Origin: a virus | Direction: 5' to 3' (one strand) | Length of the DNA: 55,648 bases | IMG/VR virus record: IMGVR_UViG_3300025073_000058 | Coordinates: 1-55,648 of that record | Shown here: positions 1-55,648 of the stretch, in pieces | Layout of the letters: every line of letters starts with the position of its first letter | Numbering within the stretch: the stretch's first letter is position 1 | Notes under the pieces: model-generated | What the model saw: the letters and a program-made list of their open reading frames with translations, nothing else | Databases searched by the model: none | Told to the model about the DNA's origin: nothing | Program-made: the position numbers and the translations under genes

Positions 1-2
1 TG

Positions 3-623
3 TTCGATCCAACGGCCGATAACAACCGTGCCATCCGATGGGCTTCGGAAAACGGCCATGTTGAGGTCGTGAAGATTCTTCTTTCCGACAAGAGGGTTGA
101 TCCAACGGCCGGTGACAATCTTGCCATCCGATGGGCTTCGGAAAACGGCCATGTTGAGGTCGTGAAGATTCTTCTTTCCGACAAGAGGGTTGATCCAACG
201 GCCGATGACAACTATGCCATCCGATGGGCTTCGGCAAACGGCCATGTTGAGGTCGTGAAGATTCTTCTTTCCGACAAGAGGGTTGATCCAACGGCCGATA
301 ACAACCTTGCCATCCGACGGGCTTCGGAAAAAGGCCATGTTGAGGTCGTGAAGATTCTTCTTTCCGACAAAAGGGTTGATCCAACGGCCGGTGACAACCG
401 TGCCATCCTATGGGCTTCGGAAAGAGGCCATGTTGAGGTCGTGAAGATTCTTCTTTCCGACAAAAGGGTTGATCCAACGGCCGGTGACAACCGTGCCATC
501 CTATGGGCTTCGGGAAACGGCCATGTTGAGGTCGTGAAGATTCTTTACCAACATGACCCCAAACACTATAACAAAGAAATGCCAGAAGTCGTCAAGAAAT
601 GGAATTTGGACAAGAAAGGATAA
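3..623 (+). CDS. Ankyrin-repeat protein, 5' truncated by the window edge
   Basis: The reading frame is open from the first base, so the true start lies outside the window. The visible part is a string of six ankyrin repeats of exactly 31 residues (93 bp), each built as DPTAxxNxAIxxASxxGHVEVVKILLSDKRV-like units, then a C-terminal cap (KILYQHDPKHYNKE...KKWNLDKK) and TAA. The cap is nearly the same as that of the ankyrin fusion ending at 28433. Ankyrin repeats are protein-binding scaffolds; the partner is unknown. Differences between repeats cluster at a few codons, while a block of about 60 bp per unit is almost invariant even at third positions, which suggests recent copying between repeats and loci. 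Confidence 0.85.
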   Translation, partial: FDPTADNNRAIRWASENGHVEVVKILLSDKRVDPTAGDNLAIRWASENGHVEVVKILLSDKRVDPTADDNYAIRWASANGHVEVVKILLSDKRVDPTADNNLAIRRASEKGHVEVVKILLSDKRVDPTAGDNRAILWASERGHVEVVKILLSDKRVDPTAGDNRAILWASGNGHVEVVKILYQHDPKHYNKEMPEVVKKWNLDKKG

Positions 624-628
624 TTAAA

Positions 629-979
629 ATGTCGTTCCAAGAGTTCATGATGTCTCCCGGCTATGTCATTCTTTCTATTATTGGTTGTTTCGTTGGGTGG
701 TTTATTTTTTCTACTCTTGGCAAGACAATTCGTTCGTTTGCCAACGGAGACTTTAAGAAGATTATGATCCCATTTAATAATGGGCATTTTGGGAAGAGAA
801 AAGAGCTTCAGGCCGACGGAAGCAAGCATGTTTATTGCGGAAGCTGCGGGAAGGTTATTACCAAGGAAGAGAATGGAAGGTTTTTTATCACCGAGATTGG
901 AAATAAAAAGTGCGAGAGCAGTTGGGAAAATCTCAAGAGTTTTGATGACCTCAAGAAGGTCCTAAGAAAGGATAATTAA
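629..979 (+). CDS. Small membrane protein with a CxxC motif
   Basis: 116 residues. I do not recognise the family. Residues about 10-30 form one hydrophobic segment (PGYVILSIIGCFVGWFIF), followed by a basic cytosolic-looking part with CGSCGK, which could be half of a zinc site. The start at 629 was chosen over an upstream in-frame ATG inside the ankyrin gene because it follows the leader form 'aggataattaaaATG' used elsewhere in this region. The gene begins 5 bases after the ankyrin stop and probably shares its transcript. Confidence 0.6.
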   Translation: MSFQEFMMSPGYVILSIIGCFVGWFIFSTLGKTIRSFANGDFKKIMIPFNNGHFGKRKELQADGSKHVYCGSCGKVITKEENGRFFITEIGNKKCESSWENLKSFDDLKKVLRKDN

Positions 980-1004
980 AATGTCTCCTAATATCGAGCA
1001 GTAA

Positions 1005-1553
1005 TTGGCCGAGCTTCTTTTAAAGGCTAATCCGGCACTAGACTATACAACAGCACAAGCTCCAGCATTCGTTCAACAGTGGCTTGAATATCAGTATGAC
1101 ATGAAAGTGTTTGGTTTGATTGTGTGCGTTGTTATTAGTACACTTCTTGCGATTCTGGCTTATGGGGCCTACAAAAAGACAGAGGACTTGGAACCAGCCA
1201 TTATTATTTCTGCCTTTCAAGTCCAAAAGACATTGGACCTAGAAGAAAGAAAGAAGATTGCAAAAGCAGAAACCTTCAAGAAATCAAAGAAAATGGGATA
1301 TGCTGTAAAGCTACGAAAAGATTGGGAAGAGATAAAAATAGAAGTTATGAAAGAGGTTCTAAGGGCAAAGTTCCAAGACGAAGAATTAAAAAACATGCTC
1401 TTGGGAACAGGAGACGCAGAGTTAATTGAGGGGAACGATTGGGGAGATGATTATTGGGGAACGGTTGACGGAAGAGGACAAAATCATCTTGGGAAATGTC
1501 TGATGCAAATTCGAGAGGAGTTGAAAAGTGGGAACACAAACTCAAACAAGTAA
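1005..1553 (+). CDS. Membrane-anchored hypothetical protein; upstream in-frame stop
   Basis: Unknown family, 182 residues from a TTG. One membrane segment lies near residues 35-55 (FGLIVCVVISTLLAILAYG), followed by a charged, helix-rich C-terminal half. The natural start looks like the ATG at 981, which has the usual leader (aggataattaaa) and is in the same frame, but codon 8 is TAA (1002-1004), followed directly by TTG. Either the gene carries a nonsense mutation with weak re-initiation at TTG, or the stop is read through. No good ribosome binding site precedes the TTG. Confidence 0.5.
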   Translation: MAELLLKANPALDYTTAQAPAFVQQWLEYQYDMKVFGLIVCVVISTLLAILAYGAYKKTEDLEPAIIISAFQVQKTLDLEERKKIAKAETFKKSKKMGYAVKLRKDWEEIKIEVMKEVLRAKFQDEELKNMLLGTGDAELIEGNDWGDDYWGTVDGRGQNHLGKCLMQIREELKSGNTNSNK

Positions 1554-1737
1554 ATTTAACTTGAATGATCGTGCTCAGCTTGGTAACAACAAAGAGAACG
1601 GTACTATCCGGGGCGTTATGATGCACAATGCTTATCACCCTGAAGAAATAATCTTTGAGATTCTTTTTGTTTATGACGATGAGAAACTAGGCCGAGAGTG
1701 GATTTCGGAAAATAGTTTGTCCTTAATAAAGAAATAA
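1528..1737 (+). CDS. Small hypothetical protein
   Basis: 69 residues from a GTG, with gaggag 8 bases upstream, overlapping the end of the preceding gene by 26 bases. The sequence is mostly beta-like (GTIRGVMMHN..., IIFEILFVYDD) and could be a small SH3/Tudor-like barrel, but this is only an impression. No catalytic motif is seen. Confidence 0.55.
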   Translation: MGTQTQTSKFNLNDRAQLGNNKENGTIRGVMMHNAYHPEEIIFEILFVYDDEKLGREWISENSLSLIKK

Positions 1738-1754
1738 CAAACAGGAGTTGAAAG

Positions 1755-1961
1755 ATGGACAGTGACGCCACCATCGTTAAGTGGGGAATTATTTTAGCAA
1801 TTATTGTTGTTCTTGCAGCTTCTATGTATTCTGTTGTCTTAGAGTTAACAAAAACTTGCTCAGAAAAATGCAATCAAACTTTTATCAATTATGATAAGTC
1901 GATTTCCGACAAGCATATGTTGGAAATGTGCTATAAAAGCTGCAAAGAAGAAGAAAAATAA
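1755..1961 (+). CDS. Small single-pass membrane protein
   Basis: 68 residues. The N-terminal segment at residues 8-30 (VKWGIILAIIVVLAASMYSVV) is a clear membrane helix, followed by a short domain with four cysteines (CSEKC...C...C) that could form disulfides outside the membrane. A good ribosome site (acaggagttgaaag) precedes the ATG. Function unknown; small membrane proteins of this kind are common in phage accessory regions and often act on the host envelope. Confidence 0.65.
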   Translation: MDSDATIVKWGIILAIIVVLAASMYSVVLELTKTCSEKCNQTFINYDKSISDKHMLEMCYKSCKEEEK

Positions 1962-1964
1962 AAG

Positions 1965-2642
1965 ATGTTTCGAAAGTACGAAAAAACATTCAGGCTTCAG
2001 ACCCCCAAGCTTCAAGTTCCAGGGAAGTTAATTCTTTCCGATGGGGACACGTCAAAGCTTTTAACTGGCCACGTTGACGTAGAGGAAAAGATTGACGGGG
2101 CAAACGTGGGGATTATTGGGGGAAAGAAAGATAAAATCTTTCGTTTGCAAAAACGGGGCTCTCTTGTGGATGCAAGCGAACATGAGCAATTTAATCGTTT
2201 TAAAGCTTGGACAAACGAGCGTTTTGTCAATCTGACAAAAATTAAATATCCATATGTCGTATATGGAGAGTTTATGTGGGCAACACATCATATTTTTTAT
2301 GATAATCTTCCGGATTGGTTTATTTGTTTTGATGTCTTTGATGGAGAAAAATATCTCTCCAGAGAGAAGAAAGAATCTTTTTGTAAGAATTTAGAAATAG
2401 AGGTAGTTCCTCTGCTTTATTCTGGCAATATAACAAAACTAGAAATTGAGAACTTGGTTGTTGGTCCTTCGGCATATTCGACGGATAGACTAAGAGAAGG
2501 AATCCAAGTTAAGAATTATAAAAAGCAGATGAGGGCTAAAGTTGTAAACCCTGCTTTTATAAAAGAGATCGACGAAGATGGAGTCCATTGGATGACGCAT
2601 TGGGATAGTTCGAAAACTAATAAGCTTAAAGAAAGGAAATAG
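1965..2642 (+). CDS. RNA ligase (Rnl2-type nucleotidyltransferase)
   Basis: 225 residues. ATP-dependent RNA ligase, which joins a 3'-OH to a 5'-phosphate through a lysyl-AMP intermediate. The adenylation motif KxDG is present (VEEKIDGANVG, Lys42). Downstream are strands matching nucleotidyltransferase motifs III-V (VVYGEFMWA; REGIQVKNYK). The length fits the core ligase domain, so this is a short form. It starts 4 bases after the preceding stop. In T4, RNA ligase repairs tRNAs cut in the anticodon loop. Here a tRNA-Leu gene with an interrupted anticodon loop lies 1 kb downstream, which suggests that this enzyme seals its halves (inference). Confidence 0.85.
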   Translation: MFRKYEKTFRLQTPKLQVPGKLILSDGDTSKLLTGHVDVEEKIDGANVGIIGGKKDKIFRLQKRGSLVDASEHEQFNRFKAWTNERFVNLTKIKYPYVVYGEFMWATHHIFYDNLPDWFICFDVFDGEKYLSREKKESFCKNLEIEVVPLLYSGNITKLEIENLVVGPSAYSTDRLREGIQVKNYKKQMRAKVVNPAFIKEIDEDGVHWMTHWDSSKTNKLKERK

Positions 2643-2650
2643 GCAAACAA

Positions 2651-2881
2651 ATGGAAGGAATGACAGAGTTTTTTATTGGGGCTTTAGTTGGGTTTGCTCT
2701 TTTTACGACGTTTGGGATCGCTGTTGCTCACAACACAGACGCCTCTCTTCTTACAATGAAAAAAGAGCAGATTAGCGTTCTTTGCGAAGAAGGAAAAAAT
2801 AAGATTTTATTGTCTCGCGAAGATTTGGAAAATGCAGAGAGTTTGTTTGATAAAGTGGAAATTTTCTGCGATAACAGATAA
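2651..2881 (+). CDS. Small membrane protein
   Basis: 76 residues. An N-terminal hydrophobic segment (FFIGALVGFALFTTFGIAVA, about residues 7-26) is followed by a charged soluble part with two cysteines. The start follows a ggaaat ribosome site formed by the end of the ligase gene. Family not recognised. Confidence 0.6.
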   Translation: MEGMTEFFIGALVGFALFTTFGIAVAHNTDASLLTMKKEQISVLCEEGKNKILLSREDLENAESLFDKVEIFCDNR

Positions 2882-2891
2882 AGGAAAACAA

Positions 2892-3227
2892 ATGACAACT
2901 TCAAAATCACAAATTAGACTGCAAAAGGTAAAGAAATTCTTTTCTCTTCACGCTCCTCCCAAAGAACAGGAAGACTTAGAGCAACATTGGCTGGTTTTAA
3001 AGTTCGGAAATAGAAAAGTAACCCCTGCTACATTCTTAGCTGAGGTAGAAAATATAACTTCAGACAGCTCAAAAATGTTTAATTCCAAAGAGGATTACGA
3101 AGAATGGGCAAAGCAATTTATGAATAGTGCTATTCTTTTTTTGTTGGATTGCTCGGATAGAGGAGAATTTACTTTTGAACAAAATGACGATAGATTCTTT
3201 GAAACTTATTGGAGTGGTGTGCTATGA
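2892..3227 (+). CDS. Hypothetical protein
   Basis: 111 residues, start chosen at the ATG after 'aaaggaaaacaa'. The product is soluble and acidic at the C-terminus, with no motif I can name. Its end overlaps the next gene by ATGA, so the two are probably translationally coupled. Confidence 0.6.
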   Translation: MTTSKSQIRLQKVKKFFSLHAPPKEQEDLEQHWLVLKFGNRKVTPATFLAEVENITSDSSKMFNSKEDYEEWAKQFMNSAILFLLDCSDRGEFTFEQNDDRFFETYWSGVL

Positions 3228-3664
3228 GAAAGATGGAAGATTTAATTGCCCTAGATGACATCATCAGGGAGCATACTTTCTGGATTTCATTAAATGCCAA
3301 TGATACTTTTTATTATGCCTGTGCGGATGCTGTAGATTGCCCAGTTTCTCAATATAAAGACCTTAAAGACCCGAGAGAGAACATTGATATTTTAATTGAG
3401 GCATATAAAAAGTGGGGCAACGAAGGTATTTTGGCATTTATGGCAGAGACGAGAATGCAGGAGCCAATTGGCAAAAATACAAAAGAATATAAAGAAGCCA
3501 GAGAATGGTTGGCAAAGCAGCCTGTGGAAAGAGAAGAGGGGCGGAATCCGAGTCAAGAGGTCATAACGATTGCGAGATTGGAAACAGAAAATAAAAACCT
3601 TAGACAGCAAATAAGAGAAATGGGCAAAGAGAAAAGTGTTGACAAGAAGGAAGAAAAAAGCTAA
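3224..3664 (+). CDS. Hypothetical protein with C-terminal coiled coil
   Basis: 146 residues. The ATG overlaps the preceding stop as ATGA. The body is helical; the last 40 residues (LETENKNLRQQIREMGKEK...) are a strongly charged coiled coil. Function unknown. The interrupted tRNA-Leu starts 17 bases after its stop, so the tRNA may be carried on this operon's transcript. Confidence 0.6.
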   Translation: MRKMEDLIALDDIIREHTFWISLNANDTFYYACADAVDCPVSQYKDLKDPRENIDILIEAYKKWGNEGILAFMAETRMQEPIGKNTKEYKEAREWLAKQPVEREEGRNPSQEVITIARLETENKNLRQQIREMGKEKSVDKKEEKS

Positions 3665-3680
3665 GATGGCGTAGTTATGA

Positions 3681-3819
3681 GGGACCATGGCGTAAACGGT
3701 AGCCGCAGAGGACTCCGAGGAAAAGGACAAAGAATATAAGTGGTTAGTTCGACTCTAACCTCCTCGACCAAAAATCCTCCGCCTTAACCGGCGTGTCGGT
3801 TCGAATCCGACTGGTCCTA
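3681..3819 (+). tRNA. tRNA-Leu(CAA) interrupted in the anticodon loop by a 55-nt tRNA-like insert
   Basis: Outer tRNA: acceptor gggacca (3681-3687) pairs with tggtcct (3812-3818), discriminator A at 3819. The D-arm TGGCG...CGCA (3688-3707) is very close to bacterial tRNA-Leu. Anticodon stem gagga (3708-3712) pairs with tcctc (3775-3779). The long variable arm cgcc/ggcg is at 3780-3793 and the T-arm gtcgg-TTCGAAT-ccgac at 3795-3811. The anticodon loop begins CTC (3713-3715) and ends AAAA (3771-3774). Joined, it reads CT-CAA-AA, the tRNA-Leu(CAA) loop. Bases 3716-3770 between them are a separate tRNA-like element. No CCA is encoded at the outer 3' end. Confidence 0.85.
3716..3770 (+). ncRNA. 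Minimal tRNA-like insert (acceptor stem, T-arm and ACCA) nested in tRNA-Leu
   Basis: The 55-nt insert starts with cgagga, which pairs with tcctcg (3761-3766), giving 6 bp plus an a/c mismatch as the seventh. Next to it is a perfect T-arm, gttag-TTCGACT-ctaac (3743-3759), with the canonical TTCRAnT loop. The insert ends ACCA (3767-3770), i.e. discriminator plus CCA. Twenty bases (3723-3742) replace the D and anticodon arms. An acceptor/T-arm minihelix with CCA is a known minimal RNase P substrate type. It is the only element here with an encoded CCA; the four ordinary tRNA bodies lack it. Confidence 0.75.
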
Positions 3820-3840
3820 AAATTAAAAAGTTTGTAGTCA

Positions 3841-3890
3841 TAGAAATCTCCCTTTTGGATATAATAAAATTCCAAAAGGGAGAAGTTCTA
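3841..3890 (+). promoter_or_regulatory. Hairpin burying the ribosome site of an HNH gene, with a -10-like box in the loop
   Basis: A 13-bp perfect stem (3847-3859 with 3871-3883), extended by five more outer pairs up to the A of the start codon at 3890. The Shine-Dalgarno gggag (3878-3882) lies in the 3' arm, so it is hidden in long transcripts. The loop holds TATAAT (3860-3865). T4 I-TevI is controlled in the same way: a promoter inside the hairpin makes late transcripts without the 5' arm. Confidence 0.65.
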
Positions 3891-4669
3891 TGGCATATAA
3901 AGACTATACAGATGAAGATTTAGTAAAATATGTAAAAGAAGTAAAATCTATGGAAGGTCTTTTACGCAAACTGGGGAAAAAAATAGCAGGCGGTACAAGA
4001 CTCGGGCTTAAAAAAAAGATTCAAAATTTAGGACTTTCCACTTCGCACTGGACTGGACAGCTATGGAGCAAGGGAAGGCAACTTAAGTCTTTTCCAGAAA
4101 TGAAAAGCAATAATCGCATTCGATTACATTTATATAATATTTATGGCAAAAGATGCCAGTTGTGTGGAATAGAGAATTGGCTTGATAAAGAGATAATATT
4201 TGAAGTACATCATATTAACGGAAATAGTTCTGATAATTCTGAGGATAACCTTCTAGTTTTGTGTCCCAACTGCCATTCTCAAACTCCAAATTATAGGAAC
4301 AAGAATAGGAAAAACAAAAAGTTATTATCTAATCTGGAAGATTGCGAAGAAGGACTAATAAAAGAAACGTTTAAGGAGAAAAAACAGGTAAAAGATTCTC
4401 TTTGTTCTGTGTGCGGAGTTCAGATAACTAGAGGCGCAAAAAAATGTGTCAAATGTTACCAAAAAAACATGAGTCAACATAAAAGAAATTTCCCAATAAC
4501 TTATAAAATTAACTGGCCTCCCCTACCGGAACTACTTGATATGCTTTCTAAAGAAAGTTGTTCTAGCCTTGGCAGAAGGCTGGGAGTGAGCGATAAAGCC
4601 ATTCGAAAGCATATCAAGAAACAGCAGAGTTACCAAAATCTTCTTGACAACGGAGCAGAGACAAGCTAG
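3890..4669 (+). CDS. HNH endonuclease with zinc ribbon and C-terminal HTH
   Basis: 259 residues. The HNH nuclease core runs from CQLCG (residues about 83-87) through EVHHINGNSSDNSEDNLLVLC to CPNCHSQ, with both the metal-binding histidines and the structural CxxC pairs present. A second zinc ribbon follows (CSVCG...CVKC), then a helix-turn-helix (SSLGRRLGVSDKAIRKHIKK) that probably contributes DNA recognition. Free-standing homing endonucleases of this kind nick or cut related phage genomes. It sits between two tRNA genes and is controlled by a ribosome-site hairpin. Confidence 0.88.
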   Translation: MAYKDYTDEDLVKYVKEVKSMEGLLRKLGKKIAGGTRLGLKKKIQNLGLSTSHWTGQLWSKGRQLKSFPEMKSNNRIRLHLYNIYGKRCQLCGIENWLDKEIIFEVHHINGNSSDNSEDNLLVLCPNCHSQTPNYRNKNRKNKKLLSNLEDCEEGLIKETFKEKKQVKDSLCSVCGVQITRGAKKCVKCYQKNMSQHKRNFPITYKINWPPLPELLDMLSKESCSSLGRRLGVSDKAIRKHIKKQQSYQNLLDNGAETS

Positions 4670-4681
4670 TATTGGCATAAT

Positions 4682-4754
4682 GGCTGGATAGCTCAGTCGG
4701 TAGAGCAAAGGACTGAAAATCCTTGTGTCGCTGGTTCGATTCCAGCTCCAGCCA
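4682..4754 (+). tRNA. tRNA-Phe(GAA)
   Basis: Canonical cloverleaf: acceptor ggctgga/tccagcc, D-arm gctc...gagc, anticodon stem aagga/tcctt with loop CTGAAAA (anticodon GAA at 4715-4717), T-arm gctgg-TTCGATT-ccagc, discriminator A at 4754. CCA is not encoded. All conserved positions look normal. Confidence 0.95.
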
Positions 4755-4768
4755 AGAGGACAAAATAA

Positions 4769-4981
4769 ATGACACGTATTGTTGCTGACAACGGTTACGG
4801 CGCAGTAGAAATTCATAACAAATGTCTTGATTGCCAAGAGAAGGAGCGGGAAATAAGTGAACTACATCGGGAAGTGTTTGACTATCGACAGCAAATAACA
4901 GATATAAAAGAGAAGCTTGAAAGAGAGAAAGATTTAACAGACCGTCTTATTGAAAAGCTTGAAGAACACAGGAAAAAGTAA
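4769..4981 (+). CDS. Small coiled-coil protein
   Basis: 70 residues. A CLDC motif near residue 20 is followed by a nearly continuous charged coiled coil (EREISELHREVFDY... to the end). The start follows 'aagaggacaaaata' just after tRNA-Phe. Its stop TAA overlaps the ATG of the next small gene. Function unknown. Confidence 0.6.
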   Translation: MTRIVADNGYGAVEIHNKCLDCQEKEREISELHREVFDYRQQITDIKEKLEREKDLTDRLIEKLEEHRKK

Positions 4982-5139
4982 TGCCGTTTAGCTGTCGTTC
5001 GAAAAATTATTCTCTTTGTGTTGCCGGGGAAGATGAAATTTTGTTGACAATTGAACCCAACCTTACTATTATGCTGACAAAGCAGTCGGCAAGAGAGATA
5101 AAAGAACTTCTTGAAGAGTGGGATGATAACGAAGGTTAG
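4981..5139 (+). CDS. Very small hypothetical protein (52 aa)
   Basis: An open frame of 52 codons whose ATG shares its A with the stop of the preceding gene (TAATG), the coupling seen throughout this genome. The product begins MPFSCRSKNYSLC and ends with an acidic stretch (KELLEEWDDNEG). No motif recognised. It is accepted because of the tight overlap, the codon use like its neighbours, and because it fills the gap before the next tRNA. Confidence 0.55.
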   Translation: MPFSCRSKNYSLCVAGEDEILLTIEPNLTIMLTKQSAREIKELLEEWDDNEG

Positions 5140-5159
5140 ATATAATAGATAGATAACAT

Positions 5160-5247
5160 CCGAGAGTCGGCTAACGGTAGGCCAGCAGATTTATGCTCTG
5201 CCTTTGCTAGATTGGCAAAAAATGGGGGTTCGAGTCCCTCCTCTCGG
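5160..5247 (+). tRNA. Class II tRNA with anticodon UAU (atypical)
   Basis: Acceptor ccgagag/ctctcgg, D-arm ggc-taacggtag-gcc, anticodon stem gcaga/tctgc with 7-base loop TTTATGC, so positions 34-36 (5192-5194) read TAT. The long variable arm at 5202-5223 has a 5-bp stem (tttgc/gcaaa). T-arm ggggg-TTCGAGT-ccctc, discriminator A, no CCA. Long variable arms belong to Leu, Ser and Tyr tRNAs, yet UAU would read the Ile codon AUA. G37 and C38 are also unusual. Identity of the charged amino acid is unclear. Confidence 0.75.
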
Positions 5248-5265
5248 AAAAATGTAAAAAGTGGA

Positions 5266-5766
5266 GTGATTTTGACAACTTGTAAGAAATGTGGAGAATA
5301 TTTTTCTGTCAATCAGTATGTTGAAGAATTGAAACAAGTAAAGAGACTACATAATAGAAATTATTGCTTAAAGTGCTCTCCCTATAGGAACACTCAACAT
5401 TTTTCAACTGAAAAAGAAACACACAATTTATTCGTTTGTCAGAAGTGCGGGAAGGAAGTAAAATGGAAAGGAAAAGGAAAGAAATATTGCGACTCCTGTT
5501 ATGTAAATGCACAGAGAAAAAGAAAAAAGCAACAACTAATTGAAGCAAAAGGTGGAGCTTGCGCGATTTGCGGGTTTAACAAATATCAAAGTGCTTTAAG
5601 TTTTCACCATTTAGAAAAGGATAAAAAAGATTTTGGCATTAGTGGGAAATATTGTTTATCTATGAAGAAGCTCTTAGAAGAGACAGAAAAGTGTATTTTG
5701 TTGTGTGCTAATTGTCATATGGCAATACACTCTAACGAGTTAAAAATCGACTTGACAACTTTATAG
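5266..5766 (+). CDS. HNH endonuclease with N-terminal zinc ribbons
   Basis: About 166 residues. The frame is open back into the tRNA, but a GTG at 5266 or TTG at 5272 just past it is the likely start (product MILTTCKKCGEYF or MTTCKKCG). CxxC pairs form two zinc ribbons (CKKCG...CLKC; CQKCG...CDSC), followed by a CAICG...FHHLE...CANCHMAIH nuclease core. The predicted role is free-standing homing endonuclease. The gene begins within 20 bases of the tRNA end, as if inserted beside it. Confidence 0.8.
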   Translation: MILTTCKKCGEYFSVNQYVEELKQVKRLHNRNYCLKCSPYRNTQHFSTEKETHNLFVCQKCGKEVKWKGKGKKYCDSCYVNAQRKRKKQQLIEAKGGACAICGFNKYQSALSFHHLEKDKKDFGISGKYCLSMKKLLEETEKCILLCANCHMAIHSNELKIDLTTL

Positions 5767-5780
5767 AATGTCGGTATTAT
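5752..5780 (+). promoter_or_regulatory. Sigma70-like promoter (TTGACA-17-TATTAT)
   Basis: TTGACA at 5752-5757 and TATTAT at 5775-5780 with a 17-base spacer. It overlaps the end of the upstream HNH gene and would start transcription about 18 bases before the next ATG at 5805. Confidence 0.65.
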
Positions 5781-5804
5781 AACTTTTGTCCTCTTGGAGC
5801 TTTA

Positions 5805-6152
5805 ATGTCAAACGAGATTTTTCGAGATATAGGGAAGTTAAGAAAACTTCGGAGAAAAGTTACTAAACAATATACGGGTCGTTGCGCTTGTTGTGGGTTA
5901 GGGCTTACAAAAAAAGAGCGCACAATAGACCATATTGTTCCTATTTCTCTTGGAGGAGCGAAACACTCTCTTAGCAATATGCAGCTTCTTTGTGTAAAGT
6001 GCAATCAGAAGAAGGCAGATAAAATTATTGTGTTCTTGGGAGCAAAAGTTTCCGGCTGGGAAGTGATTCAAAGCAAACTGAGCTATATTGGGAAAAAGCT
6101 TTTAAAAGAACCTGATTTTCTAAAGATGGTTGTTCAAAATGTCCAAGAATAA
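5805..6152 (+). CDS. HNH endonuclease (McrA-like)
   Basis: 115 residues. A compact HNH domain: CACCG (about residues 27-31), TIDHIVPISLGGAKHSLSNM and LLCVKCNQKKAD. The DHxxP form with SLGG and N is typical of McrA-type HNH nucleases. It has its own promoter and a good ribosome site (tcttggagcttta). It is one of three HNH genes within 2.3 kb around the tRNA cluster. Confidence 0.85.
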   Translation: MSNEIFRDIGKLRKLRRKVTKQYTGRCACCGLGLTKKERTIDHIVPISLGGAKHSLSNMQLLCVKCNQKKADKIIVFLGAKVSGWEVIQSKLSYIGKKLLKEPDFLKMVVQNVQE

Positions 6153-6567
6153 AAAAGAAAAGATCCTTTCCAACAAGCTGGATTATTTTGATTCTTGCGA
6201 GTTTCCCAAAGAGTTTGAAACTCCAGGAAAATGCTGGGATTTTATTGAAAACCTAGCTTTTAAACAAATCTATAATAACGGAATGCAACATAAAGAGATA
6301 ACAAATTTTATGATTCCTGGTAGATTTCTTCCTCAAATGACTGTTGTTTGGGAAGGCGTTGGAATTGATGATCATCTTCGAAGATGGTGGATTAATAAGG
6401 TAATCGAATTGCAACTAAGTTATTGTTTTACAACAGTAGAAAAGTTTTTGTTGTCTTGTCCGGAGAAAAGGCAGGATGCGGTTAAATTGGCAGATGCTGC
6501 GGTGAATAACATGCGGAAGGAATTGAAAGAATTCGAAAAGACACTCGAAAATAAAGAAACTGATTGA
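6139..6567 (+). CDS. Hypothetical protein
   Basis: 142 residues, overlapping the HNH gene by 14 bases. The product is rich in aromatic residues in the middle (VVWEGVGIDDHLRRWWINKV) and helical at the C-terminus. Family not recognised. The next promoter overlaps its stop, so it ends a transcription unit. Confidence 0.6.
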   Translation: MSKNKKEKILSNKLDYFDSCEFPKEFETPGKCWDFIENLAFKQIYNNGMQHKEITNFMIPGRFLPQMTVVWEGVGIDDHLRRWWINKVIELQLSYCFTTVEKFLLSCPEKRQDAVKLADAAVNNMRKELKEFEKTLENKETD

Positions 6568-6592
6568 CATCTTCTTTTATTTTTGTTATCCT
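6564..6592 (+). promoter_or_regulatory. Sigma70-like promoter, probably giving a leaderless ankyrin mRNA
   Basis: TTGACA at 6564-6569, 17-base spacer, TATCCT at 6587-6592. The ankyrin ATG is at 6601, so a start 6-8 bases after the -10 box falls on or next to the start codon. Confidence 0.65.
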
Positions 6593-6600
6593 CGGCCGAA

Positions 6601-7176
6601 ATGGAAAGAGAACACAACAGAGGGGAACGACTTTTTTGGGAGCTTTGCAATAAAGGCAAAGACAAGGAAGCGGCTTTAATTCTGTCGATGGATGTGTTCG
6701 ATCCAACGGCCGGTAACAACCTTGCCATCCGACGGGCTTCGGAAAAAGGCCATGTTGAGGTCGTGAAGATTCTTCTTTCCGACAAGAGGGTTGATCCAAC
6801 GGCCGATAACAACCGTGCCATCCGATGGGCTTCGGAAAACGGCCATGTTGAGGTCGTGAAGATTCTTCTTTCCGACAAGAGGGTTGATCCAACGGCCGGT
6901 GACAACCGTGCCATCCAATGGGCTTCGGGAAACGGCCATGTTGAGGTCGTGAAGATTCTTCTTTCCGACAAGAGGGTTGATCCAACGGCCTATAACAACC
7001 TTGCCATCCGAGGGGCTTCGGAAAGAGGCCATGTTGAGGTCGTGAAGATTCTTCTTTCCGACAAGAGGGTTGATCCAACGGCCGGTAACAACTATGCCAT
7101 CCAATGGGCTTCGGCAAAAGGCCATGTTGAGGTCGTGAAGCTTTTAAAAGATGCCGGATGTAAATTTCCCGCTTGA
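6601..7176 (+). CDS. Ankyrin-repeat protein
   Basis: 191 residues. An N-terminal cap of about 38 residues (MEREHNRGERLFWELCNKGKDKEAALILS) is followed by five 31-residue ankyrin repeats and a short end cap (VKLLKDAGCKFPA). The N-cap is almost the same as in the gene at 9870. The repeat DNA matches the loci at 3-623 and 27955-28290 very closely. No ribosome site is visible before the ATG, and the -10 box is only 8 bases upstream, which fits leaderless translation. Likely a binding scaffold for a host or competitor protein; target unknown. Confidence 0.85.
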   Translation: MEREHNRGERLFWELCNKGKDKEAALILSMDVFDPTAGNNLAIRRASEKGHVEVVKILLSDKRVDPTADNNRAIRWASENGHVEVVKILLSDKRVDPTAGDNRAIQWASGNGHVEVVKILLSDKRVDPTAYNNLAIRGASERGHVEVVKILLSDKRVDPTAGNNYAIQWASAKGHVEVVKLLKDAGCKFPA

Positions 7177-7201
7177 CTTAAAGAATAAAATCTGTTACTA
7201 T
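7173..7201 (+). promoter_or_regulatory. Sigma70-like promoter (TTGACT-17-TACTAT)
   Basis: TTGACT at 7173-7178, 17-base spacer, TACTAT at 7196-7201. It overlaps the stop of the ankyrin gene and would drive the ATPase/VWA operon from 7238. Confidence 0.65.
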
Positions 7202-7237
7202 TGCTCAACTTTAGCGTTCTAAGAAGAGGAAAATAAA

Positions 7238-8416
7238 ATGATTGAGTATTCTTTCAAGATGCTGCTGAATATCATTCTTCCGATTATCAATTGTGATAAT
7301 CCTCCTCCCATTCTTCTTCGTGCAAAGCATGGAGTTGGAAAGAGTTCGTGGGCCAAGGAACTTGTGAATTTTCTTTATGCCATTAATGAAATGGAATATG
7401 GATTTGTTACACGGCGAGCTTCACAGCAAACAGAGGGGGATCAGCTAGGACTTCCCTTTAGGGATCGCACAAACAACACCACAAAATATTATCCGCCAGA
7501 TTGGTTTATGGAGGCTTGCACAAAGCCAACGGTTCTGTTGATCGACGAAATTGATCGTGCGACACTTGAGGTGTCTCAGGGCTACTTTGAGCTTGGTGAT
7601 TCTCGCACTCTTGCGGGATATACTCTTCATCCGAGGACGGTGCTTATTTCTTGTGTTAATGGCGGAGAGAACGAAAATAATTATAATGTTAACTCCATGG
7701 ACCCTGCTTTCTTGGACCGTTGGGTGACGTTTGATCTTAATCCGACCATTGAGGATTGGGTTGAGTGGGGCCGCGAGCGAGGTGGGATTCATCCAGAAAT
7801 CCTTGCATTCGTGCAGAATTTCCCCGAGTGTCTTGAAGTTACCAAGAACATGAAGCCGGGGAAGGTTTACCCTTCTCGTCGGTCGTGGGATCGTCTGAAT
7901 ACGGTTGTTGCTAAGAACTCCAAGATTCTCGAAAGTGCTCTACAAAACAATTCAGAAGACTTGACAAAGATTTTTCTTATTTCGAATGGTTTCGTTGGAG
8001 AAGAGGCTGCAAATTCTTTCAAGAATTGGGTGGCAGACGCTAAGAACAAGGTGATTAAGCCGGAAGATATTCTGAATGGTGATAAGGTTGCTTTTGGCAA
8101 GGTTCAAAGGTTCAATGTTAGCGAGTGGAACAATCATATTGATCGTTGGAAGGATCCAGCTACCAAAGAGCTTTTGCACAAGAAGTTTGCGAACAACAAG
8201 CAGAAGACAGCGGAAAATGTTTCCAATCTTCTTCTAGAAATGCCTTCGGAAATCTTCCTTAAGTTCTGGGATGAGGTTGTTTTTGGAGGCGAGTGGAATT
8301 TTGACCTGACGAAGGCTATTTCGAACAATGAGGCGACCATTGAGGGTCAAAAGTTGAAGATGCAAAGGATTTATCAGAAGTACGTCCTTGGTCGTGAGCT
8401 TTCTGCTATCAAGTGA
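7238..8416 (+). CDS. MoxR-type AAA+ ATPase
   Basis: 392 residues. Walker A is HGVGKS (residues 31-36) and Walker B is LLIDEID (about 100-106). The sensor/arginine region includes VNGGENENNYNVNSMDPAFLDRW. MoxR ATPases act as chaperones together with a VWA-domain partner, often to insert metals or remodel complexes. That partner is encoded next door and starts within 10 bases. A ribosome site (aagaggaaaataaa) precedes the ATG. The phage target of this pair is unknown. Confidence 0.88.
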   Translation: MIEYSFKMLLNIILPIINCDNPPPILLRAKHGVGKSSWAKELVNFLYAINEMEYGFVTRRASQQTEGDQLGLPFRDRTNNTTKYYPPDWFMEACTKPTVLLIDEIDRATLEVSQGYFELGDSRTLAGYTLHPRTVLISCVNGGENENNYNVNSMDPAFLDRWVTFDLNPTIEDWVEWGRERGGIHPEILAFVQNFPECLEVTKNMKPGKVYPSRRSWDRLNTVVAKNSKILESALQNNSEDLTKIFLISNGFVGEEAANSFKNWVADAKNKVIKPEDILNGDKVAFGKVQRFNVSEWNNHIDRWKDPATKELLHKKFANNKQKTAENVSNLLLEMPSEIFLKFWDEVVFGGEWNFDLTKAISNNEATIEGQKLKMQRIYQKYVLGRELSAIK

Positions 8417-8424
8417 GAATTAAA

Positions 8425-9672
8425 ATGTATTCTCCCGAAGATAAGCCGGTTCCTCTTTTTAACCTCAAGACTGATCTTGGGCATTATTATCAAGCTGAAC
8501 CTTTTCTTGCTGGGTTTAGTTTGGGGGTGGATAAATATGTAGGCAATTGGGCCGAAGTTCCAACGGCTGGTGTTTCTCTAAACAAAAAGACGGGCCGCCC
8601 TTCGCTTGTGATTAATAATGTTTACATGAATGAGCTTACAATCAAGCAAAGGATCGGTGTCTTTAAGCATGAATTTTATCATATTCTTCTTGGGCATATT
8701 ACGCGCAGAAGCGCAGAAAAAAAGAAGATTGAACCAAGGATTTGGAACATTTGCTTGGACTTGGCTGTGAATTCTTTTCTTCAAGCGGATGAAATGAGGG
8801 ACGATTGGGTTATCCCAGGAAAGAGGGACTTCTTAAATTATCCGTCTGGTCTTACAGCAGAGCAATATTATGCAATGCTGCAAAGAGATCCCAATAAGGA
8901 AAGTATTCTAGAGAAGTTCAAGGGTATTTCACATATTTGTTTTGGAGTTGACGAGAACGGAAACATCACAGAGTTTCCAGACGGCTTCCCGCCCGACCTT
9001 CTTTCTGCCGCAGAGCAAGAAATTAAAAAGGCAATGCGAGAGGGAAAGCGGAACGCAATTAACCATTCGTGGGGCTCCATCCCGGCGCAAATTCAAAAAG
9101 AAATCAACGATTACCTTGATTCTTCGGTAAGATGGCAAGATGTTGTGAGAATGCTTGTTATGGGAGCGGTTAGAGCAAAGAAGAAGTCGACTATCAGAAA
9201 GATTAATAAGAGAATGCCGTATATGTTTCCAGGGAAGAAGTTTACACATACGGCAAGAATCGCGGTGTTGATGGACCAATCTGGTTCGATGGGAGACGAA
9301 CTTCTTTCTATGTTCTTTGGTGAGTTGGATAGTCTTGCGAAGTTTGTGGAGTTTGATGTGGTTCCTTTTGACGTTGAGGTTGAGACAAAGAGTTTGTTTA
9401 GATGGGAAAAGAATAAGAAGGTTAAGCCGTTCCGGGCCTTGGCAGGCGGAACCGATTTTAATAACTGCTCAAAGTGGGCAGTTGAATCGGGATATGATGC
9501 TTGTTTTATTTTGACGGATACAGGGGCTCCCGTTCCCGACTCAATTCGCATTAAGAGGATTTGGGTTGTGGATAGAGCTAATTACGATCATTGGAATAAT
9601 TCCAAGTCTTATGGTCCTCCTGCGGGAGAGCCGATTATTATTGTTGAAAACAACCTGGGGAAAAATCAATGA
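8425..9672 (+). CDS. VWA-domain protein with HExxH metallopeptidase-like domain
   Basis: 415 residues, DUF2201-like in layout. An N-terminal zinc-peptidase-like helix holds HEFYH (residues 82-86) with a further HI in ILLGHI. The C-terminal third is a VWA-like domain with a complete metal-ion-dependent adhesion site: DQSGSMG, GGTDF and LTDTG. It partners the MoxR ATPase immediately upstream. The ATG at 8425 was preferred to a GTG at 8413 because it carries the 'gagaattaaa' leader typical here. Whether it cleaves proteins or only binds metal cannot be told. Confidence 0.82.
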   Translation: MYSPEDKPVPLFNLKTDLGHYYQAEPFLAGFSLGVDKYVGNWAEVPTAGVSLNKKTGRPSLVINNVYMNELTIKQRIGVFKHEFYHILLGHITRRSAEKKKIEPRIWNICLDLAVNSFLQADEMRDDWVIPGKRDFLNYPSGLTAEQYYAMLQRDPNKESILEKFKGISHICFGVDENGNITEFPDGFPPDLLSAAEQEIKKAMREGKRNAINHSWGSIPAQIQKEINDYLDSSVRWQDVVRMLVMGAVRAKKKSTIRKINKRMPYMFPGKKFTHTARIAVLMDQSGSMGDELLSMFFGELDSLAKFVEFDVVPFDVEVETKSLFRWEKNKKVKPFRALAGGTDFNNCSKWAVESGYDACFILTDTGAPVPDSIRIKRIWVVDRANYDHWNNSKSYGPPAGEPIIIVENNLGKNQ

Positions 9673-9851
9673 AAGAGTGTTGTGATAATTGCTGGTTTTA
9701 TCGTGAACAATGGTGCAGAAGATATCCAACAGAGGTATTGAAGGATCCGAGTGATTTTTGTGGAGAATTTCGTCCTAAAAAGTCGCTAAAAGAGATTGAG
9801 GGAGAGAATTTCTCGCAAGAGAGAAAAAAGAAAGTTCTGCTCAACGATTGA
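9669..9851 (+). CDS. Small Cys-rich protein
   Basis: 60 residues. The pattern CCDNCWFY...WCRRYP...FCGEF gives four well-placed cysteines, probably one zinc site. Small proteins with CxxCxFW...CRRYP...CGEF are common in phages and have no established function. ATGA overlap with the VWA gene. A short hairpin at its stop may end the operon. Confidence 0.75.
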   Translation: MKECCDNCWFYREQWCRRYPTEVLKDPSDFCGEFRPKKSLKEIEGENFSQERKKKVLLND

Positions 9852-9866
9852 GCTTGGGAACTTTTT
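9839..9866 (+). terminator. Possible weak terminator
   Basis: A 6-bp perfect hairpin gctcaa-cga-ttgagc (9839-9853) spans the stop codon and is followed 7 bases later by ctttttaaaa. The stem is short, so termination would be partial at best, and the next gene could be read through from it. Confidence 0.35.
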
Positions 9867-9869
9867 AAA

Positions 9870-10271
9870 ATGAGAAGAGAACAAAACAGAGGAGAGCGGC
9901 TTTTTTGGGAGCTTTGCAAAAAAGGCAAAGACAAGGAAGCGGCTTTAATTCTGTCGATGGAGGTGTTCGATCCAAGGGCCGATAACAACTATGCCATCCG
10001 ATATGCTTCGGGAAAAGGTCTTGTCGAGGTCGTGAAATTTCTTCTTTCCGACAAGAGGGTTAATCCGGTGGTTTTTGATAATTATGCCATCCGATGGGCT
10101 TCGGAAAACGGCCATGTTGATGTCGTGAAGATTCTTCTTTCCGACAAGAGGGTCGACCCAACGGCCTATGAGAATCAGGCTATCCAATTGGCTTCGAAAA
10201 ACGGCCATGTTGAGGTCGTGAGGCTTTTAAGAGATGTTGGATGTAAGATTGAGCTTGACAAAATCCCTTAA
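9870..10271 (+). CDS. Ankyrin-repeat protein, short form
   Basis: 133 residues: the same N-cap as the gene at 6601 (MRREQNRGERLFWELCKKGKDKEAAL), then three 31-residue ankyrin repeats and an end cap (VRLLRDVGCKIELDK). Its repeats are more diverged than those of the other loci (NPVVFDNYAIRW, DPTAYENQAIQL). The -35 box of the next promoter lies inside its last codons. It probably arose by duplication with loss of repeats. Confidence 0.82.
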   Translation: MRREQNRGERLFWELCKKGKDKEAALILSMEVFDPRADNNYAIRYASGKGLVEVVKFLLSDKRVNPVVFDNYAIRWASENGHVDVVKILLSDKRVDPTAYENQAIQLASKNGHVEVVRLLRDVGCKIELDKIP

Positions 10272-10283
10272 GTTTGTTAACCT
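10255..10283 (+). promoter_or_regulatory. Sigma70-like promoter (TTGACA-17-TAACCT)
   Basis: TTGACA at 10255-10260, 17-base spacer, TAACCT at 10278-10283. It gives a leader of about 45 bases before the gene at 10336. Confidence 0.65.
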
Positions 10284-10335
10284 TTCTGTAGTTGGTTACG
10301 AAAAACAAACAGTTGCGGAAACAAGGAGAAGGAAG

Positions 10336-10695
10336 ATGCTGGATGTGATGCTGAGCACTGGTGAGAAGATTCGTATTCTGTGGAAGCACAATCGGGTGTT
10401 CGAGAAGTATGAGTCGCCAGACCCCAAGACGGGGCAGGTGGTGGAGAAGACTCGAAATCATGGCGGTTCTACGGAGTGCCAGGTGTTTCTTGTGGGCTCG
10501 GACAACACTGAGACTCCCTTTGGCGAGGGGAAGGCGATGTGCGTGGCTTGGGACAACTTCGACAAGAACAAGGGTCGAAAGTATTCCCTTCGTCGAGCCC
10601 TCCAGAAGGCTCTTCCCGAGAGAACCGGGCGCGTGAATTGTGCGAGGGAGATTTGGGCCTCTTATTTCCAGAGGTTCCCAATCCACAATAAGTAG
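10336..10695 (+). CDS. Hypothetical protein
   Basis: 119 residues. A strong ribosome site (aaggagaagg) decides the start at 10336, although the frame is open further upstream. The protein is basic and aromatic, with TPFGEGKAMCVAWDNFDKNKGRKYSLRRAL; family not recognised. Codon use is more GC-rich than that of its neighbours. It has its own promoter, so it may be expressed strongly and early. Confidence 0.65.
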   Translation: MLDVMLSTGEKIRILWKHNRVFEKYESPDPKTGQVVEKTRNHGGSTECQVFLVGSDNTETPFGEGKAMCVAWDNFDKNKGRKYSLRRALQKALPERTGRVNCAREIWASYFQRFPIHNK

Positions 10696-10705
10696 GAAAT
10701 GCTTA

Positions 10706-11254
10706 ATGGACTTCTTTACCTCCGATACCCACTTTTGGCACAGAAACATCTTGCATCTAGGAAAAGGCCGTCCTTTTTCTTCGATAGAAGAAATGAACGA
10801 GAAGCTTATAGAAAACTGGAATTCTGTTGTAGGAACAGAAGATAATATTTTTCATCTTGGGGACTTTGGCTTCTGTGGTGTTCAACAAGCATTGTCAATC
10901 ATCGGTAGGCTGAACGGCAAGAAACATTTAATTATCGGGAATCATGATAGACGTTTGATTAAGGACCACAACTTTTTTTATCAATTTCTTTCTGTTCAGC
11001 CATATTTGGCAAGAGACTTTGCAAGTCAAGGCAAAACTAGGAAAGTTATTCTTTTCCATTATCCGATGGAAGAGTGGGAGAGTTATTATTTTAAGTCTTG
11101 GCACCTTTATGGCCACACACACAAAGAACTTGTTGCAGATGCCAGCCTTTTGAGGTATCATGCTGGGGTCGATTCGAATGGTTTTAAACCTGTGTCTTTT
11201 GACGAGGTTTTTATAAAACTAACAGAAAGGCAGAACACGATTTATGGTAAATAA
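10706..11254 (+). CDS. Calcineurin-like metallophosphoesterase
   Basis: 182 residues. All blocks of a binuclear metallophosphoesterase are present: SDTHFWHRN (DxH), HLGDFGF (GD), IGNHDRR (GNHD), LFHYP and LYGHTH (GH.H). Small phage and bacterial members of this group hydrolyse phosphodiesters or cyclic nucleotides; the substrate here is unknown. The ATG at 10706 starts directly at the fold (MDFFTSDTHF). It overlaps the next gene by 11 bases. Confidence 0.9.
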   Translation: MDFFTSDTHFWHRNILHLGKGRPFSSIEEMNEKLIENWNSVVGTEDNIFHLGDFGFCGVQQALSIIGRLNGKKHLIIGNHDRRLIKDHNFFYQFLSVQPYLARDFASQGKTRKVILFHYPMEEWESYYFKSWHLYGHTHKELVADASLLRYHAGVDSNGFKPVSFDEVFIKLTERQNTIYGK

Positions 11255-11597
11255 TCCTTCTTTCGTAAAACTAAATGAACTTGTAGAAACGCACGAAAAA
11301 CTAAGAACTCTCGGTGTATTACGTTACGATTTGAAAAAAGTTCAAGATTATGCCGACGCCTTATTCAGCAGGTTCTGTCCGATTAAGCTGGATGCTGTTG
11401 TAAAGACGAAAAACGTTCAAATAACAAAATTTAATAATCTTTGTTATCTTCCGTTTCGAGAAGAAATTCTAAACGGATATGGCGTAGTTGTTGGGCAGGA
11501 CTACGGGGACGGAAAGTTTCTTTTTACGGTAAAGTTTAAATCCGGAGATAAAGAAGTTTTTATCGTCTTGACAGAAGACGAAATTGAAGAGGTATAA
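11244..11597 (+). CDS. Hypothetical protein
   Basis: 117 residues. The N-terminal half is helical; the C-terminal half looks like a small beta barrel (GYGVVVGQDYGDGKFLFTVKFKSGDKEVFIVL). No named family. It overlaps the phosphoesterase gene and is followed 1 base later by the methylase gene, so the three are one operon. Confidence 0.6.
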   Translation: MVNNPSFVKLNELVETHEKLRTLGVLRYDLKKVQDYADALFSRFCPIKLDAVVKTKNVQITKFNNLCYLPFREEILNGYGVVVGQDYGDGKFLFTVKFKSGDKEVFIVLTEDEIEEV

Positions 11598-11598
11598 A

Positions 11599-12108
11599 AT
11601 GGACAAGAGAACAAAAAAACTAGTTCATTCGCATAAAAACGACGAATATGGAACTCCTGATGAGATGTTTGCCAATTTGGATGAGTTTTATGGATTTTCT
11701 CTTGATCCTTGTGCAACATCAGAAAATGCAAAATGTTCTTTGTATTGTACAAAAAACGGAACAAATGGACTAGAATTTCCTTGGGAAGGGCATGAGGTTT
11801 TCGTAAATCCTCCTTATAGCCAATTAAAGAAGTGGGTAGAAAAATCAATTGATGAAGTCGTAAATAAAAGATGTTATCGAGTTCTAATGCTTACTCCAGC
11901 AAGAACAGACACAAAAGCTTTTAAGAAGGTGTTTGAGCACGCAAAGCACATTTGTTTTATTTCAGGAAGGATTAAGTTTGTTGTGGATGGGGTTCAGATG
12001 AAGACGGGGGCTCCGTTCCCCTCTTGCTTGGTGTCTTTTTCTCAGTTAGCAGAAGAGGAATTGCAGAAAGAAAGAGAATTTTTAAAGAGATTTGGGTTTG
12101 TTCGTTAA
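11599..12108 (+). CDS. Phage DNA N-6-adenine methyltransferase (Dam-like)
   Basis: 169 residues. YGTPDEMFANLDEFYGFSLDPCAT is the start of the phage Dam family (PF05869), and NPPYS is the catalytic DPPY-type motif. FPSCLVSF closes the core sheet. It uses S-adenosylmethionine to methylate adenine N6 in DNA, probably to protect phage DNA from restriction. The start at 11599 follows 'gaagaggtataaa'. Confidence 0.9.
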   Translation: MDKRTKKLVHSHKNDEYGTPDEMFANLDEFYGFSLDPCATSENAKCSLYCTKNGTNGLEFPWEGHEVFVNPPYSQLKKWVEKSIDEVVNKRCYRVLMLTPARTDTKAFKKVFEHAKHICFISGRIKFVVDGVQMKTGAPFPSCLVSFSQLAEEELQKEREFLKRFGFVR

Positions 12109-12116
12109 TTTCTTGC

Positions 12117-12144
12117 TTGACAATCAAAATTTTATGTTTATCTT
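12117..12144 (+). promoter_or_regulatory. Sigma70-like promoter before hsp20
   Basis: TTGACA at 12117-12122, 16-base spacer, TATCTT at 12139-12144. The leader contains a short hairpin (gcctt-gaa-aaggc, 12151-12163) and a strong ribosome site cggagga. Confidence 0.6.
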
Positions 12145-12185
12145 TCCGTTGCCTTGAAAAGGCTAAACCTACGGAGGATAAAACT

Positions 12186-12599
12186 ATGAAAAACAACTCA
12201 CTAATGAAACTAATGGATCCTATGAATTACTTTTGGCCTGTGTTTAAAGATGAACTATTTGACGCTCCAGTACAGTGGTCCTTTCAAAAGGTCCAAGAGT
12301 ACAAAGATTATTTCACAAAAGAAGAAGCGGACAAGAAAATTCTTGAATATGCTGTTCCCGGCCTTCGGGAAGAGGATATTTCCGTGGAGGTTCGAGGGAA
12401 CCAGATGATAATTAAGGCAGATCCTGGAGAAAAACCGATTTCTAATCTTTCCACAAAGTTGGAAACATCTTACTACGACACAGAAAATATTTATGATTTA
12501 GAAAAGGCAGAAATTTCATATAATTATGGCATTTTAAAGCTGGTTATCCCGAAGAATGAGGCAAAAAAGACGAAAAAACTGAAGGTGCTCTCTAGTTAG
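12186..12599 (+). CDS. Small heat-shock protein (Hsp20/alpha-crystallin)
   Basis: 137 residues. The alpha-crystallin domain is seen as YAVPGLREEDISVEVRG, QMIIKAD and the closing strand YNYGILKLVIPKNE. Hsp20 proteins hold unfolded proteins soluble without ATP; T4-like phages often carry one. A long N-terminal arm (FWPVFKDELFD) precedes the domain. It has its own promoter and a strong Shine-Dalgarno. It is the last gene before the structural block. Confidence 0.88.
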   Translation: MKNNSLMKLMDPMNYFWPVFKDELFDAPVQWSFQKVQEYKDYFTKEEADKKILEYAVPGLREEDISVEVRGNQMIIKADPGEKPISNLSTKLETSYYDTENIYDLEKAEISYNYGILKLVIPKNEAKKTKKLKVLSS

Positions 12600-12726
12600 A
12601 ATGAGGACGTTGTAAACATCCCACCGGAGAGGAGAGGAAATAATTAAGTAAACAGCCTTTTACAGCGTTCGTTCTGAGCCAGATCGAAAAAAGGCAATCC
12701 TCTAAACCCTTTCCCACCTCTCCCTT

Positions 12727-12762
12727 GAAAGCCGCGATTAATGCGGCTTTCTTCTTTTTTAT
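12727..12762 (+). terminator. Rho-independent terminator after hsp20
   Basis: Perfect 9-bp stem gaaagccgc/gcggctttc with loop gattaat, followed by ttctttttt. It separates the accessory region from the virion gene block. Confidence 0.9.
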
Positions 12763-12793
12763 TGTCTTCTTGTCGAAATCCTTTGCGAAACTA

Positions 12794-12807
12794 ACTATTT
12801 ATTATGA
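12794..12807 (+). promoter_or_regulatory. Candidate late promoter box ACTATTTATTATGA
   Basis: The box lies 29 bases before the first structural gene. Nearly the same sequence recurs before the sheath gene (18529) and the scaffold gene (53056), and nowhere upstream of early genes that I noticed. It differs from sigma70 boxes, as expected for a phage-specific late promoter. Confidence 0.55.
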
Positions 12808-12835
12808 ACGAAGTGTCTCTTGGAGGTCTTTGTAA

Positions 12836-14089
12836 ATGACCACAAATTTGTATCCCACAAGCTCCGTAAGTTCTGTTGTTTTACCAGAAACAGCATCTTA
12901 TACGGACGTTAATACCGTAACACATCCACTGCCCTTTGGGGTTTATTCAAGCGATGAGTTCAAGAGAGGGGCTGCCTCTCAGGTGGCTTTTACCTTTCAA
13001 AGGATGGGCGGCAACACACTCGATTTGGAAATTGATAAATATTCGGTATTCGCAGCTTATGAAGAGTCTTGTTTAGAATATTCTTATCTTGTTAATCTTT
13101 ATCAGGCCAGAAGCACATTGGGTTCTGCTCTGGGCGGGGCGACAGCTTCTTTTGACCATATGGGAGAGGTTACGGGCTCTGGTGGGGCCCCAGCCAGCTC
13201 AAGTCTAAAGTACATTAAATACAACTTTGGCTATCTCAACAGTATGTCAAAGATGTTTTCGGAGATGGTTGGCATTGGGGGTTACAAAACTGTTTATTCT
13301 GCTTCTATTGACATTGTTGCTGGACAACAGGATTATGATCTTCAGGCAATCTTAGAAGCATCGGCGGACTTTAGTGGGACTGTCGGAGACAAAAGAGTAT
13401 TTATCAAGAAAATTCATTATCAAACAGGTATGGCCAACTGGTCGTTATACGGCATTTATGGCGGTTTAAATACCGTTGCTGGGTTCATGTCTTATAACAA
13501 CTATTCAAGCGAGACATCTTTTGAAATTATGCCTTCTTGGGAAATGAAATTAAGAGTGATGTCTTTGGAAGATAGATTGTGGAACAGAACTTCACACTAT
13601 TCTTACGAGATAAGAAATAATAAAGTTCGTTTGTTCCCTATTCCTACAACATCTTCTCCTACAAAGATGTGGTTTGAGTTTATAGTTCCAGAAGATAATG
13701 CTCCTTGGGCTAGCGCAGATTCCGCAACACAGAAAGAAATAGATGGTGTGAACAACATCAACACCATGCCGTTTGCCAACATACCATATGAAAATATTAA
13801 CTCTATGGGCAAGATGTGGATTAGAAATTATGCTCTTGCTTTGAGCAAAGAAACTCTTGGATATGTTAGAAGCAAGATGTCGGCAATTCCTATTCCGGGA
13901 GATAGTATAACTCTTAATGGAGAGGCTTTATTGTCGGCAGCTCAGCAAGAGAAAGAAAAACTAAAAGAAGAGTTGTTGAAGGTTCTTGAAGAAACGGATT
14001 ATGCGGCTCTTAGCGAGAAGGATTCCAAAGCTCACGATGATCTGCAGAATTCGTTGTCCAAAGTTCCGACTCTTATTTTCATGGGGTAA
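12836..14089 (+). CDS. Virion structural protein, probably neck/connector
   Basis: 417 residues. First gene of the virion block, just ahead of a second neck-like gene and the tail genes. The region FAAYEESCLEYSYLVNLYQARSTLG and later RNNKVRLFPIPTTSSPTKMWFEFIVPED resemble connector/neck proteins of large myoviruses, but the assignment rests mainly on gene order. The C-terminus is a charged helix (QQEKEKLKEELLKVLEETDY). It is preceded by a late-type promoter. Confidence 0.55.
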   Translation: MTTNLYPTSSVSSVVLPETASYTDVNTVTHPLPFGVYSSDEFKRGAASQVAFTFQRMGGNTLDLEIDKYSVFAAYEESCLEYSYLVNLYQARSTLGSALGGATASFDHMGEVTGSGGAPASSSLKYIKYNFGYLNSMSKMFSEMVGIGGYKTVYSASIDIVAGQQDYDLQAILEASADFSGTVGDKRVFIKKIHYQTGMANWSLYGIYGGLNTVAGFMSYNNYSSETSFEIMPSWEMKLRVMSLEDRLWNRTSHYSYEIRNNKVRLFPIPTTSSPTKMWFEFIVPEDNAPWASADSATQKEIDGVNNINTMPFANIPYENINSMGKMWIRNYALALSKETLGYVRSKMSAIPIPGDSITLNGEALLSAAQQEKEKLKEELLKVLEETDYAALSEKDSKAHDDLQNSLSKVPTLIFMG

Positions 14090-14101
14090 AGAAGAACAAT
14101 A

Positions 14102-14596
14102 ATGTCTCAAAAAGATAACAAATGGTCCGTCCCTCAAGCTCCGCCTCCGTTGTTTTTTGGCGAGAAGGAAAGAAACTTCCAACGTCAATTAACCAACGAA
14201 ATAATGGAGAAGATGTTGGGCCAGGCGTGTTTGTATTATGCCATAGATGTTGAAAGAACAGACTTTCATCCGCTTTATGGCGAGGCAATAAATAAAACAT
14301 TCCTTCCTCCTGTTCGAGTATTTGTTTTGTTGGAATGGGAAGATCCAGGCTATACAGGAGAAGACGAATTTGGCCCAGAAAGACGAACAAAAGTAACTGT
14401 ACATTTCCACAAGAGGAGATTGACAGAAGACCAAAATATATTTGTTCGTGTTGGGGACTTTCTTGAGTATGGTGACAATTATTATGAGATCGTATCCCTG
14501 TCTGAACCAAAGCAACTGTTTGGACAGACAGATTATAAACTAGAGATAGCGGCAAAATGTGTCCGTGCTCGAAGTGGTGTGTTCAATGCTAAGTAA
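14102..14596 (+). CDS. Neck protein-like (gp14 position)
   Basis: 164 residues. The order neck-neck-tail completion-sheath-tube puts this gene at the gp13/gp14 position of T4-like phages. Features are NEIMEKMLGQACLYYAIDVER near the N-terminus and a beta-rich C-terminal half (RVGDFLEYGDNYYEIVSLSEP), which fits a head-tail joining protein. Its end overlaps the next gene by 11 bases. Confidence 0.5.
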   Translation: MSQKDNKWSVPQAPPPLFFGEKERNFQRQLTNEIMEKMLGQACLYYAIDVERTDFHPLYGEAINKTFLPPVRVFVLLEWEDPGYTGEDEFGPERRTKVTVHFHKRRLTEDQNIFVRVGDFLEYGDNYYEIVSLSEPKQLFGQTDYKLEIAAKCVRARSGVFNAK

Positions 14597-15560
14597 TTTT
14601 TCTTTACATCTTGGGAAGATTATAAGAGAGGAAACGCAAAGAGTTCTTAAAGAGCGTAGAACTAAAAATAGAGAAGTTGTTTTTCACGGCACTTCCTCAA
14701 AGTTTTTAAATTCTATTTTAACCAACGGTTTGGTCCCAAACCCAAAAGAAAAAACTTGGGAAGACGACCCTCAAGCGGAAACTCATACTCCTTCGAGGCA
14801 TAGCTATGGTGGAGCTTATTTCACAAATAACATTTTAACAGCAAGAATAGCTGGCCAGCAAACTGTAGCTAAATATGGAGGAAATAGGATCATTATTTCT
14901 GCTTTAGTACAACCTAAGTCGGCATTACCAGATGAAGACGATATTAAAAGTATCTTGGGTTCAACAATATCAAAATCCGTGAGAAGTGGCGATTACTTTT
15001 ATGGGACTGTTCACGAACTAGAGAATATAAAAAAATATGAAGATTATCGCAAAGAAATTGTAGAAAATGTATTTAAGCAGCTTTTGGAAAAGTATAAAGA
15101 AGTTACGCAAGACTATGGGAACAAGAAATTTGAAGAATATTTGAGAAAACACGAGGAACTAATTTTCAGAACAATTATTTCTTATTATGAAAGAATTCTT
15201 GCACACGAAAAGAGTAGATATCTTTATTACGACTACTCTGAAATACAAGAATTTGTAAAGTCTCCCCAAGAAGCAGAAAAAAACTATGCAGACAACATAA
15301 ATAAATTTTCTACCATTCTTAAAAAAATATCTTCTTCTCCAAGAAAATATACAGGAGATACGAACTTTAGAGTTATGGAGCCTGTTGGATATTCTGGAAG
15401 AAATAGGATTCTGTCTATTGTGGAAATTGAAGCTTCGACAGAGGATAAATATAAACCTGTTTACATAATTAGATATGGCGAACCACCAGAAGAGTTTTGG
15501 GAGCAAACGAGGGAAAAGTCGGGAAGTGATTTTGGGATAGTGGACAAGAGGGTAAGATAA
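14586..15560 (+). CDS. Putative ADP-ribosyltransferase-fold (ART) protein
   Basis: 324 residues. The N-terminal 110 residues carry VVFHGTSSKFLNSILTNGLVP, GGAYFTNNILTARIAG and KYGGNRIIISALVQP, the layout of the PARP/KptA-like ART fold with the H and Y of the H-Y-E triad; the third residue is not certain. A long charged helical middle and a small C-terminal domain follow. The start was set at the ATG 14586, overlapping the neck gene. Being in the virion block, it may be packaged and injected like T4 Alt, which modifies host RNA polymerase (inference). Confidence 0.55.
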   Translation: MLSNFSLHLGKIIREETQRVLKERRTKNREVVFHGTSSKFLNSILTNGLVPNPKEKTWEDDPQAETHTPSRHSYGGAYFTNNILTARIAGQQTVAKYGGNRIIISALVQPKSALPDEDDIKSILGSTISKSVRSGDYFYGTVHELENIKKYEDYRKEIVENVFKQLLEKYKEVTQDYGNKKFEEYLRKHEELIFRTIISYYERILAHEKSRYLYYDYSEIQEFVKSPQEAEKNYADNINKFSTILKKISSSPRKYTGDTNFRVMEPVGYSGRNRILSIVEIEASTEDKYKPVYIIRYGEPPEEFWEQTREKSGSDFGIVDKRVR

Positions 15561-16397
15561 ATGGGAAAAGTATCTCAAAAAAAACCAACTTCCGAAGAAG
15601 TCTTTGAAGTTCAGCCTTCAACCTTAGAAAACATTGACTGGGCTTTTTTTGATTGGGTTGATAAAGAATTAGACCTTTTCTGTAATACACAAAACGGATG
15701 GGAAAAAACTCCTGTTATCTGGACGAGCGCGGAAAGATCCTATCACATAAAAAATAACAAAGACCTAAGAGATATGTCGGGAACTCTTGAATTACCTCTT
15801 ATTTCTGTAAAAAGAGATTCTTTTACAAAGAGTCTTACCGACAAAGGCCCTTTCTTTGCCAATCTTAATCCCGACGATAAAGGCGGAGTAACAATCTTTA
15901 AAAAGAAGATAAAGCACGAGAAAACAGCAAATCACAGAAACGAGCAATCTTTGGATGAGTACGGAAAAATAAACTTCTGGTATCCGGAGAATAGAGCAAA
16001 GAAGGTATTGTATGAATATATCAACATGCCGCAGCCGGTATATCTTGTGGTAAACTATAAGATATCAATAAAAGCAAGTCATATTCAACAAATGAACACA
16101 CTAATAAGACCTTTCCTAGTTAAGGCGGGAGGTATTAATTACTTCGTCTTCGGCAGGGAGGGGCATAAATATGAAGGGTTCTTGCCGGATAAATATGCTG
16201 CGGAGGGAAATTCAGAAAAGCCCCAAGAAGAAGAGAGATTTTTTAAAACAACGATTCTTGTGAAAACAATTGGATATATCATGGGAGCGGGAAAGAACGA
16301 CAAGACACCAAAAATAAAAAGAGGAGAAAGCATTGTAGAAGTTAAGATTCCTAGAGAATATGTAATGTTGGATTGGAACGAAGATAACGAAGATTAA
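15561..16397 (+). CDS. Tail completion/sheath-stabiliser-like protein, copy 1
   Basis: 278 residues. Located where T4 gene 15 lies, just before the sheath. Features are DWVDKELDLFCNTQNGWEKTPVIW, LELPLISVKR, NHRNEQSLDEYGKINFWYPE and YFVFGREGHKYEGFLP. The same domain recurs in the C-terminal 270 residues of the gene at 16829, with long stretches identical or nearly so. It starts immediately at the stop of the ART gene. Assignment to a gp15-like role rests on position and size. Confidence 0.5.
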   Translation: MGKVSQKKPTSEEVFEVQPSTLENIDWAFFDWVDKELDLFCNTQNGWEKTPVIWTSAERSYHIKNNKDLRDMSGTLELPLISVKRDSFTKSLTDKGPFFANLNPDDKGGVTIFKKKIKHEKTANHRNEQSLDEYGKINFWYPENRAKKVLYEYINMPQPVYLVVNYKISIKASHIQQMNTLIRPFLVKAGGINYFVFGREGHKYEGFLPDKYAAEGNSEKPQEEERFFKTTILVKTIGYIMGAGKNDKTPKIKRGESIVEVKIPREYVMLDWNEDNED

Positions 16398-16416
16398 GTT
16401 TTGGGAGGATAAATGA

Positions 16417-16824
16417 TTGGCACAACAGTATTCGGATACGGTACGAAATGCACTTTTAGATATAATTGAGACGACGGTTGGTGCGTCTCCTGTGCTCAAG
16501 ATCCGCACCGGTGCGCAGCCCGCAGACTGCGCGACGGCGGACAGCGGCACCGTGCTTGCGATCATCACTCTGCCGGCCGATTGGATGGCGGCAGCGTCGA
16601 GCGGCAGCAAGGTCAAGGCCGGCACCTGGAGCGATACCAGTGCCGACGCGGCGGGCACGGCTGCGCACTGGCGGCTCTACGCCAGCGACGGTACGACCTG
16701 CCACGCACAGGGCACCGTGACCGCGACCGGCGACGGCGGCGACTTGACGCTTGACGACGTCACCATCGAGGCCGGGCAGACGGTGACTGTGACCACATGG
16801 ACCTGGACGGCGCCGGGGGCGTAA
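16417..16824 (+). CDS. GC-rich foreign structural protein
   Basis: 135 residues from a TTG set by a strong gggagga 7 bases upstream. From about 16470 the DNA is strikingly GC-rich, with codons (CGC, GCG, GGC, GAC) hardly used in neighbouring genes. The product (MAQQYSDTVRNALLDIIETT..., ITLPADWMAAASSGSK, a Thr/Gly-rich beta C-terminus) resembles small virion-associated proteins of phages of GC-rich bacteria. It was probably acquired recently, lying between two copies of the tail gene. Confidence 0.7.
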   Translation: MAQQYSDTVRNALLDIIETTVGASPVLKIRTGAQPADCATADSGTVLAIITLPADWMAAASSGSKVKAGTWSDTSADAAGTAAHWRLYASDGTTCHAQGTVTATGDGGDLTLDDVTIEAGQTVTVTTWTWTAPGA

Positions 16825-16828
16825 GAAG

Positions 16829-18490
16829 ATGGCGTTTTTTCAGGCAGAAGGCAATTTGCTCGGAATTCCAAATGGGAATACAAACCCCTTGTCAATGACC
16901 ACGATCATAGACGCAGCGACAAGAATCATTTTTTGTTTTATCAATACGCAAGGCGCGACCGGCCGAGCAGGAGGAGCGCCGTATTTTTCTGATGGGTTAG
17001 ACACGTTTACACAAATCGACACGCAAAGAAAGGCCGCGTCTTCCCCGGAGGGAGTGCTTGAACTTTGGTGGACGACGACGACCACAACGGGGTCTAGGAC
17101 ACTTAATATCCCAAACACTGCGCTTAATACTTTGGGGTTTAGGACGCTGCACTTCTATTCTAACTCCGGTTATCCTGTGGTGTTGTCGTCATACACTGGC
17201 AGTTCTGGCACCGGCACGCCGGCGTCAGCGGTTCTTACTGTCACTGGCGCCGGTATGGGTTATTGCGCGGTGGCGTCTGGGCAAGGTGATATTTCTGGCG
17301 TTACGGCTATCGACGGTACATTAAGTGGGAACCAAGACAACGGCACTCGGATCACAGCTCAAGAATATAATTTGTCTGTGTCGTCTGATTGGACTGCCGG
17401 CATCAACCATGCGAGCGAGGACTGGGCGCTTATCGCTTGTTTGCTGCGCGAAAGCGTCCCGTCCACCGGCACCTTCTCCAACTCCATCGGCGACATCTTC
17501 CTATCAGCCGCCGGCACCGTCGTCTCGAACGTCTCCACCGGCGCGCTGGCGCAGAGCATCGGCGAGATTGTTTTATCTTCCGCTGGAACGGTTATAACGG
17601 CTGGGGAAGCTTCCCCTTCATACACTCACTCAAGAAGAAAAAAGCCGTCTTTCAATAACAGCCAAAAGAAGAAAGAAAAGAAAGAAGAAGAAATTTTTGA
17701 AGTTCAGCCATCAACACTAGAAAACATTGACTGGGCCTTTTATGACTGGGTTGATAAAGAACTCGACCTTTTTTGCAACACACAAGATGGATGGGAAAAA
17801 ACTCCCGTTATCTGGTCTGATTCTGAGCGAGTTTTCCATATAAAAAATAACAAAGATTTAAGAGAGTCTTCTGGTTCTTTGGAACTTCCGTTAATATCGG
17901 TAAGAAGAGGGGATATAGGGAGAAGTCTTACGGAAAAAGGCCAATTCTTTGCGAATTTAAATACTGATGAAAAAGGCGGAGTGGCTCGTTTTAAAAGACG
18001 CATAAAACACGAGAAAACCGCAAATCATCGAAATGAACAGTCTTTGGACGAGTATGGAAAAATAAACTTCTGGTATCCGGAGAATAGAGCAAAGAAGGTA
18101 TTGTATGAATATATAAACCTACCCCAATTTTCCTACGTCAACATAGAATATAAAATATCAATAAAAACAAGCCATATACAGCAAATGAACACATTGGTAC
18201 AACCGTTTTTATCAAAACCGGGAAGTATTAATTATTTCGTCTTTGGCAGAGAAGGACACAAATATGAAGGATTCTTACCAGAAGAGTTTCCAACGGAAGA
18301 TAATGCGGAGGGAACTAAAGAAGAAGAGCGATTCTTTAAGACAACAATTACTGTAAAAACAATAGGTTACATTACAGAAGCAGGGGAAAACAGCAAGACA
18401 CCTAAAATTAAAAGAGGCGAAAGTATCGTAGAAGTCAAGATTCCTAGAGAATATGTAATGTTAGATTGGGATGAGGACGAAGAAAATTAA
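16829..18490 (+). CDS. Chimeric virion protein: foreign N-domain fused to tail-completion domain, copy 2
   Basis: 553 residues. Residues 1 to about 265 are a Thr/Ser/Gly-rich beta domain in GC-rich DNA (PYFSDGLDTFTQIDTQRK, tandem SIGDIFLSAAGTVVSNV and SIGEIVLSSAGTVITAG). Then comes a basic linker (SRRKKPSFNNSQKKKEKKEEE), and from about 285 a close copy of the protein at 15561. The foreign part probably displays a new domain on the tail or neck surface. The fusion is in frame and the C-terminal copy has no visible defect, so it is likely functional. Confidence 0.7.
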   Translation: MAFFQAEGNLLGIPNGNTNPLSMTTIIDAATRIIFCFINTQGATGRAGGAPYFSDGLDTFTQIDTQRKAASSPEGVLELWWTTTTTTGSRTLNIPNTALNTLGFRTLHFYSNSGYPVVLSSYTGSSGTGTPASAVLTVTGAGMGYCAVASGQGDISGVTAIDGTLSGNQDNGTRITAQEYNLSVSSDWTAGINHASEDWALIACLLRESVPSTGTFSNSIGDIFLSAAGTVVSNVSTGALAQSIGEIVLSSAGTVITAGEASPSYTHSRRKKPSFNNSQKKKEKKEEEIFEVQPSTLENIDWAFYDWVDKELDLFCNTQDGWEKTPVIWSDSERVFHIKNNKDLRESSGSLELPLISVRRGDIGRSLTEKGQFFANLNTDEKGGVARFKRRIKHEKTANHRNEQSLDEYGKINFWYPENRAKKVLYEYINLPQFSYVNIEYKISIKTSHIQQMNTLVQPFLSKPGSINYFVFGREGHKYEGFLPEEFPTEDNAEGTKEEERFFKTTITVKTIGYITEAGENSKTPKIKRGESIVEVKIPREYVMLDWDEDEEN

Positions 18491-18528
18491 ACTTCTCTTA
18501 TTTCTTCCGCGTTTTGGCCAAGAAATCA

Positions 18529-18542
18529 ACTATTTACTATGA
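18529..18542 (+). promoter_or_regulatory. Candidate late promoter box ACTATTTACTATGA
   Basis: The box lies 50 bases before the sheath ATG and matches the boxes at 12794 and 53056. The roughly 100 bases around it hold no gene. Confidence 0.55.
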
Positions 18543-18591
18543 CCAATCTTAAAAAGGATTGGAGCTTTGAGCGCAGAGGAGAGAAAAACTT

Positions 18592-21426
18592 ATGGCGATT
18601 GATAAATTCCGCTTTATTTCCCCGGCGATTATGATTGAAGAGACCGATAATTCTCAGGTTTCCAAAACCGGGGTTCCTATTGGTCCAGCAATCATCGGTC
18701 GTGCAGAACGCGGTCCTGGTATGCGTCCGGTAAAAGTTAATTCTTTTTCGGAGTTTGTGGAGATTTTTGGAAATCCTATTGCCGGTGGTAAGGGTGGTGA
18801 CGTATGGAGAGATGGTAATTATACAGCTCCTACTTACGGCGCTTATGCTGCTTGGGCGTGGTTGAAAAACGAATCTCCCATTACTTATGTTCGTTTGCTA
18901 GGCGAACAGCATACCAACGCTACTGCGGACGGAGAGGCGGGTTGGGCAACGGCTCTGGTAGAGCCTACAGTAGACCAAGCGACCAATGGCGGAGCCTATG
19001 GTTTATTTGTTGTTGCTTCTAGTTCTGTGGCAAATCACGGAAGTGCATCATTAGCTGCGATTTTTTATCTTGATGAGGGCTCTATTCGCCTAAGCGGTAC
19101 GATGCCGAATGACACCGTTGTAGGTGCTTCCGGCTCTGGTGCTGCTGCTCTTGTGAAATCTCAAGGTGGAAATTATGAATTTAAGGCTACAATCGCGAAT
19201 TCGTCTGGTACAGATGTTCTGACCACGGCTTTTAATTTCTCTGATAATTCTGCGAAATATATTCGAAGAGTATTTAATACAAATCCGACTTTGGTGAATA
19301 ACGACATTATTGCAACAGCGGGACTTAAAACTTATTGGCTTGGTCAAACCTTCGACAGGCATCTAAAAGATACAGTTGGTGCTGGTTCTGTTGCAGGTGA
19401 TTGTTATGGATTTATTATGGCTCTTGGCAGCGGCTCATATGATGGTGCAGACTATCGCATGGGTTCTAAAAAAGCTGAAACCGGGTGGTTCTTTGCACAA
19501 GATTTATCAACTGATTATGCCTCTTACGATCCGGATGATATGCAAAAGTTGTTTAAATTTGTTAGCTTGGACGGTGGCGAATGGCTAAGCAAGAACATTA
19601 AAGTCTCTGTTGAAGATGTCAAATATAGCGAGAACTTAGATTATCAATATGGTTCATTTACAGTAACCATTCGTCAAAGCTCGGATAACGATGGGAAGAG
19701 AGTTGTTCTAGAGACCTTCACGGGTTGTAATCTTGATCCCTCTTCTCCCAACTACGTTGCCAAGAAAATTGGTACAAAATATCAAACTTGGGATGAGACC
19801 AACAGACTATATGTGACCTATGGTGATTATACCAATAGAAGCAAATTTGTTTATGTTGTAATGAATGACGACGTAGACTCTGGTCTAACAGATGCGTCTC
19901 TTCTGCCCTTTGGGTTCTATGGCCCACTGCGCTGCAATACTGTTTCTTTGACTAGCGGTAGTGCACCGGGAGCAACCGCCTTTGTTAAAGGTATGGGTAG
20001 CGTGCCTCATTCAACTTATGCAACAGTAGGTACACAAGCAATACATTCTGGGATTTCGGCATTTACTTGTTCTTTGGCCTTCCCCTCGGTTGCTCTTAGA
20101 ACTACGGGGCTAACAGGAAATTTTAGTTCTCCTAGAGATGCTTACTGGGGCATTGACACTTGTCAAAGCGGTTCTTCTGCGAAGTTTGAGAAGAGTTTTA
20201 AAGATTTGGTTTATCCTCTGCCATCAGATCTAGATTCGTTTTCCGATGGTACTCTAACAGAGCATTCTTTTAAGTTCTCTCTGGATAACTTGAAGGTTGA
20301 TCCGGCATCTTCTACCAACGCTCTGTATGCTTCGACTTATAGAACGGCAGGTACTTCTTATACTGCCTCTGGTTCTGCTGGTTGGAAGACGGTTCTTGAT
20401 TCTGGGTTTGATCAATTTACAGCTCCTCTGTTTGGTGGATTTGATGGTCTAGATGTTACCGAGAAGGAACCTTTTAGAAATACTTATCTAACTGGTGGCA
20501 CAGAATTAACAAACTACGCTTACAACACAATCCGTAGAGCGGTTGATTCCGTAAGAGATCCCGAAGTTGTTGAGTGCAATATTATGTCGATGCCGGGTCT
20601 TTCTAACGAAGGTCTAACTGGATATATTATTGATGCCTGCGAAGAAAGACGAGATTCTCTAGCTGTAATCGATCTGAATGGGGATTACAAACCTAGTGCA
20701 GAAAGCACCGACTCGGAAAGTTCTAGAGTTGGGACTGTTTCTACGGTTGTTTCTAATCTGCAGGGAAGAGGAATTAATAGTTCTTATGGTTGCACCTATT
20801 ATTCTTGGGTGCAAGTCAGAGATACAATTAACGACGCTCTTCTGTGGGTTCCTCCTTCGGTTGTGGCAATTGGGGCTTTCGCCTATGGACAAAAGAATTC
20901 CAAGCTGTGGTTTGCTCCTGCTGGATTTAATCGAGGTGGTCTAACTGATGGTGCGGGTGGGATTCCTGTTGTTAACGTTCGTGCGAAACTGACCAAGAAA
21001 GACAGAGATAAATTATATGAAGTGAATATCAACCCTATCGCTTCTTTCCCACAAGAGGGGATTGTTATCTTTGGGCAGAAAACACTTCAGACTACTCAAT
21101 CTGCTTTGGACAGAATTAATGTCCGTCGTCTGATGATCTATCTGAAGAAAGAGATTTCGACAAGAAGCAAAGGAATCTTATTTGAGAATAACGTCCAGGC
21201 GACGTGGCAAAAGTTTTACTCTAAAGTAGAACCGCTTCTGGCTAGCGTGAAGTCTAACTACGGTCTAGAAGACTTTAGAATCATTCTTGACGAAACCACT
21301 ACGACTCCTGATTTACGTGACAGGAACATCATGTATGCAAAGATTCTTTTGAAGCCTGCTAAGGCAATTGAATATCTGGCTGTTGAGTTTAACATTACTT
21401 CTAGTGGTGCATCGTTTGATGATTAA
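18592..21426 (+). CDS. Tail sheath protein (gp18-like)
   Basis: 944 residues. The N-terminus FISPAIMIEETDNSQVSKTGVPIGPAIIGRAERGP is a textbook sheath start. The C-terminal domain has FNRGGLTDGAGG, INPIASFPQEGIVIFGQKTLQ, LDRINVRRLMIYLKKEI and a final strand AIEYLAVEFNI. It forms the contractile cylinder around the tail tube. It is longer than T4 gp18 (about 660 residues), so the middle domains carry extra surface insertions. Preceded by a late-type promoter. Confidence 0.95.
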   Translation: MAIDKFRFISPAIMIEETDNSQVSKTGVPIGPAIIGRAERGPGMRPVKVNSFSEFVEIFGNPIAGGKGGDVWRDGNYTAPTYGAYAAWAWLKNESPITYVRLLGEQHTNATADGEAGWATALVEPTVDQATNGGAYGLFVVASSSVANHGSASLAAIFYLDEGSIRLSGTMPNDTVVGASGSGAAALVKSQGGNYEFKATIANSSGTDVLTTAFNFSDNSAKYIRRVFNTNPTLVNNDIIATAGLKTYWLGQTFDRHLKDTVGAGSVAGDCYGFIMALGSGSYDGADYRMGSKKAETGWFFAQDLSTDYASYDPDDMQKLFKFVSLDGGEWLSKNIKVSVEDVKYSENLDYQYGSFTVTIRQSSDNDGKRVVLETFTGCNLDPSSPNYVAKKIGTKYQTWDETNRLYVTYGDYTNRSKFVYVVMNDDVDSGLTDASLLPFGFYGPLRCNTVSLTSGSAPGATAFVKGMGSVPHSTYATVGTQAIHSGISAFTCSLAFPSVALRTTGLTGNFSSPRDAYWGIDTCQSGSSAKFEKSFKDLVYPLPSDLDSFSDGTLTEHSFKFSLDNLKVDPASSTNALYASTYRTAGTSYTASGSAGWKTVLDSGFDQFTAPLFGGFDGLDVTEKEPFRNTYLTGGTELTNYAYNTIRRAVDSVRDPEVVECNIMSMPGLSNEGLTGYIIDACEERRDSLAVIDLNGDYKPSAESTDSESSRVGTVSTVVSNLQGRGINSSYGCTYYSWVQVRDTINDALLWVPPSVVAIGAFAYGQKNSKLWFAPAGFNRGGLTDGAGGIPVVNVRAKLTKKDRDKLYEVNINPIASFPQEGIVIFGQKTLQTTQSALDRINVRRLMIYLKKEISTRSKGILFENNVQATWQKFYSKVEPLLASVKSNYGLEDFRIILDETTTTPDLRDRNIMYAKILLKPAKAIEYLAVEFNITSSGASFDD

Positions 21427-21455
21427 TTGTAATTACTTAGAGGAGAGGAAATAAT

Positions 21456-21992
21456 ATGGCTTTTTGGCGTGATGCAATAGGCGCGGACACTAAGAGAGCT
21501 TTTCGGTGGGTTGTTTATTTGGGCATCAGCGAAGTTCCCAGAATTGCCGCAAAAAAGATCGATAAGCCTAAATTTGAAGTCAATACAGTAGAACACCACT
21601 ACATGGGGCACAAATTTAAATTCCCTGGTATTATGTCTTGGCAGGACATTAGTGCTACTTTTGTAGACTTTGGGTTTGGTGATGATACGGTAATGTCTCT
21701 TTTGAAATATATTTCAAAGGCGGGATATCATCCTCCGATTAACGAATCCGATTTATCCAATTCTATGTCTAAAAGTCGTTCTGTGGCAAGTCTTGGTTTA
21801 ATAAAGATTGCGCAGTTAGATGAGGAAGGTGGTGAAACAGAAACTTGGATGCTCCACAATGCTTGGATATCGGCAGTTAGCCCTTCAACATTGGATTATT
21901 CCAGCGATGAGCTTTCAGAAGTGGAAGTTACCATTGTTTACGATTGGGCAGAATTAAACACTCCTCCCACTCGTCAGCGCGTTTTCCCGTAA
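21456..21992 (+). CDS. Tail tube protein (gp19-like)
   Basis: 178 residues, about the size of T4 gp19. FRWVVYLGISEVPRIAAKKIDKPKFEV, HKFKFPGIMSWQDISATFVD and the final LSEVEVTIVYDWAEL are tail-tube strands. It forms the hexameric rings of the inner tube. A strong ribosome site (agaggagaggaaat) lies in the 29 bases after the sheath gene. Confidence 0.93.
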   Translation: MAFWRDAIGADTKRAFRWVVYLGISEVPRIAAKKIDKPKFEVNTVEHHYMGHKFKFPGIMSWQDISATFVDFGFGDDTVMSLLKYISKAGYHPPINESDLSNSMSKSRSVASLGLIKIAQLDEEGGETETWMLHNAWISAVSPSTLDYSSDELSEVEVTIVYDWAELNTPPTRQRVFP

Positions 21993-22054
21993 TGTTTATT
22001 TCTTCTCTTCTTGCTAAAATCCTCACATTAGCCTATTTAATGTGCTAATCTAGG

Positions 22055-22194
22055 TCCCCTTTGAGACTTAAACCATGAACTCCTTAGCTAACACGGCTAC
22101 TCAATTCCTGCCCATGAGAGAGTTTCATTCTGGCCGTAAGGCCAGAACCAGAGCTTTCTTGACAGCAGGCTATCCCCGCCAAGGCGGCGGTTCT
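22055..22194 (-). mobile_element. Orphan copy of a TnpB-element end (solo right end/omega-RNA-like)
   Basis: 140 bases match 54549-54688, the 3' end of the tnpB element, with only a handful of differences, including the gtaaggcc hairpin region and the cccgccaaggcggcgg stretch. No transposase frame is left: the match stops after ggttct. It sits in the gap between tail tube and baseplate genes. A hairpin (cacatta/taatgtg, 22024-22044) lies just beyond its outer end. The strand is that of the corresponding tnpB RNA. Confidence 0.75.
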
Positions 22195-22337
22195 TTCATA
22201 AGTCGTAGTATAAATCTTCGACACATTGTAAATATAGCACACGAAACCGACTTATGTGAGATATATTTTATGTGTTTGAAGGGCTGTAGACAGCGCAGCA
22301 TGAGCATTGGCGAAAGTTCGCCAGAAGGTAATAAAAC
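22195..22337 (+). other. Leader/intergenic region before the gp26-like gene
   Basis: No gene supported. It holds a perfect 7-bp hairpin tggcgaa-ag-ttcgcca about 12 bases before the ATG at 22338, and 120 bases of unassigned sequence between it and the element end. An open frame that runs through from 22075 is an artefact of the element. Confidence 0.4.
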
Positions 22338-23195
22338 ATGGCAACAAGAAACGACGAACGACTTTTGGGAGCGCATCAAAAAACAACAGAAGAAGATGTA
22401 GCTTTCAACCCTCCGCCAACACAAGAAAAAACAAGATGGTTTGATCTTCCTGTTGAGACGGAAACAATAGAAATCCCAAGTAAAGGAAGATTTTATCCAG
22501 AGGGGCACCCTCTGAAAGATGCTGAATTCGTTGAAATTTATCATATGACAGCAAAAGACGAGGATATTCTTTCCAACAAAGATTTATGGAAAAAAGACCT
22601 TGCAATAGATAAATTTCTTGCTCATATCTTGGTGGATAAACACATAAACCCGAGAGAGCTGTTGGCTGCCGATATTAACGCAATTGTTATTGCTTCTCGG
22701 TCAAAATCCATATCTCCGAAATATGAGTTTTCTTTGGGCTGTCCATCTTGTGGGCAAAGAGTTAATAGTTCCGTAGATTTGGACAGTTTTGAGCTAGCCC
22801 CAGGTATGCCAGAAGGGGACGAAGTAATTGTAAAAACCGGCCCAAAGACATATGAAATAGAACTTCCCAAAACCAAATGGAAAGCACAATTTCAGCTTTT
22901 AACCCGAGACGAACAAAAAAAGATTAAGGAATTGACAAATCTTTCTGTGCTAGAAACTGCCGTTGTTTCCATTGAGAACGAAAAGGGGGAGAAGATAGCA
23001 AAGAATGACCCCAGGACTGCCGTATTCCTTCGTACAGCATTAGAAAAGCTTCCGATGGTAGACTCGGCCCATTTAACTTTTTGTTATTCTAAAGTGGCTC
23101 CTGATATTAAGAGAAAGTATCATTTTGCTTGTTCTTGTGGGTTCGAAGCGGACTCGGAGGTTCCGCTTGACCACAGCTTTTTTTGGAATAAATGA
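22338..23195 (+). CDS. Baseplate hub/assembly protein, T4 gp26-like
   Basis: 285 residues. IEIPSKGRFYPEGHPLKDAEFVEIYHMTAKDEDIL is the hallmark of the T4 baseplate protein family (PF12322), with a zinc ribbon (CPSCG...CSCGF). It lies before the tape measure gene and overlaps a small helical gene at its end. In this family the protein and its small partner help to assemble the hub or chaperone the tape measure; the exact role here is inferred. Confidence 0.8.
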   Translation: MATRNDERLLGAHQKTTEEDVAFNPPPTQEKTRWFDLPVETETIEIPSKGRFYPEGHPLKDAEFVEIYHMTAKDEDILSNKDLWKKDLAIDKFLAHILVDKHINPRELLAADINAIVIASRSKSISPKYEFSLGCPSCGQRVNSSVDLDSFELAPGMPEGDEVIVKTGPKTYEIELPKTKWKAQFQLLTRDEQKKIKELTNLSVLETAVVSIENEKGEKIAKNDPRTAVFLRTALEKLPMVDSAHLTFCYSKVAPDIKRKYHFACSCGFEADSEVPLDHSFFWNK

Positions 23196-23379
23196 TGAAT
23201 ATGTGGAAAAGGCTTGGGAGGCGATGTTTTTATTGGCATATTACGGGAATATTTCGATATTAACGTCTTATAATATGTCTGTTGGATTAAGAAGATTTTT
23301 GATCGAGAAACTATCTGCAAAGCTGGAAGAAGAGAAGCCAAAGAAAAATAGTGGCCCTCCCAGCTTTAATCATCCATAA
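23167..23379 (+). CDS. Small baseplate-assembly partner (gp51-like position)
   Basis: 70 residues from a TTG that has a perfect ggagg 6 bases upstream, overlapping the gp26-like gene by 29 bases. The sequence LTTAFFGINDEYVEKAWEAMFLLAYYGNIS continues into a charged helix. Overlapping small genes after the gp26-like gene, often read by an overlap or frameshift, are typical of tail-assembly chaperones. Confidence 0.6.
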   Translation: MTTAFFGINDEYVEKAWEAMFLLAYYGNISILTSYNMSVGLRRFLIEKLSAKLEEEKPKKNSGPPSFNHP

Positions 23380-23438
23380 ACAATAAGAAATCACTAATTA
23401 TTTGAGAAAGAAATCTTTTCTTTTTGGGAGAACTGTCC

Positions 23439-23774
23439 ATGTCAAAAGACCAAGAACTACAAGAAATTCGCATTAATTTAAATGAAAAAGATAAAATAAA
23501 CGAGGATAGATTTACAAGGTCTCTTGGTGTGGCAATACAGAATATTCTTAAAAGACTATTTGGGTCGGATTTTGCCATTCCTGTTAAAATTGTAGGGACC
23601 AAAGAGCAAGTAGACTTATTTTCTAAGGCTATTGCTGGAGAAAAGGGCTATGTCGACTCCATAACAAAATATGGGCTAGACAATCCCAAGACATATGCAA
23701 GCAAATCTTGGCTTTCAAAGGCTGTTGATTCTTTTCAGAAGACAACAGGTATTAAGTGGCCTTTTGGGAAATAA
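23439..23774 (+). CDS. Hypothetical protein before tape measure
   Basis: 111 residues. N-terminal half acidic and helical (QEIRINLNEKDKINEDRFTRS), middle with a hydrophobic stretch (FAIPVKIVGTKEQVDLF), C-terminus basic. Only 3 bases separate it from the tape measure gene. Family not recognised; likely a tail component or chaperone from position. Confidence 0.55.
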   Translation: MSKDQELQEIRINLNEKDKINEDRFTRSLGVAIQNILKRLFGSDFAIPVKIVGTKEQVDLFSKAIAGEKGYVDSITKYGLDNPKTYASKSWLSKAVDSFQKTTGIKWPFGK

Positions 23775-23777
23775 AAA

Positions 23778-26024
23778 ATGGCAACTAAATCTACCATATC
23801 TCAAAATGCTGTTAAACTTCAAGAAGAATTAAATTCGGAATATCTAAACTCTATCAAACACGAAAAAGATTTACTAGAACTAGCTCGGAACAGGGGAAAA
23901 GCGCTTGTTGAAATTCTTACCTCGAAAGAGGAGCTTAATAAGCTTACAGAGCAGGAAATAGAGAAGAACAAGAAAGATTTAAAAACCCTGCAGGAATCTA
24001 TCCCTCTCTTAGAGAAGAAAATAAAGCTAATAGAGCAATCGAAAGAGTCTTATGGACAATTATTTGATCTCTTCTTGGATACAAACCGAGAGATGACCCT
24101 TTTAGATAAAGTTATTGTTAAAACGTTTTCTTTGTTTACTCAGCCAGGAAAAAGAAAAGCTATAATTTCGGGAATCAACGAAATCTCCAAGGGCATAAGC
24201 AATAAATTTGTAAGAGGGTTTCAAGAAGCAGTTATGGCGTCCGATGATGCTGCCGCTTCTATTGCGAAACTGACAGGCACAGGAAGAAAATTTATGCCTG
24301 TTATGAATGACGTTGTTCTAAAAGGTCAAGCTTGGGGTGTTGGCTTTGATCAAGCGGAATCTTCTATTAACGCTCTTTATTCTTCTATGGTGGACTTTAG
24401 AAAAGAAGGGGCTCAAATTCAGCAACAACTTATTATGTCCACGGGGAAGTTGGAATATTTGGGTATTTCTGCCGAAGAAAGTGCAGAATTTCTTAATCTT
24501 GCGACAAAGGCATTAAATCAAACTTCCGAAGGCGCTCTCGAAATGCAAGAGAGCATGGTAAAAGCCGCTGTTTCCATGGGCCTTCCTCCGAAAGAAATGA
24601 TTTCTTCTTTCTCTCGCGCAGCTCCAATGGTTGCCAGTTACGGGAACAGAATGACGTCTGTGTTTAAAAACATGGCAATTCAGGCGAGGAATGCGGGAAC
24701 TTCTGTTGAAGATCTGATGAGTGCTGCAAAGAAATTTGATACGTTTGAAGGGGCAGCAACGGCAGCGGGTAGATTAAATGCGATGTTGGGGCAAAACCTT
24801 GTTAATAGTGTTGATTTGCTAACATTAGATTTAGATGAAAAACTTCCATATCTAATGTCGCAATTTGAAGCAACAGGGTTGGAGTTTTCGCAATTAACTC
24901 GTCAAGAACAAGAAGCCATTGCTGGTATTTTGGAACTAGATACGGCGACAACAGCAAAGCTATTTAATGCCGGTTCTGCTGGTCTTGAAGAATATAATGA
25001 ACAACAGGCAGACATGAATAAATTGATTCAAGATGCTAGAACACTATCGGATAGACTTAAAAGCACTTTGGTTTCTTTGGGGAACACTATTCTTCCCCTA
25101 GTAGAAAAAATTTATCCCACTTTAGAGAAGATAGTTACAACGATACAAACACTTGTTTCTGAACATCCAGGAGGGTTGTTGGCCATTTTTGGTGTTGCAA
25201 CTGCCATAAAGGGAGTCGGCTTTTTTGGAAGTTTATTTATTAATTTAAAAAGTATTGCTTCTGTTCTTGGGGGGGGCGGCGCTGCTACTGGCGGCAGTAC
25301 GGTTGCTGGAGGGATGGCTAGCACCGGGGCTGCAGCTAAAGCGGCTGGTCCTAGTCTGTGGAGTATGGCGGGGGTTATTTTGGCAATTGGTGCGTCTGTG
25401 TGGATTGCTTCAAAAGGCATTTCGAATATTGCAGCTTCGTTTAAAGAATTAGACCCTGCTCAAATTTGGGGAGTTGTAGGAGCATTGGGAGCGTTTACGG
25501 TAGGTACAGGAATTTTATTGTTTACTCTTGGCGCAATGGGGCCTGTTGGACTAGCGGCTATTGGCACATTGTTGGCTCTTTCTGTAACATTTGTTTCTTT
25601 TGGTGTTGCAGCAAAAGGTATTGGAGAAGCGGCGGAAGGGATCGGCATGATGGTTAATTCTTTAACCGGCTTTGCCGATATGGCCGGTGACAAGATGTTA
25701 AAGTTTTTTGATTCTTTTTCAAATATGAATTGGTTTAATATTGGAGCGGGACTTCTTTCAACGGCTTCTGGTGTGTCTGCTTTGGCCTTGTCGTTGGCCG
25801 GGTTTGCCATGATAGGTGCTCCGGGTGCAGCTTTGTTGGGGGTTTTTGGCAAATCTATTTCTGGCCTTCGTTCTACTTCAAATAATTTTGATGGTGCGAA
25901 GAGAGGCGGAAGTGGGAAAGAGGTACATATTTCTCTCAATTTAGACGGCAAGGTATTTAAGAAGATTATTGTCGACACAATAAATGAAGAAATTAGAATA
26001 GACTCTAGGTCGGTTGCTTACTAA
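23778..26024 (+). CDS. Tail tape measure protein
   Basis: 748 residues. Starts with about 100 residues of coiled coil (LNSEYLNSIKHEKDLLELARNRG...), then alpha-helical body, and long hydrophobic Gly/Ala-rich stretches at about 470-690 (GLLAIFGVATAIKGVGFF; VGALGAFTVGTGILLFTLG) that can insert into the host membrane. This is the composition and gene position of myovirus tape measures. By the usual rule of about 0.15 nm per residue the tail would be near 110 nm. Confidence 0.88.
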   Translation: MATKSTISQNAVKLQEELNSEYLNSIKHEKDLLELARNRGKALVEILTSKEELNKLTEQEIEKNKKDLKTLQESIPLLEKKIKLIEQSKESYGQLFDLFLDTNREMTLLDKVIVKTFSLFTQPGKRKAIISGINEISKGISNKFVRGFQEAVMASDDAAASIAKLTGTGRKFMPVMNDVVLKGQAWGVGFDQAESSINALYSSMVDFRKEGAQIQQQLIMSTGKLEYLGISAEESAEFLNLATKALNQTSEGALEMQESMVKAAVSMGLPPKEMISSFSRAAPMVASYGNRMTSVFKNMAIQARNAGTSVEDLMSAAKKFDTFEGAATAAGRLNAMLGQNLVNSVDLLTLDLDEKLPYLMSQFEATGLEFSQLTRQEQEAIAGILELDTATTAKLFNAGSAGLEEYNEQQADMNKLIQDARTLSDRLKSTLVSLGNTILPLVEKIYPTLEKIVTTIQTLVSEHPGGLLAIFGVATAIKGVGFFGSLFINLKSIASVLGGGGAATGGSTVAGGMASTGAAAKAAGPSLWSMAGVILAIGASVWIASKGISNIAASFKELDPAQIWGVVGALGAFTVGTGILLFTLGAMGPVGLAAIGTLLALSVTFVSFGVAAKGIGEAAEGIGMMVNSLTGFADMAGDKMLKFFDSFSNMNWFNIGAGLLSTASGVSALALSLAGFAMIGAPGAALLGVFGKSISGLRSTSNNFDGAKRGGSGKEVHISLNLDGKVFKKIIVDTINEEIRIDSRSVAY

Positions 26025-26037
26025 CGAGGGCTAATCG

Positions 26038-26865
26038 TTGACAGAGATAAAAAAAGACGAACAATACGGCGTATCTTCTGATGGAAGAAGTCTTAAGCTT
26101 ACGGGGAATGACCAGATATCACTTCCCGAAGTAAAAGGAACGGATTTCCTTGAAAAGAGGAAAGGGTTAATTATCCAATTTCAGCATATTCCTTCGGGAG
26201 AAAGAGTAGATTTTAAAGCGTTTCTGACTGATTATCGCGATACACATACTGCTGAATGGGAAAAAAATAAGGTATATGGTCGTATGGATGCGATGAGCAT
26301 ATATAAAGGAACAGAACGAGCAGTTACAATTTCTTGGAATGTTCCTGCAGAAAGCGAAGAAGAAGCAAAATTAAATTTGTATAAAATTGGTGTTTTGAAA
26401 AGAATGGTTTATCCCGTTTATGAAGACGGACAGATTTCGGCACCTCCTCTGATGAAGGCGAAGTTTATTAACTTTTTGACAAACAACGAAGGGGACACCG
26501 GGGAAGAAAAAAATACAACTCTTATCCCAAGTGGTGTTGTATGTTATATTGACGGAGCAATAGATTATGCTCCCGTTGTAGACGATGGGTTTTTCTTTGG
26601 CACTCTTGACTCAGAGGCGTTCCCAAAGACGATTTCTGTTTCTGTAATGCTTTATATTCTTCATACACATCTTCCAGGATGGACAAAGAAATCTTCGAAA
26701 GATGGGGCTCTTGTGTTTTCGGATGATAAGGTTGGGAATCGGTATCCGTTTGGATACATTGTTCTTCCAGAGGAAAGAACAGATAATGAAAAGTTTTCAA
26801 CAGATTCTTCTGTTGGGGATAGTGTGAAAGAATCTCAAGAAGATGTTGTGTTGGGGAAGAAATAA
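26038..26865 (+). CDS. Baseplate/tail-tube-cap protein (gp48/gp54-like position)
   Basis: 275 residues from a TTG. Typical segments are FKAFLTDYRDTHTAEWEKNKVYGRMDAM, RAVTISWNVPAESEEEAKLNL and FPKTISVSVMLYILHTHLPGW, a tube-like beta fold seen in proteins that cap the baseplate and nucleate the tail tube. Its last base overlaps the next ATG. The exact T4 equivalent is uncertain. Confidence 0.55.
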   Translation: MTEIKKDEQYGVSSDGRSLKLTGNDQISLPEVKGTDFLEKRKGLIIQFQHIPSGERVDFKAFLTDYRDTHTAEWEKNKVYGRMDAMSIYKGTERAVTISWNVPAESEEEAKLNLYKIGVLKRMVYPVYEDGQISAPPLMKAKFINFLTNNEGDTGEEKNTTLIPSGVVCYIDGAIDYAPVVDDGFFFGTLDSEAFPKTISVSVMLYILHTHLPGWTKKSSKDGALVFSDDKVGNRYPFGYIVLPEERTDNEKFSTDSSVGDSVKESQEDVVLGKK

Positions 26866-28433
26866 TGAGATATGTAATTTTGGAAGAAGTTAAAGATGTT
26901 CTTTTGCTTGAAGATAAAATTTCCTCTCTGAAAGAAAAGCTTCCCGAGCAAACAGAGCTAATCGACTTCTTTGCCTCGAAAGATCCGACGGGCAAACAGA
27001 AGTATTTGGAATGGGCTTTAAAAAGAACTCTTCAAGGCAACGAGAGCAAAGAGCTTGTTGCGGACGCATTTCTTAAGTTCGATCAGATTGGTCCTCGGCT
27101 GGAAAAGAAAGACATTAATCAATACGAAACGGCTGAAAGAGTCTTCGACGCAATCAACTATTACGAAACCGTGCAACGGAGCGAGAGATCGAAGGGGAAA
27201 GAGAAGAAGAAAACCGCCTATAAAGCAGCCGAAAGTGGCGAAGGGGAACATTTCCAAACTCTTTATGAGGACGATGAATACATCATGATTCGTCTGCTGT
27301 CGAGGGAGGGCTCTTGTTATTGGGGTCGAGGAACCCCATGGTGTATTGCAGCCCAAGGACAGAACTATTTCTATCAATATACGATTAACGATGGGGTCGT
27401 CTTTTTTAACGTCATAAACAAGACAGTTCCTTTGGAAGACGTCATAAGTAACAGGTTTTCAAGAATTAACTTTGCTGTTGTCGACCAAGGGGACGGTATC
27501 GAAACAACCGTAACGACAGTAGAGAACGAATATCCTGGCGGCATATTTACGGGAAATCTTCTTCAAACCCCGAGAGAAGTAATAGAAGAGATCGGAGGTC
27601 AAGACCGATTTAACAAATATGTTTCCTTGATGCAGAAGAACATGAAGGAAGTAACATATGACGATTGGCTAAAGTTTGTTGCTGCGGCTTTCAATAGAGA
27701 TGAAGCGGAAGCGTATAATGTCGACGAACTCCGAAAGCTAATGAAGATTGTTCGAGCCGGGTATAATCCTTCCATCGAAATGATGGCGGAGATGTCGGAG
27801 GGTGGTATCCCCGAAGAGTTTTTAAAATATGAAAAACAGATTCAACGGCAAGGTTTGCTAAACAACAAGCTAAAAGATGCGGTAAAACAAGAAGAAACTC
27901 CCAACCTCGAATATGTAAAAGATTTAATTCGGAAGGGTGCGAACGTAAGAACAAGTAACAACCTTGCCATCCGATGGGCTTCGGCAAAAGGCCATGTTGA
28001 GGTCGTGAAGATTCTTCTTTCCGACAAAAGGGTTGATCCAACGGCCGATGACAACTATGCCTTCCAATGGGCTTCGGAATACGGCCAGGTTGAGGTCGTG
28101 AAGATTCTTCTTTCCGACAAGAGGGTTGATCCAACGGCCGGTAACAACCTTGCCATCCGAGTGGCTTCGGCAAACGGCCATGTTGAGGTCGTGAAGATTC
28201 TTCTTTCCGACAAGAGGGTTGTTCCCTCGGCCGATGACAACGCTGCCATCCGATGGGCTTCGGCAAACGGCCATGTTGAGGTCGTGAAGATTCTTTATCA
28301 ACATAACCCCGACCACTATAATAAAGAAACACCAGGAATCGTCAGGAAATGGGATTTGGACAAGAAAGAAGAAATAAAAGAATCCTTTCTAAGAAGATTA
28401 ATCAAAGAATCGTATAAAGAGGTTGTTAAATAA
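26865..28433 (+). CDS. Unknown N-domain fused to ankyrin repeats, in the baseplate operon
   Basis: 522 residues. The N-terminal 230 residues include EGSCYWGRGTPWCIAAQGQ and NYFYQYTINDGVVFFNVIN, a WC-x-A...Y...F pattern I have seen in phage proteins of unknown function. Next is a helical linker, then from about residue 360 four 31-residue ankyrin units of the same DNA family as the early loci, and the C-cap KILYQHNPDHYNKE. A basic tail follows. The ATG overlaps the stop of the baseplate gene and the stop overlaps the next ATG, so it is translated with baseplate proteins. Confidence 0.75.
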   Translation: MRYVILEEVKDVLLLEDKISSLKEKLPEQTELIDFFASKDPTGKQKYLEWALKRTLQGNESKELVADAFLKFDQIGPRLEKKDINQYETAERVFDAINYYETVQRSERSKGKEKKKTAYKAAESGEGEHFQTLYEDDEYIMIRLLSREGSCYWGRGTPWCIAAQGQNYFYQYTINDGVVFFNVINKTVPLEDVISNRFSRINFAVVDQGDGIETTVTTVENEYPGGIFTGNLLQTPREVIEEIGGQDRFNKYVSLMQKNMKEVTYDDWLKFVAAAFNRDEAEAYNVDELRKLMKIVRAGYNPSIEMMAEMSEGGIPEEFLKYEKQIQRQGLLNNKLKDAVKQEETPNLEYVKDLIRKGANVRTSNNLAIRWASAKGHVEVVKILLSDKRVDPTADDNYAFQWASEYGQVEVVKILLSDKRVDPTAGNNLAIRVASANGHVEVVKILLSDKRVVPSADDNAAIRWASANGHVEVVKILYQHNPDHYNKETPGIVRKWDLDKKEEIKESFLRRLIKESYKEVVK

Positions 28434-28774
28434 TGCCCATCTCTCGTTATCGCAGGTTAAATCCTGTTATCAACAAAAATGAAATGTATGCTTCGGAGCT
28501 TAAGAAAAAGGGGCTTAAGCATATTTTACAATACAAAACTCTTCAACTGAAATATCCGACAAAAGAACAAATAAAAGAACTTGATGTTGTTAATCATACA
28601 TGGAGAGCCGGGGACAAGTATTATAAACTTGCATATAAACACTATGGAGATGTTACTTTATGGTGGTTGATTGCTTGGTTTAACCAAGTTCCAGTAGACT
28701 GCCAATTAACAATTGGACAAATAGTTTATATTCCTTTGCCGTTGGAAAAAGTTATGATGATGTTTGAGGGATAA
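28433..28774 (+). CDS. Baseplate wedge protein with LysM-like domain (gp53-like)
   Basis: 113 residues. VVNHTWRAGDKYYKLAYKHYGDVTLWWLIAWFNQ followed by LTIGQIVYIPLP is a LysM-like fold with the WW motif of T4 gp53-type wedge proteins. It is part of the baseplate wedge. The A of its ATG is shared with the stop of the ankyrin fusion. Confidence 0.78.
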   Translation: MPISRYRRLNPVINKNEMYASELKKKGLKHILQYKTLQLKYPTKEQIKELDVVNHTWRAGDKYYKLAYKHYGDVTLWWLIAWFNQVPVDCQLTIGQIVYIPLPLEKVMMMFEG

Positions 28775-28776
28775 AG

Positions 28777-31074
28777 ATGGAAAGAAGAGTAGGTGATCTT
28801 TATGACCCCAATGTCATAAAGCATTCGGACATTAGAGCGGCAGAAGCGACAATAGAACAAAGAAAAAAGCAGGAAGAGTCTTTTGATTCTGCTGTTAAAA
28901 AGATTCAAGAAGCTTTTTATCGTGGATTTAGAGAGCAGGAATATATTGCAGCCAACTTCGACAAGATAATTCAACAGCAAGAGACAAGGAATAAATCAAA
29001 ATCTCATTTATATCTCACCACAAATGAAAGCTCAGAAAGCTTTATATCCAAGCTTTTAAGAAGAGAAGGAGCAGAAGAAATATTAAACATGACTCCTGCT
29101 CAACAAAGCTGTTTGGTTCCAAAAATACGACTATATAAAGTATTTCTTTTGGAAGGTGGGAAAAAGAAAGAAGTTGAGTATACTTTCAAGAACTTTATTG
29201 ATACAAAGGACATAGAGAAGATATTTAAAGACAAGAAAGCAAGAGGAGGAGGAGCGGGTGTAGAATCTTTTAAATGGAGTTATGAGGGAACCGACCTTGC
29301 GACGTCGGATAGAAACATCTTGGCGTCATTAACAATATTATTTTCTTCTCTTGACGAGTTTTTCGAAGAGAGGACAATAGACGGAGAATATAAAATTGGT
29401 TTTTCTGATTTTACTTGGTTTAAGCAAAGATCCTCAATGGGTTGGTTGGGGAATTATGGAATAAGTGCTAAGAACAATCCTCCATTTATAGTTAAGGCTC
29501 ATGTTGGCTGGTCTTTTGACCAAAACAATCCCCTTTTGTCAAAGAAATTAAAAGATGCTTTGAATTCTCACAATATCGTCTTGCAGCTTTTTCCTGTGAA
29601 TTATCAAACGGAGATTGCTCAAGCTGGTTATGTGAGAATGACTTTTGATTTTATTTCTTCTTTGGAAGGCTTGATGAATTCTGCCGATGCAGATATTTTC
29701 TATTCCATCAAGGAGGCAGATAAGAAGTTTCAAAATTCGTTATTGAAGTTTGAAGCATATGAGTTGGACGACGAAGCAGAAAAAAAGGGCGTTGATATTA
29801 GAACTATAGAAAGGGATCTTGAGAAAAAGCGACAAGAAGAAATAAAAGAGCTAAGGCAACAGGAGATATATGCTGCATACAAGATTTTGTTGGAAATGTT
29901 AAAATGCAACGATCAAATATATTCTCTTGAAGCGGAGCCTTTGGATGTATTGTATCATCTTGAGGTTGATTTAACACCGGAAGAAAAACAAGCATATTTG
30001 GAGAAAATACCAAAAAATCAAAATTCCGATGCAAACGACCATGATGAACAGGCAAAAAAGATATTGCAAGGAAGCTCCCAATCTCCAGAGTTGTCTTACA
30101 TTAATGGAAGATTTGATATTAAGTATTTCTTTTTTGGAGATCTTGTTGATGCTGCGATGAGGATCGTAGAGGGCAACAATCCCAAGATTCTTCAAGATTT
30201 GAAGATTTTATTTGGGAATATAACGATAAAAGGCGACGGAGGAGAGTTAAAAAGTATTTCTATTGCCGATTTGCCGATATCTCTTAACAACTATTTGACT
30301 TGGTTTAAAGCAAACGTTATTAAGACCGGAGTTCCCTCTGTGTTCCTGAAGAACTTTATCTTTGGTCTTTTGCAGAGCCTGATTAGACCCAGCCTACATC
30401 ATCCAAAAGGGCTTTTGGGAAGATATCCTCAAAGCAAAAGAGTTTTGTTTTCTTCGACTGTTTTAACTTTTCCCAAGAAGAGAGATAAAAAAGTCATATC
30501 TGAATCTAATCAACAAATATCTCCGGAGCAGGAATCGTGGTTTATTGTGTTTGCTATTGATTACGAGGGAGCACACTTTAAAAAGATTGATGTTGAAAAA
30601 GATCAGAAAAATGGAGTATATCATCTTTATGAGGGGAGAAATCGGGGCATAACAGAAGAAATAAAATATGCGCAAAGAAGCGACGAGGCGTTAAGAAGCG
30701 TTCGTATGGCAAAGATTAAAAAAGGCATTGAAAGCTCTGATGGTTTGATGTTGTTGGACGTTTTTGATGCTAACGTGGCGTTGATGGGGAATAACATTTT
30801 TACCAACGGAAGTAAGATATTTCTTCATCCGTCTCCAATGCTTGCAAATGAAACAAACGCGAGAAGATTTGGATTGTTGGGGTATTATACTGTAATTAAA
30901 ACGGAGTGTGAGATTACTCCTAGTAGCTTTAAAACAAATTTGACATGTATGACGGAAATGGTAATTGGGTTCAATGTCGGGGAAGAAGAGGGAGCTGTAA
31001 CTCCTAGAAGCCTAGACGACGGTAATGTTTCTTCTACTCAAAGTTATAGCTCTGTAGACGGAGTTGAAAAATAA
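28777..31074 (+). CDS. Large virion/baseplate structural protein
   Basis: 765 residues. Long charged helices near the N-terminus and at about 340-420 flank beta-rich parts (KIGFSDFTWFKQRSSMGWLG, KAHVGWSFDQNNPLLSKKL). GYYTVIKTECEITPSSFKTNLTCM near the end looks like a virion beta domain. I do not recognise a T4 equivalent; location between the gp53-like gene and another structural-looking gene suggests a baseplate component. Confidence 0.5.
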   Translation: MERRVGDLYDPNVIKHSDIRAAEATIEQRKKQEESFDSAVKKIQEAFYRGFREQEYIAANFDKIIQQQETRNKSKSHLYLTTNESSESFISKLLRREGAEEILNMTPAQQSCLVPKIRLYKVFLLEGGKKKEVEYTFKNFIDTKDIEKIFKDKKARGGGAGVESFKWSYEGTDLATSDRNILASLTILFSSLDEFFEERTIDGEYKIGFSDFTWFKQRSSMGWLGNYGISAKNNPPFIVKAHVGWSFDQNNPLLSKKLKDALNSHNIVLQLFPVNYQTEIAQAGYVRMTFDFISSLEGLMNSADADIFYSIKEADKKFQNSLLKFEAYELDDEAEKKGVDIRTIERDLEKKRQEEIKELRQQEIYAAYKILLEMLKCNDQIYSLEAEPLDVLYHLEVDLTPEEKQAYLEKIPKNQNSDANDHDEQAKKILQGSSQSPELSYINGRFDIKYFFFGDLVDAAMRIVEGNNPKILQDLKILFGNITIKGDGGELKSISIADLPISLNNYLTWFKANVIKTGVPSVFLKNFIFGLLQSLIRPSLHHPKGLLGRYPQSKRVLFSSTVLTFPKKRDKKVISESNQQISPEQESWFIVFAIDYEGAHFKKIDVEKDQKNGVYHLYEGRNRGITEEIKYAQRSDEALRSVRMAKIKKGIESSDGLMLLDVFDANVALMGNNIFTNGSKIFLHPSPMLANETNARRFGLLGYYTVIKTECEITPSSFKTNLTCMTEMVIGFNVGEEEGAVTPRSLDDGNVSSTQSYSSVDGVEK

Positions 31075-31075
31075 T

Positions 31076-32071
31076 ATGGTTGCAGATGGAAAAAACTCCA
31101 TGTCCACGAGAATTCTTTTTAACAAGAGAATAGAATATCTTTCTCTTTTTGACGAGAGACTTGAATTAAACGGATATTATATCGACTTCCTTTATCGGCA
31201 TCAAGTTTATGGAAAGAGTTTTAATGGAGTTTCTATAATCCCTAAGAAAGATAAGTTTGATGTTTATTTAGACTCTGGGAAGAAGAAAGAAAGAGGAGTA
31301 AGTTTTGTTGTATCGGCTTACGAATCCTTTAAGAAAGAGTTTGTTAAAATGGCCGGATGCTTGGATAAAAGCGAATTCAAAGATATAAAAGTTGTCTCTG
31401 GTTATAAAAACCCCGAGCAAGAATACAAAAATTATTTTGCAAACTTGGTAGACAACTCTTTTAAGAATGGGTTCTTTAAAAAGAAGGATTTTCTTAACTT
31501 CTCAAGACAGATAATAGCACTCTCAGAAAATACAAAACTACCATTTACGTTTACAGACTTTATTAATTCCAAGTATTGTGATCCTCTTTGCAGTGGACTT
31601 GGAATAGAGGTAATGAAAAAGTCTCATTCAGACGATTACCCAAAAACTGTTTTAATGTCGGACGACAATTATCCCCTTTATCAGAGCTGTGCTGTCCGAT
31701 TTGGGTTTGCTGTAGATAAAAACGCTCCATGGAGATTGATGTTTAATCTTTATTCTGATGCGGCAAAGCCTTTTATAGAAAAAACAGAGCAAAACTCGGT
31801 ACTTGAAGAATATTTCGAAGACGCGAAATATAAAGACTTGGATTTGCTAAAAGAAGTTATTATTGCTTCTTATCGCAAATACGTTAATAAAAAGGATGTT
31901 GACAAAGACGTTGGTTTTTGGTTTAATCTTTATCTTGGGTTAAAGCTGGAGTATTCGGATAAGGGGCTGTCTTTGGCCAAGAAAAAGAAGATTATTGAGA
32001 AATCTTGTGCTCTTTTAAAAGAACTTGACTTTGACCGTGCGATGCGATATCTTGAGGCCGAAACAAGATAA
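31076..32071 (+). CDS. Probable virion structural protein
   Basis: 331 residues. Soluble and mixed alpha/beta; the segment YQSCAVRFGFAVDKNAPWRLMFNLYS is distinctive and resembles segments in structural proteins of marine myoviruses. The ATG follows the preceding stop by one base. The last gene of the tail block: replication genes start 6 bases after it, without a visible terminator. Confidence 0.45.
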   Translation: MVADGKNSMSTRILFNKRIEYLSLFDERLELNGYYIDFLYRHQVYGKSFNGVSIIPKKDKFDVYLDSGKKKERGVSFVVSAYESFKKEFVKMAGCLDKSEFKDIKVVSGYKNPEQEYKNYFANLVDNSFKNGFFKKKDFLNFSRQIIALSENTKLPFTFTDFINSKYCDPLCSGLGIEVMKKSHSDDYPKTVLMSDDNYPLYQSCAVRFGFAVDKNAPWRLMFNLYSDAAKPFIEKTEQNSVLEEYFEDAKYKDLDLLKEVIIASYRKYVNKKDVDKDVGFWFNLYLGLKLEYSDKGLSLAKKKKIIEKSCALLKELDFDRAMRYLEAETR

Positions 32072-32077
32072 GGCAGC

Positions 32078-33271
32078 ATGAATTTCATAGACGTTCTTTT
32101 TTCTTCTAAAAACGGTGAATCTGACGTTATTTACTGTGATGGTAGTATTAATGTATTATCTCTTTCAGAGTCCGGAAATCTTCCAGTCCCGAGTTTTTCT
32201 TGGTATCTATCGAGAGCCTTCCCTTGTGTTGACTCCGCCGCTTTGTACTGTTCCAATAAAAAGGTTGTCGACGTATGTTCGCAAAAGGAAAGGAGAGACT
32301 GGGAAAAGCTTTATGAAACATGGGCCGCATATCAGTGTGCAATTAAAACAGCTAAAGTAAAAGTAACTTCTAGGAATTTTGTTGATTTATTTTCTTTTGA
32401 CTTCTTGCTTGAGTTTGCCGCCAAAAGAACTGAAATAACAAAAAAGATTATTGATTCGACCGAAAGGCCAAAGAATTATAATTTGCTTAAACAGGCGTCG
32501 TTTCTATTAGAGGACATAGCCTTTAAAAAACTTAACGTCTGTGCAGAAGCGGACGAAGACATAAAGAACGCTTTAAATAAAAGCCTACAGAGAATAGACT
32601 ATAATCTTTTTGGTACTGTTACAGGGCGTCTGAGCGAGCGGCCGGGTTCTTTTCCGATACTTAGATTGCCCAAAAAAGAAAGACACATTCTTTGTCCCAA
32701 CAATGATGTTTATGTCGAATTGGACATAAATGGAGCTGAAATAAGAACTATTTTACATTTGTTTGGGAAAGAACAACCTCAACACGATATCCACCAATGG
32801 AATGCAGAAAACCTCTTTTGCGGTAAACTTTCCAGAGAAGAAGCAAAAAAGAAAGTTTTCTCTTGGCTGTATAACCCAGAAGATGCTTCCTTAAAGATAT
32901 TTGACAGAGAAGAACTAATAAAGAAGTATTGGGACGGGAAAAAGATTGAAACACCTTTGGGGCGAACTATAGAAATAGAGGATTTTCATTTTGTTTTTAA
33001 TTATCTTATCCAAAGCACAACGAGTGATTTGTTTCTTGCGCAGGCACTAAAAGTTTGGGAATGTCTGAAAAAGAATAAGATGAGAAGCTATATCGCTTTC
33101 CTTATTCACGACTGTCTTGTATTAGATTTTGACAAGAATGAAAAACATAAAATAAGAGAGATAGAAGAAATTTTCTCTTCTACAGATTTTGGAAAGTATG
33201 TTATAAACCTCTCTATAGGGAAGAATTTTGGAGAGATGAGTAGGATTTTAGAACATGGTAAAAAAGTCTAG
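32078..33271 (+). CDS. Small family A (PolA-like) DNA polymerase, palm region only
   Basis: 397 residues. Family A motifs appear in order: GTVTGRLSERPG (about 179-190), motif A VELDINGAEIRTILHL (about 213-228) with DIHQWNAENLF, motif B-like REEAKKKVFSWLYNP, LGRTIEI, NYLIQSTTSDLFLAQAL and motif C IHDCLVLDF. No 3'-5' exonuclease domain is present and the N-terminal 170 residues are unlike PolA. Motif C reads HDC rather than HDE. It probably serves a special repair or replication step beside the family C polymerase. Overlaps the next gene by 17 bases. Confidence 0.75.
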   Translation: MNFIDVLFSSKNGESDVIYCDGSINVLSLSESGNLPVPSFSWYLSRAFPCVDSAALYCSNKKVVDVCSQKERRDWEKLYETWAAYQCAIKTAKVKVTSRNFVDLFSFDFLLEFAAKRTEITKKIIDSTERPKNYNLLKQASFLLEDIAFKKLNVCAEADEDIKNALNKSLQRIDYNLFGTVTGRLSERPGSFPILRLPKKERHILCPNNDVYVELDINGAEIRTILHLFGKEQPQHDIHQWNAENLFCGKLSREEAKKKVFSWLYNPEDASLKIFDREELIKKYWDGKKIETPLGRTIEIEDFHFVFNYLIQSTTSDLFLAQALKVWECLKKNKMRSYIAFLIHDCLVLDFDKNEKHKIREIEEIFSSTDFGKYVINLSIGKNFGEMSRILEHGKKV

Positions 33272-34112
33272 TTGTGCTGTAGTAATAGGAAATCAGCCCG
33301 TATTAGTAGAACAATTAAAGTCTTGGCCAGAACTCAAGAAAGTTTTTCTTGTGTCTTCTCGTGATGACTCTGATGTAGTAATTAAAGAGACAAGTCCCGA
33401 GAAGATAGAAGAATCTTTTGATAAGCTTTATTCCTCTTCAAAGTGTAATCTTCATAAATTTAATAAACTTGGCAATTCTTGTATAGCATTTGTTGATGGC
33501 TCAGACATCGTTTCTGCATGTAGTCTTCGTCTGCTTCAAAAAGTCAAGGACGCAGACATCAGAATAATTTTTTTGCTAAGACCTACGCCAACTTATAAAA
33601 ATGACGTCAAACTAAATCGAAAGGTGGTGTATGGTGTGCTCCAAGAATACGCCAGATCGGGAGTTTTTAAGGAAATCTGCATAGTTGATGATTATTGTCT
33701 GGAGAAAATGATTCCTGCAACAACATTGTCCGAGATAGAAACTAAAAAAACAGAGCTTCTTCTTGGGACGTATAAAATGTTGTTGGCCTATAGAGAACAA
33801 GAGGGCGTTTTGAAACAAGACTTAACTCCTCCTAATTGCGCAAGAATTTATACTCTTGGAAGTGTCGATTTGGAAACGGGGAAAGAGAATCTTTTTTATG
33901 AAATATTTTCGCCTATTCTCAAAGCTTACTACTATTTAGTAAGCAAAGGAGACTACGAAAAACAATCAGGGTTATTGCAGGAAGCAAGAGAAAAACTTAA
34001 TCGGAAACAAGCAGTAGACTACGTATACGACATATTTATTTCCCCATACGATAGTAAATATTTGTTTGTTATTCCGTATTCTGATCAAATACAGGAGATT
34101 ATAACATCATGA
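33255..34112 (+). CDS. Unknown protein between polymerase and SSB genes
   Basis: 285 residues. Alternating strands and helices: GNSCIAFVDGSDIVSACSLRLL, ADIRIIFLLRPTPTY, FKEICIVDDYCLEKMIP. The succession loosely recalls a tubulin/FtsZ-like core, but the GGGTG phosphate loop is not present, so I do not assign it. Starts inside the polymerase gene and ends with ATGA overlap, so it is coupled on both sides. Confidence 0.5.
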   Translation: MVKKSSCAVVIGNQPVLVEQLKSWPELKKVFLVSSRDDSDVVIKETSPEKIEESFDKLYSSSKCNLHKFNKLGNSCIAFVDGSDIVSACSLRLLQKVKDADIRIIFLLRPTPTYKNDVKLNRKVVYGVLQEYARSGVFKEICIVDDYCLEKMIPATTLSEIETKKTELLLGTYKMLLAYREQEGVLKQDLTPPNCARIYTLGSVDLETGKENLFYEIFSPILKAYYYLVSKGDYEKQSGLLQEAREKLNRKQAVDYVYDIFISPYDSKYLFVIPYSDQIQEIITS

Positions 34113-34342
34113 CAACACCAACTTGGAAAATTCTGTTTATGAAGAAAAATGGCGAAGCGAGAACAATGACTTTTCAATATTTGAGAGACCTTCCCAAATC
34201 CCTTTTAAACGAAAGAATAAAGGGCACGGGAAGACAACCAGCAAAACAAAATCAGGAGGTGGTCTGGGATGTAGACAAACAGGACTTTAGAATTATCAAT
34301 TGGGATCAAGTAGTTGAGGGACCAGAAAAAGTTACAGCATAG
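34109..34342 (+). CDS. Small hypothetical protein
   Basis: 77 residues, ATGA overlap with the preceding gene. Beta-like start (WKILFMKKNGEARTMTF) and a basic middle (NERIKGTGRQPAKQNQ). No family recognised; it lies directly before the SSB gene in the replication operon. Confidence 0.55.
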   Translation: MTTPTWKILFMKKNGEARTMTFQYLRDLPKSLLNERIKGTGRQPAKQNQEVVWDVDKQDFRIINWDQVVEGPEKVTA

Positions 34343-34364
34343 TAACATAACAAGGAGAAACAAA

Positions 34365-35153
34365 ATGTCACTAAACCTAGAAGAAATCAGAAAGAAATTA
34401 GACAGCATTAACAACCCCAAGAAGGCAAAAACCGGAGAAGGGAAATCGTATCGTTGGTCGCCCAAGGAAACAAAAACTTTTGCATTACGTATTGTGAACG
34501 TATCAGAACCCTTTGTTGAGGCTTCTATCCACTTTATTGGCGGAAAGAGTTTCCTTTGTCCTCGAAAGAATTTCAATGAGAAGTGTGCTATTTGTGAAAT
34601 GGCTTTTGAGCTTTACAATACAAAAGATGCTGAGAAGATCCAACTAGCGAAAGATAATTACTTTCCTCGTGAGAGATATTTCTCGCCCATTCTTGTTCGC
34701 GGCGAAGAGGACCAAGGCGTGCGTTGGTGGAGCTATGGCAAAGGCGTGTACAAGTCAATGCTAGAGGAAGTTCTTAATCCCGACGTTGGCAACATCGCCG
34801 ACGAAGAAAAAGGATTTGATGTGCTACTTTCATATGAGTACAACGAAGCTAATCCTCGCTTCTCCAAGAGCAGCGTAAAGATTGCTCGTCGCCCCACTCC
34901 GATTATGGAAGACTACGAAGTAGCCCGTAAGCTTGTTGCAGATATGCCGACCTTTAATCTTCTTTATCCTCGCAAGACTCCACAAGATGTGGAAATGATT
35001 CTTAGCGAGCATATGAACCAAGATGTTGGCAATTCCGAGGGAGGCACAGAAAAATATGGTGCTGCCAAGGAATCGGAAACTATTCTAACACAAGCAGCAG
35101 AGCCCCCGGTTTCTGGTGACGACGCTATTGACGCTGCGTTTGAAGAAAAATAG
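34365..35153 (+). CDS. Single-stranded DNA-binding protein (gp32-like)
   Basis: 262 residues. A zinc knuckle (CPRKNFNEKCAICEM) sits in the OB region as in T4 gp32, followed by WWSYGKGVYKSMLEE. The C-terminus is acidic and ends DDAIDAAFEEK, the usual docking tail for replication partners. A strong ribosome site (caaggagaaac) sets the start. Followed by a strong terminator, so it ends its transcript, as expected for a highly made protein. Confidence 0.85.
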   Translation: MSLNLEEIRKKLDSINNPKKAKTGEGKSYRWSPKETKTFALRIVNVSEPFVEASIHFIGGKSFLCPRKNFNEKCAICEMAFELYNTKDAEKIQLAKDNYFPRERYFSPILVRGEEDQGVRWWSYGKGVYKSMLEEVLNPDVGNIADEEKGFDVLLSYEYNEANPRFSKSSVKIARRPTPIMEDYEVARKLVADMPTFNLLYPRKTPQDVEMILSEHMNQDVGNSEGGTEKYGAAKESETILTQAAEPPVSGDDAIDAAFEEK

Positions 35154-35165
35154 ATTGAGATGAAA

Positions 35166-35221
35166 ATGTAGAACAATACTCCGGCTGGGTTTATCTCGGC
35201 CGGAGTTGTTCTACATCTTTT
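35166..35221 (+). terminator. Rho-independent terminator after SSB
   Basis: An 18-bp stem (35166-35185 with 35199-35216, one 2-base bulge) ending in ctccggc/gccggag, followed by cttttaa. One of the strongest hairpins in the window. Confidence 0.9.
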
Positions 35222-35236
35222 AACTGAGGAACAATA

Positions 35237-36451
35237 ATGACAAAGACAAGCTTAGAAAAAATTAAATCTATCATAAACAAAAAAGTCGGACATGACGTTG
35301 CTTACAATCTTACAAAAGATGAGTCTCCTGCAACAGTTAAAGACTGGATTTCTACAGGTTCTTTTCTTCTGGATTGTACAATCGCAAGGGGAATTAAAGC
35401 GGGAATTCCCGTAGGAAGAATTACAGAAATAGCCTCTTTGTCTGGAGTTGGGAAAAGTTATTTGGCAGCGCAAATTGCGGTAAATGCCCAAAAGAAGGGC
35501 TATCACGTTGTATATTTTGATAGCGAGAGAGCAATAGACTCAGAGTTTCTTATCAACGCCGGATGCGACTTAGATCATCTTACCTATATTCTTCCAGACG
35601 ATATACGACAAATGTTTGAAATCATGGAAGCTGTTCTTTCAGAAGAAGAGATGGGTAGAGTTGTCTTTATTCTCGACAGCCTTGCCATGCTCCCCGACTT
35701 AACTGATGTTGAAGGAGATTTTAATCCAAGTTCTTCGGTTTCTGTTAAGGCAAGAACTATTTCAAAGGGTATTTCGAAGCTGCTTGGACCTCTTAACAGG
35801 GCTGGGGCCACTTGGGTAATCTTAAATCATCTTAAGACAAACATTTCTCCAGAGGCTTCTAGCAAATACGCAACAGATGAAGTTAAGTATTTTACTCCTG
35901 GTGGGCTTTCTGTTGCTTATGCTTGCCATCTTCGTATTTGGCTTGTTAAGCCTCATGCAAAAGCCTCTTTCGTTGAGGACGAGAAGGGGTTTATTATTGG
36001 CTCAACAGTAAAAGCGAAGCTTATTAAATCACGATATGGGACCGAGAAAAGAAAGTGTGAGTTTAAGATTTTGTGGGGAGACCCCAACAGAGTCGGAGTT
36101 TGTGATGATGAAAGTTTGTTTGAGGTAGTTAAAATCTCTCCTAGATATCGTACAGGCGGACCTTGGAAGTTTCTTATGGGAGATGACAAGCAAGAAGTAA
36201 AGTTCCAAGAGAAAGATTGGAGCGATCTTCTCAAGAACGATGCAAACTTTTTTGCTCTTGTGATGAAGGTTGTTGAAGAAGAGATGGTTGTGAACTTTAA
36301 CGAAAAAAAGAATGCAGCGGATTTCTATTTCGATAAAGAAACAGACGAGGGACACAAAGAAATTCCTAACTTTCCCGACCAACCAACGGAAAAACTCAAT
36401 GAAAAGAAGGGCTCTTCTGTAGTGTCGTTTGGAGAGAAGGACGAAGAATAG
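35237..36451 (+). CDS. uvsX: UvsX/RecA-like recombinase
   Basis: 404 residues. Walker A is SLSGVGKS (residues 67-74), Walker B is VVFILDSLAMLPD, and the DNA-binding loop region includes GDFNPSSSVSVKARTISK and WVILNHLKTNISPEA. ATP-dependent strand exchange in recombination-dependent replication and repair, with the gp32-like SSB as partner just upstream. Length is close to T4 UvsX (391). Confidence 0.93.
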   Translation: MTKTSLEKIKSIINKKVGHDVAYNLTKDESPATVKDWISTGSFLLDCTIARGIKAGIPVGRITEIASLSGVGKSYLAAQIAVNAQKKGYHVVYFDSERAIDSEFLINAGCDLDHLTYILPDDIRQMFEIMEAVLSEEEMGRVVFILDSLAMLPDLTDVEGDFNPSSSVSVKARTISKGISKLLGPLNRAGATWVILNHLKTNISPEASSKYATDEVKYFTPGGLSVAYACHLRIWLVKPHAKASFVEDEKGFIIGSTVKAKLIKSRYGTEKRKCEFKILWGDPNRVGVCDDESLFEVVKISPRYRTGGPWKFLMGDDKQEVKFQEKDWSDLLKNDANFFALVMKVVEEEMVVNFNEKKNAADFYFDKETDEGHKEIPNFPDQPTEKLNEKKGSSVVSFGEKDEE

Positions 36452-36452
36452 T

Positions 36453-36481
36453 TTGACTTTTCCCTCTCGCTGTGCTAATCT
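36453..36481 (+). promoter_or_regulatory. Sigma70-like promoter (TTGACT-17-TAATCT)
   Basis: TTGACT at 36453-36458, 17-base spacer, TAATCT at 36476-36481, right after the uvsX stop. It would drive the long nucleotide/replication operon starting at 36509. Confidence 0.65.
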
Positions 36482-36508
36482 GTCGCTCTTGCAAACGGAG
36501 AGGGAGAA

Positions 36509-37504
36509 ATGTCAGTAATACATTCCGTACCAATTCAACAATCTTTTTTCTCTGACAAGCCAGACCTTCCTAATTTCTTGGAACAGTTCAAAAATGTTTT
36601 TGACTGCGGAGGGTTTGTCGCTGGCGGCCTTCCTCTGATGTATTATTATTCAAATATGGACTTGTGGGAGATTTTAACAACAAATAGGAGGATAGAAATT
36701 ACCCCAGAGAATAATAAAGTTTTTGAGGAACATCGTGGGTTATACTCAAGTCTTATTGGTCTTGCAGGGGATTTGGACGTTTGGTTTTCTTCAAAAGAAG
36801 AAAGTGATTTGTTTCATAAAAAGTTTATAAAGCAAGGCAAATACAACAAACACCTAATCGCTTTTTCAGATAATCTTACAGTTGAATATTGGAAAAATGT
36901 ACCAAACACAAACTATGGAAAAAAGACATTTGCAGAAACATATAAAATGGTTGATACAAGAAGTTATCTTACTAGAAAGCTAGAAAAAACTCCTTTGATA
37001 AGGAAACTTGTAAAGAGTTTCATAAAGCCTTCTCCCAAACCCCACACGGTGCAGCTTGTTTCTAGCTTTATGGACACCCCAGAAAATATTGTTTCTAATT
37101 TTGATTTCTTTAATTCCATGGTAGGATTTAATGATAAGCGGGTATTTTATCATGAAGACTTTTCTTCTTGTGTATCAAATAAGGTTTTAAAAATTAACAA
37201 GATGCAGCATTTGAATCTTTATCGACTTACAAAGTATATTGCCAAATATGATATTCGGAGTATAGAAAATCAAGAAAATCTTGTTGAATCAATATACAAT
37301 AATCTACACGCCGAAGAGGATAAGAGCACTGTTCGAGAAAGACTTACTACGCTTTTGACGACAGAAAGCATATTGCTTTCTTTGCTAAATAATGATACAG
37401 TATCTATGTTGGCGAGCATATTATCGTGTACACAATTGTTTAAATTAAGAGAGAAAGTCGACGGAGTTTTTAAGGCACCTTATTATTATTCTTATGTTCC
37501 ATGA
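36509..37504 (+). CDS. Putative nucleotidyltransferase-fold protein
   Basis: 331 residues. FVAGGLPLMYYY followed by GDLDVWFSSKEE gives the GG...DxD pattern of polymerase-beta-like nucleotidyltransferases, as found in several phage proteins of this size. Substrate unknown. The C-terminal half is helical. Its stop overlaps the next gene by ATGA. Confidence 0.5.
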   Translation: MSVIHSVPIQQSFFSDKPDLPNFLEQFKNVFDCGGFVAGGLPLMYYYSNMDLWEILTTNRRIEITPENNKVFEEHRGLYSSLIGLAGDLDVWFSSKEESDLFHKKFIKQGKYNKHLIAFSDNLTVEYWKNVPNTNYGKKTFAETYKMVDTRSYLTRKLEKTPLIRKLVKSFIKPSPKPHTVQLVSSFMDTPENIVSNFDFFNSMVGFNDKRVFYHEDFSSCVSNKVLKINKMQHLNLYRLTKYIAKYDIRSIENQENLVESIYNNLHAEEDKSTVRERLTTLLTTESILLSLLNNDTVSMLASILSCTQLFKLREKVDGVFKAPYYYSYVP

Positions 37505-37512
37505 GGAAAATC

Positions 37513-37935
37513 ATGCGAGAAATCCACAACATCGACATTACGAATCGTATTGCGAAGGCTGTGGAACTGGCTCGTAAAGTCGCAGATGCTTCTGCTTGCG
37601 GGTTTCGTCATGGAGCTGTACTGATCAATAACGGTGGGGCTTATATCAACGCGGCCTCGAACAAGAGGAATTATTCTTCTTTCTGTAACAGGTTCGACTT
37701 TCGTGTAACTAACGGAAATCTTAAGGCATCTCGTCATGCTGAAAGCCGGGCCTGTCTGAATATTCCAGCAGCTCTTACTGTTGGTGGAACCATTGTTGTG
37801 GTTCGTATTGGCAAGAACGGAGAGCTTCGAAATTCTCGCCCTTGCGAGATGTGTCAAGCAGTGATGGACTTCTGCGGCATCAAGAAGATTTATTATTCTA
37901 ATGATGACGGCAGCTTGTCTATGATCAGGGCATAA
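37513..37935 (+). CDS. Deoxycytidylate/cytidine deaminase-like enzyme
   Basis: 140 residues. Zinc site of the deaminase fold: SRHAESRACL (HAE) and RPCEMCQAVMD (PCxxC), with FRHGAVLINNGG before it. Deaminates a cytosine nucleotide, feeding dUMP into thymidylate synthesis by the ThyX-like protein downstream. Start chosen at 37513, which has gagga in front; an ATG at 37501 is possible. Base composition is somewhat more GC-rich than neighbours. Confidence 0.82.
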   Translation: MREIHNIDITNRIAKAVELARKVADASACGFRHGAVLINNGGAYINAASNKRNYSSFCNRFDFRVTNGNLKASRHAESRACLNIPAALTVGGTIVVVRIGKNGELRNSRPCEMCQAVMDFCGIKKIYYSNDDGSLSMIRA

Positions 37936-37941
37936 ACAAAA

Positions 37942-38901
37942 ATGAGAGTAGTATTTATTGACAGTTTAAATTCTTTATTTATCCGGAATTATGTTGTAAA
38001 CCCAACTCTTTCTTTAAACGGCGCTCCGATTGGAGGGGTTGTTGGAGGACTTAAGTCTCTACAGTCAATGATAAATTATATAAAGCCCGACGAGGTGGTT
38101 GTCGTCTGGGATGGTCTAGGAGGCTCAAGGCGTCGTCGAGCAATTGATAAAAACTATAAGGCTGGAAGAAAGCCAATTAATCTCAATCGTTCTTTGCAAA
38201 TAGATCCGCAAGACGAAGAAAGAAATAAGTTTTGGCAGCACGCCAAGCTTATCGAATATCTTTCTTTTTTGCCGGTAAAGCAATTGATTTATGAATCGGT
38301 AGAGGCTGATGATGTTATTGCGTTTCTAGTTCATCGCGAGAAATATAAAGAAGCACAGAAAATTATTGTGTCTTCTGACAAGGATTTCTTTCAACTGATC
38401 GACAAAAATACGATAGTATACAGACCGATTCAGGACGAGGTGTTGTCGATAAAAAAGATCCTTGAAAAGTATGGGATTCATCCGAGAAACTTTGCTTTAG
38501 CCCGTGCAATATCAGGAGACGACAAGAGTGATAATGTTCAAGGAGTTGGCGGAGTTAAGTTGAAGTCTGTTGCAAAAAGATTTGATTTTCTTAAGGAAGA
38601 AAAAGAATATAGTATAGACGACGTTGTAAAGTTCTGTCAAAACGTCGAGAAACCACTAGTTATACATAAAAACATTCTTTCTGGCCGAGATCAAGTAATA
38701 CAGAATATGCGAATGATACAGTTAGATAGCCCTCTCATTTCTCTTCAGGCTCAGGGAGAAATTCGAGAAGAAATAGAGAAGAGGGATTTAGTTTTTCGTA
38801 AGTCAATGTTTACACAATCTGCAATTAAAGATGGGTTTGCTGAATTGAATTGGACTCCACTTTTCCAGTGGAGCAATCGAGTTATGTCGGAGATAAAATA
38901 A
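37942..38901 (+). CDS. 5'-3' exonuclease / flap endonuclease (T4 RNase H/FEN-like)
   Basis: 319 residues. Motifs of the FEN family: FIDSLNSLFIRNY, VVVVWDGLGGSRRRRAIDKNYKAGR, VEADDVIAFL, VSSDKDFFQL and the helix-hairpin-helix ISGDDKSDNVQGVGGVK. Removes RNA primers and flaps during lagging-strand synthesis. Encoded between the deaminase and the helicase. Confidence 0.9.
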   Translation: MRVVFIDSLNSLFIRNYVVNPTLSLNGAPIGGVVGGLKSLQSMINYIKPDEVVVVWDGLGGSRRRRAIDKNYKAGRKPINLNRSLQIDPQDEERNKFWQHAKLIEYLSFLPVKQLIYESVEADDVIAFLVHREKYKEAQKIIVSSDKDFFQLIDKNTIVYRPIQDEVLSIKKILEKYGIHPRNFALARAISGDDKSDNVQGVGGVKLKSVAKRFDFLKEEKEYSIDDVVKFCQNVEKPLVIHKNILSGRDQVIQNMRMIQLDSPLISLQAQGEIREEIEKRDLVFRKSMFTQSAIKDGFAELNWTPLFQWSNRVMSEIK

Positions 38902-38904
38902 TCT

Positions 38905-40299
38905 ATGACAAAAAAGGAAGTACGAGAGGTAGAAGACTTTTCTTCTTTTGGTCTGTCGTTTCAAGAAGAAGTCGTAAAGGCGATGACTTTTGATCATCTT
39001 TATTGCGATCAAATCACGGAAGTTCTTGAAACGGTATTCTTTGAATTTGAATATCTTAGATTTTATGTACAAAAACTATTGGCCTATAAGAAACAATATA
39101 AAGTTCATCCTTCGCTAAATATTATTTCTGCTATCTTGGGAACTTCTGAAAATGAAACGGATGAAACTTCGTATGGGCAAGCAAAAGAACTATTGTCGAA
39201 ATTTAAAACAGAGCCTGGCCTTAGTGTAGACATAGAATATATCAAAGATTCTTCAATAAAGTTTTGTAAGAAGCAGAACCTAAAGAAGGCAATGCTTCAG
39301 TCGATTAAGCTTATGGCTTCCTCTTCTTTCGAAGAGATAGAAAAAATAATTGTAGAGTCTCTTCGACTTGGGTTGGACAACGATATTGGACACGATCTTG
39401 TAAGAGACTTTTATGCGAGATATAAAACTCAAGAAACCAGAACTCCGATTTCTACAGGTTGGAACTACATTGACAACTTAATGCAGGGAGGCTTGGGAAT
39501 AGGGGAAATCGGTTTGGGGATGGCTCCTACGGGGGGCGGGAAAACCATGATGCTTGTGCATCTAGGAGCGCATGCACTAAAGCTTGGTAAAAACGTATTG
39601 TACATCACGCTAGAGCTTTCGGAAAGCGTAATAGGAAGAAGATTTGATGTGTGTTTAACCAAGGTCCCCCCAGAGCTTTTGTTTGGCTCACAAGAAGCAG
39701 TGTTTGGGGACTTGCAGTCTTTGGTAAAAGGAAGACTTGTTGTAAAGAAATTTAGAGCGAAAGCAGCATCAGTACAAACACTTAGAAACTATGTTGAGAA
39801 GACAATAAAAAGAGATTTTAAACCTGACTTGGTTCTTATAGATTACCTTAGCAAAATTAAGCCCGTTGTTGTGAAGAAAGACGGATGGTCGGAAACGGAA
39901 GATATTGCAGACGACCTTCGTTCTATGGGAGAAGATTTTGGTTTCCCAGTTTGGACAATGGACCAGCTAAACAGGACGGGTGCTCAGGCGGAAGTTGCAA
40001 CGATGGAGCATAGTTCTGGTGGTTATGGAAAGAATTTTCCATGTGATTTTGTTATGGTTGTGTCAAGAAGTCCGGAAGAGAGACAAAATAAAGCTGGACG
40101 TATGTTTATCTCCAAGAACAGATTTGGAGACGATCAAATGGTATGCCCTGTCTATATGGACACAAGGGTAATTGATATTAATGTTTCGGCGCCCGAGGAA
40201 GCCATAGAAGCGACAGGGCCAAAGAAAGCCTCGGAGCTACAAGCAAGTGCCTTGCAGGCAGCATATAATAAGGTAAAGACAAAGAAGGACATAAATTGA
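38905..40299 (+). CDS. Replicative DNA helicase (DnaB/gp41-like)
   Basis: 464 residues. RecA-fold helicase domain from about residue 180: STGWNYIDNLMQGGLG, Walker A MAPTGGGKT (206-214), VLYITLELSE, LVLIDYLSK (Walker B) and WTMDQLNRTG. N-terminal helical domain as in DnaB/gp41. Forms the hexamer that unwinds DNA at the fork. Ends with TGATG overlap to the RNR gene. Confidence 0.92.
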   Translation: MTKKEVREVEDFSSFGLSFQEEVVKAMTFDHLYCDQITEVLETVFFEFEYLRFYVQKLLAYKKQYKVHPSLNIISAILGTSENETDETSYGQAKELLSKFKTEPGLSVDIEYIKDSSIKFCKKQNLKKAMLQSIKLMASSSFEEIEKIIVESLRLGLDNDIGHDLVRDFYARYKTQETRTPISTGWNYIDNLMQGGLGIGEIGLGMAPTGGGKTMMLVHLGAHALKLGKNVLYITLELSESVIGRRFDVCLTKVPPELLFGSQEAVFGDLQSLVKGRLVVKKFRAKAASVQTLRNYVEKTIKRDFKPDLVLIDYLSKIKPVVVKKDGWSETEDIADDLRSMGEDFGFPVWTMDQLNRTGAQAEVATMEHSSGGYGKNFPCDFVMVVSRSPEERQNKAGRMFISKNRFGDDQMVCPVYMDTRVIDINVSAPEEAIEATGPKKASELQASALQAAYNKVKTKKDIN

Positions 40300-42710
40300 T
40301 GTTTACAGAAGAAGAAGTACGTAAAGCAACGCTTGAATATTTTGAGGGGGACGAGCTAGCAACAGACGTCTGGATGAAGAAGTATGCCCTCAGAGATAAG
40401 GAAGATTTGTTTTTAGAGAGCTATCCGGACGAAACAATCCGGAGGGTGACAAAAGAGTTTGCAAGAATAGAAAAAAAATATCCCAACCCTCTTAGCGAAA
40501 AGGAAATATACGAAGCCTTACGCGGGTTTAAATACATCGTTCCTCAAGGAAGCCCGCTTTATGGAATAGGAAACAATTATAGTTTATCTTCTTTGGCAAA
40601 CTGCGTTGTAGCAAGACCGCCAGAGGACAACATTTCTTCTATTTTTGAAAGCGGAAGAGACTTAGCCAATCTTACCAAAAGAAGGTGCGGAGTTGGTACG
40701 GACTTATCTCTTTTACGCCCGGAGGGTACTGGAGTAAATAACAGTGCTAAAACCACTTCGGGTGCTTGGAGTTTTGCTGATTATTATTCAAATGTTGCAA
40801 GAATGATAGGACAAGGTAATCGAAGGGCGGCTCTTTTAATCTCTTTGGATGGTAGACATCCTGATGTAGAGAAGTTTGCATCTATGAAGAAAGACCTTAA
40901 AAAGGTTGTTGGAGCAAATGTTTCAATAAAGATTTATGACGATTTTATGAAGGCAGCTTTAAATGATGAAGAATACGAACTTCGGTGGCCAGTAGAGGGA
41001 CCGGCAAAAGTAACAAGAAAAATAAAAGCAAAAGAACTTTGGAAGCATATCACTAAGTTAGCTAGAGATACAGCAGAACCTGGCATTCTTTTTTGGTCTA
41101 GAATAATCTCTTATTGTCCCGCTTCGTCTTATCCAAGGTTTAAAGCTGTTTCTACAAATGCTTGTTCTGAACTTCCTTTGTGTGTTAACGATGGATGTCG
41201 CCTTCTTCTGCTTAATTTAAAATCTTTTGTTGACAGCGCCTTTGAGGCTCCACAAGTCAATTTTAAAAAATTGCGTTCTATGACACACGTTGCGCAAAGA
41301 CTTTTGGACGATTTGGTTGATTTGGAAATGGAGAAAATAGAAAAAATCATTAAAGTCTGCGATACTCAAGATGAAAAACAAATTTGGCAAGAAATGTTTG
41401 AATCTGCAAGAGACGGAAGAAGAACAGGTCTTAGTATTACTGGCCTTGCAGATATGTTTGCGGAATTAAAGTTGTGTTATGATTCTTCTGAAGCTATAGC
41501 AGTAGCGGATGAGGTCTTTAATACAATAAAAACTTCTGCCTATGAAAGCAGTGTGACTCTTGCAAAAGAGAGAGGTGTCTTTCCTGCTTTTAAATGGGAA
41601 CTGGAAAAAGATAACGAGTTTATTCTTTCTCTTTCGAAAGAGCTGCAAAAGGAAATAAGGAGTTTTGGCAGAAGAAACATTTCTATTTTAACTTGTTCTC
41701 CCGCTGGTTCTATTTCTCTTCTAACACAAACCAGCAGCGGGATAGAACCAGTATTCCAGAACTCTTATACCAGAAAGAGAAAAACTAATTCAGAAGAAAA
41801 GACGATTGGTAAAGAAGACCTTGTAGGCGATAAGTGGGTAGAATATGAAGTAAAGCACTCTAACCTTACAGAATACCAAAAAAAGTTCAACACTACAGAT
41901 ATCCCAGAATACTTTGTTTCGGCGAATGAAATTGATTGGAAGCGCCGAGTGGAAATGCAAAGTGTGATACAAAAACATATAGACCACTCCATATCTTCTA
42001 CGATTAATTTACCAGAAAGCACAACCGCAGAACAAGTAGAAGAAATTTATACTTATGCTTGGGAAAAGGGGCTTAAGGGAATAACTGTTTATAGAGAAGG
42101 CTCCAGAGATGCTGTTTTGTTTACCTCTAAGGAAAAAGCAAAGCAAGAGAACGGGAAGACATCTAACCCCTTTAATATTACAAAGGCTCCCAAGCGTCCT
42201 CTATCATTAAAATGTGACATCCACAGAGCGAAGATAAAAGGAGAAGAGTGGACTATTTTTGTTGGTTTGTTAGACTCTAAGCCATATGAGATTTTTGCTG
42301 GTCTATCGGATTTGGTGGAAATACCTACAAAACATACAACAGGAATTATCGAGAAGACAAAATTTAAATCTAGAAGTAGATATGATCTCGTTTACGGAGA
42401 AGACGCAACAAAGATAAAAGATATTGCAAAAGTCTTTAATAATCCTACAGAAGGGGTTATGACGAGATTAATTTCTTTATCCTTGAGACATGGAAGTTCT
42501 CCTTCTTTTATCGTGGAGCAGCTTAATAGAAGCGAAGATGGAGATTTTTCTTCTTTTGCCAAGGTTATTGCAAGAATTTTGAAAAGATACATAAATGACG
42601 GTGTTTGTGTTTGTGGAGGCGACAGTATTTGTCAAGAATGTGGGCAAAAGCTGGTATATGAAGGTGGTTGTGCCGTTTGCAAAACTTGCGGGTATTCAAA
42701 ATGCGGATAG
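40299..42710 (+). CDS. Ribonucleotide reductase, class II-type (NrdJ-like)
   Basis: 803 residues. YSLSSLANCVVARPPEDNI, RCGVGTDLSLLRPEGTGVNN, TNACSELPL (active-site loop, usually NPCGE), ILTCSPAGSISLLTQTSSGIEPVF and a C-terminal cysteine-rich end (CVCGG...CQECG...CKTCGYSKCG). No NrdB gene is seen, which fits a B12-dependent class II enzyme that makes dNTPs from ribonucleotides. The C-terminal cysteines re-reduce the active site or bind zinc. ACSE in place of PCGE is unusual. Confidence 0.88.
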   Translation: MFTEEEVRKATLEYFEGDELATDVWMKKYALRDKEDLFLESYPDETIRRVTKEFARIEKKYPNPLSEKEIYEALRGFKYIVPQGSPLYGIGNNYSLSSLANCVVARPPEDNISSIFESGRDLANLTKRRCGVGTDLSLLRPEGTGVNNSAKTTSGAWSFADYYSNVARMIGQGNRRAALLISLDGRHPDVEKFASMKKDLKKVVGANVSIKIYDDFMKAALNDEEYELRWPVEGPAKVTRKIKAKELWKHITKLARDTAEPGILFWSRIISYCPASSYPRFKAVSTNACSELPLCVNDGCRLLLLNLKSFVDSAFEAPQVNFKKLRSMTHVAQRLLDDLVDLEMEKIEKIIKVCDTQDEKQIWQEMFESARDGRRTGLSITGLADMFAELKLCYDSSEAIAVADEVFNTIKTSAYESSVTLAKERGVFPAFKWELEKDNEFILSLSKELQKEIRSFGRRNISILTCSPAGSISLLTQTSSGIEPVFQNSYTRKRKTNSEEKTIGKEDLVGDKWVEYEVKHSNLTEYQKKFNTTDIPEYFVSANEIDWKRRVEMQSVIQKHIDHSISSTINLPESTTAEQVEEIYTYAWEKGLKGITVYREGSRDAVLFTSKEKAKQENGKTSNPFNITKAPKRPLSLKCDIHRAKIKGEEWTIFVGLLDSKPYEIFAGLSDLVEIPTKHTTGIIEKTKFKSRSRYDLVYGEDATKIKDIAKVFNNPTEGVMTRLISLSLRHGSSPSFIVEQLNRSEDGDFSSFAKVIARILKRYINDGVCVCGGDSICQECGQKLVYEGGCAVCKTCGYSKCG

Positions 42711-42994
42711 CAAAAAAGATCTTGACTGTTGCCAAGGAGTGTGTTTTAATACTCTCCGATAAAGAGGACGTCGTGCCCAAGGTAAAAGAACTTACACCAG
42801 AAGAAAAAGAATTCAAAGAACTGCAATCTGCCGTAAAAGATGCTCTCTTTGTGGCTTCTCAGTTGGTAGCAGATTTTATTCTTCTTTCGGAATCTATTTC
42901 AACACTTAATAAAAGCGTCAAGCAGCTTGACCAGCGGGTTGCTTCTATTGAAGAATTCCTTGCAAAAGAGGAAAAAAAGCTGGAGATTAATTAA
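42701..42994 (+). CDS. Small coiled-coil protein
   Basis: 97 residues, overlapping the RNR end by 10 bases. N-terminal basic helix (MRIAKKILTVAKECVLIL), then a heptad-rich C-terminus (SESISTLNKSVKQLDQRVASIEEFLAKEE). Function unknown. TAATG overlap with the next gene. Confidence 0.6.
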   Translation: MRIAKKILTVAKECVLILSDKEDVVPKVKELTPEEKEFKELQSAVKDALFVASQLVADFILLSESISTLNKSVKQLDQRVASIEEFLAKEEKKLEIN

Positions 42995-43221
42995 TGAAAA
43001 AACAATGGCTAATCGCATATTGCATAGGCTGTAAGAGGATAAAGAGCGTTCAGCCATTTGATGCTCTTGAGCCCGAGAAGGCAAAGTTGTTTATAAAAAC
43101 TATACGGAGAGGCAATAGAACTAGGACAAAAGATAATGTCCAACATTGGAAGGTGGGGATTCGAAGTTCAGAAATTGCGCCTGTAGAACAAGACTGCCCA
43201 TGCGTGAGGAGATATTGGTAA
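42994..43221 (+). CDS. Small hypothetical protein with cysteine pairs
   Basis: 75 residues. CIGC near the N-terminus and CPC near the end could make a zinc site. Basic middle (IRRGNRTRTKDNVQHW). Both ends overlap neighbours by TAATG, so it is translationally coupled between the coiled-coil gene and the ThyX-like gene. Confidence 0.58.
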   Translation: MKKQWLIAYCIGCKRIKSVQPFDALEPEKAKLFIKTIRRGNRTRTKDNVQHWKVGIRSSEIAPVEQDCPCVRRYW

Positions 43222-43793
43222 TGTCGACTCCTGTTAAATATGTCTACAACTATACGAATCCGGATGGATTAGAAAAAGAAATAGAGATTAATTTTTCTGT
43301 CTTGGTGAGAAAACTAACAGATTTCGACCTAATGATTGAAGCGTTTAAAATGACATCACATAAGGAAATTAAAAAGATATCTCTAAGTGCTGCGTATAAA
43401 TCTGAACACTCACCCATTAGAACACAGATGTTTTGGATTGAAATGTATGGCATTCCGCATTTTGTTTCTACTCATTTCCCAAGGCACTCTGTTGGCAATT
43501 CTTTTTATGTGAGAACAGGAAGAGAAGACAGAGGCCAAAAGGGAGAACAAGACAGATGGACTCCCTCTGATATGGCGATGCTGGTAAATGCTCAATCGCT
43601 AATAAACATGTCGAGGAAGAGGCTTTGTGCGAAGTCGCACGCCGTGACTCAACGAGTGTTCCGAGAGATAAAGAAAAATGTAGCCAAAGTTGACCCGGAC
43701 CTAGCTAAGTATATGGTTAGAGAATGCATCTATAGAAACGGCTTTTGCCCAGAGTTTAAGTCGTGTGGTTTTATAGAAAACAGAGGGAAATAA
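43221..43793 (+). CDS. Divergent ThyX-like protein (FAD-dependent thymidylate synthase family)
   Basis: 190 residues. SEHSPIRTQMFWIEMYGIPHFVSTHFPRHSVGNSFYVRTGREDRG keeps the layout of the ThyX core, but the signature RHRxxSxNExSxR is changed to RHSVGNSFYVR (Arg88-His89). ThyX makes dTMP from dUMP with folate and FAD. The change may mean a different substrate or a modified-base role. dUTPase and the dCMP deaminase in the same operon supply dUMP. Start set by TAATG overlap and gaggag upstream. Confidence 0.7.
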   Translation: MSTPVKYVYNYTNPDGLEKEIEINFSVLVRKLTDFDLMIEAFKMTSHKEIKKISLSAAYKSEHSPIRTQMFWIEMYGIPHFVSTHFPRHSVGNSFYVRTGREDRGQKGEQDRWTPSDMAMLVNAQSLINMSRKRLCAKSHAVTQRVFREIKKNVAKVDPDLAKYMVRECIYRNGFCPEFKSCGFIENRGK

Positions 43794-44104
43794 TGAAAAA
43801 ACAAATGTTGATTTTTGAAGACGAGCAGATGGTGCATTGGAGAATTCCGTGTCAGTGTGGTATAAGAGAACACGACATAGAGCTTACTATAATAAAGGAC
43901 GAAGAGGGGGAGATTTATAATTGGGTTGATCTCAGAACGCAAATGTTTGCTGATAGCTTTTGGGAAAGGATTAAAGAAGCTTTTTCAATTCTTTTTAGGG
44001 GTAGGACAACGGACAAAAGCGAAGTCTTTTTGTTCGACGAAGAAAATATTGAGTCTTTTATTGATGCCCTAAAGAAATCCGCAGAGAGAATAAAAGAAAT
44101 ATAA
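43793..44104 (+). CDS. Hypothetical protein
   Basis: 103 residues, TAATG overlap with the ThyX-like gene. CQCG near residue 18 and a helical C-terminal half (FWERIKEAFSILFRG; FIDALKKSAERIKEI). Resembles small phage proteins of unknown function. tRNA-Ser starts 7 bases after its stop. Confidence 0.6.
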   Translation: MKKQMLIFEDEQMVHWRIPCQCGIREHDIELTIIKDEEGEIYNWVDLRTQMFADSFWERIKEAFSILFRGRTTDKSEVFLFDEENIESFIDALKKSAERIKEI

Positions 44105-44110
44105 GCTTGT

Positions 44111-44196
44111 GGAAGGTTGACGGAGCGGCTATCGTGCCCGCTTGGAAAGCGGCGGCCAACCGAAAGGTTGCAGAGGTTCGAGTCCTCTACCTTCCG
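44111..44196 (+). tRNA. tRNA-Ser(GGA)
   Basis: Class II tRNA: acceptor ggaaggt/accttcc, D-arm TGACGGAGCGGCTATCGT typical of Ser, anticodon loop TTGGAAA with GGA at 44144-44146 (stem has one c/c mismatch at its base), long variable arm (ccaaccgaaaggttg), T-arm agagg-TTCGAGT-cctct, discriminator G at 44196. CCA not encoded. Confidence 0.92.
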
Positions 44197-44220
44197 TAGA
44201 AAGCAGAAAGGTAAAAAGAA

Positions 44221-44664
44221 ATGACACACACTTTTTCGAAGTTTATTATCCAGCTTGACGACCCGGAGTGTATGCCGACGAAAGCAAATCCTACAGATTC
44301 GGGTTATGACCTTAAGGCTTTTCTTAAAGAGCCTTTGGTGCTTGAGCCGGGACAGTGGGCGTTGGTTCCTTGTGGATTTAAAATGCAAATGCCTATAGGC
44401 GTTGATGCGCAAATTCGTCCAAGGTCGGGGTTGGCTCTTAAAAATGGAGTTACTGTTGCAAACTCTCCCGGCAGTATTGATAACGAGTACCGTGGCCCAA
44501 TTGCCGTAATCCTTTATAATTATAGTAAAGAGCCTTACACTGTGTTTCCCTACTCAAGAATTGCGCAAATGGTGTTTGGTTCTGTGGTATATTGTGATCT
44601 TACTGTTGGAGAGGTTAATACAAACACCAGCAGAGGCACGGGCGGATTCGGGTCGTCAGACTAG
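44221..44664 (+). CDS. dUTP diphosphatase (dUTPase)
   Basis: 147 residues, the normal length. All five motifs are present: DSGYDLKA, RPRSGLALKNGV, NSPGSIDNEYRGPI, SRIAQMVF and the C-terminal RGTGGFGSSD. Hydrolyses dUTP to dUMP, keeping uracil out of DNA and feeding the ThyX-like step. Confidence 0.96.
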   Translation: MTHTFSKFIIQLDDPECMPTKANPTDSGYDLKAFLKEPLVLEPGQWALVPCGFKMQMPIGVDAQIRPRSGLALKNGVTVANSPGSIDNEYRGPIAVILYNYSKEPYTVFPYSRIAQMVFGSVVYCDLTVGEVNTNTSRGTGGFGSSD

Positions 44665-44676
44665 ATAAAACCAAAA

Positions 44677-44702
44677 TTTCCTCCTATTTATATAGGAGGG
44701 AA
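44677..44702 (+). promoter_or_regulatory. Hairpin burying the ribosome site of an HNH gene
   Basis: A 7-bp stem cctccta/taggagg (44680-44686 with 44693-44699), extended by three weaker pairs, hides the Shine-Dalgarno ggaggg 7 bases before the ATG at 44708. The sequence CTATTTATATA in the 5' arm and loop resembles the late promoter box, so late transcripts could begin within the hairpin and escape it. Confidence 0.6.
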
Positions 44703-44707
44703 ACAAG

Positions 44708-45421
44708 ATGTATGGAGAGTATGAAATTTTAGAAGAAAAGACCAAAGAAGAATTCGGCTATTCTACTGGTGACTTAAAAAAAGGCTCTCACAAACCTGTT
44801 TGGTTAAAGTGTCGAAGATGTGGGATTGAAGCGATAAAGGAATATAAATTTTCGCAAAGAAGGCACCTTTGCCCTTCTATACAAAATGGGGAAAAATGGT
44901 GTTATAAGTGTAAGAAATTTCTACCATTATTAGATTTCTCGAAAAACAGACATACCTTAACAGGGTACCAGAAGGTTTGTAAAGAGTGCTTTGCAAATTA
45001 CAGTTGTGTTCAAGCAGGGTATAAAAAGAAGTCTTTTAAGATGAAAAGCGATTTAAAAGCTTACTTTAGACAAAGGATATCTTCAATATCTTTCTCGTGC
45101 AGGAGGAAAAACATTATTTGTACTTTAGAAAAAGATGATATTTACGATTTATTCCTAAAACAAAAAGGAAAATGCTTTTACACAGGTAAAAGCATTAGTC
45201 GTAATTCTGGTATATTTCAACACGATAGTGTAAGCATAGACAGAATAGACCCAACAAAAGGATATACAAAAGAAAACATTGTTTTGTGTTGTTTCGCAAT
45301 TAATTCTTTAAAAGGAAGTTTAAGCATAGAAGAATTTGTTTCTTTTGTAAAAGAAATAATACCTGGGCTAAGCTCTTTTATAAAAGAGTTAGACAGAAAG
45401 TACGAGAAAGATGAAGTATAA
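44708..45421 (+). CDS. HNH endonuclease, zinc-rich
   Basis: 237 residues. N-terminal zinc ribbon (CRRCG), a second CYKC...CKEC ribbon, then an HNH-type core: CFYTGKSISRNSGIFQHDSVSIDRIDPTKGYTKENIVLCC. The DRIDPTKGYTKEN form is common in phage HNH nucleases. Probable homing endonuclease. Controlled by a ribosome-site hairpin, as is the HNH gene at 3890. Confidence 0.85.
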   Translation: MYGEYEILEEKTKEEFGYSTGDLKKGSHKPVWLKCRRCGIEAIKEYKFSQRRHLCPSIQNGEKWCYKCKKFLPLLDFSKNRHTLTGYQKVCKECFANYSCVQAGYKKKSFKMKSDLKAYFRQRISSISFSCRRKNIICTLEKDDIYDLFLKQKGKCFYTGKSISRNSGIFQHDSVSIDRIDPTKGYTKENIVLCCFAINSLKGSLSIEEFVSFVKEIIPGLSSFIKELDRKYEKDEV

Positions 45422-45601
45422 ACTTTTGTGGTACTCTGTGAAAAATGATATTTGATATCATAGTTTCTAAAAATGGAGTTGTTTTAGACCTAGGTTTAAT
45501 TGTCCGGAAGGTTAAAGACTAGGAAATAGATATTTTGTTGTAGTTGCATTGTCTTAACAAACGGTGATCTAGAATAGAAGATATCACCTAAGGAGAAAGA
45601 A
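45422..45601 (+). ncRNA. Intergenic RNA region with four hairpins
   Basis: No gene is seen. Four hairpins follow one another: atgatat/atatcat (45445-45461), tctaaaa/ttttaga (45466-45488), ctag-tttaa/ttaaa-ctag (45490-45522) and ggtgat/atcacc (45563-45588), then the aaggag ribosome site of the next gene. This could be a structured leader, a small RNA or part of the HNH element. No known riboswitch class was recognised. Confidence 0.4.
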
Positions 45602-45865
45602 ATGACAGAAAACGTTGACGAGAAACCCAAGAGCACAGAGGAAAGAATTGCAGATTATCTAAAGTCTATTGCTACGATTGATGCTACTATTGAGCCGTAC
45701 AAGGAGCAACGAAAGGAACTTCGGAAAGGCTACGTAGATAACAACTGGCTTACAAAGGAACAAATTAAAGACATTATGATTGTCTATCGTCTCCGTAAGA
45801 ACGGGACTAATTTTCAAGATCTAAGCGAGATGCAGAAGAAGATTGTCAAGATGTTGGGAGACTGA
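45602..45865 (+). CDS. Small hypothetical protein
   Basis: 87 residues, helical and charged (TEERIADYLKSIATIDATIEPYKEQRKELRKGY). Strong ribosome site (taaggagaaaga). The next gene starts one base after its stop. No family recognised. Confidence 0.6.
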   Translation: MTENVDEKPKSTEERIADYLKSIATIDATIEPYKEQRKELRKGYVDNNWLTKEQIKDIMIVYRLRKNGTNFQDLSEMQKKIVKMLGD

Positions 45866-45866
45866 G

Positions 45867-46139
45867 ATGCACCTGAAGCCAACAAATAAGTGGATGGTCG
45901 TAGAAAAGGTCGACCTTGAAGAACTATCAGAGGGTTTGTCCAAAGACAAAGAAATTAATCTTCTCTTGCCTGTGGATAAAGCTAAAGACAAGGCTCAAGA
46001 CTTCGTTGTGGTTAGAGCAGACACGGGACCAAAAGCCACCTATCTTGTGGTTGAGAACCTCCTTCAGTCTGTAAAGATCCTAGATAGAGAGTTCTTTCTT
46101 ATTCGAGAACACAACGTCGTTGCTTACATCGAGCTTTGA
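45867..46139 (+). CDS. GroES/gp31-like co-chaperonin (tentative)
   Basis: 90 residues. LKPTNKWMVVEKVD at the start and REHNVVAYIEL at the end match the first and last strands of the GroES barrel, with DFVVVRADTGPKATYLVV and VKILDREFFLI between. T4 makes gp31, a GroES substitute needed to fold its capsid protein. The length suits a GroES subunit. The mobile loop cannot be placed with certainty. Confidence 0.5.
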   Translation: MHLKPTNKWMVVEKVDLEELSEGLSKDKEINLLLPVDKAKDKAQDFVVVRADTGPKATYLVVENLLQSVKILDREFFLIREHNVVAYIEL

Positions 46140-46147
46140 AATGATCG

Positions 46148-47269
46148 ATGAAGTTCTTTTTCTACTCAAGGCCCAGAAGACTTCCTCGCGCTAAAGCCTA
46201 CAGAACGTTTGCAACTATTGTAATAGGCTGCAATTTTCCTTCTATGCTGTGTGCTTCCCTTGCGTTGAAAAGACCTGGGATTGCGTATACAAGAAAAATA
46301 GATCCTCTTCCGTGGGAAGTCAGTAGACTTAAGTGGTTTAGAGAGAATGTTTTTTATACTTCTCTGTTTAACGGAGCTATGCTGAACGATAGCGCAGCAG
46401 ATAAAATCGTTGTGGATGGAGAGAAACGGCTTGTCCATATAATATATGGCGGGCGAGAATATTCTTATCAATACAAGAAGTTGCTTGTTTATGACACACA
46501 TAACGTGGAAGGATTATCGAAATACAAAACAGGAGAAAGAAATCCAGAAGACGTTAATGTTTATTATTTTGACTGGGCTAATATGATAGACATACAGGGA
46601 GACTGGAAGTGCCATTTTGGACAGCAGAGATTTTTTAAAAGAGAAGAGAAACTTTGTTCAATTATACATTTTCCTTTAGTTGGTCTTGGCAAGACTCCTG
46701 TTCTTAAGAAGCTTTCTCAGGCGTTTAGCAAGCCTTACACAAATATTATTTCTGTGTCTCGTCTTAAGCTTAAAGACATACAGGGAGAAGAATTGCGAAG
46801 ATATTCCCAAGGAGAAGTGTTGGAATATCTTAGCTTTTTTATTAAAAACACTCTTGGGTTAGTTGGGAGAAAGCGGATGTGGAGATCAAAAGAGAAACAG
46901 CCCGAAGTCTCTTATTATCCGATTTATTTGGATATGGTTAGAAGAGAAGAATACATAGAAGACCCCAACGTTTATTACGATCCAGAGAAGAGAATACAAT
47001 TCTTTTTGAAAGAGGAAGATTATTATCCTCCTTGGCTTAAATATTTACAAAATACTCCAATTACAAATGCAGCTTCTTCTTATTTGTGGGATGCGATGAA
47101 GATGTGGAAAGGAAAGGCAGAAAGTGGAAACGACCTTTACTTCGAAGAATACGAAAGAGATGATGTCTGGAAAGATAAAAAAGATTCTGACCATTCGGGA
47201 TCTGAGGGAGAAGGATCGGGATGTGACGAGGCCGGTGGGCTTTACGTCGACCGCGATAATTCCGATTAG
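46148..47269 (+). CDS. Hypothetical protein with acidic C-terminus
   Basis: 373 residues. Not recognised. The body is mixed alpha/beta (FATIVIGCNFPSMLCASLALKRPGIAY; KKLLVYDTHNVEGLSKYKTG). The last 45 residues are acidic and Ser/Gly-rich (KKDSDHSGSEGEGSGCDEAG) and lie in DNA shared with the next gene in another frame. Confidence 0.55.
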   Translation: MKFFFYSRPRRLPRAKAYRTFATIVIGCNFPSMLCASLALKRPGIAYTRKIDPLPWEVSRLKWFRENVFYTSLFNGAMLNDSAADKIVVDGEKRLVHIIYGGREYSYQYKKLLVYDTHNVEGLSKYKTGERNPEDVNVYYFDWANMIDIQGDWKCHFGQQRFFKREEKLCSIIHFPLVGLGKTPVLKKLSQAFSKPYTNIISVSRLKLKDIQGEELRRYSQGEVLEYLSFFIKNTLGLVGRKRMWRSKEKQPEVSYYPIYLDMVRREEYIEDPNVYYDPEKRIQFFLKEEDYYPPWLKYLQNTPITNAASSYLWDAMKMWKGKAESGNDLYFEEYERDDVWKDKKDSDHSGSEGEGSGCDEAGGLYVDRDNSD

Positions 47270-48149
47270 CGGTGACTTTCGAAATACTTCTTTTTATTGG
47301 AATGATTTGTATATCCCCGTCGGTAAAGGTCTTTTAGCTTTTGAGAGGACAGCATATGAGGCGGCTCTTTTGGGTGCAACTTCAATTTATGTTGTAGTAA
47401 ACAATAAACAATATATTCCCATACGAAATAGACTTGGGAATTGGATGTACTCTCCTGCTTTTGCTCGCAAGTATCTTTATCACAAGAACCTTTTAGAAGA
47501 AGGCAAAGGACATGCGTTCCCAAACTTAAATTCTTTAAGGAAGAGAATCCCTATTTTTTATATTATCTCCGACTTCGAAGAGGAAGGAGTTAATACTCTG
47601 TTGTGGTCTACTTTAAAAGCGATGATATTGACAACAAAGATGTTTGAAACAATATCAGCATATGCTTTGCCGGATAAATATCTTGTAATGTTTCCTTATT
47701 CTGCAACCGATTTAGACTTTTTGAACGAAGTAAGAAAAACAGCTATGAGCTGGGAAGGTGGTAATATCTTCTTTGAGAGAGATGGGAAAACAATTTTAGA
47801 CGGAGAGTTGTGCCCTTTTATAATAAGATACAACAGGTTTGTTGAGTTTGTTAAGGCATATTACTCTTCTGTCAATAAGAAAAAAAAAGAGTACGAGTCT
47901 CTTGAAAAAGCCCTTAAAGAAAACTTCTATAAGAAGATACAGTTTAAAGAGGTATTTGAGAATATTGCGCGACAGGAAGATGATATTTTCTTGACTCCCA
48001 CTTGGTCCTATGATATTACTCTGTGGGAAGGATATAGAAGCTTCTTGCTAGAAACAAAAGAGTTCCCCGAGCGAGAAGAGTTCCTTTCTAAAAAAGAATT
48101 CATTCCTCGTCAAACCCTTCAGGCGATGGAGTTTTTAGGTAAAAAATAA
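47160..48149 (+). CDS. Nucleotidyltransferase-like protein (GT-A fold, tentative)
   Basis: 329 residues. IIPISGDFRNTSFYWNDLYIPVGKGLL, FERTAYEAALLGATSIYVVVNN and IPIRNRLGNW recall sugar-nucleotide pyrophosphorylase-type proteins found in phages, in which a nucleotide-binding loop is followed by GxxxIWIVxN. Substrate unknown. The likely start at 47160 (or 47163) gives a 110-base overlap with the preceding gene, long for this genome; an upstream GTG at 47124 is possible. Confidence 0.5.
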   Translation: MMSGKIKKILTIRDLREKDRDVTRPVGFTSTAIIPISGDFRNTSFYWNDLYIPVGKGLLAFERTAYEAALLGATSIYVVVNNKQYIPIRNRLGNWMYSPAFARKYLYHKNLLEEGKGHAFPNLNSLRKRIPIFYIISDFEEEGVNTLLWSTLKAMILTTKMFETISAYALPDKYLVMFPYSATDLDFLNEVRKTAMSWEGGNIFFERDGKTILDGELCPFIIRYNRFVEFVKAYYSSVNKKKKEYESLEKALKENFYKKIQFKEVFENIARQEDDIFLTPTWSYDITLWEGYRSFLLETKEFPEREEFLSKKEFIPRQTLQAMEFLGKK

Positions 48150-48151
48150 AC

Positions 48152-50032
48152 ATGGTAAAATTTGTAAATCTTCATTGCCACGATACGTTCTCGGTGTTTG
48201 ACGGATTCGGTTATCCCAAACAATTTATGGAAAGAGTCCACGAGACGGGGGGTGAAGCCCTCGCCATCACGAACCATGGTAACATGAACTCCATGGCCTA
48301 CCAACTATTTGCCGCAGAAGAAATGAAAAAAGAGGGGAAGATAGTAAAACCAATATATGGAATTGAGGCGTATATTATTCCTTCTTTTAAGAAGTGGAGA
48401 ACGGCATACGAAACGGCCAAAGAGAACAAAGAATTAAAAAAGAAGAAAGAAGAAGAGATAAACGCAACGGTTATTGAAGACGATCTAAAGAGGTTTTCAA
48501 GGACAAAGAAGACAGAAATTAATAAAAGAAGCCATATACTTCTTTTGGCTCAAAATCAAGACGGGCTTAAAAATCTATTTCAACTCGTCTACAACTCCTA
48601 CAAGAGAGAAAACTTCTATAGATACCCCAGAATAGATTACGATATGCTTCGTTCATATAACAAAGGCATTATTGCAACAAGTGCTTGTGTGGGCGGAGTT
48701 TATTCTTCTAACTTTTTTGATAATTACGAAAAGGGAACAGACTATATTCTTTTAGAGATGCGCAAGACAACGCAAGCTATGTTGGATATCTTTGAAGATA
48801 GATGGTACGGAGAATTACAGTGGAATGACTTTGTTGAACAGCATGATTTAAACCAACTAATAATACAGCTTTCAGTTGAGATGGGGTTTAAGCTGGTTTC
48901 TACTGCTGACGCACACTACCCAAGGCCCGAGTTGTGGAAAGATAGATTTCTTTACAAGAAGTTGGGTTGGTTAAACTCTAAAGACAGCGAGCAGGCAAAG
49001 CTACCAGAAACCGTAGAAGAAATCGGTTATGAGTTGTATCCAAAATCTGCAGAAGAAATGTGGAGAGATTATAAAAAATATTCTCTTAAACATAATTCTT
49101 TTTATGAAGATGACACGATAGAAAAGAGTCTCGATAACACATATGACATTGCTATGAACAGGATAGAGAATGTCGATATGGACAGAAGCTATAAACTACC
49201 TTCCTCTGTTGTCCCCACTGGCCAAACTGAAGAAGGGGCTTTAGCAAGGAGGGCAGTGGCTGGTCTAAAGGCCAAGGGGCTGTATGAAAAGAAAGAATAT
49301 GTAGACAGACTGAAACATGAGCTTAGGGTTGTAAAAGACCGAGGATATTGTAAATATTTTCTGGCAATGAAAAAGATAATAGACAAAAGCAGGAATTTTT
49401 GTCTGACTGGACCAGGGCGGGGCTCTGCTGGAGGTTCTTTAATTGCGTATGTGTTGAACATAACACATGTCGACCCTATTAAATATGGTCTTTTGTTTGA
49501 AAGATTTTTATCCGAAGGTTCGAGTCCCGACATAGATTGTCTTTGGAGCGGGCACGAAGTACGAGTTTCTGGGGGATATAAAAAACTTCGAGATGTTCTA
49601 ATAGGAGATGTTGTTATAAACGAGTTTGGAGAGAACTCCGTGGTTTCTGCTGTTTTTAGTAGAAATGTGCGGCCGAAAGAAAAAGTATTTTCAATAGTAG
49701 TACAACAAGTAGAAGAAGATATTTTGGGTATTATTATTGCGGGCGAAACGCACAAGTTTATTCTTTCAAGTGACAGGGTTACTAAGACAAAAGAATTAAA
49801 AATTGGTGATTCTTTGAAATCTATTGGCGGGGAAGTAGTGGTGCTGGAAATAGAAAAGATGTCAAAACAAAAAAAAGAAAGAATAGCTTTAACCGACATT
49901 TCTTTATTGGGAGAAACAAAAAGTTTTCAAATAGTTCCATTGGATGTAATAGAAGTTTTTAATACTATTACCGAAGAAAGAAAGAGATTTGTACTTGAGA
50001 TAGACAACAAGAGGAAACATGGAAATCATTAA
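48152..50032 (+). CDS. dnaE: DNA polymerase III alpha (DnaE), N-terminal half with N-intein
   Basis: 626 residues. PHP domain start (NLHCHDTFSVFDG, AITNHGN), then the polymerase fingers/palm with FCLTGPGRGSAGGSLIAYVLNITHVDP up to SSPDID. At Cys463 an N-intein of about 164 residues begins (CLWSGHEVRVSGGYKKLRD...), with intein block A and a block B-like region (GETHKFILSS...KELKIGDSL) and no endonuclease domain. The frame ends in TAA just after the FVLEIDN strand. The break lies inside the catalytic PDIDxDF motif, so activity needs splicing to the next gene's product. Confidence 0.88.
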   Translation: MVKFVNLHCHDTFSVFDGFGYPKQFMERVHETGGEALAITNHGNMNSMAYQLFAAEEMKKEGKIVKPIYGIEAYIIPSFKKWRTAYETAKENKELKKKKEEEINATVIEDDLKRFSRTKKTEINKRSHILLLAQNQDGLKNLFQLVYNSYKRENFYRYPRIDYDMLRSYNKGIIATSACVGGVYSSNFFDNYEKGTDYILLEMRKTTQAMLDIFEDRWYGELQWNDFVEQHDLNQLIIQLSVEMGFKLVSTADAHYPRPELWKDRFLYKKLGWLNSKDSEQAKLPETVEEIGYELYPKSAEEMWRDYKKYSLKHNSFYEDDTIEKSLDNTYDIAMNRIENVDMDRSYKLPSSVVPTGQTEEGALARRAVAGLKAKGLYEKKEYVDRLKHELRVVKDRGYCKYFLAMKKIIDKSRNFCLTGPGRGSAGGSLIAYVLNITHVDPIKYGLLFERFLSEGSSPDIDCLWSGHEVRVSGGYKKLRDVLIGDVVINEFGENSVVSAVFSRNVRPKEKVFSIVVQQVEEDILGIIIAGETHKFILSSDRVTKTKELKIGDSLKSIGGEVVVLEIEKMSKQKKERIALTDISLLGETKSFQIVPLDVIEVFNTITEERKRFVLEIDNKRKHGNH

Positions 50033-52100
50033 ACATCACTCTTTTAAAGAGAGTTATAAGACTGTTATTGTTCACAACTGCGATTTTTCTCGTGCAGCAG
50101 AGTTTAAGACTTTTCTTATTGAAGAGTGGGGAGAAAAGAGCGCAACTCTTATTTCAAACTATGGCACATTTCACTTGAAGTCTCTTGTTAAGGACATATC
50201 AAAATTTTATAATGTATCTTTTCAAGAAGTTAATGAAGTAACAACAAAAATGGTCGACGAGGCTTTACCAAAAGCCAAACAGGATCATGAGCAAGTTGCC
50301 GGAGTTTACGAACCTACTTATGAAGAAGTTAAGGCATATAGTCCTTCTTTCCAAGCCTTTTTAAGAAAATATCCCTCTGTAGCATCTCACATAGAAAATT
50401 TACAAGGCATGGTGAAGTCTATTGGACAACATGCGGCGGGACTTGTTTGGTCTGATAACTTACATGAAAAAATGCCTCTTATTAGCGCCAAGGGTTCTTT
50501 CCAAAGTCCTTGGTCTGAAGGGCAAGCGGTACGGCATCTAGAACCTTTGGGGTTTATTAAATTTGATATTTTAGGATTGCAAACTTTAACAATTATAGAA
50601 GATACTATCAAACATATTCTTCACAAAAGAAAACTCTCTTGTGGGATAAAAGAAATTATAGAGTTTTATAATAGAAACTTGCACCCCGACGTAATCAACT
50701 TCGACGATCAGAAAGTATGGGAAACTGTTTTCCACAAGAAGAAGAATTTAAATTTAGGTATTTTCCAATTTTCTAACGACGGCGCGCAATCCTTTTGCGT
50801 GAAAGTTAAACCCACATCTATTGAGGATTTGTCTGCTGTAACTTCGATATATCGGCCGGGACCTCTGGGTTCGAACATAGACAAGAAGTATTTAAAAGCG
50901 AAAAGGCATCCAGAAACCGTTACCTACCTTCATCCTTGTGTGGAGCCTGTTTTAAAAAGTACCTATGGCTTTGTTATTTATCAAGAGCAAATTGCTAAGT
51001 TGGCTGTTGCAATAGGGAAAGACGTTTCTCTAATGGAAGGAAACTCTCTTAGAAAACTCTTGACAAAAAAGGGTCTCATAGGGAACAACGCAGAAAAGAA
51101 AGAGAAGATTTATAAGAAGTTTGTCGAGGGTGGTCTTGAAAAGGGGATTGAAGGTAATGCTTTAGAAGAATTATGGAAGTCCTTGGAATTATTCAACAAT
51201 TATGGATTTAATTTGTCCCACAGTTGCGGATATTCCATCCTTTCTTATCAGTGTGCTTGGCTTTTTACTTATTATCAAAGCGAATGGGTTGCCGCCTTCC
51301 TCAACAGCGAGCCAGAAAAAACAAAAGCAAAAGCGATATCTGATGCTAAATCTATTGGGTTCACTATGGCTTCTGTGGACATAAATAAGTCCTCTTTATA
51401 TGATTGGGATGTGTCTCCAGACAACAAAAAAGAACTTATTCAACCTCTGTTCTCTTTGCTGGGGATGGGCAAGACCGCTGTAGAACAAATCTCCTATTGT
51501 CGTCCCTACAATAAGATTGAAGATGTGCTTTTTAAAGAAGACATTTGGGGCAAGAAGCTAAATAAAAAGTATCTAGATGTCTTGACAAGAAGCGGCGCAT
51601 TAGATAGTCTTATGGACGAAAGGTTTACTGGCGACAAGCATTTCTGGTCATGTGTGGCGGTTATTCGTCCTAAAGACCAAGAAGACTTTGAAGAAAATAT
51701 TAAATTGTATTCTCCAGAAGGCTCCTTCGCGGAAAAAGAAAGACTTATTTATCGCTCTCAGTTAACAGGAGTTTATCCTGTTGACCAAATTGTTTCACCT
51801 AAAGACGTAAAAGCTTTAAAGTCTCTTGGCGCCGTTCCGGTGAGCGAATGGGAAGTGGGCAAATATGTTTGGTTTGTATTAAAGAGCGTAGAGTTTAAGC
51901 AAACCTTAGCAAACAAGAAAGATTATGCTGTTCTTACGGTGGTTGATAATACGGGTGAAGAGAACAAAATTAAGTGCTGGAATGTGAAAGACTATTATCC
52001 TCTTGTTGAAAACTCAGCTTATGTTGGCGTCGTTACCAAAGATGAGAAGTGGGGTTTTTCTACGAACAAGAAGATAAATGAAGCATTTAGAAAGCTATAA
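50019..52100 (+). CDS. dnaE: DNA polymerase III alpha (DnaE), C-terminal half with C-intein
   Basis: 693 residues. The first 20 residues (MEIIKHHSFKESYKTVIVHN) are a C-intein ending in the His-Asn splice pair; Cys21 is the +1 nucleophile, followed by DFSRAAEFKTFLIEEWG. Spliced, the exteins give PDIDCDFS, restoring the three-aspartate motif of family C polymerases. The remainder has the expected DnaE blocks (IYRPGPLGS, YGFVIYQEQIAKLA, FNNYGFNLSHSCGYSILSYQ) and an OB-like end. The ATG lies 14 bases before the end of the N-half, with aagagg upstream. Confidence 0.88.
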   Translation: MEIIKHHSFKESYKTVIVHNCDFSRAAEFKTFLIEEWGEKSATLISNYGTFHLKSLVKDISKFYNVSFQEVNEVTTKMVDEALPKAKQDHEQVAGVYEPTYEEVKAYSPSFQAFLRKYPSVASHIENLQGMVKSIGQHAAGLVWSDNLHEKMPLISAKGSFQSPWSEGQAVRHLEPLGFIKFDILGLQTLTIIEDTIKHILHKRKLSCGIKEIIEFYNRNLHPDVINFDDQKVWETVFHKKKNLNLGIFQFSNDGAQSFCVKVKPTSIEDLSAVTSIYRPGPLGSNIDKKYLKAKRHPETVTYLHPCVEPVLKSTYGFVIYQEQIAKLAVAIGKDVSLMEGNSLRKLLTKKGLIGNNAEKKEKIYKKFVEGGLEKGIEGNALEELWKSLELFNNYGFNLSHSCGYSILSYQCAWLFTYYQSEWVAAFLNSEPEKTKAKAISDAKSIGFTMASVDINKSSLYDWDVSPDNKKELIQPLFSLLGMGKTAVEQISYCRPYNKIEDVLFKEDIWGKKLNKKYLDVLTRSGALDSLMDERFTGDKHFWSCVAVIRPKDQEDFEENIKLYSPEGSFAEKERLIYRSQLTGVYPVDQIVSPKDVKALKSLGAVPVSEWEVGKYVWFVLKSVEFKQTLANKKDYAVLTVVDNTGEENKIKCWNVKDYYPLVENSAYVGVVTKDEKWGFSTNKKINEAFRKL

Positions 52101-52102
52101 CT

Positions 52103-52795
52103 ATGCCCAAAAGATATCAATTATTTGTCGATGAGGTAATAAGACGCAGAAAAGAAAGTTCCAACGCTTATTATTCTCGAAGAGAAAAAGAAAGAGACCC
52201 TAACAACTTTATACATGACGATTTCATGTATATGGATACAAGAGTTCCGGGAATAGCCGTTTCCTTTCAGAAGTTTGTAAGGTTTTTTCTTTCTCTTGAC
52301 AGATTAGACTTGTCTCATAATTGGGTTTGGCTTACGGTGATGGACTTAATTATAGAAGAAGACATTGAGTTTATTAAGTTTCTAAGAGATTACGCTACAA
52401 AGAAATATAGTCAGAGCTATACGAGAAGAGGGAACTTCTTTGATTTGCCTTCTATTAGAAAGGGTGTTCTTACTAAAAATAAAAACCCTTTTCGTAAGAT
52501 TTATAATTACAGACACCCAGACGTGTTTTATCCAAACGAAAGAAAATTAAAGGAAATAGAAGAACAACTGGAAAAAAGAAAAGAGGTAGTCAATTATTTG
52601 GTTGGAAACATACAGCAAGAAGACGAAGTGGACGATTCTTTTCCTACTGTTTATGAAGATAAAGTAGAAGATTATTTAAATTTTGATGAATTACTAAAAG
52701 ACTTCGAAGAGGACGAAGAGGTTGCTTCTTTGACTTTAGAAGACTTAGAAAAGGCGGATGAAAATGATGATGCAGACGAGGAAAAAGATCAATAA
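52103..52795 (+). CDS. Hypothetical acidic protein
   Basis: 230 residues. Basic N-terminal half (YSRREKERDPNN; YSQSYTRRGNFFDLPSIRKG) and strongly acidic C-terminus (DEVDDSFPT...DFEEDEEVAS...ENDDADEEKDQ). Starts 2 bases after the polymerase gene, so probably linked to replication, but no family is recognised. Overlaps the next gene at its end. Confidence 0.55.
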   Translation: MPKRYQLFVDEVIRRRKESSNAYYSRREKERDPNNFIHDDFMYMDTRVPGIAVSFQKFVRFFLSLDRLDLSHNWVWLTVMDLIIEEDIEFIKFLRDYATKKYSQSYTRRGNFFDLPSIRKGVLTKNKNPFRKIYNYRHPDVFYPNERKLKEIEEQLEKRKEVVNYLVGNIQQEDEVDDSFPTVYEDKVEDYLNFDELLKDFEEDEEVASLTLEDLEKADENDDADEEKDQ

Positions 52796-53054
52796 TTTAA
52801 GGGATTTACCAGAATGTGTACAAAAGTGTCATTCCGAAGAGTGTCCGTGTTCTTCTGAAAGTTGTAGGATGTGGATAGAATTTCCAGAAGAATATAACTG
52901 TACTTATTTTTCGATAAATGAAAACGGGCCTATGACTTTGCAACAGATATCAAAAAGATTAGGAATTCATTATACTGCAATATCTAGGATTTTGGATAGG
53001 TCGTACTTAAAATTAAGAAAAAAACGAGATTTCAAAGAGTTTCGTCAATTTTGA
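52764..53054 (+). CDS. Small sigma70 region 4-like protein
   Basis: About 96 residues; the exact start among several ATGs (52758-52770) is uncertain. CHSEECPCSSESCRMWIE is a cysteine cluster, followed by NGPMTLQQISKRLGIHYTAISRILDRSYLKLRK, a helix-turn-helix like sigma region 4. Comparable small proteins in marine myoviruses may steer RNA polymerase. It lies just upstream of a late-type promoter box. Confidence 0.7.
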   Translation: MMMQTRKKINNLRDLPECVQKCHSEECPCSSESCRMWIEFPEEYNCTYFSINENGPMTLQQISKRLGIHYTAISRILDRSYLKLRKKRDFKEFRQF

Positions 53055-53055
53055 T

Positions 53056-53070
53056 ACTATTTAATAATGA
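53056..53070 (+). promoter_or_regulatory. Candidate late promoter box ACTATTTAATAATGA
   Basis: The box lies 44 bases before the scaffold-like gene, directly after the stop of the sigma-like gene. One base longer than the boxes at 12794 and 18529. Confidence 0.5.
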
Positions 53071-53113
53071 AACCGCCGAGTGGCGTAAGAATTGTTATCA
53101 AGGAGATTGAAAA

Positions 53114-53812
53114 ATGGCTAAAAAGCTACTTTTGGAAAGAGATGAAACTATTAGATTCATGCGTCTGGCTGGTCAAGAGAAACTGACTGAAGGCTTTCTG
53201 GCTCGTCTGAAAGAAGAGGACGAAGAGGACGAGGAAGGCGCGCCCGAAGGTGGCGATATGCCCCCAGTTGATGCCGGTGCCGAGCCTCCTCCGCCCGCTC
53301 CCGCAGGTGACATGCCCTCCGATATGCCGCCCGAGGAAGGCGCTCCTGTAGAAGACAGCGCTCTTGCTGGTCTGCCCGAAGAGGCCGTAGCAGAACTAAT
53401 CCAAGACATCGCAGACGTTATTTCTGCTAAGTCTGGAGCGAATGTTAATGTCCAAGTAGACGGTGGCGCAGGTGGCGAAATGGAAGGTGGCGAAGGCGGC
53501 GAGATGCCTCCCCCGGCTCCCGAAGGTGGCGAAGGTGGCCTGCCCCCGGCTCCCGAAGCGGAAGAAGAGGAAGAGCCTCCTGTGATGCAAGAAAAGCTTG
53601 GCAAAGGCAAAATGGTTCAAAAGGGCAAGATTAAAGAAGCCGAAGCACCTCCTGCTGCTGCTGGCGCCGAAGTTGTGACCGAAGAAGACGCTCCTGTTAC
53701 TGAAGGAGAGGTTTCCGAAGAGGTTATTAACGAGGTTTATCGCAGAGTGGTTTCAAAGCTTCGTTCTGCCGTCAAAGAAGCGAAGTCTCGCAAATCTTCC
53801 AAGACTAAGTGA
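53114..53812 (+). CDS. Acidic Pro/Gly-rich protein, probable prohead core/scaffold
   Basis: 232 residues. N-terminal helix (MAKKLLLERDETIRFMRLAGQEKL), a long low-complexity acidic Pro/Gly/Glu part (DEEDEEGAPEGGDMPP, EGGEGGEMPPPAPEGG), and a basic C-terminal helix (VSKLRSAVKEAKSRKSSKTK). This charge layout, together with the ClpP-like gene behind it and a late promoter in front, suggests a scaffold or prohead core protein (T4 gp67/gp68 analogues). DNA is more GC-rich because of GCC/CCC/GGC codons. Confidence 0.5.
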   Translation: MAKKLLLERDETIRFMRLAGQEKLTEGFLARLKEEDEEDEEGAPEGGDMPPVDAGAEPPPPAPAGDMPSDMPPEEGAPVEDSALAGLPEEAVAELIQDIADVISAKSGANVNVQVDGGAGGEMEGGEGGEMPPPAPEGGEGGLPPAPEAEEEEEPPVMQEKLGKGKMVQKGKIKEAEAPPAAAGAEVVTEEDAPVTEGEVSEEVINEVYRRVVSKLRSAVKEAKSRKSSKTK

Positions 53813-53828
53813 AATAAAAAATAACCCC

Positions 53829-53847
53829 TTCGGTCTGTATGACCGAA
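53829..53847 (+). promoter_or_regulatory. Leader hairpin before the ClpP-like gene
   Basis: A perfect 7-bp hairpin ttcggtc-tgtat-gaccgaa, 4 bases before the ggag ribosome site. It has no following T-run, so it is not a clear terminator. It may stabilise or modulate the downstream message. Confidence 0.4.
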
Positions 53848-53859
53848 CCCGGAGAATTC

Positions 53860-54537
53860 ATGAAAAATTCAAATAAACTTCGTAGTGTATGCGAAGTAAA
53901 TAAAAAGGTTTATACTAAGCTATGCGACCATTGTGAGCAGGGCGAGGATGATGAGGATAAGGGACTTTTTGTTTCTCCGGAAGACTCTAATCCTTTAAGA
54001 GTTGTTGGTGTATACGGACAGATAACAGAAGACGTTTGTGCTAGCGCAACGTTTCAAATGCTTTCCCTCGCAGCAAAAGGTCTATATCTTTACAAAAACG
54101 AAGAAACCGGAGAAGAAGAAGTAGTAAAAGAGCCTTTTGAGATTTTAGTTTCTTCTACGGGTGGGATAGTGGAGGGAACTTTGGGTGTTTATGACATGAT
54201 GCAGATCATAAAGAGACAGGGATTTGAAATAATCACTACTGCTATTGGCACATGTCAATCTGCTGCTACAATACTTTTAATTGGCGGTACAAAGAGAAGA
54301 GCTACTGAAAACTGTAGATTTATGATTCATAATGTAATCGCCTCTTTTGAAGGTTCATACCCGGCAATGAAAGAACATTCTGCAGAAATTACTGTTTTGC
54401 AAGATACCTATTGCAGAATTCTTCTGGAAAATTCAAAGCTTACCGAGAGAGACTTAAAAAAGTTTCTTAAGGTGAGAAACCACTACTTCTCTGCACAAAA
54501 AGCTCTTGAGTATGGGATAATCGACGAGATTATTTAA
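53860..54537 (+). CDS. ClpP-like serine protease, possible prohead protease
   Basis: 225 residues. ClpP fold: VVGVYGQITEDVCASATFQML, LVSSTGGIVEGTLGVYDMMQ, the nucleophile in AIGTCQSAATILLIGG (Ser134) and MIHNV (His157). The final segment HYFSAQKALEYGIIDEII is typical. Many myoviruses use a ClpP-type head maturation protease encoded next to the scaffold, as here; a general Clp-type role is the alternative. Start at 53860 set by ggag. A TnpB element begins directly after its stop. Confidence 0.82.
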   Translation: MKNSNKLRSVCEVNKKVYTKLCDHCEQGEDDEDKGLFVSPEDSNPLRVVGVYGQITEDVCASATFQMLSLAAKGLYLYKNEETGEEEVVKEPFEILVSSTGGIVEGTLGVYDMMQIIKRQGFEIITTAIGTCQSAATILLIGGTKRRATENCRFMIHNVIASFEGSYPAMKEHSAEITVLQDTYCRILLENSKLTERDLKKFLKVRNHYFSAQKALEYGIIDEII

Positions 54538-54690
54538 GGGGCTAGACATCCCCTTCGAGACTTAAACTATGAACTTCTTAGTTAACACGGCTGCTCGATT
54601 CCTGCCCATGAGAGAGTTTCGTTCTGGCCGTAAGGCCAGAACCAGAGCTTTCTTGACAGCAGGCTATCCCCGCCAGGGCGGCGGTTCTAA
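54538..54690 (-). ncRNA. Putative omega-RNA/right end of the TnpB element
   Basis: On the minus strand, the end of tnpB and the sequence after it form the usual omega-RNA position. Hairpins are visible (ctggccgtaaggccag region at about 54622-54638; cccgccagggcggcgg; and a terminal gggg-atgtctag-cccc at 54538-54553 that marks the element end). A guide would be read from bases below 54538, inside the clpP-like gene. Inferred from TnpB biology. Confidence 0.5.
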
Positions 54691-55648
54691 GATTAATGGC
54701 TGCGTTGATGTCTCGGTCGTGGACAACCCCGCAGGCTTCGCAAACCCATTCTCGGACAGACAAAGGCAACGGCTCTTCTCGTCTTGTTCTGCAGTCGGAA
54801 CACAGCTTGGAAGAGGGGAACCAGCGGTCTGCAACAACGATTTCGCTGCCGGCAAGCGGAGCCTTATACGTGAGCTGACGCCTAATTTCCGACAGGGAAG
54901 CATCCGCAATCGACTTGGTAAGATGGTGATTTGCCATCATTCCCTTGACGTTCAAGTCCTCGATTCCAATCCGACGGAAGTCTCGGACCAGCCGAGCGGT
55001 AAGCTTATGCGTTACGTCTTTGCGGATGTTGGAAATCCGTTCATGCAGCCGACTAAGCTTCGTTTTAGTCTTCTGCCAATTTCTTCCTCCTATGACGCGA
55101 CGAGACATTTCCTTGTTGAGTCGTCGCAGTCGGGTTTCATGAGCACGCAGAATGCGTGGAGCCTCGACCCGTTCTCCAGTGGAAAACACGGCAAGGTCTC
55201 GAAGTCCGAGGTCCACTCCAACCGTTTCTTGGGTTTCGCAGCGGTGAGGATAAGACCAGGAGTCGGAGACTTGAACTTGAATCGAGACGTACCAATGACC
55301 GGCATGTTTCGTAAAGTGAGCGGACAAGATTTTGCCGGGGAATCTTATCTCTTGTCGGGTGCGGACCCAGCCGAGTTTGGGAATTTTAACTCTTCGGCCG
55401 TCAAAACGAAGGGCTCGGCCCTCGATGGCAAAGGCTGCTTTGTTCCGTTTCTTCGACTTGAAACGGGGATAACCGGGCTTTTGGCCAGATTTAACACGAC
55501 GAAAGAAGTTGGAGAAAGCATTGCCGAGGTTGGACAGCGCCGTAGAGGGAACAGCCCACGGCAGCTTGATCATCCAGGGAAATTCGGTAGTTTTACAGGC
55601 ATTCAGTTCAGAGCTAAGACTAACCCACGACGGTTTTCCACCAGCCTC
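54578..55648 (-). CDS. tnpB: RNA-guided nuclease TnpB, N-terminus outside the window
   Basis: At least 356 residues; the frame is open to the window edge (…GGKPSWVSLSSELNACKTTEFPWMIKLP), so the start lies beyond. The RuvC site is complete: GVDLGLRDLAVF (Asp), IGIEDLNVKGM (Glu) and HDRDINAAINLR (Asp). The zinc finger CSDCRTR...CEACGV is intact. TnpB with its omega-RNA cuts DNA at a guide-matched site next to a short motif and helps keep the element in place. DNA is more GC-rich than the phage average, consistent with transfer. Confidence 0.93.
   Translation of the reverse strand, partial: EAGGKPSWVSLSSELNACKTTEFPWMIKLPWAVPSTALSNLGNAFSNFFRRVKSGQKPGYPRFKSKKRNKAAFAIEGRALRFDGRRVKIPKLGWVRTRQEIRFPGKILSAHFTKHAGHWYVSIQVQVSDSWSYPHRCETQETVGVDLGLRDLAVFSTGERVEAPRILRAHETRLRRLNKEMSRRVIGGRNWQKTKTKLSRLHERISNIRKDVTHKLTARLVRDFRRIGIEDLNVKGMMANHHLTKSIADASLSEIRRQLTYKAPLAGSEIVVADRWFPSSKLCSDCRTRREEPLPLSVREWVCEACGVVHDRDINAAINLRTAALAGIACCQESSGSGLTARTKLSHGQESSSRVN

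Follow-up and report, generated by a model that had tools for sequence, protein, structure and literature searches.

The window, that is, the whole 55,648-nt stretch of viral DNA analysed here (IMG/VR record IMGVR_UViG_3300025073_000058), contains at positions 3681-3819 the two halves of a class II tRNA gene flanking an insert of 55 nt. The coordinates, read directly from the sequence, are exact: the split falls within the anticodon of a tRNA-Leu(CAA), between positions 34 and 35, and the insert is itself built as the acceptor/T-arm part of a tRNA. An RNA ligase gene is located 1,038 nt upstream. The features are the following:

1965-2642, plus strand: RNA ligase gene, PF09414 domain, 225 aa, KIDG motif (Pfam E = 1.1e-26; PHROG 548 RNA ligase, E = 5e-18)
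3681-3715, plus strand: 5' half of tRNA-Leu(CAA), with acceptor GGGACCA, D-arm, anticodon 5' stem GAGGA, and loop bases C32 U33 C34 (ARAGORN after insert removal)
3716-3770, plus strand: tRNA-like insert, an acceptor/T-arm minihelix ending in ACCA (from the fold; an architecture common to 41 other non-redundant loci)
3716-3722, plus strand: inner acceptor 5' strand CGAGGAA (6/7 pairs with 3760-3766)
3723-3742, plus strand: inner linker of 20 nt, AAGGACAAAGAATATAAGTG, containing AAGGA (from the insert table)
3743-3759, plus strand: inner T-arm GTTAG-TTCGACT-CTAAC (T-stem with 5/5 pairs)
3760-3770, plus strand: inner acceptor 3' strand CTCCTCG, discriminator A, and encoded CCA
3771-3819, plus strand: 3' half of tRNA-Leu(CAA), with A35 A36 A37 A38, anticodon 3' stem TCCTC, variable arm, T-arm, acceptor TGGTCCT, and A73

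Read in order, the insert consists of CGAGGAA, the 20-nt linker, GTTAG TTCGACT CTAAC, CTCCTCG, and ACCA, and the sole unpaired position of the seven in its acceptor is base pair 7, an A-C. This is the arrangement put forward by an earlier sequence-only reading of the window, in which a tRNA-Leu(CAA) was split between positions 34 and 35 by a 55-nt mini-tRNA with an acceptor stem, a perfect T-arm, and an ACCA end, and both its anatomy and its bounds proved right. When 3716-3770 are deleted, ARAGORN calls a tRNA-Leu(caa) with the loop C-U-C-A-A-A-A and every arm paired, and the nested fold is the minimum-energy fold of the 139-mer (-45 kcal/mol, z = -2.0). The predicted splice junction of the outer tRNA is GAGGACTC/AAAATCCTC, and the insert start is flanked by C at -1 and C at +1. 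The halves are contiguous around the insert and follow the normal 5'-3' order, which does not meet the criterion for a permuted or split tRNA gene. The outer tRNA-Leu has no encoded CCA and the insert has one; the accompanying claim that the ordinary tRNAs of the window encode no CCA holds for the downstream tRNA-Phe, the only other one read for this feature.

Neither default ARAGORN nor Rfam cmscan detects the nested gene in the window: the former reports tRNA-Phe, -Ile, and -Ser only, and the latter tRNA-Phe and -Ile only. In its intron mode, ARAGORN does return a gene at 3681-3819 and gives it an anticodon-loop intron of 55 nt, with 37/38 as an arbitrary position. As a separate observation, the tRNA with a UAU (Ile) anticodon at 5159-5249 is unusual for a tRNA-Ile in that its body measures 91 nt and includes a long variable arm.

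In the window, the chance of at least 6/7 acceptor pairs at the predicted register is P = 0.015, and that of a 5/5 T-stem is P = 0.008, the T-loop consensus and the CCA not being counted. That this nested tRNA is real is confirmed by its recurrence across unrelated contigs, which settles the matter.

Recurrence of nested tRNAs in viral contigs

The scan of IMG/VR viral contigs looked for an inner T-arm with CCA and, behind it, another T-arm at a distance too short for a tandem tRNA. The detector required an outer acceptor, anticodon stem, and T-arm together with an inner acceptor and T-arm, and ARAGORN was then run with the insert removed. This resulted in 67 hits, 53 of them distinct, falling into 43 clusters at 80% identity; with two doubtful hits removed and near-duplicates merged, a non-redundant set of 42 cases was obtained, the window included. 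The nested-tRNA reading thus holds as to structure, but the case belongs to a recurrent class and is not a lone oddity.

The outer tRNAs of these 42 cases are Lys(UUU) (11), Leu(UAA) (7), Ile(UAU) (5), Thr(UGU) and Gln(UUG) (4 each), Arg(UCU), Glu(UUC), and Asn(GUU) (2 each), and single cases of Pro, Leu(CAA) (the window), Leu(UAG), Gly, and Val. The split lies at 34/35 in 26 of them, at 35/36 in 13, and at 36/37 in 3; in Asn(GUU) tRNAs, with G at 34, it is shifted to after U35. Insert length ranges from 44 to 123 nt, with a median of 71.5. In almost all cases, excision from the first nucleotide of the inner acceptor through the CCA brings back an anticodon loop of 7 nt, and ARAGORN accepts the resulting tRNA. 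Some contigs carry several nested tRNAs (three in L098, two in L184), and L253 has a second one, with an odd inner T-loop, which was found independently by cmscan. The Rfam tRNA model spans outer tRNAs across the insert at L028 8073-8215, L253 1752-1912, and L244 991-1141, and some inner tRNAs are matched by it separately. Current counts of phage tRNAs would be too low, given that the window case is missed by default ARAGORN and Rfam and that inner tRNAs can hide suppressors.

Outside viral contigs, the same pattern applied to 84,980 cellular genomes returned 103 stretches, with a single nested tRNA among them (L358), on a contig binned with Methanobrevibacter. Homing-endonuclease and polynucleotide-kinase-like phage families are both represented on it, so the contig probably belongs to a phage and was mis-binned. 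When nested genes were compared with 50,697 phage records, no megablast match was obtained for five sequences, and the distant BLAST matches in the same records were only ordinary tRNAs, such as tRNA-Phe; BcepSauron was checked and is not nested. In 15 named phage records, mostly from phages with a ligase, a search for T-arm pairs spaced more tightly than tandem tRNAs allow gave seven hits, all of chance type or non-nested.

Most loci come from patterns that require CCA, so the frequency of CCA is partly the result of selection. The insert of the window does end in CCA, as had been noted, but this end is not obligatory: a scan without that requirement gave inserts ending at the discriminator base, for example in Asn(GUU) tRNAs (L436/L449/L492/L511 and L470/L472), Arg(UCU) tRNAs (L477 and L500), and a tRNA-Thr (L493), whose outer tRNAs also lack CCA. 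An outer tRNA without CCA around an insert with CCA is found in 5/42 cases, the window among them. Inserts would seem to end where tRNA 3' processing normally ends.

Boundaries, covariation, and kinds of insert

The boundaries of the inserts can be predicted without any use of inner acceptor pairing: the length of the insert follows from the outer arms and a 7-nt loop, its end is given by the CCA, and its start can be deduced from the two. At the start predicted in this way, 40/41 distinct candidates have at least 6/7 inner acceptor pairs (39 of them 7/7), with a mean of 6.83 pairs at the predicted register versus 2.4-3.5 at others. In the non-redundant set, at least 6/7 pairs are found at shift 0 in 37/38 and at none of the other shifts from -4 to +4. 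The only exception in the register test, L387, is a duplication of a bacterial tRNA 3' end. As pairing appears only at the predicted register, the insert is bounded exactly by tRNA ends, and in all well-formed cases the boundaries coincide with the 5' and 3' ends of a tRNA. For the CCA-less set, the test is much weaker because that set is mixed with a class of inserts opening with a hairpin leader.

Partly by construction, the inner acceptor pairs are kept in 41-42/42 at each of the seven positions, with 2-6 pair types each, and the inner T-stem pairs in 40-42/42. Not by construction is the covariation within the homologous trio L244/L278/L287, where the inner acceptor has C-G versus G-C as a compensatory change, the inner anticodon stem C-G versus U-A, and the outer acceptor CGGGAAC/GTTCCCG versus CGTTCCC/GGGAACG. 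To judge from these comparisons of sequence, selection may act on both the inner and the outer RNA. The sequence-only reading would have been refuted by relatives with nothing but decayed inserts lacking compensatory pairing; the inserts found elsewhere are instead intact, precisely bounded, and covarying.

Some inner tRNAs are complete, namely Phe(GAA) in L256, Gly(UCC) in L115, Asn(GUU) in L160, and the CUA tRNA in L244. The last is shared by the whole trio, where it would possibly represent a hidden suppressor:

L244 991-1141, L278 25-174, L287 4514-4663: tRNA-Ile(UAU) enclosing a complete amber (CUA) tRNA whose own anticodon stem covaries

At the other end of the range, inserts of 44-55 nt, including that of the window, lack D and anticodon arms and keep the acceptor, the T-arm, the CCA, and a linker with a GG motif, which may, by inference, mimic the contact of the D-loop with the T-loop. 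The window insert looks like a pure spacer intron.

Across the 42 inserts, the -1 base is U in 37 and the +1 base is G in 31, and inner acceptor base pair 1 is always G-C or C-G; apart from the -1 U and +1 G, no junction sequence is shared among the cases. The -1 bias is only partly independent, given that U34 is common in such tRNAs anyway. As a class, the inserts match the substrate preferences of RNase P, with an acceptor/T-arm stack, an RCCA end, U at -1, and G at +1; the window has C and C at the last two.

Other tRNA-like elements were observed alongside this class. In a sister class, inserts in Phe, Tyr, Asn, and Glu tRNAs open with the conserved hairpin leader ATACAGAGTAAACTG(T)AAAATCAAA, which directly follows position 34 or 35 and precedes an inner tRNA usually devoid of CCA. 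A different arrangement, with perfect acceptor, D, and T arms and the anticodon arm replaced by about 60 nt with ACAGCAA, is present in L184, L028, and L115; these had no match to the Rfam tmRNA model, and are perhaps mini-tmRNAs or another type of insert.

L443 1457, L460 4226 and 5518, L496 96, L046 2965, and, on the minus strand, L469 and L082: sister-class loci
L184 6085-6214 and 5945-6072 (minus strand), L028 10563-10676, L115 5-121: ACAGCAA-type tRNAs

In L034, L090, L099, L111, and L120, an ordinary tRNA is followed by (T)GCAGCAA, a T-arm, a 3' acceptor strand, a short loop, and a 5' acceptor strand, which looks like a circularly permuted tRNA-like gene in phages. Finally, ordinary tRNAs in L005 and L036 are immediately followed by acceptor/T-arm minihelices that stand alone and end in CCA, and the tRNA with a UCA anticodon at L595 6317-6390 (contig G080, a close relative of the window phage), listed as SeC by ARAGORN, is possibly an opal suppressor.

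The RNA ligase and the proposed excision

The ligase gene upstream of the nested tRNA was unknown to the sequence-only reading. Its product reaches 94.5 bits against PF09414 (cut-off 27), and in alignment A1 the EK.DG motif is conserved and the catalytic-motif columns are invariant. No match was found for it in NCBIfam, where the equivalog criterion for Rnl2 (TIGR02307) is not met, nor was there a PDB sequence match. We propose this PF09414 ligase as the sealing enzyme for the nested tRNA. Ligases of 221-231 aa also lie 1.3-2 kb from the nested gene in G010, G021, G067, and G077 (mutually related). A NADAR-domain gene (1005-1553) is situated about 0.4 kb upstream of the window ligase gene, and no relatives were found for the neighbouring HNH gene.

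Large tRNA-rich phages often have RNA ligases for unrelated reasons, and the association was compared with controls. Counting a ligase where PF09414 was above its cut-off, or PF09511 or TIGR02306 was matched at E <= 1e-5, a 5'-3' RNA ligase is present in 20/24 nested contigs of at least 80 kb versus 9/24 control tRNA-bearing contigs (Fisher p = 0.003). The criterion was post hoc and the contigs are related, so this represents support and not proof. The nested contigs without a detectable ligase (G001, G002, G015, G022) are possibly fragments. RtcB, on the other hand, is found in 0/24 nested contigs versus 4/24 controls; a host enzyme could still act. Regarding candidates for the count, the weak PF09414 matches of 460-486 aa might have been DNA ligases, but this was rejected in view of their match to the DRB0094 RNA ligase family. 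The ORFs that are DNA ligases, those of 436 aa and the 376-aa one of L426, were left out.

One caveat concerns the assembly. Two near-identical contigs that are closely related to the window phage, G079 and G080, align with the window to the right of about 6.86 kb; they diverge from it at an ankyrin-repeat array and are without the entire left segment. Near-identical ankyrin repeats of about 93 bp occupy window positions 1-630, 6562-7143, 9868-10250, 27955-28295, and 55087-55645. Because of the divergence at the array and the presence of the same repeat at both window ends, the left 6.8 kb could have been mis-joined in assembly, although its tetranucleotide composition is typical of the remaining window. 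Both the ligase and the nested tRNA are within the left segment, so their linkage is independent of the join.

From the observed anatomy, exact boundaries, recurrence, covariation, and ligase gene we infer, with good confidence, that the insert is excised by RNase P and a 3' tRNA endonuclease and that the phage 5'-3' ligase seals the outer tRNA. Both cuts, the ligation, the order in which these take place, and which 3' nuclease is involved are all inferred, there being no RNA data and no spliced molecule having been seen. The RNase P cut, 3'-end cut, and ligation envisaged by the sequence-only reading are supported, as they fit the exact boundaries, the U -1/G +1 bias, and the nearby ligase, with splicing itself not demonstrated.

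According to this mechanism, the insert of the precursor would form an acceptor/T-arm domain that stacks on the outer anticodon stem. Its 5' cut, by host RNase P where the inner acceptor begins, would give C34 a 3'-OH; its 3' cut, by a tRNA 3' endonuclease of the RNase Z type just past the inner CCA, would give A35 a 5'-phosphate. The two halves would be kept together by the outer cloverleaf until the phage ATP-dependent 5'-3' RNA ligase joins 34 to 35 to yield the mature tRNA-Leu(CAA), and in other phages with full-tRNA inserts two tRNAs could arise from one gene. Both RNase P and RNase Z leave 3'-OH and 5'-P, and cuts at the inner tRNA ends would thus be joined by Rnl-type ligases and not by RtcB. 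Of all steps, the 3' cut is the weakest: RNase Z is blocked by CCA in many bacteria, and CCA-encoding tRNAs are trimmed by exonucleases, a trimming that here would destroy the outer 3' half. As for precedents, hairpins of an acceptor, T-stem, and T-loop are substrates of E. coli RNase P, which pairs with the RCCA end (PMC11143913), the cut of T. maritima RNase Z falls directly after an encoded CCA, the E. coli RNase Z can act on CCA ends with removal of residues (PMC7479834), and in T4 an anticodon-loop cut is rejoined by a phage ligase (PMC3400036).

The same junctions might be produced without tRNA processing enzymes if a dedicated phage or host endonuclease, such as an anticodon nuclease, made both cuts while the inner fold presented the ends, with a ligase, and perhaps an end-healing kinase, resealing them. 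We regard this as unlikely but still worth weighing: splits from 34/35 to 36/37 are inside the anticodon, where anticodon nucleases act, the contig of L358 has a PNK-like gene, and the sister class with the ATACAG...CTG hairpin leader needs a 5' cut at a site not suited to RNase P. This last point counts against the RNase P mechanism, as RNase P alone would not give the hairpin-leader 5' splice site. A sequence-specific anticodon nuclease, however, would not require boundaries that coincide with tRNA ends in all well-formed cases, nor do the junctions share anything beyond the -1 U and +1 G. That only the inner RNA is the product, as a tRNA, mimic, or decoy, with disposable outer halves as its scaffold, seems very unlikely; it would suit the complete inner tRNAs of L256, L115, L160, and L244, but not the window insert or those of 44-50 nt, which have no anticodon arm, and the outer tRNAs keep full cloverleaves, sensible anticodons, and compensatory changes.

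A tRNA fragment recombined or integrated into another tRNA gene, leaving the outer tRNA dead, would look alike in a single genome, and phage tRNA arrays are known to recombine, but no result of the analysis supports this reading. Such a pseudogene or mosaic is extremely unlikely in view of dozens of unrelated, exactly excisable inserts that all sit at two or three shared positions, of outer arms that are intact and covarying, and of the many isotypes found nearly only in viral contigs; it was already disfavoured by the register test. We give almost no credence to a self-splicing group I intron or an archaeal-type BHB intron. Group I introns do occur in bacterial tRNA anticodon loops (PMC3400036), and one case was binned with a Methanobrevibacter MAG, but that contig bears phage genes, inserts go down to 44 nt, RtcB is absent from the 24 nested contigs, and Rfam cmscan matched no intron family in the window or the scanned nested loci, so that with inserts of 44-123 nt the group I criterion of a catalytic core of about 200 nt or more is not met. 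The junctions, from 34/35 to 36/37 beside acceptor helices, differ from the usual BHB position 37/38, although no dedicated BHB search was made.

We infer that a phage with a repair ligase tolerates anticodon-loop breaks, so that a tRNA landing there would be nearly neutral, and it might then be kept as a second tRNA, be kept as a delay until ligase accumulates, or be shrunk to a minimal intron as in the window. In its general form, namely that these are tRNA-shaped phage introns cut by tRNA end processing and joined by a phage ligase, with some genes, such as the tRNA-Ile(UAU) gene that encloses an amber (CUA) tRNA, yielding two functional tRNAs and the maturation of the outer tRNA depending on the ligase, we hold the proposal to be likely.

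Comparison with known systems

To our knowledge, the tRNA introns described so far either splice themselves as ribozymes or are cut by splicing endonucleases dedicated to the task. No earlier report of nested, embedded, intronic, or interrupted phage tRNAs was found in open-access full text, which excludes subscription papers and most preprints, and this suggests that nested tRNAs are an unreported kind of intron. If true, they would represent a third intron solution, defined by tRNA end-processing signals and needing only ubiquitous bacterial parts and one phage ligase, and would offer a simple route for intron origin. Phage RNA ligases would then do more than repair host-cut tRNAs, and some phage tRNAs would need a phage protein to mature.

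The 34/35 site is a known one for group I introns in bacterial tRNAs, such as cyanobacterial tRNA-Leu(UAA). Bacterial tRNA introns have been described as group I (PMC3400036), and these, like the nested inserts, interrupt the anticodon loop of bacterial-type tRNAs. However, group I introns are ribozymes of hundreds of nt, whereas the nested inserts are of 44-123 nt, have no intron-family match, and show tRNA anatomy. Archaeal and eukaryotic BHB introns share with them a cut-and-ligate logic in the anticodon loop; BHB introns are usually at 37/38, with 2',3'-cyclic phosphate and 5'-OH ends that are joined by RtcB or Trl1, while the nested inserts are at 34/35 or 35/36, have tRNA-end boundaries, and occur in contigs where RtcB is absent from those checked.

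In the repair of PrrC-cut tRNA-Lys by T4 Pnkp/Rnl1 (PMC3400036), a phage ligase likewise rejoins anticodon-loop halves. Contrary to the nested case, which would be the removal of a genome-encoded insert, that system mends damage inflicted by the host; the ends proposed here are already 3'-OH/5'-P, so no kinase would be needed. In the minihelix substrates of RNase P (PMC11143913), an acceptor/T-arm plus RCCA is sufficient, as in the nested inserts, and in the dimeric pre-tRNAs of T4 the same enzyme cuts phage tRNAs from joint transcripts, which are tandem there and nested in the anticodon here. Circularly permuted tRNA genes (PMC3978253) are likewise rearranged and need RNase P, tRNase Z, and ligation. 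In those genes, splicing takes place at a BHB motif and RNase P/Z remove an intervening piece at the acceptor, whereas in the nested tRNAs it is RNase P/Z that would define the intron.
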